From IMG/VR virus record IMGVR_UViG_3300029286_000229, positions 1 to 25,579 of that record: 25,579 nt of DNA; one strand, written 5' to 3'. Below the pieces are notes generated by a model. That model saw nothing but the letters and a program-made list of their open reading frames with translations. It made no database searches and was not told the DNA's origin. The DNA is from a virus. This document shows, one piece after another, positions 1 through 25,579 of this stretch. Positions within the stretch are counted from its first letter, which is position 1, and every line of letters begins with the position of its first letter. A program made the position numbers and the translations under genes.

Positions 1-244
1 CAGCCTTGTCAGCGGCAGCCTGTGCTGCTGCCTCTTCACCGGGATTACCTACTCCAGTTGCAGAACTTGTTGCTGCTGGTTTACCTTTATTTGGTGCTCG
101 CATGGCAATGTAAGGGTCATTGATGTCGGGTTTGCCGCCACCGCGGGTGTACCATGCTTGATCTTCTGGACTCATGGCTGCAAATTTGGCAGCATCGGCA
201 CCTTGGTACGGATTTGCTTCTCTTAAAAATTCTATTGATCTCAT
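1..244 (-). CDS. Partial CTS-bearing internal head protein candidate, 3' end outside window
   Basis: The reading frame is open from an ATG at 244 to the window edge (81 codons seen). The protein starts MRSIEFLREA, the seventh copy of the N-terminal motif shared by the genes up to 4784. The visible part has no recognised domain: a region rich in Asp, Pro and Gly containing SPEDQAWYTRGG, then an Ala/Gly/Ser-rich stretch. The start is supported by the motif and by AAAGGA nine nucleotides upstream. A late-promoter-like AATAAATA lies directly after the stop codon of the Nudix gene, so this gene can be transcribed separately. By analogy with T4 internal proteins, the first nine residues would be a capsid-targeting leader cut after Glu9. 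Function unknown. Confidence 0.75.
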   Translation of the reverse strand, partial: MRSIEFLREANPYQGADAAKFAAMSPEDQAWYTRGGGKPDINDPYIAMRAPNKGKPAATSSATGVGNPGEEAAAQAAADKA

Positions 245-274
245 GTGATATTCCTTTATGAATGACCTATGCTT

Positions 275-282
275 TATTTATT
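275..282 (-). promoter_or_regulatory. T4-type late promoter (AATAAATA)
   Basis: Minus-strand AATAAATA (plus strand TATTTATT), seven of eight matches to the T4 late consensus TATAAATA. It abuts the TAG stop of the Nudix gene and lies about 30 nt before the ATG at 244, leaving room for a leader with an AAAGGA ribosome-binding site. No -35 box is expected for this promoter class. Confidence 0.5.
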
Positions 283-924
283 CTATTTGCCCTGTGCTGC
301 CAATCTTGCACCATTGTTAAAACTGTTGCTGTGACTGGCAGCATTTCTGTTGCCACGTGCTTTTGACCATGCATAACCAGCTCTGTGCCCAGAACAATCT
401 TTGGTGCAAGGCGACCCCAAAAATGATAATTCATCCAACTCTTGTTTTCCAGTGTATCGTTTAATTATGGACATTGATTCCTGATCATTCAACAGAGATG
501 CTAATCCAGGATGTAGTGGGCGTGGCCAGTCGCCAAACTCTACCCATTCAGATCCTTGAGTTTCCCAATTTAACATTGGTTTAAATTCGTGAGCTACTAT
601 GGCTAAAAAATTGTAGTATCTAAATCCCGACGGATGCCTGAACACATACAACGGGATCAGTTTAAGTGGGCCGTTATACCCTGCTTCTTCTTTGACTTCT
701 CGTTTGACAGCATGTGCTGGATTTTCACCAGCGTCGATTGCACCGCCCCATGTTCCCCAGGTGTTAGGTTGCTCCACTTGTGATGATCTATGAGCTATAC
801 AAATCCGATTGGTATCGGCTGCCAGGAACAAACAACCAGCAGCTTGCTTGCCCCAGAATCCTGTTTTCTCCAAAGCATCACGATGTTCTTTATCTGACTC
901 AGTCACAAATTCGGTTGCTCTCAT
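283..924 (-). CDS. Nudix hydrolase with capsid-targeting-like N-terminus and C-terminal Cys/His module
   Basis: 213 residues. The N-terminus MRATEFVTES is the shared motif of this cluster. Residues 61-83 match the Nudix box G-x5-E-x7-R-E-U-x-E-E-x-G-U exactly (G61, E67, R75, E76, E79, E80, G82), so the enzyme should be an active Mg-dependent hydrolase of a nucleoside diphosphate linked to another group; the substrate (ADP-ribose, NADH, a nucleotide sugar or an RNA cap) cannot be read from sequence. After the Nudix fold, L-D-E165 precedes a separate module with C173, C177 and H180 (SPCTKDCSGHRAGY) and a basic Asn/Ser-rich tail, a module I remember from other phage proteins of this kind. The ATG overlaps the stop of the preceding gene as ATGA, so the two are translationally coupled. 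If packaged, it could act in the host directly after injection, for instance on products of the ART-like neighbours; that is inference. Confidence 0.9.
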   Translation of the reverse strand: MRATEFVTESDKEHRDALEKTGFWGKQAAGCLFLAADTNRICIAHRSSQVEQPNTWGTWGGAIDAGENPAHAVKREVKEEAGYNGPLKLIPLYVFRHPSGFRYYNFLAIVAHEFKPMLNWETQGSEWVEFGDWPRPLHPGLASLLNDQESMSIIKRYTGKQELDELSFLGSPCTKDCSGHRAGYAWSKARGNRNAASHSNSFNNGARLAAQGK

Positions 925-1400
925 TTGGCATCTCCAAAGATTGGTCCACCGACATACTGACCATTCTGACTTAACACACCATTGCGTAGATTGTTGATAA
1001 TGTTATCAGTGATGTTTCTGCGACGGAAATGCGGCAAAAAAATATGTGTTTCTACAGGACGATCGCCCTGCTCTGCTTGGATAGCATACATCCTGTGACG
1101 CCCGTCATGATCACGCACCTTGGCTTCTAAATTGAAATCATCGTTCTCCCAAGCTTCAGGAACTGCTATGGTTAAAAACGGTGCTCCAAACCCTTTATCA
1201 TTGATCTGTCGGCGTAGATATTGTATAGTTTCTTTTTCGTCAGGAGAGTTAACATCCAAGGGCAAGCTGAGTTTGAGGAATGTGCTGGGTCGCATGACTG
1301 TGCGTAGACCAAAGTAATCTACATCAGCATTGTGCGGAACAGCACCGAGACCTTGCCGATTGTCTATCTTTAGTTCCGTTATGAATTCCTTTGATCTCAT
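921..1400 (-). CDS. ParB/sulfiredoxin-like fold protein with capsid-targeting-like N-terminus
   Basis: 159 residues starting MRSKEFITEL, again the shared N-terminal motif. The body contains D-H-D-G-R-H-R-M at 97-104, resembling the DGxHR signature of ParB N-terminal/sulfiredoxin-like domains, which bind nucleotides or cut DNA in known families. The C-terminus NGQYVGGPIFGDAK is the part that looks most conserved from memory of related phage proteins. The gene overlaps its upstream neighbour by ATGA at 1397-1400 and its downstream neighbour by ATGA at 921-924, so it is an inner cistron of the tightly coupled run. Family assignment rests on one short motif; an unrelated fold is possible. Confidence 0.7.
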   Translation of the reverse strand: MRSKEFITELKIDNRQGLGAVPHNADVDYFGLRTVMRPSTFLKLSLPLDVNSPDEKETIQYLRRQINDKGFGAPFLTIAVPEAWENDDFNLEAKVRDHDGRHRMYAIQAEQGDRPVETHIFLPHFRRRNITDNIINNLRNGVLSQNGQYVGGPIFGDAK

Positions 1401-1600
1401 GTGTCTATCCTGTGTACATTGGTCACTATGCTGTCTTTGCCGTATTGAGCTTGCAGTAATAATCGAGCCATGGCAGGTGACTTGGCAAATATAGCCACAT
1501 CTATACTGGTAGTATACGAAGGATTTTTGACCCGCACAGACGCACTATACACATGAAATCCCGGAAGCAAGTCTTCACAGAGAAATTCTGTTGCTCTCAT
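1397..1600 (-). CDS. Small protein with capsid-targeting-like N-terminus, unknown function
   Basis: 67 residues if started at the ATG at 1600, giving MRATEFLCED. An upstream in-frame ATG at 1612 would add four residues, but the 1600 start is preferred because the shared motif begins there and because the stop of the preceding gene overlaps it as TGATG. After the leader comes one compact alpha/beta-looking domain (FHVYSASVRVKN, then AMARLLLQAQYG) with no catalytic motif I recognise. It lies within the run of coupled CTS genes and is probably made and packaged with them. The cut would fall after Glu9, leaving a peptide of about 58 residues. Confidence 0.75.
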   Translation of the reverse strand: MRATEFLCEDLLPGFHVYSASVRVKNPSYTTSIDVAIFAKSPAMARLLLQAQYGKDSIVTNVHRIDT

Positions 1601-3309
1601 CAGCAGTTCCACTTTCTCAACGCTAATGCTTTGCGTGTGGGTTTGCCATTGGGTTTTTTCATTGGCCCTTTGACTCCGCCCATCCTGGCACAGAATGATT
1701 TACGACGCTTGGCTGCTTTTGATCCTGGCTTGAGTTTGCTGGGCTTGGTAGTAACTGCCATTTGTAATTTTGAGCCTGGATTCTCTCTACGATAGCTAGC
1801 AACACCTTTGGCATTGAGACCGCCCTTTTTGCTCTTACCTGCGCTTCTACGCCAAGCTGCTGTTTCAAGAATGATTTCTTCATCGGTGAAGAAGTTGAAT
1901 ATGTCTTCAGTAAGACCACGATCAGCCATGGCCTGTTCAAAGTCATCAAATATTGCATGGGCTTGTTCTAGGCTGTATACGCTTTCTGTTACACCTTCCT
2001 CTACACCCGACTGCATCTGTTGTTTGACTGCACGAGCAACATCTCCCGCCAATGCGCCAGGGTCATTATCGCCACCGTAGTTGAGCACACTCATGATTGC
2101 ATTGTGAATCACACGGTCATCTGCACGACGAGCCATATTGGGATACATGCGCTCAAACTCAGCATACACTTGATCAGCTAGGTCATCGTATTCACCGTTG
2201 AAGCCTTCATCCAGGCCATCTGCTTGTACAGCCCCTTCGCCGTCGGCATCAAAAGCTACCATTTCTACTTTGGGCCACATACGTGCAGGCACATACAGAA
2301 TACCCGAAGTTTCGTCATGATCGATCTGGTCGCCAAAGCGAGCCATTACTGCATTATATGCCCGTTCACTGTTAACGCTAAAACCCACAGTGTCCGTATC
2401 GTCAATACCGCTGTATCCGCCTTCCGCCACACCTTGCTTCTTGAGAATATCCAGTGCGTGTTTTTCCATCTGTTTTTTGGTAATAGGTTTACCGGGTGCT
2501 TCCTTACCTTTGAAATAATCAGAACCTTTTTTATCTCTTGAACCATAGGTGCTGTGACTTACTTTGCCATCACGACCGGGTTGTGGTGCTGATTTGTCCA
2601 TTTCATTCAAGCCTTCCGCCACACCTTGCTCACTTGCTTTGGCTTTGGCTTCGGCCCTGGTACGACTGTATCCCCGTGCTGTTGCTTCTCGTTCTTGGTT
2701 AGGATATATAGATATTGCAAACATTTTTCCATCTTTAACAAAGTACCAATCTGTTGGATCTAGATCGTGTCTTTCGTCATCACCGCGATTGAACGCTCCC
2801 CTTACTCCGCGGAAAGGCCTGCCTCTGCCTTCCGCCACACTTTCTTTTTTGGCAGTCTTTGCAGCATCTTTCCAGGCCTGTGCTGTGGGGGCCTTGGGGC
2901 TGTCGGCATCTCTACTGGTACCGGCCTTCTTGCGCTTGTTTACATTGTAGTATAACCCTTTGTTCTCCTCTGAGATACTTTCGTTAGGCACACAGTTTCT
3001 TACCTGCTTGCCAGTCACAGCTGACTTTTTTGTGCCTTCTGCATGTTTTCCTGGCCAGCACTTGGTGTAACCATTGCTATCTTTCTGACCCTTTTTGATC
3101 TCCATGATATTGCCGTGTGTTTTGCACATACCACAGTCTTCACACACCATTTCCATCACAACACTTTCGTTGTGTTTCTTCTTGCCAGCACAATGAGCAC
3201 GTTGCGAAAAGCCTTTTGGATGAGAGCAATTGATACTGCTTTTGTATTTTTGACTCCAGCCTTCATCTAATTTTTTGATTTTTCCAGTTATAAATTCATT
3301 TGATTTCAT
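1600..3309 (-). CDS. Modular polyprotein-like internal protein with repeated VAEG/LDEG junctions
   Basis: 569 residues. The N-terminus MKSNEFITGK is a variant of the cluster motif, with the usual Glu9 replaced by Gly but followed by K-L-D-E16-G. Similar h-x-E-G/S/T junctions recur at VAE160-G, VAE232-G, VAE296-G, LDE368-G, VEE438-G, VTE442-S and ILE482-T, cutting the chain into one piece of about 144 residues, several of 64-72 and a basic tail of 87. The first piece is Cys/His-rich (C28, H30, H39, C40, then C56-E-D-C59-G-M-C62 and H65), suggesting zinc binding. The tail (483-569) is strongly basic, from AAWRRSAGKS to ALRKWNC, suggesting DNA binding. AAGGTGA lies six nucleotides before the ATG. 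Known prohead proteases of T4 type cut after h-x-E; that they cut here is inference. No enzyme domain was found. Confidence 0.85.
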   Translation of the reverse strand: MKSNEFITGKIKKLDEGWSQKYKSSINCSHPKGFSQRAHCAGKKKHNESVVMEMVCEDCGMCKTHGNIMEIKKGQKDSNGYTKCWPGKHAEGTKKSAVTGKQVRNCVPNESISEENKGLYYNVNKRKKAGTSRDADSPKAPTAQAWKDAAKTAKKESVAEGRGRPFRGVRGAFNRGDDERHDLDPTDWYFVKDGKMFAISIYPNQEREATARGYSRTRAEAKAKASEQGVAEGLNEMDKSAPQPGRDGKVSHSTYGSRDKKGSDYFKGKEAPGKPITKKQMEKHALDILKKQGVAEGGYSGIDDTDTVGFSVNSERAYNAVMARFGDQIDHDETSGILYVPARMWPKVEMVAFDADGEGAVQADGLDEGFNGEYDDLADQVYAEFERMYPNMARRADDRVIHNAIMSVLNYGGDNDPGALAGDVARAVKQQMQSGVEEGVTESVYSLEQAHAIFDDFEQAMADRGLTEDIFNFFTDEEIILETAAWRRSAGKSKKGGLNAKGVASYRRENPGSKLQMAVTTKPSKLKPGSKAAKRRKSFCARMGGVKGPMKKPNGKPTRKALALRKWNC

Positions 3310-3333
3310 TTAGTTCACCTTTTTCTAACAGTT

Positions 3334-4419
3334 TCATTTGTTTTTTGCTCTTCCAGCTTTCATATTGGCCAACCAGTGTGCCATGCGTTGTTTTTCACCA
3401 GAACTGTTCTTGGCAGTTTTTCTCAAACTACTTACACTGGCTTTGGTATTTACTCCCACACGTTTGGCCAGACCCTTGCGTCCAGGATTACGGCCGTCAG
3501 CAAAGTTTTCGTCAACCGAAGACTCATTGGATGTTGCAACAGGTTGTTTGGCCTTGTAGATATCTTCCCATTTGTCTGAAATAGCATTCTTTAATTCCAG
3601 CGTGGATTTAAAATTATTGTCTTGCATATACTTAATTATCCACACAGCACTAGCACGGTCTCCTGAATCAGGCTTGCGAGCATTGCTTAGATCCACGCTG
3701 AGATTTTGATCTTCTGATGGATTACCATAGTACCGCATGGTCTTTAACGCACGTTTTGCTCTATCACTTAGATGTGCTTCGTCGCTCTTGGTAATTAACT
3801 CAATCCAGGGCTTTACAAAGTCTGTGGGCTTGCGGGACGATCCAGCTGGTGTTGGTCCACGTAATACATCACGGGATTGGCCTGGTATCTGTGCTCGACG
3901 TTTGTTCAGCAATCGCCATGCTGCTTCGTCTGTGTAGAAAAACACAGGTAAGCCTTGTTGCTTGGCTGTGATCAGGATCTGTCGTGTTTCTGGACTGCGA
4001 TATTCATCTTGTTCTTTGAGCAACACATGAACTTCAGTCACAGGAGTGATTGGAATAGTGGGCTCTTTGCTAAACACACGGTCTTCTGCTTCTCTGGTTC
4101 TTGTACCATTGCTGTGTAACCATGCACGGTCCCAGTAGTCAATGGGTTTCACAATGTATCGAGAGTTAAACCAGTCACCATTGAGTTTGAACATCACAGC
4201 GCCTGATCCCACCCAGCGATGATAATCGCCAGTTATTGTTCGTGTCAAACTAAGAAAGTATGGATATCCAGCAGGAGCATACTGTTCTTCGCTGCGATTG
4301 CCGGTCACGCTGGCCAATTCAAAGTTGCCGGATTGCAGTATTCTTAACCCAGCTCTGATACTGGTGTAATGAAACAATACATCAGTTGCTCGTTCAATTA
4401 AAAATTCCGTTGCTCTCAT
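3334..4419 (-). CDS. Probable ADP-ribosyltransferase-fold protein with capsid-targeting-like N-terminus
   Basis: 361 residues starting MRATEFLIER. Residues 15-30 (LFHYTSIRAGLRILQS) resemble the first motif of ART/DarT/KptA-like folds, in which an H-Y-T strand is followed by a helix ending in a short 'IL.sG' turn; R109-E-A-E-D-R114 could supply the catalytic Glu region. T4 packages an ADP-ribosyltransferase (Alt) in its head, so this role fits the leader. The C-terminal part has V-D-E304-N followed by a basic module (305-361, GRKGLAKRVGVNT and MAHWLANMKAGR) that looks like a separate nucleic-acid-binding unit. The start ATG overlaps the TAA of the gene before it by one base, with AAGG nine nucleotides upstream. 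Catalysis is unproven; a non-catalytic ART-like fold is possible. Confidence 0.75.
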   Translation of the reverse strand: MRATEFLIERATDVLFHYTSIRAGLRILQSGNFELASVTGNRSEEQYAPAGYPYFLSLTRTITGDYHRWVGSGAVMFKLNGDWFNSRYIVKPIDYWDRAWLHSNGTRTREAEDRVFSKEPTIPITPVTEVHVLLKEQDEYRSPETRQILITAKQQGLPVFFYTDEAAWRLLNKRRAQIPGQSRDVLRGPTPAGSSRKPTDFVKPWIELITKSDEAHLSDRAKRALKTMRYYGNPSEDQNLSVDLSNARKPDSGDRASAVWIIKYMQDNNFKSTLELKNAISDKWEDIYKAKQPVATSNESSVDENFADGRNPGRKGLAKRVGVNTKASVSSLRKTAKNSSGEKQRMAHWLANMKAGRAKNK

Positions 4420-4784
4420 TATACATACCTTGCTAGTTCATCTTCACCTAAATCTTGTATGCGATTGGGCGGGATTTTAGTTGTGGAGAAGTACCATCCG
4501 TGGTCATATGTCAATGGAATACCCGTCACATCAATTTGCAACAATGTCAATGGATCATCGCTACCCTCTGACTTGGCGTACATCCATCCACCGACCATAC
4601 TTAGTTCTCTTTGTAACTTGACCTTATCACCTTCGTCTACAACCATAAATGCTTTGCCATCATACGGATCTAGCCCAGCATATAGAATTTCTTCTGCGTT
4701 TTCAGTACTGGTAATATGGTACGCAGTTTTAAACTCATGGTCATGATGTGTCCTTGATTCAGTGACAAATTCAGTTGCTCTCAT
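4419..4784 (-). CDS. Small ART/KptA-like fold protein with capsid-targeting-like N-terminus
   Basis: 121 residues from the ATG at 4784 (MRATEFVTES). An ATG at 4796 would add MGTQ, but 4784 is preferred because it starts the shared motif and forms an ATGA overlap with the stop of the 2006-residue gene. Residues following the leader (AYHITSTENAEEILYAGLDP) fit the opening strand-helix-turn of DarT/KptA-like ART folds, and the later IDVTGIPL and IPPNRIQDLGE match the strand and C-terminal segment I associate with such small phage proteins. It would be a second ART-like protein beside the 361-residue one. The catalytic Glu cannot be assigned, and the domain call is from motif memory only. Confidence 0.72.
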   Translation of the reverse strand: MRATEFVTESRTHHDHEFKTAYHITSTENAEEILYAGLDPYDGKAFMVVDEGDKVKLQRELSMVGGWMYAKSEGSDDPLTLLQIDVTGIPLTYDHGWYFSTTKIPPNRIQDLGEDELARYV

Positions 4785-7700
4785 TTGGGTTCCCATTGCA
4801 TACTTTTACTACCTTTAACAGTAGGAGTAAACCCTTGACCTCTGTAGAACTTGGTTAATTTACTTTGACTCACTTGTCCTTTGTCCCAAGGAAACAGTGT
4901 CAAGCTGATGCCATCTTCTCTTGCCATGGCTTGTAGTTCTTGCATGGCACGTGACCCAACACCTTGACGTAGCGGATATGCTTGAATCCATTTGACTTCA
5001 ACTGCGCCGCGCTTGCTAAAGCTAGGAACAAGTTCAAACATAGCAAACTGTTGGTCATCGCCTTTGCCCCAGACCATAACGTGATTGTTCTGCATGGTGT
5101 ATGGATACTTTGCGTAGACTCGTTCAATCCATGCCTGTGCAGCATCATTGTTGCCTAGTTTGATTCTTATTGGCTCTTCTTCTTCGGCTACATCTTTCAT
5201 TAGATGTTTAGCATCGCCGGACTTCTTCCAAGCATCCCACATGGCCTTGCCAGGCGGCAATTGATTTCTACTTGGTACAATAGTGTTACCCAACATTCTC
5301 ACATACGCATAGATGTTACGTGCTATACCGCGGCCTTGATATTCAAGTTTCAAGCTGGTAACTGCTGACACTAGACCATTTTTGCTGGGTCTAAATTTTG
5401 CAAGACCTATCTGTTGATAATTGTCGTCTAGCACTTTGACTTGAAAATATTCTTTACCATTTATTTCAATCCCAGTGGCACGATATGTCAGCCCATCAAA
5501 AATTTGGGTGTCGTTGAACGCTGGATTGAAAACATCTGGATTGATAGTTTCATTTAAGTTGTTGGCCATTACTTGTGGTAAGAAACTGGCGGCAATGTGT
5601 TGGCAAGTGTTAAAAATGTCAGCATTATCAGTGACCTGCAGATTGAATGGATAGTCTGTGGTAGGATGCTGTGTGGGGTCTTGCCACCCAGCATAACATT
5701 TTTCAATACCAAAGTCAGCTAACAAATCAGTGCAACTCTCTCCATACCTCTCATCCATGTCATGCACACAAGGACTCAATGTAGTGACCATGATGGCATT
5801 GGGACCAATACGACCGTGACGTTTGAGATGCTGGTCTATGGCCACTCGTTCAGCATGGCGTCGTGTTCCGTTGAGCCCAGGCAAGTTGATAGCATAAGTG
5901 TGATTGTTTTTGTTATCAATCAAACAAGCAGCCACACGTCCATACTTTTCTGGATCAGTCTCATGACCACGATGTATCATGTTGATGCACTTTTTCAGCA
6001 CATTATCTAGTTTACCAAGTTTTGTGATCTCTTGGCTTTCATCCATATCTTCTTCACCAGGCTCGTCTAGGTCGTGTATGGGCAAGCCAAGGCGTTTGAG
6101 CTTGTGACTGTACATGTTTTCTAGCTCTTCGCTGCCAAACGCCAACACAGTATGCGGCGGGCCTTGATTGTAATGAGACTTGTCGGCTTGATCAAGATCG
6201 CTAATGTCTTGTCCCAACTGATACCAATCTTGGGTGTCGCTCACATCCACTTTGATTGTGCCAGCGGGCATTTTGGGAGGTGTTTCAGGACCAGTTGGTT
6301 TTTGATTGCCTAGAGCATCCAGGTCACGACGTAATCGTTGTTCTAACACTGTGATGTTTTCTGACACTGATTGAGAACGTAGTCTCACTGAGAAGTTACT
6401 GGCATCCACTTCTGGATTTGCCTGCATTGCAGTAGCCACCCATTCTTGACCTCGACGCCAGGCTTCTGTTTGATTTGCTGCCTGTATTACAAATACTGGT
6501 TGATTGGAAGATCTATTGTATACTTCCCACTGTGTTTGTGCCATTGGGATATCTAATTCAACGTCTTCTACTCCTGGAATTGGGGTGGATGTGTATTGGT
6601 ATTGTTGTTGGCTTGCTGCAACACCCATCTCTGGTACTACTGTAACTCCAGCCTGCATACGCCCAGGATTACTACGCATCCAGTTTATGGCCACACGGTT
6701 GGCATCACTCTGTACATTGCCTACTCCCGAGAAGCGATGTATTTCTTGACCGTCCGGATTCAAGATCAACCAGTTGCCAGTGAATGTTTGCTGACCTTGA
6801 CCCGGACGAGTTAAAGTTTGCGGTATGCCAACGTCAACAATGCCACCTTGTGCTGCATCTGAATTATTGCCCTGGCGGGTACGAACACCGTACAATTCAG
6901 GAGCTTCGCCACGCATGCCTAACGCCAAACGTGCTTCTTGTTCAGCTTCGGGTCTACTGGTATTGCTCAACTCTCTCACAGTAGAGTTGTCGCTGATTCT
7001 ATAGATTTCCCATGGACCTGGGCCAGTGGGCACCAAGTTGCGTGGCTGTCCTTCGCGTGGTACATTTTGTGTGCTAACGAATGCATTTGATGATCGCGCT
7101 GGCACTGTCGACGCCCGGAACAGGTGAGAACGGCCAGCGGTGTTGCCAAATATATCTGGTCTTGCTTCTCCAGCAGCTCTTATAGCGTTTAGCTCAGATG
7201 ACGCACGAATTTGTATTTCTTGCCCAGGATTACCTTGTGGGCTTACATACCAGATTGGTTGTTCAGTCTGTTGTGGTTCAATTTCACGCACTTCAATGTC
7301 AGTTATCATACGAGAATTTTGTTCACGACCTTGAGTTATGAACTGTTCAGCAGCCTCACGACTTGGGAATCTACGCAACACATTGTTGTCAGACTGGCCA
7401 GGAGCTCTAGCAAAGCGGTTCATGTCATTCATCCAAATGCCCCAGTTGCCTGTACTTGGTTGTGCGGCAGATTGTGGGCCAGGTTGTTGCTGATCACCAC
7501 CACGGGCAACCACAGTGCCAGCACGATCAACTAAACTAAAGTCATGTGGATTATTTTCCCCTGAAACAAACTGTCTAAACTTTTGTACAGCGTCTTCTTG
7601 ACTTGATGCTGTGATCGATGATCTATTGTAACCGGCTCGAGCATCATAAACGCTATAGGACAATGATGGCTTCGGATCCTGATATGGTCGTAGCGGTTTT

Positions 7701-10700
7701 GCCTGTAGAGTGTTCCGTGCGCTGGCCCAGTCTGGGTAGTTGCCTGGTTCTATAGCCTTGGCGATGGCTTCTTCCTTGCTAGAAGCAACAATTTCAATGC
7801 TGGCAAAATATCCAGGACGACTCACATCCCACCAATATTTTTGTCCCTTTGGTGTCTTGCCTTTGGCAAGATTACGGGCGAGATTCTGTTGCTCTAGTTC
7901 TTGAAAAGTTGCTTTTCTAAAGTCTTTGATGGCCTGTTGCGTTTCTTTGCTTAGTTTGTCGCCGACTTCTTTGCTATTGCCCTGCAACGATACCATGTAC
8001 TTGGCAAACTCTTGAATCATATCACCATATTCGTCCTTGGTACCGTTAGGATTCAACAGTTTGTACAGCTTCTTGAGATATTCTTGGCGATACTTTTCAG
8101 GATCCATCGCAGCGTCCAGGGCCACAGTAAATCGTAATAGGGTATCTTCAATCTTGCTGAAGTTTGAATCCAACCAGTCGCCACCCGGACTCCGGAATTC
8201 AATGTATCCTGTCTTGGTATTGATACTGGTATATTTTTCTGTAGTGCCTGTGTGAATGGCCTTGGTGGCAATGTCTTCCATGTGCTCACGCATCTTGTCC
8301 ATGACCTGCGGAGCAATATCAGGATTGCGTTTCAGCATGGTTTTAATTTTGCCAATTGCTGACTTGGCATAGTTATTGCCTGAACGTCCAAACAGTTCTA
8401 GCACATATTCATCGCCCATGAGCAGGGCCAGTTTGACATAGTCCAGTTTGTCAAGACTGTAGTTGGGTACTGAAATGTTGATATGCAAGCCAGTGCTGTC
8501 ATTGGTATAGCAACCAGACTTGTCTGCCCAAGCCTTGACCTTGTTTAGATCTGAAATCATTTCATCTATGGGCATAGGCGGACTAACAAATTCTAAACCT
8601 TCGTCGCCAGGGTTGTCGCCTTCTAAACTGCCGTCAGGTTCCACAACATAGGTACCTGCTTCACGACGGCCGCCATGGTAATTTCTACTGGCGTTCACAG
8701 GTTTACCCATGTAACTGGAGAATTCATCAGCCACTTGATCTATATCCATGTCACCGTCGTTGCCCTCATTAGCGTCAGTGTAATAGGGCCATTCAATATC
8801 AAAGTTGCTTTCGATGTCACTCATGGTTTGATATTTGTCATCCAAGAAACTGCCTTCATCGTACTCGTCTCGTTGTTCTTCTGCAAACGCTTCAAATGCA
8901 TCATTGAAGACACGGCCTTGATCTTCAAAAGCTTCCAGCACAAACTGTTCTTGTAATTCATCAAGTCTGGCACTCAGCAGTTGAGAGAAGTCTTCGCTCT
9001 CTTGTGGCAAGTCAGGATTGGCATCCATGATTTCGTCACGAGCTTGTAGCATGGCTTCATCACGATCAAACAAGTCATTAACGTTGACAAAGTCACGCAT
9101 GTAATCTACTCCATCGCGTGTCCAAGCTTCAGCAGTTTGTTCCTGCTGCCATTCCTCGTACTCGTTTTGTATTTCTTCCATTAGGTCATCTACTGCACGG
9201 CGTCCATTGTGGTCACCGTCATGGAAAAAGTCTCGAATGTCACTGAAGCTTCTGGTACGTTGATCCTGATCGTAGTCTGGTTCCCAGTCAGGTTCTTGTT
9301 CATCGACCCCAACATCGGGCACAATCATTTCAAATTCCATGCCTGCCTGTGCGCCTGTTTGTGCTGCTAACTGACGCAGATTGGTGCTGGTCATCTTGAT
9401 TTCAAACAGATCTTTCTCTTTGAACTCTCGCAACATCTTGTTTAAACCGGCTGTGAGTAATGCAGGATGACCTTGTGAATCTGTTTGTAATCCAAGTTTG
9501 TTGGCTTCCTTGCCCACAGCACCTGGACGCACATCTCGGGTCAAGGCCATGACAAATCTTGGATCGCGTGCCTGTGCCTTTGTGGGTATGTATCCTGACG
9601 CTTCTTCCAGTGTGACCCCATCAAACATTTCAGGCTGTTCTTCAGCCCACTGTCGCATGATACGGCCAGCCATGGCGTTGGCTTGGTCTTCCCAAGGGCT
9701 ACCAGTTTCACCAGCATCTATAGGCAGGGGATTTCTTTCATCCTGCTGACGATGTGTCATCTCATGGGCCATGGTGCGAAGTATATCCAACACATGGCGT
9801 CCCGCGGTGGCCAAGATCAGTGTGTTGCTTTCTGGTTCGTATTGACCAAAGCTACCGTTCTCTTGACTCCATTCTGGTGTTGTTTCCAAACGCAATCTAG
9901 GTGGATTCTCTAATTTAAGTTTATCTACACAACTGGCATAGAAACGATGTAGGATCTTTTTCAAATGGTCAAGTTCTACACTTTCATCCACTTGTTCTGA
10001 TTCAGTACCAGCAGGGTGATCTTGGCCAGCATACGCAGTACCTGGATACCAGTAATCACGCATGCCGTAATTGACTTTCTTTCTGGCAGCAGGCTTACGA
10101 TTTAAACTCAACTCACGATCTTGTATTGCTGTCTTGGCATCTTTTAATTTGCCAATGCAACCCATATTTCTCAACAATTTAAATGCAATGTTCTCGCAGC
10201 CAAACTCACCATTCTTTTCCAGGCCAGTTTGGCGCATTGTTTTGATCTTGTCCCACAGCTGATTCACAGCATCTGCATTGCCGGACTTGATAGCTGAATG
10301 TATTCTGGCATCAAGATCAGCTGTTTTGTGTTGTACACAAGAGTCATCTATGCTAGCACGACGGCGCTGTGGAACTTGTACCCAGTCACCATTCTTTACG
10401 CTGTAAATGCCTTGACTCACATGCTTTTGATCACTGGGCTGCACATACAGTTCCACTGGAACGCCAGCAATCTTTATGTCATGCTCGGCATTATACTGAT
10501 ATTTTTTTGCATTGAACAGTTCTTGATACACAGGATCGTCAGGCATGTCCACCACAAGGTGTAGATCAATGTCTGAATGGCGAGTATAAGAATAGGCAGC
10601 ATTGCTACCTGATATGGTAATGTCCTGAATGTTGAGATCATCAACACCCAGGAATTCTTGAAAATTTGACGCAATTGCCAGCAACTTGTCACGCACATCA

Positions 10701-10801
10701 GGTAACAAGTGCTCGTCTGACCCCCACAAACGGGGGTTCAAACGTTGATGGAATTTTACAGCATCGGCGAGATTAAAGTTGTCAAGATCATGGAAATTCA
10801 T
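4781..10801 (-). CDS. Giant multi-enzyme protein: NTase, metallopeptidase, amidoligase, repeats, deaminase, two GNAT-like domains
   Basis: 2006 residues, 6 kb, one uninterrupted frame. Modules in order: Pol-beta-type nucleotidyltransferase (about 1-240; G65-S66 ... D77-x-D79); zincin with H346-E-M-T-H350 and possible third ligand E371; amidoligase-like ATP-dependent ligase (about 465-905; GMEFE 487, GLEFVSPP 735, TGLHINIS 770, IEFRSPGG 867); about seven degenerate repeats (985-1480); a small module (1510-1585); CDA-fold deaminase (H1649-A-E1651, P1677-C1678, C1690); GNAT-like domain with QGRGIA at 1822; GNAT with RQGVGSRAM at 1945. Candidate prohead-protease sites fall at several module borders (VDE273-S, LEE400-A, MDE1588-S, LNE1751-T, VAE1873-E). 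It lacks the N-terminal leader of its downstream neighbours but is coupled to them by ATGA. GATAAATA lies four nucleotides before the ATG. Probably virion-associated and injected; that is inference. Confidence 0.9.
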   Translation of the reverse strand: MNFHDLDNFNLADAVKFHQRLNPRLWGSDEHLLPDVRDKLLAIASNFQEFLGVDDLNIQDITISGSNAAYSYTRHSDIDLHLVVDMPDDPVYQELFNAKKYQYNAEHDIKIAGVPVELYVQPSDQKHVSQGIYSVKNGDWVQVPQRRRASIDDSCVQHKTADLDARIHSAIKSGNADAVNQLWDKIKTMRQTGLEKNGEFGCENIAFKLLRNMGCIGKLKDAKTAIQDRELSLNRKPAARKKVNYGMRDYWYPGTAYAGQDHPAGTESEQVDESVELDHLKKILHRFYASCVDKLKLENPPRLRLETTPEWSQENGSFGQYEPESNTLILATAGRHVLDILRTMAHEMTHRQQDERNPLPIDAGETGSPWEDQANAMAGRIMRQWAEEQPEMFDGVTLEEASGYIPTKAQARDPRFVMALTRDVRPGAVGKEANKLGLQTDSQGHPALLTAGLNKMLREFKEKDLFEIKMTSTNLRQLAAQTGAQAGMEFEMIVPDVGVDEQEPDWEPDYDQDQRTRSFSDIRDFFHDGDHNGRRAVDDLMEEIQNEYEEWQQEQTAEAWTRDGVDYMRDFVNVNDLFDRDEAMLQARDEIMDANPDLPQESEDFSQLLSARLDELQEQFVLEAFEDQGRVFNDAFEAFAEEQRDEYDEGSFLDDKYQTMSDIESNFDIEWPYYTDANEGNDGDMDIDQVADEFSSYMGKPVNASRNYHGGRREAGTYVVEPDGSLEGDNPGDEGLEFVSPPMPIDEMISDLNKVKAWADKSGCYTNDSTGLHINISVPNYSLDKLDYVKLALLMGDEYVLELFGRSGNNYAKSAIGKIKTMLKRNPDIAPQVMDKMREHMEDIATKAIHTGTTEKYTSINTKTGYIEFRSPGGDWLDSNFSKIEDTLLRFTVALDAAMDPEKYRQEYLKKLYKLLNPNGTKDEYGDMIQEFAKYMVSLQGNSKEVGDKLSKETQQAIKDFRKATFQELEQQNLARNLAKGKTPKGQKYWWDVSRPGYFASIEIVASSKEEAIAKAIEPGNYPDWASARNTLQAKPLRPYQDPKPSLSYSVYDARAGYNRSSITASSQEDAVQKFRQFVSGENNPHDFSLVDRAGTVVARGGDQQQPGPQSAAQPSTGNWGIWMNDMNRFARAPGQSDNNVLRRFPSREAAEQFITQGREQNSRMITDIEVREIEPQQTEQPIWYVSPQGNPGQEIQIRASSELNAIRAAGEARPDIFGNTAGRSHLFRASTVPARSSNAFVSTQNVPREGQPRNLVPTGPGPWEIYRISDNSTVRELSNTSRPEAEQEARLALGMRGEAPELYGVRTRQGNNSDAAQGGIVDVGIPQTLTRPGQGQQTFTGNWLILNPDGQEIHRFSGVGNVQSDANRVAINWMRSNPGRMQAGVTVVPEMGVAASQQQYQYTSTPIPGVEDVELDIPMAQTQWEVYNRSSNQPVFVIQAANQTEAWRRGQEWVATAMQANPEVDASNFSVRLRSQSVSENITVLEQRLRRDLDALGNQKPTGPETPPKMPAGTIKVDVSDTQDWYQLGQDISDLDQADKSHYNQGPPHTVLAFGSEELENMYSHKLKRLGLPIHDLDEPGEEDMDESQEITKLGKLDNVLKKCINMIHRGHETDPEKYGRVAACLIDNKNNHTYAINLPGLNGTRRHAERVAIDQHLKRHGRIGPNAIMVTTLSPCVHDMDERYGESCTDLLADFGIEKCYAGWQDPTQHPTTDYPFNLQVTDNADIFNTCQHIAASFLPQVMANNLNETINPDVFNPAFNDTQIFDGLTYRATGIEINGKEYFQVKVLDDNYQQIGLAKFRPSKNGLVSAVTSLKLEYQGRGIARNIYAYVRMLGNTIVPSRNQLPPGKAMWDAWKKSGDAKHLMKDVAEEEEPIRIKLGNNDAAQAWIERVYAKYPYTMQNNHVMVWGKGDDQQFAMFELVPSFSKRGAVEVKWIQAYPLRQGVGSRAMQELQAMAREDGISLTLFPWDKGQVSQSKLTKFYRGQGFTPTVKGSKSMQWEPK

Positions 10802-10805
10802 GATC

Positions 10806-10813
10806 TATTTATC
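10806..10813 (-). promoter_or_regulatory. T4-type late promoter (GATAAATA) directly before the giant gene
   Basis: Minus-strand GATAAATA, seven of eight matches to TATAAATA. It begins two bases after the TAG stop of the glycosyltransferase gene and ends four bases (GATC) before the ATG at 10801. There is no Shine-Dalgarno sequence in or before it, so a transcript from this promoter would have essentially no leader. Confidence 0.65.
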
Positions 10814-10814
10814 G

Positions 10815-11741
10815 CTATTCAGCAGTAGTGGTTTCCTCTGACACCTGTTTGTTGGTAGCAATCACTGTGGCTTCAACTGGTGTAGCGGCTGCTGTTAACT
10901 CACTTTCCGTGGGCTGTTGTTGGATCACGATCTGTGGCTGATTGGCTTGATTGGTCAGGGCAATTTGATGCAGATCTGCATACAGCTTGTCCTGGGTTTG
11001 GTAATCAAACACATAAGTTCCAGTATGTTTCAACAGCACACGTTTGTCCACAAATACTTGTCCGCCGATATCACGCCAGTTTTCGCAAAATGTCCAGTCT
11101 TCACTGTAGTAACGATTTTCACGCACAGCAGTGTCAAAGTATGTTTTCATGTAAGGGTTTAATGCTGGATCAAGTCCAATGTCGTTGATAAACGGCTTCA
11201 CCGCAGGATGTGCATTGAGTTTTTCAAACACATCACGTTTGATCAACAAGAAACCAGTACCAGTCTTGGTGACTTCAATCAAGCCAGATGGATCATTTTG
11301 ATCTGCACCGGGAATACCGTTGACACACCATTTGACTGGTAGTGATTTCATTGGATACAATCCGCCTACTACATCTTTGTCATGATTCAACATGACCAGC
11401 AAGTGCCAGGGCTCCCAACCAATGTCAGCATCAATGAACATCAAGTGTGTTGATCCTTCTGTGTTTAAGAATTTAGCAGTAAGAGTGTTTCTAGCACGAG
11501 AAATCAATGATTCATTGGTCATTGTTTCCACGGTCCAGTCCAAGCCCAATTGACGTGCTATGTTGGCCCACTTGATATAACTCATGAATGTGCTTTCAGT
11601 GAGTTGTCCACCATAACAAGGCATAGAAATATGCACTCTTGTGGTTTTTAAGTAGTCAATGTTAACTTGGATGCTTTGTTGCCCACCAGTTTGATCCACT
11701 GGGGATGCATTCTGGTAAGGTAATTGTTGTTCGTCTGCCAT
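10815..11741 (-). CDS. GT-A type glycosyltransferase-like protein
   Basis: 308 residues. Residues 35-45 (RVHISMPCYGG) form the opening strand of a GT-A fold, followed by RARNTLTAKFL and then MFIDADIGWE, where D104-x-D106 is the metal/nucleotide-sugar binding DxD motif. A later TGTGFLLIKRDVF and EDWTFCENWRDIG fit the acceptor-side motifs of phage family 2-like transferases. The C-terminal 50 residues are Gln/Thr/Ala-rich low complexity. Likely roles are glycosylation of phage DNA, of a virion protein, or of host surface; the sequence does not decide. AAAGG lies about ten nucleotides before the ATG and a GTTAAATA late-like box a further 15 upstream. It precedes the giant gene by 13 bases. Confidence 0.82.
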   Translation of the reverse strand: MADEQQLPYQNASPVDQTGGQQSIQVNIDYLKTTRVHISMPCYGGQLTESTFMSYIKWANIARQLGLDWTVETMTNESLISRARNTLTAKFLNTEGSTHLMFIDADIGWEPWHLLVMLNHDKDVVGGLYPMKSLPVKWCVNGIPGADQNDPSGLIEVTKTGTGFLLIKRDVFEKLNAHPAVKPFINDIGLDPALNPYMKTYFDTAVRENRYYSEDWTFCENWRDIGGQVFVDKRVLLKHTGTYVFDYQTQDKLYADLHQIALTNQANQPQIVIQQQPTESELTAAATPVEATVIATNKQVSEETTTAE

Positions 11742-11764
11742 AAGGCCCTTTCAATGTTGTGGAA

Positions 11765-11772
11765 TATTTAAC
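11765..11772 (-). promoter_or_regulatory. Possible late promoter (GTTAAATA) of the glycosyltransferase gene
   Basis: Minus-strand GTTAAATA, six of eight matches to TATAAATA, in the 56-base gap between the nucleotidylyltransferase and glycosyltransferase genes. Unlike the boxes at 10806, 12496, 13799, 19799 and 21962, it leaves a leader of about 20 nt that contains GAAAGGG. Confidence 0.35.
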
Positions 11773-11797
11773 GGAGTATAGCAGGTTGGTAGAATTT

Positions 11798-12490
11798 CTA
11801 CGACCTAGCTTCGTCCAAATAATCTTCAACCATGGGCTGATTGTACTTGCTTTGATAGCTGGCCCGCATGCCGCCTTGGCTCATTTGACGTGTGACTTGT
11901 TCTGCAACTTCAGTGCCCATAACAGTATCCAACATCCGGACCACTGTGTTGGCCAGCTGGGGATTGCCTTGTGTTGTGGGATAAAGGCTCATGACCAATG
12001 CAGTTCGTTGGCGTTGATTTAAATCAGGCCATGCTGTGCGTATTTGTGTGGCCGATGTCATACCTGGACCAAACTCCACAACGGGCAAGTAGGTCATGTA
12101 TGCGTGTTGAGTCATGGGCGCCATGTTGTCACTGATGGGTTGCAGATATGCCGGTGTACCGTCACGTTTCACACCACCCGGCTGCGGAGGCTTGTTGGCG
12201 TCTTTTTCACTGCGCACAAAGATCAACTGTGTGTCTGCAGGGTTATAGTTTTTTGTTATTTCTTCTGCACGAAATGGACTCTTCACTTGATAGAAATCAC
12301 CTGGAGAAACTCCAGCCAATTGTGCTAGTTTTTCTTTTAATTTAAAAGGAAACGGGCGTGTTGAAGTGTCGTTGGTTGCAGCCACTTTGACATCAGCATT
12401 GGGAAATGCTCGTTGAGCAGATTTGTACAGTTCTAAATGGCCGGGGTGAAAAGGGTGTGCGCCCATTGGTAATACTACTAAAGTTTTCAT
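11798..12490 (-). CDS. HxGH nucleotidylyltransferase
   Basis: 230 residues. The first strand and loop, VVLPMGAHPFHPGH with H15-P-G-H18, are the signature of cytidylyltransferase/NMNAT-type nucleotidylyltransferases, which join an NTP to a phosphorylated small molecule and release pyrophosphate. TSATQIRTAW around 155-164 takes the place of the second nucleotide-binding motif (ISSTxIR). The middle contains a Pro/Gly-rich stretch (KPPQPGGVKRDGTPAYLQP) and the C-terminus ends VEDYLDEARS, whose L-D-E-A resembles a prohead protease site. Substrate unknown. It is one of three HxGH enzymes in the window. A perfect TATAAATA late promoter stands five nucleotides before the ATG. Confidence 0.82.
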   Translation of the reverse strand: MKTLVVLPMGAHPFHPGHLELYKSAQRAFPNADVKVAATNDTSTRPFPFKLKEKLAQLAGVSPGDFYQVKSPFRAEEITKNYNPADTQLIFVRSEKDANKPPQPGGVKRDGTPAYLQPISDNMAPMTQHAYMTYLPVVEFGPGMTSATQIRTAWPDLNQRQRTALVMSLYPTTQGNPQLANTVVRMLDTVMGTEVAEQVTRQMSQGGMRASYQSKYNQPMVEDYLDEARS

Positions 12491-12495
12491 GCACG

Positions 12496-12503
12496 TATTT
12501 ATA
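12496..12503 (-). promoter_or_regulatory. Perfect T4-type late promoter (TATAAATA), minus strand
   Basis: Minus-strand TATAAATA, eight of eight, five nucleotides (CGTGC) before the ATG at 12490. It forms half of the palindrome TATTTATAAATA and overlaps an equal promoter on the other strand. No Shine-Dalgarno sequence fits between box and start codon. Confidence 0.75.
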
Positions 12504-12507
12504 AATA
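12500..12507 (+). promoter_or_regulatory. Perfect T4-type late promoter (TATAAATA), plus strand
   Basis: Plus-strand TATAAATA, eight of eight, sharing four bases with the minus-strand box. It points to the HNH endonuclease gene, whose ATG lies 62 nt downstream behind a leader with AAGGAG. A single late-sigma footprint could start transcription in either direction. Confidence 0.6.
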
Positions 12508-12569
12508 AAGGTGTAGTTCGCGATACTGCAAATATCCAACTACTCTAACGCTTAGAAGGAGCATCAGCC

Positions 12570-13259
12570 ATGTATTTACAAAACAAATATACCCGTTGTT
12601 ATTATAATATTATTCAACGAGCCAACATCAGAATTCTTAAACCCCCATACGAACATCATCATATAATTCCCCGGAGCCTAGGCGGAAATAATTTTAAAAA
12701 AAACATAGTCAAATTAACAGCACATGAACATTTTGTGTGCCACCTTTTGTTAACAAAAATGGTCGAAGGTAAGAATAGAGAAAAGATGGTTTATGCAGCC
12801 TGGGCAATGGCAAATCAAGAAAATCAAAATCAACAACGACACAAGGTTACTGGAAAAATTTATTCTATTCTAAAACAAGAATATTGTAAGGTTAAATCAT
12901 TGCATACTAAACTTAACAATCCCATGCATGACCCTGAAATTCGATTACGGCATCAAGAAGCAATTACTAAACGAGGGAAAACTTTAGGGAACACTGGACA
13001 TAAACGTGGTGCAATGTCAGAAGAATTAAAAGCAATTCTTCGTCAAAAAACAATAGACTCAATGACCAGCGAAAGACGAGAACAGATTAAACAACAACAG
13101 TTAAACAGGACACCGGAACAGAAAGAAAAATATGCATTTGCTCATTCTAAAAGAATATCATGCATATATTGTCGTTGTGTATGTGCTCCTGGAAACTTTG
13201 CCCGTTATCACGGTAATAACTGTAAATTAAATAATCTACAAGTGGCGGGCATTCAATAG
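12570..13259 (+). CDS. HNH homing-type endonuclease with C-terminal zinc finger
   Basis: 229 residues on the strand opposite to nearly all neighbours. Residues 28-41 (EHHHIIPRSLGGNN) and the following TAHEHFVCH at 50-58 form the HNH beta-beta-alpha-metal motif of free-standing phage endonucleases. The middle is a long basic Gln/Lys/Arg-rich region likely to bind DNA (NUMOD-like repeats are possible). C198-x2-C201-x12-H214-x3-C218 fits a C2HC zinc finger often found with these enzymes. AAGGAG sits eight nucleotides before the ATG. The gene is visibly richer in A than its neighbours and its last seven bases overlap, tail to tail, the end of the minus-strand gene at 13253. This suggests a late insertion between two late transcription units. 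It probably promotes its own spread to related phages. Confidence 0.88.
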   Translation: MYLQNKYTRCYYNIIQRANIRILKPPYEHHHIIPRSLGGNNFKKNIVKLTAHEHFVCHLLLTKMVEGKNREKMVYAAWAMANQENQNQQRHKVTGKIYSILKQEYCKVKSLHTKLNNPMHDPEIRLRHQEAITKRGKTLGNTGHKRGAMSEELKAILRQKTIDSMTSERREQIKQQQLNRTPEQKEKYAFAHSKRISCIYCRCVCAPGNFARYHGNNCKLNNLQVAGIQ

Positions 13260-13630
13260 GTAGCTTGTACCGTTTCAATTACACCGTCTTTGAAATTGGT
13301 GACCACTGCTCGCAACCATGTGAAGTTGCCTACTACTGCTTGTATGTAAGTATCTGTAATAGTGCTAGAATCAGCTGAACTACCATCACCATATGCAGCT
13401 ATGTCAAACCAACGTGAGTCAACAGGATCATTGTCCAGTGTGGCCTGGATTGAAACTTCACCTTGCACACCACGAAATACCCAACGTAGTGTTTGGATAC
13501 CTCCACGTCCAAGATAGTAGTTAGCAGCTTTTTGTGGGTCGCCTATAAAGTCCTCACTAGAACCGTCATAGTTACCCGATGGCACACCATACTCTGTATA
13601 GGGCACTAGTGTGACGGTGGTAATGGCCAT
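13253..13630 (-). CDS. Conserved beta-rich phage protein, possible virion component
   Basis: 125 residues, no recognised family name. It is predicted almost all beta: MAITTVTLVPYTEYGVPSGN, then GDPQKAANYYLGRGGIQTLRW, GEVSIQATLDNDPVDSRWFDI and a final VGNFTWLRAVVTNFKDG. This pattern, a single sandwich with a W-F-D-I and a N-F-T-W-L-R strand, resembles small decoration or fibre-associated proteins of marine phages as I remember them, but no function is established. The ATG at 13630 shares one base with the TAA of the 54-residue gene before it. Its end overlaps the HNH gene by seven bases, so the HNH insertion may have replaced its original 3' flank. Confidence 0.75.
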   Translation of the reverse strand: MAITTVTLVPYTEYGVPSGNYDGSSEDFIGDPQKAANYYLGRGGIQTLRWVFRGVQGEVSIQATLDNDPVDSRWFDIAAYGDGSSADSSTITDTYIQAVVGNFTWLRAVVTNFKDGVIETVQATY

Positions 13631-13794
13631 TATGCTCGTTCCACTTCCACAACAACACCGGGACCAGCCAGTTCTTCAGCAACTGATGCCAGTGCAGACA
13701 GCACATCGTCAGTGGCCACTGTATCTGGAGTGGTATCGTCTTTGACCAATTTTGATAGCTTGATCACAACTATTTCTTCGTAAATTTTTGCCAT
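13630..13794 (-). CDS. Small acidic protein (54 aa), unknown function
   Basis: A 54-codon frame from ATG at 13794 to TAA at 13630-13632: it begins MAKIYEEIVVIKLSKLVKDD and ends GPGVVVEVERA. It has a strand-like start (EIVVIKLSKLV), a central Asp/Thr segment, a short helix (ALASVAEELAG) and a final strand. The start is supported by a CATAAATA late promoter four nucleotides upstream and the gene by its one-base TAATG overlap with the next cistron, with which it must be co-translated. No homologue recognised. Confidence 0.68.
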   Translation of the reverse strand: MAKIYEEIVVIKLSKLVKDDTTPDTVATDDVLSALASVAEELAGPGVVVEVERA

Positions 13795-13798
13795 ACTG

Positions 13799-13806
13799 TA
13801 TTTATG
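13799..13806 (-). promoter_or_regulatory. T4-type late promoter (CATAAATA)
   Basis: Minus-strand CATAAATA, seven of eight. Its TAA is also the stop codon of the 230-residue gene at 13802, and it ends four nucleotides (CAGT) before the ATG at 13794. Expected to drive the 54-residue and 125-residue genes. Confidence 0.65.
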
Positions 13807-14494
13807 GTCGTTTTTGCACTTGTACGGTTTTACGAGTTAGCCCAGGGCATAGCATTGCCAGCATGGTAATATGCTTGAGATCATTGTGTTCTACAAAATA
13901 ATGTTCCCGGCTCCATGATGAATGCGGTTTTGTTCTACCCCATCGGTAACCTTGTAGTATAGTATCAGTGAACCATTTTTCAGTAACAGGACTGGCCACG
14001 AGATCTGGAGCCTGATGGCTGATCCAATTCCACACTGCTTGTTTTTTATCTGTGGACAGCTTCTTTTCTTTAAGATAAGTTCTGTAAGGATATTTGGGTT
14101 GATTGTTTAACATGACAACATCCCTGGAATACGCAAGTACTGCTTGTTTCATAGTGGATTTTGTTGGATAATTCCTGTACATTGTCTCAACGTCTTTGAT
14201 GTCATTGGTGTACACATGAAATCTATTTTGCCCATAGGTGCGATGAATGTATGCACTGCGAAGATTTTCTAATACGTCCACTGCATGCATTATGTTTTGT
14301 TTGGTCAATTCGTCAGTCACTGGGTGTCCAACTGACAAATTATATTGATCACGTCTATGTAACCGTTCCAGGATCTTTGTGAGAGAAAGATTGTTCAACA
14401 GCCACGCACCATCAATATCAAAACTTATTGCATATTCATACTTTCCAAAATAAAGTGATCCGCGTGGGTCACACTGTAAATAGGGTAGTGACAT
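13802..14494 (-). CDS. Conserved hypothetical protein (230 aa)
   Basis: 230 residues, not assigned to any family. The start MSLPYLQCDPRGSLYFGKYEYAIS looks like a strand pair; a long mixed region follows with IMHAVDVLENLRSAYIHRTYG and a final VEHNDLKHITMLAMLCPGLTR. No catalytic motif stands out. The gene overlaps the 3' end of the ClpA-like gene by 26 bases, and AAAGGAACC about seven nucleotides before the ATG supplies a ribosome-binding site inside that gene. Being coupled to the ClpA-like gene, it could be an adaptor or partner of that unfoldase; this is speculation from position only. Confidence 0.7.
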   Translation of the reverse strand: MSLPYLQCDPRGSLYFGKYEYAISFDIDGAWLLNNLSLTKILERLHRRDQYNLSVGHPVTDELTKQNIMHAVDVLENLRSAYIHRTYGQNRFHVYTNDIKDVETMYRNYPTKSTMKQAVLAYSRDVVMLNNQPKYPYRTYLKEKKLSTDKKQAVWNWISHQAPDLVASPVTEKWFTDTILQGYRWGRTKPHSSWSREHYFVEHNDLKHITMLAMLCPGLTRKTVQVQKRP

Positions 14495-16736
14495 GCTGTG
14501 GTTCCTTTAGTTCAAATACAATCTTGTTGTCTTGCAATTCTACATTCAATGAACAGTCAGTCAATTGTTCAAACAAAATGCGTCGACTCAATGGTACACG
14601 AATCAATTCATCAATTTTGCGATTCAACGGACGAGCACCCATTTTGCTGTCGTAGCCTTTTTCTGCCAACAACTCAATCACTTCTTCAGAGAAAAACAAC
14701 CGGATATTCTTTTCTGCTACACTTGATTTAAGCTGATCCAAGAACTTCACAACAATCTTCTTGATAGCCAGGGTATCCAACTTGGTAAACTTGCAAATTT
14801 TATCAATACGATTGCGTAGCTCTGGGCGGAAGAACTCTTTCATTGCACGATCTTCTTCTCCAGATTTTTCCAAATCAGTACTGAATCCAATGTTGTTGGT
14901 TTCATTGTCTCTGGCACCTAAGTTAGATGTCATGATGATAATGGTATTTTTGCAGTCTACCCGTTTGCCGTTTGCACCTGTTACATGTCCTTCGTCTAGC
15001 ATTTGCAGCAGGATATTAGTAACATCCGAATGTGCTTTTTCAATTTCATCAAACAAGATCACAGAGAATGGATGTTTACTCAGATCTGAAATTAGTTTAC
15101 CACCGCCTACATTACCATCTTCAAATCCCACATAGCCTGGAGGTGCACCAATCAAACTGCTGACAGAGAACTTCTCTTGAAACTCACTCATGTCATAACG
15201 TAACAAGTGCATGTCCAAGTTTTCACTCAATAGCTTGGCCAATTCAGTTTTGCCTGTACCAGTTGGACCCAAGAACAAGAAACTTGCCATGGGCTTGCCT
15301 TGTGTGCCAATTCCTGAGAAGTTGATATACACACGTTCTAGTACTGAATCCACAGCTTCTTCTTGTCCGTAGAGTTTTTGTTTGATGTTACTTTCTAAAT
15401 CCACAATCTTCAAACTGCGTTCATTTTGCAGTCTATCAGTGGGTACACCAGTCACTCTTGCCACTTGTTCTTCGATCATGCTTTTATTAACAGTGACCTG
15501 GCCTGCATCCCGAACACGTTCTCTAGCACAGGCAGCATCCAGCAAATCGATACTTTTGTCTGGATTCTTCTTGTCATGAATATAACGAGCAGCAAGATCC
15601 ACAGCAGCAGTCATGGCTTCTGTGTCAATCAGTACATTGTGGAATGTTTCCAAACGTGGGCTCAGTCCAATTAGAATTTTTTCTGTAGTGTCACGATCAG
15701 GTTCATCAATGCTGAGACGATAGAACCGACGCATGAGTGCTCGATCTTTCTCAAATGATTCGTAGTATTCTTCCCAAGTTGTGCTGGCAATAACTTTCAA
15801 ATGCCCTTTGGTAATTGCTGGTTTCAACATGTTGGCAAAGTCCAAGCTGCCCGAACTGCCTGCTCCTGCACCTTTCATGGTATGTGCTTCGTCCACGAAC
15901 AAAATACACTTCTTCTTGGCTTCCAGTGCAGCAATCACTGCTTTAAACTTTTCTTCAAAGTCCCCGCGATATTTGGATCCTGCTACCAAACTGCCAATTT
16001 CAAGACTCCACACTTCGTGATCTTTGAGGAACTTGGGCACACGATTTTGTGCAATTTCCTGCGCAAGTCCTTCGATGATGGCAGTTTTGCCCACACCTGG
16101 ATCACCTACCATGAGTACATTGGCTTTGAAACGACGTGCTAGTACAGCAATCATTTCGTCCAGTTCTGTCGAGCGGCCAATTAACGGCTCTAATTGATCA
16201 GCAGCAGCCATGGCACTCAGACTGGTACAATATTCTTCCAGCACTTCAGTAGCTTGTTGACTATTCATACCTGCGGCTGCACGTTCTGACTTGTAGTTCT
16301 TGGTCCAAAAATCCACAAATTCAGCTTTGTGTACGCCGTATTTCAGCAAGAAGTAGTGTGCATTGCTGTTGGTCTCGCCCATGATGGCCAAGTACAAGTC
16401 CACAGTGACCACTTGTCTACGTCCTGTAAACAACACCTGTGTTAGAGCACGATTAAACACTCGTTCTAATGAAGCGGTTTTGCGTGGAGTCAAATCTTCC
16501 CCAGCACGAATCAGACTTTGTAGGCTTTCTAAATAGCCACACAGTTCAGTTTCCAACATGACCACGTCACAGCCATATTTGGATAAAGTTTTTCTAAATG
16601 GATCATGTCTTACGAGACTCAACAGTAAATGTTCTGTTAGCACATATTCGTGTTGCCATGTACGTGCGATTTGCACTGCGCCTTCGATGATAGCGTCAAT
16701 TTCGGGATTGTCTTGGATTTGATTTGAATTGCTCAT
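14469..16736 (-). CDS. clpA: ClpA-like AAA+ unfoldase
   Basis: 755 residues, almost exactly the length of E. coli ClpA. An N-terminal Clp repeat domain (1-145) is followed by AAA module 1 (Walker A GDPGVGKT 211-218, Walker B VDEAHT 281-286) and AAA module 2 (GPTGTGKT 490-497, FDEIEKAH 562-569, pore loop GYVGFED 534-540). The coiled-coil middle domain of ClpB is absent, so this is a degradation-type unfoldase and not a disaggregase. N-N-I-G-F at 614-618 sits where ClpA carries its ClpP-docking IGL/IGF tripeptide, so the enzyme should hand substrates to ClpP. No clpP gene is in the window; the host peptidase is the likely partner. It follows the DnaJ-like gene by 47 bases. The substrate could be a host defence or regulatory protein; that is inference. 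Confidence 0.93.
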   Translation of the reverse strand: MSNSNQIQDNPEIDAIIEGAVQIARTWQHEYVLTEHLLLSLVRHDPFRKTLSKYGCDVVMLETELCGYLESLQSLIRAGEDLTPRKTASLERVFNRALTQVLFTGRRQVVTVDLYLAIMGETNSNAHYFLLKYGVHKAEFVDFWTKNYKSERAAAGMNSQQATEVLEEYCTSLSAMAAADQLEPLIGRSTELDEMIAVLARRFKANVLMVGDPGVGKTAIIEGLAQEIAQNRVPKFLKDHEVWSLEIGSLVAGSKYRGDFEEKFKAVIAALEAKKKCILFVDEAHTMKGAGAGSSGSLDFANMLKPAITKGHLKVIASTTWEEYYESFEKDRALMRRFYRLSIDEPDRDTTEKILIGLSPRLETFHNVLIDTEAMTAAVDLAARYIHDKKNPDKSIDLLDAACARERVRDAGQVTVNKSMIEEQVARVTGVPTDRLQNERSLKIVDLESNIKQKLYGQEEAVDSVLERVYINFSGIGTQGKPMASFLFLGPTGTGKTELAKLLSENLDMHLLRYDMSEFQEKFSVSSLIGAPPGYVGFEDGNVGGGKLISDLSKHPFSVILFDEIEKAHSDVTNILLQMLDEGHVTGANGKRVDCKNTIIIMTSNLGARDNETNNIGFSTDLEKSGEEDRAMKEFFRPELRNRIDKICKFTKLDTLAIKKIVVKFLDQLKSSVAEKNIRLFFSEEVIELLAEKGYDSKMGARPLNRKIDELIRVPLSRRILFEQLTDCSLNVELQDNKIVFELKEPQHVTTLFTV
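14883..14891 (-). other. Codons for the ClpP-docking IGF tripeptide
   Basis: ATT GGA TTC on the minus strand encode I616-G617-F618 of the ClpA-like protein, in the loop between Walker B and sensor 1 of AAA module 2, the place of the ClpP-binding loop in ClpA and ClpX. Confidence 0.75.
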
Positions 16737-16753
16737 GTGGACAGTATACTATA

Positions 16754-16769
16754 GATCTCAATAGAGATC
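16754..16769. repeat. Inverted repeat GATCTC-AATA-GAGATC before the ClpA-like gene
   Basis: A perfect 6-bp inverted repeat with a 4-base loop in the 47-base gap between the DnaJ-like and ClpA-like genes. It could be an operator, a weak hairpin controlling readthrough, or chance. No T run follows it. Confidence 0.3.
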
Positions 16770-16783
16770 AACCTTTCACGTAC

Positions 16784-17566
16784 TTATTCGGCAGATTCCT
16801 GCTGTATAGCAGCCATTAATCCTGGAGAGATTCTGGCAGGCAATCTAGCTTGCACCCGGACCAACATATCTCCCAGCTGCCCATTACGATCTGGTAATCC
16901 ACGACCTCTGGCACGCAACATGCTGTTGGGTTGTGTGTTGGGTGGTATGCTGAGTTCAATTCGATTGCCACGTATGTCCAACATGGGAATATCACCCCCG
17001 GTTATTAGTTTCCAAATAGACACAGTGGTTTCAGTATGTACATTGTTGTTGACTCGTTGCCATGTTTTATCTGGATGTACCCGGAATGTGATCACAAGAT
17101 CCTGCCCATTAGGACCAATATTAGGGTATTGCACATTGTCTCCATCTGCGATGCCGTTGGGTATGTTGATTTCAACATTGTGTGTGCCGGTGTGTGTGCC
17201 CATAGAAACCACTCTAGACCCTGGAGCAGCTACATCTTGTATGGTCACCCACAAGGTCATTCTGGCATGTCCACGCTGTTGCGGCTGCTGGAATTTGGCT
17301 CCAAACATGTTGAAGATTTCGTTGAAATCAAAGTTATGATGGAACCCCCCACCTCCAACTGGATGTTGTGGCTGCGGGTTATTATAAGCTGCTCGTTTTT
17401 GTTCGTCGCCAAGAGTTTCGTAAGCTGCTTGAATCTCTTGGAATTTTGTTGTGGAACCACCTGCTCTATCTGGGTGATATGTACTTGCTAATTTTCTATA
17501 TGCTTTTTTTATTTCATCAGCAGAAGCTGTGCGGGCAACGCCTAGGGTAGAATAGTGATCAGTCAT
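16784..17566 (-). CDS. DnaJ/CbpA-like co-chaperone
   Basis: 260 residues. The J-domain (1-63) has the essential H31-P-D33 loop that stimulates DnaK ATPase, between KKAYRKLASTY and FQEIQAAYETLGDEQ. A short Gly/His/Gln-rich linker follows, then a C-terminal substrate-binding region (about 100-250) with GTHNVEINIPNGIADGDNVQ and GLPDRNGQLGDMLVRVQAR, typical of DnaJ C-terminal domains. The four CxxCxGxG zinc repeats of class I DnaJ are missing, which makes it a CbpA-like class II protein. With no phage DnaK here, it would recruit host DnaK. It sits upstream of the ClpA-like gene. No Shine-Dalgarno is visible; a perfect inverted repeat directly precedes the ATG. Confidence 0.92.
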   Translation of the reverse strand: MTDHYSTLGVARTASADEIKKAYRKLASTYHPDRAGGSTTKFQEIQAAYETLGDEQKRAAYNNPQPQHPVGGGGFHHNFDFNEIFNMFGAKFQQPQQRGHARMTLWVTIQDVAAPGSRVVSMGTHTGTHNVEINIPNGIADGDNVQYPNIGPNGQDLVITFRVHPDKTWQRVNNNVHTETTVSIWKLITGGDIPMLDIRGNRIELSIPPNTQPNSMLRARGRGLPDRNGQLGDMLVRVQARLPARISPGLMAAIQQESAE

Positions 17567-17586
17567 TGTGTGTAGTTATACACACA
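17567..17586. promoter_or_regulatory. Perfect inverted repeat TGTGTGTA-GTTA-TACACACA at the dnaJ-like start
   Basis: An 8-bp perfect inverted repeat with a 4-base spacer ending at the base next to the ATG of the DnaJ-like gene, in the place where a Shine-Dalgarno sequence should be. It may be an operator, or an mRNA hairpin presenting or hiding the start codon. It is also the only candidate for a terminator after the small secreted protein gene. Confidence 0.5.
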
Positions 17587-17594
17587 GCAATGGA

Positions 17595-17804
17595 TCATTT
17601 CTTTTCAGGAACCTTAGTACCTTCTAGTTTTTCATGTTTCTTCATGTTTTTGCAATTTTGTTTCACTTTGCCGTTGGCATCCTTGACTGGTTTTCCATTG
17701 CGGTCTTTAACATCCACGCAAACCCTTACAGTTTCTTTGGCCGCTTCGGCAATTACAAATTGACTACCCAGAGCCAGTGAGAGTGCGATCAACAGTTTTT
17801 TCAT
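17595..17804 (-). CDS. Small secreted protein with signal peptide
   Basis: 69 residues. MKKLLIALSLALGSQFVIA is a standard Sec signal peptide (basic start, hydrophobic core, A-x-A-like cleavage region near 19-22). The mature part of about 48 residues is hydrophilic, strongly basic and has two cysteines (CVDVKDRNGKPVKDANGK and KQNCKN), which could form one disulfide in the periplasm. Its RNGKPVKDANGK resembles an internal short repeat (DxNGKxVKxx). AGGAAAG lies five to six nucleotides before the ATG. It comes directly after the lysis cassette, so a part in lysis or in superinfection exclusion is possible, but no family was recognised. Confidence 0.72.
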   Translation of the reverse strand: MKKLLIALSLALGSQFVIAEAAKETVRVCVDVKDRNGKPVKDANGKVKQNCKNMKKHEKLEGTKVPEKK

Positions 17805-17874
17805 ATTACTTTCCTATTTTTTGATTAAGTTCTTTTATTCAATAAATGCGCCTTTAGCGGATTCTTCTGCCATG

Positions 17875-18441
17875 TTATCTTTCTGGGAATGGTGGGATCA
17901 CAGGAGCTGGTCTACCACCCCATCCTGTGACAACTTCTGCGTTAACAGGTGCCATGGTTCCAAATCCTGTATTTCCGCCAAAGCTTGTTGCCGAAGGTGC
18001 ACCTCCAAAGCCACTTCCTCCGCCCAGGGACGGTGAGCCCCAGGACTGATTAACGGGTGTTGATGTACCAAACGCACCAGGGACGGACGGTCTCACAGAC
18101 CCAGGCGGCATGTATGTTGTTCCAACATTTGGTGGTAAGGCAATTCCTCCATTGTTAGCTCCTCCGAGTTTTTCTTGTGTGCGACCGTAGGCTGCAATAC
18201 CCAACACAGCGCCCATTGCTATGTGATATAGCCCAGCACCTTGTAGAGTCAACGGTTGCCATTGTGTTTGTACACTGCCATGAAATAAACTCTGTGTCAA
18301 ACTCCAAAGAACTGGTGCTAACACAAAATCAAATATGCAGGTAATCATATAGGTCCATCCCATCATCGGACGCCATTTTGAATTCATCCAGTCTTCTTTG
18401 GCTTTTTCGCTAGAACTTGTTTGATGATTTTTTTTTGTCAT
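17875..18441 (-). CDS. Holin-like membrane protein
   Basis: 188 residues. A charged start (MTKKNHQTSSSEKAKEDW) is followed by KWRPMMGWTYMITCIFDFVLAPVLW, the first membrane segment (about 29-50), and QGAGLYHIAMGAVLGIAAYGRTQ, the second (about 67-88). The R-P-M-x-x-W entry to the first helix resembles the 3TM holin group used by gene-transfer agents and related phages. The remaining 100 residues are a Gly/Pro/Ser-rich disordered tail, unusually long for a holin. It lies one base after the endolysin stop, and GGGAG six nucleotides before the ATG lies in the endolysin gene's last codons. Context supports the holin role; the tail might add another function. Confidence 0.7.
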   Translation of the reverse strand: MTKKNHQTSSSEKAKEDWMNSKWRPMMGWTYMITCIFDFVLAPVLWSLTQSLFHGSVQTQWQPLTLQGAGLYHIAMGAVLGIAAYGRTQEKLGGANNGGIALPPNVGTTYMPPGSVRPSVPGAFGTSTPVNQSWGSPSLGGGSGFGGAPSATSFGGNTGFGTMAPVNAEVVTGWGGRPAPVIPPFPER

Positions 18442-18442
18442 T

Positions 18443-19063
18443 TTATACTCCCATCACATGTAATGCATGTTCATAATGTCGGATACGATCTTCTAATCCA
18501 ATATAACCGCCATTGATGGCTCTGGTAAGCCCTTTTATATCTCCTGCGTCGGCAAATCTATTCAAGTTGTTGGTTTCCCAAAACCAGCAAGCTGATTGCG
18601 CAGCACCTTCAAATGTGGCCAAATATTCACTGGCTTCTTCTACTGGAATCTCCAAACTGCCAGCAAAGAATGTGTAGTTGTCACGACCGGTAAGCTGTAT
18701 CAACCCACGACCACAGAACCGATATCCATCGCCGCTGGCTTCATCGCCGTTGCCCATGCGATTAGCATAAACTCTGTTGGCAATTTTTTCAGGCCGATTT
18801 GCATAAGCTGCTGCAATAGTATCATCAGTGAAATATTTGGCAAATGTTTTTCTTAGACTAGCAGCACGATAGTTAAGATTTTCTTTAACAAAAACAAAAT
18901 TTCCTGACTCATGAGCGCATTGTGCAATAAAGGCCGACACTCTGGCAGGTGTGTTGATATCATAATCGGGCAACAGTTGATCAATAGCTTGGTACCAATG
19001 ATCAATGTAGGGATTTTTAACCATTTGTTTAAGTTGACTTAGTGACAATATTGAGTTGCTCAT
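18443..19063 (-). CDS. GH19/chitinase-like endolysin
   Basis: 206 residues. FIAQCAHESGNFVFVKENLNY (45-65) carries the two acidic residues, E52 in the A-H-E-S motif and E61, that serve as catalytic pair in GH19-type lysozymes. YRFCGRGLIQLTGRDNY (about 113-129) is the family's G-R-G-x-I-Q-L-T-G signature, and the tail NGGYIGLEDRI matches the usual final helix-turn. It should cut the glycan of host peptidoglycan. It has no signal peptide or SAR segment, so it needs the holin next to it to reach the wall. ATGA overlap joins it to the outer spanin gene upstream. Confidence 0.92.
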   Translation of the reverse strand: MSNSILSLSQLKQMVKNPYIDHWYQAIDQLLPDYDINTPARVSAFIAQCAHESGNFVFVKENLNYRAASLRKTFAKYFTDDTIAAAYANRPEKIANRVYANRMGNGDEASGDGYRFCGRGLIQLTGRDNYTFFAGSLEIPVEEASEYLATFEGAAQSACWFWETNNLNRFADAGDIKGLTRAINGGYIGLEDRIRHYEHALHVMGV

Positions 19064-19323
19064 TTTGTGTTATCCCATATTTTTTTTTGTTTCACATACC
19101 ATTCTTGCCAACCTGAGTTTTTGGCTGAACATTCGTGATATGTTGTGTAGTTTTCCGTGACTGTTTTTACAAAATCTACTATGCTGACCTGTTCTCCAGA
19201 AATGGTCTTTAGATCAGCACAGCGTTCCATTAACATTTCTGGTGCTGCCGGGAACTCAGCAACCACTGGTACAGATGTGCAAGCTGACAAACTCATGACT
19301 AGTGGAATTACAATATACTTCAT
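19060..19323 (-). CDS. Outer-membrane spanin-like lipoprotein (Rz1-like)
   Basis: 87 residues. MKYIVIPLVMSLSACTS is a lipoprotein signal with lipobox L12-S-A-C15; Thr at +2 favours sorting to the outer membrane. The mature chain of about 72 residues has two more cysteines and no membrane segment. It begins with ATGA inside the end of the preceding membrane protein and ends in ATGA with the endolysin, the usual place of the o-spanin. It is longer and less proline-rich than lambda Rz1, so the assignment depends on the lipobox and context. Confidence 0.72.
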   Translation of the reverse strand: MKYIVIPLVMSLSACTSVPVVAEFPAAPEMLMERCADLKTISGEQVSIVDFVKTVTENYTTYHECSAKNSGWQEWYVKQKKIWDNTK

Positions 19324-19793
19324 TTGTTTTTCTCAACGGGTTGATTTAGTGCTGCCGCATTGTGCGTGTCAATAACGACTGAAGGTATAGGACAAATTTC
19401 CACAAAGCGAATCACTTCTTGATTGCGAACCACTTCTCTGTCTATGTAACTAACAATGTTCTGTCCTTTTTCTCGTATGACTTTGGTGTTGTTTACCAGT
19501 TTGGTTATTACTTGTGTATTGGTTTCTGCACTGAGTTTTTCTGCTGCTGCTACTTTTGCTTCTGCTTCACGCACACGTTCTCGCCAGGCCATTTCTGTTG
19601 AATATCCGCCTTTGAAATAAACACCCGTGGTCAACAGCACTATGCCCAGGACCTGCAGAGGTATTCTATAAGTGTTTACAAACGGAATAAAACGCACAAA
19701 AAAGCCGGCCACTGTGGTCAGTGCGCCGGCTATTAGAATGGTGTTGACGATCCATGAAATGAATGCGTCAGGAAGAAGATGTAAGATCCACAT
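19320..19793 (-). CDS. Inner-membrane spanin-like protein (Rz-like)
   Basis: 157 residues from the ATG at 19793 (MWILHLLPDAF); an in-frame TTG at 19811 exists but would place the late promoter inside the gene. Two hydrophobic segments (about 9-35 and 45-62) are followed by a long charged helix (about 65-115, RVREAEAKVAAAEKLSAETN) likely to form a coiled coil in the periplasm, then a C-terminal segment with one cysteine. This is the plan of an i-spanin, except that classical Rz has one membrane segment. It overlaps the lipoprotein gene by ATGA. Together they should fuse the two membranes at the last step of lysis. A membrane-anchored tail or head protein is a less likely alternative. Confidence 0.68.
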   Translation of the reverse strand: MWILHLLPDAFISWIVNTILIAGALTTVAGFFVRFIPFVNTYRIPLQVLGIVLLTTGVYFKGGYSTEMAWRERVREAEAKVAAAEKLSAETNTQVITKLVNNTKVIREKGQNIVSYIDREVVRNQEVIRFVEICPIPSVVIDTHNAAALNQPVEKNK

Positions 19794-19798
19794 GCAGA

Positions 19799-19806
19799 TA
19801 TTTATC
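19799..19806 (-). promoter_or_regulatory. T4-type late promoter (GATAAATA) of the lysis operon
   Basis: Minus-strand GATAAATA, seven of eight, five nucleotides (TCTGC) before the ATG at 19793. The box lies in a perfect inverted repeat GCAGATA-AA-TATCTGC. It should start the four-gene lysis transcript late in infection. Confidence 0.65.
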
Positions 19807-19817
19807 TGCAAATGGTA

Positions 19818-20675
19818 TTATAATCCCATGCTTTTTCTTATGTTTGTAGCTGATATACTTGTGATAGATTCATCAAACTTTTCTTCTTCTATTGTATATC
19901 CTACCCCACGACCGTAGCCAATGTGAGTGATATTAGGAACTACTAATATTTCGTATTGCCCTTGATACAATGTATCAAGATCTCGTTTAATAGCTTGTTT
20001 GACCTGGTCGATAGCAAATGGATTACTGCCTTGCCAGCCCTGGCAGTCGCGAATCATGATGCATACTTGTCCTGTTCGTTGTATCAATCTATCAAACAAT
20101 GCACGATGCCCGGCATGCCACGGTTGCCAGCGACCCAACATCTGTATAGTTTCTTTCTTGAAATCAAACACAGGTCTACGGCGATTGTCTAGTATGTGTT
20201 GCCCAATGAATTCTACCCATTTTTCAGCGTTTTGTTCTGTGATTCTGAAATCATATACATTCGGAGGAATAAAGGCTCGGTTAGTATCATCATATCTACC
20301 AGCATCAATTGTGTCCATCCAGATGGTCCAATCTGCTTTAAAATTGTTTCTCATTTCGGGCAATGGTGCAACAAAGTCACAGATAACAAAGTCGCCCGAA
20401 CATTTAACAGCGAACTCAAACATTCTTAAACTTTGTCGAATTCTACCTTCTCTGCTGAAATCCCAATCATTAAATCGTTTGCGTATTTCATCTGCGTTAA
20501 ACCAGTCTACTTTTACATTGTAAAAATCAGGTCCAGGAATACCCTCATAATCTAACACACGCCCTGGAGATATTTTCATAACATCTCCGTGTTGTTCTAG
20601 ATATCTTTTTAATTTTTCGGCAAAGTATGTTTTGCCTGCACCTGGAAGACCCATTATCAATATTTTTTGTGTCAT
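19818..20675 (-). CDS. APS-kinase-like/NMNAT-like bifunctional fusion protein
   Basis: 285 residues with two domains. Residues 1-150 form a P-loop kinase: GLPGAGKT (9-16), then FNADEIRKRFNDWDFS (59-74), RIRQSLRM and a final VICDFVAPLPEMR, the layout of adenylylsulfate kinases. Residues 175-285 are an HxGH nucleotidylyltransferase: GRWQPWHAGH (181-190), SNPFAIDQVKQAI (217-229) and SISATNIRKSM (273-283), closest in pattern to NadM-type NMN adenylyltransferases. A kinase joined to an NMNAT-like domain recalls NadR (NMNAT plus ribosylnicotinamide kinase) in the reverse order. Possible roles are NAD or sulfate-nucleotide metabolism. A hairpin and weak AAAGAAA lie upstream. The exact substrates of both domains are not determined by sequence. 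Confidence 0.85.
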   Translation of the reverse strand: MTQKILIMGLPGAGKTYFAEKLKRYLEQHGDVMKISPGRVLDYEGIPGPDFYNVKVDWFNADEIRKRFNDWDFSREGRIRQSLRMFEFAVKCSGDFVICDFVAPLPEMRNNFKADWTIWMDTIDAGRYDDTNRAFIPPNVYDFRITEQNAEKWVEFIGQHILDNRRRPVFDFKKETIQMLGRWQPWHAGHRALFDRLIQRTGQVCIMIRDCQGWQGSNPFAIDQVKQAIKRDLDTLYQGQYEILVVPNITHIGYGRGVGYTIEEEKFDESITSISATNIRKSMGL

Positions 20676-20702
20676 ATGTGTTTCTTTAATGAATAAATTG
20701 CA

Positions 20703-20723
20703 ACATCATCTTTGTGATGATGT
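20703..20723. terminator. Perfect hairpin in the 170-base intergenic gap
   Basis: ACATCATC-TTTGT-GATGATGT, an 8-bp perfect stem with a 5-base loop, extendable by GC pairs through a one-base bulge. On the minus strand it is followed by AATTTATT, so it may end the transcript of the gene at 20846. The rest of the 20676-20845 gap has no reading frame or promoter I can support. Confidence 0.5.
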
Positions 20724-20845
20724 GCAACGTTACTAAAGTATTTACTGCCAGCGTTTTGCCACAGAATTATTTCCCTAGACTTTTGGAGTGGTGAATCAGG
20801 TTGCAAAACATTTAACCGTTCTGCAAATGATAGATGGTGTTTTGT

Positions 20846-21424
20846 TTATAGTATACCTGCTGCGGCTTGCATGGCCTGCAAGTCTTTGCTGACCTTGGTG
20901 TAGATGGGTTTTACATCTAGGCCAGCTGCAATACGCATCTCATTGAGATCGCCTTCTGTGCGTGCTCTATACTCATTGGGTGTAAGTGGAACCAGTTTGG
21001 CAAATGTTTCAGGGCTCCACTCATGCTTTTTCTTTTTGTACACCATGATCCAATCGTCGGGCTCATATTCTGTGAGTGTATTAAGATCTTTGAGAATCTC
21101 GTCAATTTGCCCAGGTGCAGCATTACGACGGCGCATTTCTAAGTACACTAGATAACGATTGGGTTTGATTTCGCCAGGGCTTTGGTCAGCATCAAGAACA
21201 AAGTCATATCCTTTTTCAAACCAATTCATGAGATCTTTGGCAGCTTGTTTGTCGCGAACAAAAAAGCTCACCACAATTACATCTGCATCTTCGCCCATCT
21301 TGGAACTGAATTCGTCGATATGCACGGTGGGCTTCATCATGCCCTCCATGTCTTTATAGCCTAACCCTTCGTTAAGCTGCCGGCGGCGCTGCTGCGGGTT
21401 GTTGAAGTTGTTGTTGTGCTGCAT
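20846..21424 (-). CDS. Conserved phage protein of unknown function (192 aa)
   Basis: 192 residues from the ATG at 21424 (MQHNNNFNNPQQRRRQLNEG). The frame is open to 21484, and starts at a TTG (21484) or ATGs at 21478 and 21438 are possible but would lengthen the overlap with the gene before it from 53 to over 60 bases. A flexible Asn/Gln/Arg start with L-N-E19-G, again resembling a prohead protease site, is followed by an alpha/beta domain (VIVVSFFVRDKQAAKDLMNWF, RYLVYLEMRRRN) and a helical tail (EGDLNEMRIAAGL). I recall close relatives only as hypothetical proteins of marine T4-like phages. It is translated from the same mRNA as the 194-residue gene. Confidence 0.75.
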   Translation of the reverse strand: MQHNNNFNNPQQRRRQLNEGLGYKDMEGMMKPTVHIDEFSSKMGEDADVIVVSFFVRDKQAAKDLMNWFEKGYDFVLDADQSPGEIKPNRYLVYLEMRRRNAAPGQIDEILKDLNTLTEYEPDDWIMVYKKKKHEWSPETFAKLVPLTPNEYRARTEGDLNEMRIAAGLDVKPIYTKVSKDLQAMQAAAGIL

Positions 21425-21956
21425 TTGCTTTCTCTTCATCTTTGTATTGATCTTTGTCGATATCTTCTGCGTAAGCATCGTCAAGATCTTGTAAATCTAT
21501 TTCTTCACCTTCTAAATCAATGCTGCCTGTGCGTATATCTGCAATCAGATTCTTGGGCATGACGATCTCGACCAACCATACTTTTTTAGTTATTAATCTA
21601 GCAATATGTGTACCAGCTTCGTAGTCACTGGGTTCTGTGACCTTGATAGGAATCTTCATGTCTACTTTTTTGAATTTTACTTCACAATCAAATGGCAGCA
21701 ATCTACGTCCACCACGTGGGTCTGGCATGAGATTTTCAGGCCACATGAATATACAGCTTATTTTGTATTTGCCAATATCAGGACCTTGCACTAGTTCTCC
21801 GCGATCCCAGTTACGAAATGCATAGATATCCAGTTCATCAAGAACTCGTTCAAAATCCAACAACGTGAGCAAACTGCCCTCACTAAGGTAGATATCACGG
21901 ATGTTGTCGGCGACCATCCAGTAGTCTGTGTGATCTTTAAAGATGTTTTCGTCCAT
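21372..21956 (-). CDS. Conserved phage protein of unknown function (194 aa)
   Basis: 194 residues, no named family. It starts MDENIFKDHTDYWMVADNIRD, with a mixed alpha/beta middle (LLTLLDFERVLDELDIYAF, KYKISCIFMWPENLMPDPRGG, CEVKFKKVDMKIPIKV) and a very acidic segment (DLEGEEIDLQDLDDAYAEDIDKD) before a Gln/Pro/Ala tail. The architecture suggests a structural or assembly protein. The acidic tail DNA also codes in a second frame for the start of the next gene. A CATAAATA late promoter lies five nucleotides before the ATG, so the pair is a late operon. Confidence 0.78.
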   Translation of the reverse strand: MDENIFKDHTDYWMVADNIRDIYLSEGSLLTLLDFERVLDELDIYAFRNWDRGELVQGPDIGKYKISCIFMWPENLMPDPRGGRRLLPFDCEVKFKKVDMKIPIKVTEPSDYEAGTHIARLITKKVWLVEIVMPKNLIADIRTGSIDLEGEEIDLQDLDDAYAEDIDKDQYKDEEKANAAQQQLQQPAAAPPAA

Positions 21957-21961
21957 ACAGA

Positions 21962-21969
21962 TATTTATG
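21962..21969 (-). promoter_or_regulatory. T4-type late promoter (CATAAATA)
   Basis: Minus-strand CATAAATA, seven of eight, ending five nucleotides (TCTGT) before the ATG at 21956. The sequence from the box to the start is nearly the same as at the lysis operon (ATAAATATCTG, then C or T, then ATG). Confidence 0.65.
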
Positions 21970-21984
21970 GCAAGAGACTAGAAC

Positions 21985-22011
21985 CTGTGCGCTTTGATTT
22001 TTTCCGCACAG
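21985..22011. promoter_or_regulatory. Inverted repeat in the divergent gap before phoH
   Basis: CTGTGCG and CGCACAG form a perfect 7-bp inverted repeat with 13 bases between, in the 165-base gap between the divergent genes at 21956 and 22122. A second small repeat, GCTAA-ACACAA-TTAGC, lies at 22084-22099, close to the phoH start. Either may be an operator. No convincing sigma-70 promoter for phoH was found; a weak late-like CCTAAATA is at 22071-22078. Confidence 0.35.
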
Positions 22012-22121
22012 AGAAATACTTATGCCGCAAATCTCTGAAATCTCGGTACATAGATCTCACACTACAAACACCTAAATATTCGTGCTAAACACAATTAGCA
22101 AACACTTTAGGAGAACCACAC

Positions 22122-22865
22122 TTGAGTAGACAACGCGGGGCTAAAGCCCAAATCCAAAAACGCATCACAACACATATGGTAGAAAACACAATTCCATTTA
22201 ATCCAGAACCCAGGCAGCGACAACGACCTATAGAACTCATCCCAAAATCACGCAATCAAGAAAATCTCATATTAAATCTACTCAACTCAGAACAATCAAT
22301 TGTAGTAGCAGTTGGCCCTGCAGGTACTGGTAAAACTTACCTGGCTATGTTGGCTGCTGTAAAAGCATTTAGAACAGGCGAATGTAAACGAATCATCCTA
22401 ACACGACCGGCCATTGGCGTAGAAGACGAACAGCACGGGTTCTTACCCGGGAATCTCGTTGCCAAGATGGAACCGTGGACTCGTCCCTTGCTGGATGTAT
22501 TACGCGAATACTATCGCCCGCCCGAAATTGCAGCTATGATTGACGACGGCACTATAGAAATATCACCCTTGGCCTACATGCGTGGACGAACATTTAAACA
22601 TGCATGGATCATTGCGGACGAGATGCAGAACGCCACGCCATCACAGATGAAAATGTTGTTGAGTCGCATAGGCACTGAATCACGCATTGTGGTCACCGGA
22701 GATGTAGAACAAGCTGACCGCGCCCGAGGCGAAAATGGTCTGTTAGATCTTTGTTCACGGTTAGAGCATTATCCAGTCAACGGAATGGCTGTTTGCAGGC
22801 TAACCGGGCGAGACATACAACGCCACCCAATTATAGGGAGTGTACTTGCACTATACGACAAATAA
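22122..22865 (+). CDS. phoH: PhoH-like ATPase
   Basis: 247 residues, one of only two plus-strand genes. Walker A is GPAGTGKT (65-72), followed by ILTRPAIGVEDEQHGFLPG, SPLAYMRGRTFKHAWIIADEMQNA (Walker B) and VVTGDVEQAD, the full set of PhoH signatures. PhoH proteins are P-loop ATPases, often linked to RNA metabolism and very common in marine phages; the role in infection is not settled. The start is TTG, chosen because AGGAG lies eight nucleotides upstream and no ATG is near. The first 40 residues are basic and of low complexity. It faces the clamp-loader operon across a hairpin. Confidence 0.93.
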   Translation: MSRQRGAKAQIQKRITTHMVENTIPFNPEPRQRQRPIELIPKSRNQENLILNLLNSEQSIVVAVGPAGTGKTYLAMLAAVKAFRTGECKRIILTRPAIGVEDEQHGFLPGNLVAKMEPWTRPLLDVLREYYRPPEIAAMIDDGTIEISPLAYMRGRTFKHAWIIADEMQNATPSQMKMLLSRIGTESRIVVTGDVEQADRARGENGLLDLCSRLEHYPVNGMAVCRLTGRDIQRHPIIGSVLALYDK

Positions 22866-22874
22866 CTGATCCAC

Positions 22875-22899
22875 AGTAATGGGCCTTGTGCCCATTACT
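22875..22899. terminator. Perfect 10-bp hairpin between convergent genes
   Basis: AGTAATGGGC-CTTGT-GCCCATTACT lies between the stop of phoH (22865) and the end of the 94-residue gene, whose TAA is inside the stem. A bulged CACAG/CTGTG extension is possible. There is no T run, so it may act as a two-way terminator with a factor or as an mRNA 3'-end stabiliser. Confidence 0.65.
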
Positions 22900-23179
22900 C
22901 TGTGACTGCTGGTGCGGCCTTTACCAATTCGTATCCGTTTTCTGCAAACAGTCGATTGATGATGTTTTCATAATGCTGAATGTAGTATTCTACGATCTTG
23001 TTAAAGTCCTTGGGCACATTTACCCCATTCATGTGGGCTTTAACTACTTGAAGTTTTTTGAAATCTAAGATTACATTGCAGGTCTGAATATCTTTGGTTT
23101 TGAGATTTTTAGATATCTCGGCAATTTCGTCGATTTTACCATCAGATTTTAGATAAAAGGTGATTAGAAAATATCTCAT
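22895..23179 (-). CDS. Small conserved protein after the clamp loader (94 aa)
   Basis: 94 residues, MRYFLITFYLKSDGKIDEIAE at the start, then QTCNVILDFKKLQVVKAHMNG and KDFNKIVEYYIQHYENIINRL. It looks like a single small alpha/beta domain (two or three strands, then a helix). ATGA overlap couples it to the clamp loader gene. In T4 this place after gene 44 holds gene 62 and then regA, but neither length nor sequence fits gp62 (187 residues) or RegA. A small replication factor is possible; function unknown. Confidence 0.75.
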   Translation of the reverse strand: MRYFLITFYLKSDGKIDEIAEISKNLKTKDIQTCNVILDFKKLQVVKAHMNGVNVPKDFNKIVEYYIQHYENIINRLFAENGYELVKAAPAVTE

Positions 23180-24099
23180 TTTAGATTTGCCAATTCAATT
23201 ATGGTAGCACTCAAGTTGATCTCAACATCAGCAACTGAGTTATGATTTACAATACCATTGCGAATGATCACAACTGCTTGATCTTTTTGTTCGTCAGTGT
23301 CACCCCAAAGATCTAAATTATCATACATCCAACGGAATACATCTTCAGCTTCTTCTGGTGTGCTGCTTTGGCAAAGCAAAGTACGTGCTTGTCGAATTTG
23401 TCCACGCTTGAACATATCCACACAGTCCAGTTTCCAATCCTTGGCTGCTTTGTCTGTGGCACTGGGTGGTGCCAATGTGCCCGACTGTGAATTCATTTGT
23501 GTTAGATTCAGACACTTGCGTAGATCGGGATATGTGGCTTTGACGTATGTGTCTAACACATCCAAATCAAACTCCACACCTTCAGTTACTAGCACAGTAG
23601 CTACTCGTGCCGTGAACTCTGTGTGATCAGTCTTGGTAATATGAAATCCTTGACAACGACTATGTATTGGATCAATAATCTTGTGAGGATAGTTACAAGT
23701 CATAATGAATCGCACTGTGCTGGAATAATCTTCCATCAGATTGCGCAATGCTGGCTGTACACTTTCCTTGTTCATGTAGTCAGCTTCATCAATCAGCACA
23801 ACTTTGAACCGGCCAAATGGCATAGTTTGTACAAAGCTGATCAGCTTGTCTACCCATTCAATCTTGCGACCTTCCTTGGATCCATTTACATACATTACAT
23901 CGTACTGATCTATTCCTAGTTCGTTGATCAGTACTTTGGCCAAAGTGGTCTTGCCCGTACCTGCTGCACCACTCAGCAACAGATGTGGAATTGTACCTTC
24001 TCGGATCCATGATTGCACTTGTTCTCGCTGAGAGTCATCCACAAACACATATCCGTCAACTGTGCTTGGCCTGTGCGCCTCAACCCATAACTGTCGCAT
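23176..24099 (-). CDS. Sliding clamp loader ATPase (T4 gp44-like)
   Basis: 307 residues from the ATG at 24099; a TTG at 24105 would add two residues but leaves no room for the AAAGGA ribosome-binding site, which ends six bases before the ATG. Motifs are those of RFC/gp44 clamp loaders: GAAGTGKT (44-51), DEAD Walker B (104-107), the S-R-C motif (147-149) and a helical C-terminal domain. It should load the phage sliding clamp for replication and, as in T4, for late transcription activation, which fits the late promoters here. An excellent sigma-70 promoter lies 35 bases upstream, so it is expected early. Couples to the 94-residue gene by ATGA. Confidence 0.93.
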   Translation of the reverse strand: MRQLWVEAHRPSTVDGYVFVDDSQREQVQSWIREGTIPHLLLSGAAGTGKTTLAKVLINELGIDQYDVMYVNGSKEGRKIEWVDKLISFVQTMPFGRFKVVLIDEADYMNKESVQPALRNLMEDYSSTVRFIMTCNYPHKIIDPIHSRCQGFHITKTDHTEFTARVATVLVTEGVEFDLDVLDTYVKATYPDLRKCLNLTQMNSQSGTLAPPSATDKAAKDWKLDCVDMFKRGQIRQARTLLCQSSTPEEAEDVFRWMYDNLDLWGDTDEQKDQAVVIIRNGIVNHNSVADVEINLSATIIELANLK

Positions 24100-24133
24100 A
24101 TTCAATCCTTTGTTGATTTAAAACTAATATCAC

Positions 24134-24163
24134 ATTATACCCTTGTTTGACGCAGGTTGTCAA
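24134..24163 (-). promoter_or_regulatory. Consensus sigma-70 promoter of the clamp loader operon
   Basis: On the minus strand, TTGACA (24163-24158), an 18-base spacer and TATAAT (24139-24134), both hexamers perfect. The start of transcription would be near 24127, about 28 nt before the ATG at 24099. The only host-type consensus promoter found in the window, as expected for an early replication gene. Confidence 0.85.
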
Positions 24164-24207
24164 CTTTGCTTTGTTCTTTTCCTCTAACACTGTATGGGCG
24201 TCGCCCA

Positions 24208-24396
24208 TTATGTGCGCCCAAGTGGAATGTTTTTGCCAAGCTGTTGTTCGTGCGAAGATTGTGTTTGCAATTCAGCGGGCAGTGGTGGTGGAACATAACG
24301 TTCTTTTGGTAGTTTCTTGCCAAATATTGATTCGTGCCGATTGGCCAATTCTTCTTGATCCACCGTGGATTTTCTTGGTCTTGATCCTCTACTCAT
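24208..24396 (-). CDS. Small basic protein (62 aa), unknown function
   Basis: 62 residues, MSRGSRPRKSTVDQEELANR at the start, KERYVPPPLPAELQ in the middle and KNIPLGRT at the end. Polar, proline-containing, probably mostly disordered with one short helix; no family recognised. The start is supported by an ATGA overlap with the 82-residue gene. It is the last gene before the sigma-70 promoter. Confidence 0.62.
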   Translation of the reverse strand: MSRGSRPRKSTVDQEELANRHESIFGKKLPKERYVPPPLPAELQTQSSHEQQLGKNIPLGRT

Positions 24397-24641
24397 ACCA
24401 GTTCCTCAACAATGCCCAACATTTCGGCTGCAATGAGTAATGCTCCGCCAATCACAAGTGATCCTTGAATAAATGCAATACCTGCAACTATTCTAAGTGC
24501 GCTTTTGACCAGACTTACATAAAAGTGTCCGCGGCTGGTATCTTTGGGTTGAATTTCTATCATGGATTTCCTATGTGGGCAACGCCCCTGTTTATAATCA
24601 CAGTCTGGTTGAATCAGACTGTGACAAATTTTACATTTCAT
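24393..24641 (-). CDS. Small membrane protein with N-terminal Cys cluster (82 aa)
   Basis: 82 residues. C3-K-I-C6, C14 and C21-P-H23 form a possible zinc-binding head. Residues about 42-80 are hydrophobic, with a glycine-rich stretch (SALRIVAGIAFIQGSLVIGGALLIAAEMLGIV) that can be one long or two short membrane helices. ATGA overlaps on both sides place it in the operon of the cytidylyltransferase. Function unknown. Confidence 0.7.
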   Translation of the reverse strand: MKCKICHSLIQPDCDYKQGRCPHRKSMIEIQPKDTSRGHFYVSLVKSALRIVAGIAFIQGSLVIGGALLIAAEMLGIVEELV

Positions 24642-25129
24642 TGTTGTGTCAAACCACGTTCTACTTCAGCTTTGGCCACACGTCGACGTAGACTTGAACT
24701 GGAAAAAGAATGATCTCTTTTGTTGAATACTAGTTCGATGCCTCGTCGACTACCTTCGTCTCGACCAGTAAAATCTTTGTCGCAGTATTCCACGCCCAAG
24801 ATACGTACATCCACGGGCAGGATCAATAACAGATCAATGAGATCTTGTTCAGTTTGATACACCACAACTTCGTCCACATAGCGGCAAGCAGCCAATTGTA
24901 TTTGACGTTCTACTATGCTTTGTACTGGTGAGTTTTTGGTATCTGGTCGATCTATTGTGGGATCAGTTTGTAGCCCGGCAATGAGATAATCACAGTGGTT
25001 CTTGGCTTCACTTAACATGGCAATATGGCCTGCATGAAACATGTCAAATGCCGAAAAAACAATCCCAATTTTCTTGCCATCCTTCTTGAGCTGTTTGATG
25101 TGATTGAAAATCAATTGTGTTGCATCCAC
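24638..25129 (-). CDS. Glycerol-3-phosphate cytidylyltransferase-like enzyme
   Basis: 163 residues. FSAFDMFHAGHIAML (25-39, H32-A-G-H35) is the HxGH nucleotide-binding motif, and RDHSFSSSSLRRR near 137-149 is the second, R-x-H-S-x-S-S-S-x-L-R, both as in TagD/RfaE-type cytidylyl- or adenylyltransferases. It should activate a sugar or polyol phosphate with CTP or ATP, perhaps for surface or DNA sugar modification together with the glycosyltransferase at 10815. The start is GTG at 25129, overlapping the co-chaperonin gene's end by 19 bases; another start further in would truncate the helix before the first strand. Confidence 0.85.
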   Translation of the reverse strand: MDATQLIFNHIKQLKKDGKKIGIVFSAFDMFHAGHIAMLSEAKNHCDYLIAGLQTDPTIDRPDTKNSPVQSIVERQIQLAACRYVDEVVVYQTEQDLIDLLLILPVDVRILGVEYCDKDFTGRDEGSRRGIELVFNKRDHSFSSSSLRRRVAKAEVERGLTQQ

Positions 25130-25512
25130 TCAGGTTTGGCTTCCACATGGATTGCTGTGGAGAAAGTGTCATCGTTGGGCTGTTCGTCTGATACCATCAT
25201 GATATCTTTGGGATCCACACGACGTAGAGTTACCTTGCCGTTTTCATCTTCAATATCAATACCTCGAGTCCAACGCCCATGTTCAACACAGATCCATTGC
25301 CCAGGAACAACATCTTGTTGCTCAGGGCCCACTGCATACACTTGGCCCCAGCGCGGGCGAATGCCAGTGCTTTTGCCATTGTCGTTAGGGATAATAATAC
25401 CACTTGTGGTAATACGTGAATCAAAAACCATGTCACTCACAATCACTGAATTTTTCAGTGGTACAATTTGTTGACGTTTTAGTTGGTGTGGCTGAAAAGC
25501 AAATTTACTCAT
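25111..25512 (-). CDS. GroES-like co-chaperonin
   Basis: 133 residues. The core from RQQIVPLKNSVIVSDMVFD through TTSGIIIPNDNGKSTGIRPRWGQVYAVGPEQQ to GQWICVEHGRWTRGI follows the GroES fold; TSGIIIPNDN corresponds to the mobile loop that docks on GroEL. It is longer than GroES (about 97), similar to T4 gp31 and the co-chaperonins of marine phages, which replace GroES so that host GroEL can fold the large capsid protein. The Gly-Ile-Ile-Ile motif suits GroEL binding. GAGGAA lies about five nucleotides before the ATG, in the end of the upstream gene. Confidence 0.85.
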   Translation of the reverse strand: MSKFAFQPHQLKRQQIVPLKNSVIVSDMVFDSRITTSGIIIPNDNGKSTGIRPRWGQVYAVGPEQQDVVPGQWICVEHGRWTRGIDIEDENGKVTLRRVDPKDIMMVSDEQPNDDTFSTAIHVEAKPEWMQHN

Positions 25513-25579
25513 TTATTCCTCGTTAGGGTGTGTTGCTGCACGAGCCATGGCAGCAGCCAGGCCTGTTACGGGTTGTTCA
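25513..25579 (-). CDS. C-terminal end of an unknown protein, 5' part outside window
   Basis: The frame ending at TAA 25515-25513 is open to the edge and reads EQPVTGLAAAMARAATHPNEE, alanine-rich. It ends directly before the ATG of the co-chaperonin gene, a spacing typical of this genome. Too little remains to name it. Confidence 0.5.
   Translation of the reverse strand, partial: EQPVTGLAAAMARAATHPNEE

What the first reader, a model, noticed from the sequence alone, without database searches (positions are those of the whole stretch)
1..4784. Seven adjacent genes share a T4-type capsid-targeting leader: a packaged cargo island
Seven consecutive genes start MRATEFVTE-S, MRATEFLIE-R, MKSNEFITG-K(IKKLDE-G), MRATEFLCE-D, MRSKEFITE-L, MRATEFVTE-S and MRSIEFLRE-A, while the rest of each protein is unrelated. 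The threonine codon varies (ACT, ACG, ACA, ACC, ACC), so the peptide and not the DNA is conserved. From memory, T4 internal proteins begin MKTYQEFIAE and are directed into the prohead by this leader, which the gp21 protease removes after h-x-E. The leader here matches in charge, the E-F-h-x-E core and length. The bodies are plausible early-infection effectors (Nudix, ART-like, ParB-like). I infer a set of proteins packed in the capsid and injected. I know of no description of such a leader-marked array with these enzymes.
Basis: partly seen in the sequence, partly recalled or inferred. Interest (0 to 1): 0.93.

Follow-up and report, generated by a model that had tools for sequence, protein, structure and literature searches.

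The report
Capsid-packing tags on phage cargo genes
A large T4-like phage puts the same nine-residue tag on a row of otherwise unrelated genes, very probably so that the proteins are packed into the virus head, trimmed there by the head protease and injected into the host; the same cutting signal also separates modules of larger fused proteins that trade places with the tagged genes.

Summary
Six of the seven minus-strand genes at 1-4784 begin M-R-x-x-E-F-h-x-E. The seventh (MKSNEFITG...KKLDE) is a variant; its orthologues read MKSSEFITE or MKSHEFITE. The bodies are unrelated to each other. The parent contig (153,873 bp) has 7 strict hits among 232 ORFs, contiguous, with about 0.01 expected.

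The capsid-targeting reading is well supported by comparison but untested in virions. A scan of IMG/VR found at least 119 stretches with MRATEFhxE against 0 for an E-F-swapped control; about 45 body clusters carry the leader. A gp21-type (S77) prohead protease is encoded by 9 of the 10 leader-bearing contigs of 190 kb or more. The window's own contig lacks the whole head-gene block because it is a fragment.

The strongest evidence is new: the same bodies occur inside long polyproteins, and h-x-E sits exactly at the leader/body boundary in 11 of 18 families (3.5% expected, p about 2e-12). There the targeting Phe is lost and the cutting residues kept, as the T4 signal divides between targeting and cutting.

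Cargo includes a DarT/Tpt1-fold ART, a Nudix enzyme and a ParB/Srx-like domain. The leader is T4-CTS-like but one residue shorter, usually lacking T4's aromatic residue 4. New variant of a known kind.

The parts
2..244 (-). 5' part of leader gene MRSIEFLRE|A... (320 aa in the parent contig), function unknown
   Evidence: cut by window edge
283..924 (-). Leader gene MRATEFVTE|S: Nudix hydrolase (residues 27-144) joined at ELDE|L (430-438) to a small module that is a separate gene (MRAREF...) in G003 and G004
   Evidence: Pfam NUDIX E 4.8e-13; PHROG MutT/NUDIX 4.4e-27; separate gene in relatives
921..1400 (-). Leader gene MRSKEFITE|L: ParB/sulfiredoxin-like domain with HDGRHRM motif
   Evidence: alignment A3; low-confidence model pLDDT 63.7, best PDB fold hits ParB, Noc, KorB and Srx at E about 0.07-0.2
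1397..1600 (-). Leader gene MRATEFLCE|D, 67 aa, unknown function
   Evidence: conserved in G002 and G004
1600..3309 (-). Variant-leader gene MKSNEFITG-KIKKLDE|G: 569-aa modular protein, DUF6321 at the C-terminus; internal candidate sites VAE|G (2830-2838, 2614-2622, 2422-2430), LDE|G (2206-2214), VEE|G (1996-2004), ILE|T (1864-1872)
   Evidence: DUF6321 E 1.7e-21; module break points within 3 aa of h-x-E in 60% against 18% expected; cyanophage orthologue annotated structural
3334..4419 (-). Leader gene MRATEFLIE|R: ADP-ribosyltransferase-fold protein (DarT/Tpt1-like), 361 aa; C-terminal module after VDE|NFADG (3508-3516) is a separate leader gene in G004
   Evidence: AlphaFold core pLDDT about 90; Foldseek PDB top hits DarT and Tpt1, prob 1.0; invariant H17, S57, R60, E110, E112, R114
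4419..4784 (-). Leader gene MRATEFVTE|S, 121 aa (ATG at 4784, not 4796); its body is the C-terminal module of the polyprotein in G003 and G004, joined at LAE|E in G003
4781..10801 (-). 2006-aa leaderless polyvalent-type protein: nucleotidyltransferase, HEMTH metallopeptidase-like, amidoligase, deaminase and GNAT modules; junctions LFE|I (9401-9409), LNE|T (5549-5557), VAE|E (5183-5191) precede modules that are stand-alone leader genes elsewhere

Best explanation
The nine-residue leader is a capsid-targeting sequence of the T4 internal-protein type. Inferred mechanism: during prohead assembly the Arg/Lys...Glu-Phe part docks each tagged protein on the gp22-type scaffold core. The S77 (gp21-type) prohead protease then cuts after h-x-E, removing the leader and freeing the body. 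The bodies (an ART-fold enzyme, a Nudix hydrolase, a ParB/Srx-like domain, DUF6321 and others) stay in the head and are injected with the DNA to act in the first minutes of infection. The same h-x-E sites separate modules of long fused proteins, so that one protease also releases the modules of those polyproteins, and modules move between the two formats in evolution. Shown here: the shared leader, the unrelated bodies, the leader-linked protease genes, and the exact coincidence of leader end and polyprotein junction. Inferred: docking, cleavage, retention in the head, injection.
For: (1) The leader is far above chance and at start codons. (2) It matches T4 IPII/IPIII MKTYQEFIAE in charge, E-F core and h-x-E; the cultured Synechococcus phage DSL-LC02 carries MKTYREFVAE, MKRFLQFLSE and MKSFNQFLSE together with an S77 protease. 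(3) S77 protease next to portal, scaffold and gp23-like genes in relatives; in 9 of 10 leader-bearing contigs of 190 kb or more, 0 of 14 control genomes. (4) Junction test: h-x-E exactly at the body boundary in 11 of 18 families, background 3.45%, p about 2e-12. P4 Phe is 100% in leaders and about absent at junctions, while P3 aliphatic and P1 Glu are retained. In T4 CTS, residues 4 and 7 serve targeting and 8 and 10 processing (PMC9026906). (5) The capsid protein's N-terminal region carries a conserved L-x-E|[NS] at the place expected for the gp23 propeptide end in three relatives. (6) Cargo resembles injected effectors: DarT/Tpt1-fold ART, Nudix, and elsewhere ART-PolyVal PF18760 and GNAT-ParB under the same leader.
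Against: There is no virion proteomics, N-terminal mapping or reporter experiment for any of these phages. The window's own contig lacks the protease (fragment). MRATEF leaders lack the aromatic residue 4 used by T4 IPIII for targeting. The 2006-aa polyprotein has no N-terminal leader, so its route into the head is unexplained; its break points overall were not enriched at h-x-E (23% against 17% expected). 7 of 18 families lack h-x-E at the exact boundary as majority state. One 262-kb leader-bearing contig has no S77 hit. Homologous ARTs in Dickeya phage JA29 and the Sen-NF record have no leader.
Confidence: 0.83

Rival explanations
1. The tagged proteins enter the head but act there as core, scaffold or DNA-condensing proteins, or are simply degraded during maturation; they are not injected effectors.
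For: T4 gp22, gp67 and gp68 are core proteins cut by the same protease (PMC9026906); several bodies are basic, e.g. pI 9.8 for the 361-aa and 9.2 for the 569-aa protein.
Against: Several bodies are enzyme folds with conserved catalytic-type residues; the bodies turn over between relatives, unlike core proteins; others are acidic or neutral (pI 4.7, 6.5, 7.7).
Confidence: 0.15
2. The polyproteins are processed by their own zinc metallopeptidase domain after injection, as proposed for polyvalent proteins, and the h-x-E junctions are not prohead-protease sites.
For: The 2006-aa protein has an HEMTH motif with weak similarity to DUF6782 metallopeptidases; Iyer et al. 2017 propose metallopeptidase self-processing of polyvalent proteins.
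Against: The junctions share the h-x-E of the stand-alone leaders at the same residue. The 569-aa and the third polyprotein (G001 27160-29178) carry similar sites.
Confidence: 0.2
3. The common 5' end is a translation-initiation or recombination feature of the DNA (a shared ATG-AGA-GCA... start used when genes are shuffled), with no protein-level role.
For: Arg2 is AGA in nearly all leaders and total codon divergence is below expectation (30 of 95 against 49).
Against: F, L, T and V codons diverge as expected; conserved residues P5, P4, P3 and P1 lie at codons 5-9; P3 and P1 recur at junctions where there is no start codon.
Confidence: 0.04

Closest known systems
[quoted passage not shown]
   Same: Short basic N-terminal leader M-[KR]...E-F-[ILV]-x-E|, unrelated bodies, S77 protease encoded by the relatives; IPI's longer leader (MKTFKEFTSTTTPVSTITE) parallels the 569-aa gene's variant leader
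   Different: Nine residues instead of ten, aromatic residue 4 mostly absent, contiguous array of seven or more genes, enzyme cargo, about 45 body clusters in related contigs, and exchange with polyprotein modules
T4 Alt, head-packaged ADP-ribosyltransferase
   Same: An ART-fold enzyme with a short N-terminal segment ending in a candidate gp21 site; Alt is trimmed by gp21 and injected (PMC9026906)
   Different: The fold match here is to DarT and Tpt1; the leader sequence and the target are different or unknown
Polyvalent proteins (Iyer et al. 2017, PMC5512222)
   Same: Same kinds of domains (ART, GNAT, ParB-like, metallopeptidase, nucleotidyltransferase), long multidomain architecture, predicted packaging and injection
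   Different: Here domains alternate between fused modules and separate tagged genes; the shared site points to the prohead protease rather than self-processing
Phage P1 DarB capsid-targeting signal
   Same: N-terminal packaging signal for an injected anti-restriction protein (PMC9024508)
   Different: In P1 no common signal was found among the Dar proteins
Alishewanella phage vB_AspM_Slicko01 gene array (found here)
   Same: Eight adjacent genes with a common leader (MKIxxLYESLLEE|G type), four of them ART paralogues homologous to the window's 361-aa protein; S77 protease present
   Different: Different leader sequence; about half of the bodies are paralogues

Membership tests
T4-type CTS internal proteins | Short N-terminal leader ending in h-x-E, basic residue 2, E-F core | tested here: met
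T4-type CTS internal proteins | Residues 4 and 7 (Tyr and Phe in IPIII) required for targeting | tested here: not met
   Phe is present (100%), but the aromatic residue 4 is absent in the MRATEF class; present only in the LysM-type gene (MKLFDFLSE) and in DSL-LC02 leaders
T4-type CTS internal proteins | gp21-type (S77) prohead protease in the genome | tested here: met
   In relatives G003, G005, G007 and G009 and 7 more contigs; the window's own contig is a fragment without the head block
T4-type CTS internal proteins | Protein present in the virion with the leader removed | not testable with these tools
   needs virion mass spectrometry
T4-type CTS internal proteins | Leader sufficient to package a foreign protein | not testable with these tools
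   needs a reporter experiment
Polyvalent proteins | Several unrelated effector-type domains in one polypeptide of a phage | tested here: met
   2006-aa protein: NTase, amidoligase, deaminase, GNAT domains
Polyvalent proteins | Signature domains of the class | tested here: inconclusive
   ART-PolyVal PF18760 found under the same leader in another contig (L233); in the window protein the metallopeptidase match is weak (E 0.046)
ADP-ribosyltransferase superfamily (361-aa protein) | ART fold | tested here: met
   AlphaFold core pLDDT about 90; DarT and Tpt1 are the leading PDB fold hits with prob 0.9-1.0, best E 2.1e-4, TM-score moderate
ADP-ribosyltransferase superfamily (361-aa protein) | NAD+-dependent transferase activity | not testable with these tools
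   invariant H17, S57, R60, E110 and E112 fit, no assay
ParB/Srx-like domain (159-aa protein) | ParB/Srx fold | tested here: inconclusive
   model pLDDT 63.7; ParB and Srx are the top PDB hits but E is at least 0.07

The most novel reading that the evidence does not exclude
Large T4-like phages use a two-part cargo code: a leader (targeting part plus h-x-E) on stand-alone genes, and bare h-x-E linkers inside polyproteins. The prohead protease thereby serves as the maturation protease for a large, rapidly exchanged set of injected effectors, which unifies T4 internal proteins with polyvalent proteins and lets injected effectors be found by sequence alone.
Probability: 0.6. Interest if true: 0.88.

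Novelty: new variant of a known kind. Interest (0 to 1): 0.77.

Why it matters
Which phage proteins are injected with the DNA is mostly unknown, because virion proteomics exists for few phages. A readable packing tag with a matching cut site would let the injected effectors of uncultured large phages be listed directly, dozens of families with mostly unknown functions, including new ART-fold enzymes. It would also explain how polyvalent proteins are cut into working parts, and it offers new short tags for loading proteins into capsids.

Tried and rejected
- Own-genome search for the leader as a DNA pattern with a wrong degenerate codon returned nothing; replaced by peptide scans.
- Protease search in the window's contig was negative and was traced to a missing head block, not to true absence.
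- Cyanophage proteomics paper gives only counts in the main text; supplementary tables could not be read, so virion detection of the DUF6321 protein rests on a GenBank annotation.
- tblastn of a frequent unknown cargo (133 aa) against cultured phages: no match.
- Profile search of the ART family against PDB sequences: nothing meaningful; fold search was needed.
- T4 late-promoter motif TATAAATA: no enrichment in the island.
- Enrichment of break points at h-x-E over the whole 2006-aa protein: not supported.
- Pure DNA-level conservation considered and rejected on codon data, except at codon 2 and Glu codons.
Full report
**What is in the sequence.** On the minus strand of window 1-4784, seven adjacent, mostly overlapping ORFs begin with a nine-residue leader: MRSIEFLRE (244), MRATEFVTE (924), MRSKEFITE (1400), MRATEFLCE (1600), MKSNEFITG-KIKKLDE (3309), MRATEFLIE (4419) and MRATEFVTE (4784; the upstream ATG at 4796 is in the same ORF but would bury the leader). 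The bodies have no mutual similarity. The window equals part (32751 onward) of a 153,873-bp IMG/VR contig (G001). There the strict leader occurs in 7 of 232 ORFs, all contiguous at 31386-37534, including a LysM-type gene (MKLFDFLSE) just outside the window. The same core is absent from internal positions in G001 and rare in relatives, so about 0.01 would be expected at starts. The 3309 gene has lost the Glu at residue 9, but its orthologues have it.

**How common the leader is.** In the loci collected, 249 distinct leader proteins fall into 45 single-linkage body clusters. One cluster of 141 is chained by multidomain proteins and a few single members may be chance regex hits, so '45' is approximate. 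Some cargo: NUDIX, GNAT + ParB_N, DUF6267, and ART-PolyVal above its Pfam cut-off.

**The protease.** PF03420 (Peptidase_S77, gp21 type) was found in G003, G005, G007 and G009 and in G014, G016, G017, G018, G019, G020 and G023. Of the ten leader-bearing contigs of 190 kb or more, nine have it; the negatives are mostly shorter fragments; 14 control genomes had none. In G003 it lies in a portal-core-protease-scaffold-capsid gene block. G001 has none of this block. Mapping on the 352-kb relative G005 shows that the missing part corresponds to G005 about 3-30 kb, so G001 is a fragment of a larger phage. The cultured phages Slicko01, SCTP-2, K566 and DSL-LC02 also encode S77.

**Comparison with T4, on the record and not from memory.** T4 IPII and IPIII start MKTYQEFIAE, IPI starts MKTFKEFTSTTTPVSTITE. 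DSL-LC02, a cultured freshwater Synechococcus phage, has MKTYREFVAE, MKRFLQFLSE and MKSFNQFLSE; the last lies next to its DUF6321 gene in the gp16-gp17 region. [quoted passage not shown] The leader here has Phe (T4 residue 7), aliphatic (8) and Glu (10), but is one residue shorter and mostly lacks the aromatic residue 4. I therefore call it CTS-like and do not file it as the T4 CTS itself.

**The junction test.** Comparison of relatives showed bodies switching between stand-alone leader genes and modules of long proteins. Examples: the window's MRATEFVTE|SRTHHDHEF against NDLAE|ERTHHPDHKF inside the 2017-aa protein of G003; G002's MRANEFLIE|ENKNDAAQAW against DVAE|EEEPIRIKLGNNDAAQAW inside the window's 2006-aa protein; G004's MRAAEFVIDE|NFADG against SVDE|NFADG inside the window's 361-aa protein; G005's VLDE|VAMNPTRLKQ against LFE|IKMTSTNLRQ inside the 2006-aa protein. 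Done systematically, with leader-containing junctions excluded, h-x-E lies exactly at the body boundary in a family-weighted 59% of cases (18 families, 158 junctions), against 3.45% at other offsets. It is the majority state in 11 of 18 families (binomial p about 2e-12). At these junctions Phe at P4 and Glu at P5 (100% and 95% in leaders) are essentially lost or at background, whereas aliphatic P3 and Glu P1 remain (P3 and P1 are part of the selection there, the unconditional figure is the 59%). This is what is expected if the N-terminal part targets and h-x-E is the cut site, because a module inside an already packaged polyprotein needs only the cut site. The capsid proteins of G003, G005 and G007 carry L-[KSA]-E|[NS] where the gp23 propeptide should end. 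For the 569-aa protein, module break points coincide with h-x-E (15 of 25 starts within 3 aa, 18% expected; these are not independent); for the 2006-aa protein as a whole they do not (23% against 17%).

**What the cargo is.** The 361-aa protein models well over most of residues 10-290 (pLDDT mostly 85-95). The leading PDB fold matches are DarT and tRNA 2'-phosphotransferase Tpt1 (prob 0.9-1.0, best E 2.1e-4), both ART superfamily; H17, S57, R60, E110, E112 and R114 are invariant over 21 distant homologues. Its homologue in G007 starts MFVHDLFE|RASSVLFHYT, in Vibrio phage K566 MKKFNEFANELAE|AVNDTVYHGT, and in Alishewanella phage Slicko01 four paralogues carry that phage's own leader (MKIEQLYESILEE|GISPIVYHST type) in an eight-gene array. 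In Dickeya JA29 and the Sen-NF record the homologues have no leader. The 213-aa protein is a Nudix hydrolase with an extra C-terminal module. The 159-aa protein is probably ParB/Srx-like (low confidence). The 569-aa protein ends in DUF6321, a family present in hundreds of cyanophage and pelagiphage records and annotated as structural in S-P4.

**Prior knowledge.** Iyer et al. predicted packaging of polyvalent proteins, and of ART and Nudix proteins, from fusions to MuF or portal domains and from gene neighbourhoods, with metallopeptidase self-processing (PMC5512222, PMC9503650). I found no use of a CTS-type leader in those papers and no description in the library of a leader-marked enzyme array or of prohead-protease-site modules. 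The library holds only open-licence papers, so this is not proof of absence.

**Verdict.** Likelihoods: leader is a CTS processed by the S77 protease 0.83; bodies injected as effectors about 0.7; polyprotein modules released by the same protease about 0.6. Everything at the protein level awaits virion mass spectrometry.

Noticed in passing
L081 9854-15524 (Alishewanella phage vB_AspM_Slicko01): Eight adjacent genes share a different leader (MKIxxLYES[LIM]LEE|G type); four are ART paralogues and four are unrelated. An independent leader-marked array in a cultured phage with an S77 protease.
   Followed up: partly
window 4781-10801: 2006-aa multidomain protein (nucleotidyltransferase, HEMTH metallopeptidase-like, amidoligase, deaminase, two GNAT-like modules) with no leader; how it would enter the head is unexplained.
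   Followed up: partly
G001 27160-29178 (L088): A third modular protein (672 aa; 1261 aa in G002, starting MIIDNLF...TIVE|G) with repeated VAE|G or VVE|G sites and a module shared with the window's 569-aa protein.
   Followed up: partly
L146 10589-12586 and many cyanophage records: DUF6321 proteins, present in about 500 cyanophage and pelagiphage records, sit between terminase small and large subunit genes in DSL-LC02 and next to the small subunit in S-P4, and contain many h-x-E sites; probably head-internal proteins.
   Followed up: no
window 12570-13259: HNH-type homing endonuclease gene on the opposite strand within the late-gene region; G003 has a GIY-YIG-like ORF in a nearby but different gap (162914-163474).
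   Followed up: no
leader genes in all loci: Arg2 of the leader is AGA in 203 of 222 Arg leaders although AGA is only 21% of Arg codons in the genome.
   Followed up: partly
G001 30242-30454: Small gene MRAHEIMED|ASAGSSSTGS resembles the capsid-protein propeptide junction YLKE|NASSGSTGSG; a possible further variant leader, conserved in relatives.
   Followed up: no
L150 (record PV359490.1, Salmonella phage Sen-NF): The gene order around its ART homologues matches Dickeya jumbo phage JA29 although the record is a 108-kb Salmonella phage; worth checking for misassembly or wrong host label.
   Followed up: no

Follow-up and report, generated by a model that had tools for sequence, protein, structure and literature searches.

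The DNA studied here, a 25,579-nt IMG/VR record which we call the window, raises the question of what a phage does with a ClpA-type unfoldase of its own, and whose protease chamber that unfoldase would feed. The span 14469-17566 consists of two minus-strand genes, clpA and a dnaJ/cbpA-like gene, and an earlier note, made from the letters of the window, had proposed that the phage uses this unfoldase to redirect host ClpP. As that note also stated, no clpP is found within the 25,579 nt; because the window is a small fragment, this absence carries no meaning. The window matches positions 32751-58329 of a 153.9-kb viral contig, G001, with 100% identity over its full length and, since its relatives in IMG/VR reach 320-353 kb, its source is probably a jumbo phage, perhaps one from freshwater. 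A genome search for clpP, named beforehand as something that could undermine the redirection of host ClpP, found the gene in G001, and the same phage genome also encodes ClpS and ClpX. Given that the phage has its own ClpP and ClpS, we read the locus as part of a ClpAP(S) machine and not as a device for taking over host ClpP. We consider it likely that the clpA of the window supplies the unfoldase for a ClpAP(S) protease encoded by the phage itself, and the phage probably has no need to borrow a host protease chamber. The features on which this reading draws are collected in Table 1.

Table 1. Features of the window and of contig G001 (window positions unless a prefix is given)
Feature	Position	Strand	Remarks
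gene U	13802..14494	-	230 aa; overlaps 3' end of clpA; third cassette gene
clpA	14469..16736	-	ClpA-type double AAA+ unfoldase, 755 aa
IGF tripeptide (aa 616-618)	14883..14891	-	ClpP-docking position
D2 pore loop GYVG (aa 534-537)	15126..15137	-	
D2 Walker A GPTGTGKT (aa 490-497)	15246..15269	-	
D1 Walker A GDPGVGKT (aa 211-218)	16083..16106	-	
ClpA N-domain (aa ~10-147)	16296..16709	-	
sigma-70-like promoter match TTGATC-17-TATACT (9/12)	16743..16771	-	dnaJ-clpA gap; sole such match there
dnaJ/cbpA-like	16784..17566	-	260 aa, J-domain with HPD; directly upstream of clpA
GroES/gp31-like co-chaperonin candidate	25111..25512	-	weak match
clpP (ClpP1), G001	L102:8784-9401	-	313 bits, above NF001368 subfamily cut-off
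clpS, G001	L104:2896-3204	-	passes Pfam ClpS cut-off; below ClpS equivalog cut-offs

Identity and origin of the unfoldase

The product of clpA is a real, well-preserved ClpA-type unfoldase. Clp_N, AAA, AAA_lid_9, AAA_2 and D2-small domains were detected in it, along with two Walker A and two Walker B motifs, the pore loops KYRGD and GYVG, arginine-finger segments and MGARP. E. coli ClpA, for which structures have been solved, can be aligned with it from end to end with no M-domain insert, so that the motifs and the alignment agree with the earlier description of a double-AAA protein with both Walker sets; a ClpB identity is ruled out by the absence of the coiled-coil middle domain from this alignment. 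The IGF tripeptide is likewise where it had been said to be, at the ClpP-docking position, since it aligns on IGL 617-619 of the E. coli protein. Against the NCBIfam model TIGR02639 the window protein scores 788.9 bits (E 4e-237, aa 12-728 of 755), and because this lies below the equivalog cut-off of 993.15 bits it is best described as a member of a phage ClpA-type subfamily (PHROG 4871 being its best phage family) and not as a cellular ClpA equivalog.

The nearest bacterial ClpAs among the matches listed are ~42% identical to the window protein. In a tree of 46 ClpAs, a single branch (SH-aLRT 100) separates the phage sequences from the cellular ones, which argues against a recent capture from a host; the tree is a quick, unrooted one built without a mixture model, and three long phage branches make its details unsure. 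Taken together with the identity values, this split leaves a recent capture of clpA unsupported. Nor are such proteins rare in phages, as had been thought. Large phages commonly carry a protein of the ClpA type: a tblastn search for ClpA returned 198 phage records (some unannotated or apparent bacterial contamination), including the RaK2/121Q group, PA5oct and its relatives, Atu_ph07 and Phosso, and IMG/VR gave 366 related stretches, the best 80 of which were retrieved.

ClpP, ClpS and ClpX from the same phage

G001 codes for a canonical ClpP (ClpP1), a second ClpP-like protease (ClpP2), ClpS, ClpX and Hsp20, with ClpX scoring above its own equivalog cut-off. The genes share no operon with clpA, clpP lying ~45 kb and clpS ~73 kb away from it. 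The catalytic triad Ser97/His122/Asp171 is kept in ClpP1. At the positions which we take, from E. coli ClpP, to form the docking pocket, L48, F49, Y62, F82, I90, M92, L114 and L189 are retained, F112 is replaced by Y and Y60 by S. The comparison of the ClpA N-domain with a cellular ClpA, which had been put forward as a check on adaptor binding, gave a largely favourable result: of E23, E28, T81, R86 and R131, which we assume to be the ClpS contacts of E. coli ClpA, the first four are identical in the window protein, but R131 is K. On the side of the adaptor, the ClpS of G001 retains N34, D35 and H66 of the N-degron-binding site, with N in place of D36, and also E79 and K84, presumably ClpA-contact positions as judged from the E. 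coli proteins.

The dnaJ-clpA-U cassette

A J-protein gene lies directly upstream of clpA in 79/79 assessable loci, and the first gene 3' of clpA belongs to the family of gene U in 72 of the 77 scored loci, the other five having a different gene there. Sigma-70-like matches (at least 9/12) occur upstream of clpA in 70% of cases vs 14% in shuffles, and upstream of dnaJ in 83% vs 11%, where the shuffles preserved nothing but base composition and the tested sequences are mutually related. The J-protein of the window is CbpA-like, as previously proposed: its domains are PF00226 and PF01556 only, that is, an HPD-bearing J-domain (HPD at aa 31-33) and a C-terminal domain, and a search of its 260 aa for a zinc-finger domain found none. 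DnaK had no match in 11/11 records searched and GroEL none in 9/11. Since a J-protein and a GroES-like protein are present whilst DnaK (0/11) and mostly GroEL are missing, the recruitment of host DnaK and GroEL by these two phage proteins, which formed part of the earlier proposal, is plausible.

Judged from 49 aligned members, which share three invariant columns only and are 17-64% identical to the window copy, gene U, conserved in place, is fast-evolving. A pattern scan with the window U alone reached just two loci, and the wider family becomes visible solely through its adjacency to clpA. Searches of Pfam, PHROG and PDB sequences found nothing for U, and no PDB fold matched it significantly. 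Its AlphaFold model (mean pLDDT 92.4) has two alpha/beta halves with a ferredoxin-like resemblance, for which the best VIA-align Z against ferredoxin-like domains, 5.8, is inside the usual background, and its matches among viral structures are unnamed phage proteins, one of them from Atu_ph07, where U was not detected by sequence. The suggestion of the earlier note that the gene at 13802 acts with ClpA retains a measure of support from its standing as the conserved third gene of the cassette.

The gap between dnaJ and clpA holds an ORF with peptide deformylase motifs in 8/80 loci, and a deformylase is likewise placed in Phosso. By family search, peptide deformylase was found in 4/47 records, and on this count it was set aside as a general part of the system. 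One might go further and suppose an autonomous N-degron pathway, in which the phage's own ClpS, ClpA and ClpP, joined in some phages by a deformylase from the cassette, would selectively remove host or phage proteins and U would serve as a phage-specific substrate adaptor of ClpA; we regard this fuller scheme as doubtful. Leucyl/phenylalanyl-tRNA transferase (Aat) had no match among 11 records.

Phage ClpP as the probable partner of phage ClpA

If the window gene does belong to a phage-encoded ClpAP(S) protease, hexamers of phage ClpA would dock on rings of phage ClpP by placing their IGF loops into pockets on the ClpP surface, and the ATP-driven pore loops of ClpA would unfold substrates while feeding them into the chamber of ClpP. 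The phage's ClpS, seated on the ClpA N-domain, would hand over proteins with particular N-terminal residues (N-degrons), and the J-protein from the neighbouring gene may direct host DnaK to these same proteins, whether misfolded or targeted. What the analysis shows is the presence of the genes and their motifs, their co-occurrence and their order; assembly of the complex, its ATPase and protease activity, its choice of substrates and the role of phage ClpP as the main partner are what we infer.

The choice of partner turns on the docking loop. The docking loop and pore machinery of phage ClpA are intact, and IGF is a generic docking motif that would suit normal bacterial ClpP pockets; phage ClpP is itself 64% identical to that of E. 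coli. Phage ClpA might thus dock mainly on host ClpP and redirect it, but the same phage encodes ClpS and a ClpP whose pocket is intact, and loop and pocket appear to vary together. IGF occurs in every aligned ClpA of the window clade together with an intact ClpP pocket, XaC1 has VGF as its docking tripeptide, and the RaK2-like phages have IGM, IGV, LGM, MGM, VGM or IGG along with altered ClpP pockets (e.g. L114 to G). That the pocket of the phage's own ClpP is altered wherever its ClpA has lost the IGF consensus suggests cognate pairing. This agreement, behind which stand few independent changes, fits a partnership between the phage's ClpA and its ClpP, and we consider it unlikely that host ClpP is the main partner.

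The distribution of the genes supports a phage-encoded ClpAP(S) protease and bears on a second alternative. Amongst related IMG/VR records (a few of which are near-duplicates of one another), canonical ClpP is present in 13/14 of at least 200 kb, 8/16 of 100-200 kb and 2/20 below 100 kb, and in 7/7 relatives of at least 300 kb, the pattern expected if fragments miss a gene lying ~45 kb off. Of the named phages with ClpA, 12/14 have a ClpP that scores 100 bits or more, vs 1/10 comparison phages (Fisher p 0.0005, which is a guide only and overstates independence because the counted phages are related by shared ancestry). The comparison phages, nine large ones and T4, were picked by name, and Bacillus phage G is the only one of them with a match. 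ClpS is usually present alongside ClpP in ClpA-bearing phages. LR756501 and VnaP are the ClpA-bearing named phages without a ClpP match at this level, and the ClpA-like protein of LR756501, where ClpP was not found, also lacks IGF. Such a case would suit a ClpP-independent chaperone, with phage ClpA remodelling phage proteins for virion assembly without proteolysis, as would the place of clpA among structural genes in RaK2-like phages and the J-protein gene that adjoins it in the window clade, PA5oct and Atu_ph07. The retention of IGF in all aligned window-clade sequences and the company of ClpP and ClpS speak for proteolysis, however, and make a purely chaperone role improbable.

It is very unlikely that the phage ClpPs act mainly in head maturation, with ClpA as coincidental company: head maturation protease is the label of the best PHROG for each of the two ClpP paralogues, one ClpP-homologue peptide was found in virions of phage CBB (PMC5259590) and ClpP2 has the triad and no docking pocket, but ClpP1 scores as a canonical member of its subfamily and preserves a pocket that a head protease would not need. 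Lacking this pocket, ClpP2 is unlikely to dock directly with ClpA.

Comparison with known systems

If a phage-encoded ClpAP(S) protease is at work here, these phages import their own regulated protein-destruction system rather than borrow only that of the host. Large phages could then reshape the host proteome, or keep their own proteins under quality control, along a route that lends itself to testing. Literature searches on phage-encoded ClpP or phage N-degron/ClpS found no dedicated paper. In Iyer et al. 2021 (PMC7824862), phage ClpP, ClpS and ClpA are separate topics: ClpS is seen as acting on the ClpAP of the host, and for ClpA a part in translocation or virion assembly is suggested. Their suggestion for ClpS is affected by our data, since most of the ClpA-bearing phages considered here carry their own ClpA and ClpP.

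The set of phage Clp proteins is already known from Atu_ph07, for which Attai et al. 2018 (PMC6102473) described ClpA, ClpP, ClpS, ClpX, ClpB and DnaJ; they also noted ClpA in most RaK2-like phages. Atu_ph07 resembles the source of the window in having ClpA, ClpP, ClpS, ClpX and DnaJ in one phage, with dnaJ directly upstream of clpA, whereas its ClpA is ~38% identical to that of the window and the same search gave only one ClpP-family match (G001 has two). In PA5oct and its relatives, dnaJ adjoins clpA, the IGF loop is present and the phage has ClpP and ClpS, but the ClpA N-domain is divergent and the ClpP pocket partly changed. The RaK2-like phages (RaK2, 121Q, CBB, BF) share the ClpA architecture, a phage ClpP and mostly ClpS-like proteins; they differ in having no adjacent dnaJ and in their changed N-domain contact residues, docking tripeptide and ClpP pocket. 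The ClpAPS system of E. coli resembles that of the phage in domain plan, docking loop, ClpP pocket and ClpS contact residues, although in the phage the genes are scattered, the E. coli ClpS has D36 where the phage has N and the E. coli ClpA is 42% identical to the window protein, in which four residues are inserted behind the D2 pore loop. To the known Clp set, the present analysis adds the joint reading of ClpA, ClpP and ClpS, the dnaJ-clpA-U cassette, the way in which docking loop and ClpP pocket agree, and the occasional insertion of a deformylase gene.

Results and discussion

The 153.9-kb viral contig that contains the window (G001) encodes, besides its canonical ClpP (ClpP1), a second ClpP-like protein in which the Ser-His-Asp triad is intact and the docking pocket is absent. 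A second ClpP-family match was present in 15 of the 16 ClpP-carrying IMG/VR records searched, usually no more than a few kb away from ClpP1, and this protein could serve as a partner ring for ClpP1 or as a head protease. Two relatives encode their own GroEL-type chaperonin (G018:121200-122699 and G021:304177-305676).

Features of the window, G001 and its relatives
Feature	Position	Strand	Remarks
Second ClpP-like protein	L102:12994-13572	-	L102, stretch of G001
ORF of 2006 aa	4781-10801	-	cytidine-deaminase-like and amidoligase-like matches
HxGH-type nucleotidyltransferase motif	11798-12490		motif by eye
HxGH-type nucleotidyltransferase motif and P-loop	19818-20675		HxGH by eye
HxGH-type nucleotidyltransferase motif	24638-25129		by eye; PF01467 match
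ORF with HHIIPRSLGG	12570-13259	+	HNH homing endonuclease-like by eye
Perfect 8-bp hairpin	17567-17586		TGTGTGTA-TAAC-TACACACA
ORF with peptide deformylase motifs	dnaJ-clpA gap of L013, L046, L047, L050, L062, L067, L069, L073		stretches of relatives
ClpA insertion, aa 542-545	15102-15113		four residues, vs E. coli ClpA

Elsewhere in the window, the three HxGH-type proteins possibly act in nucleotide or NAD metabolism, and the HHIIPRSLGG ORF gave no Pfam match. The dnaJ start codon directly follows the end of the hairpin. The dnaJ-clpA gap holds the deformylase-motif ORF in eight relatives, and in phage Phosso an annotated peptide deformylase (L082:11472-11990) likewise lies between the two genes.

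The window ClpA carries its insertion after the D2 pore loop, where E. coli ClpA lacks these residues; the same insertion is found in the ClpA of phages Atu_ph07, Phosso and PA5oct, whereas most of it is missing from those of RaK2 and 121Q.
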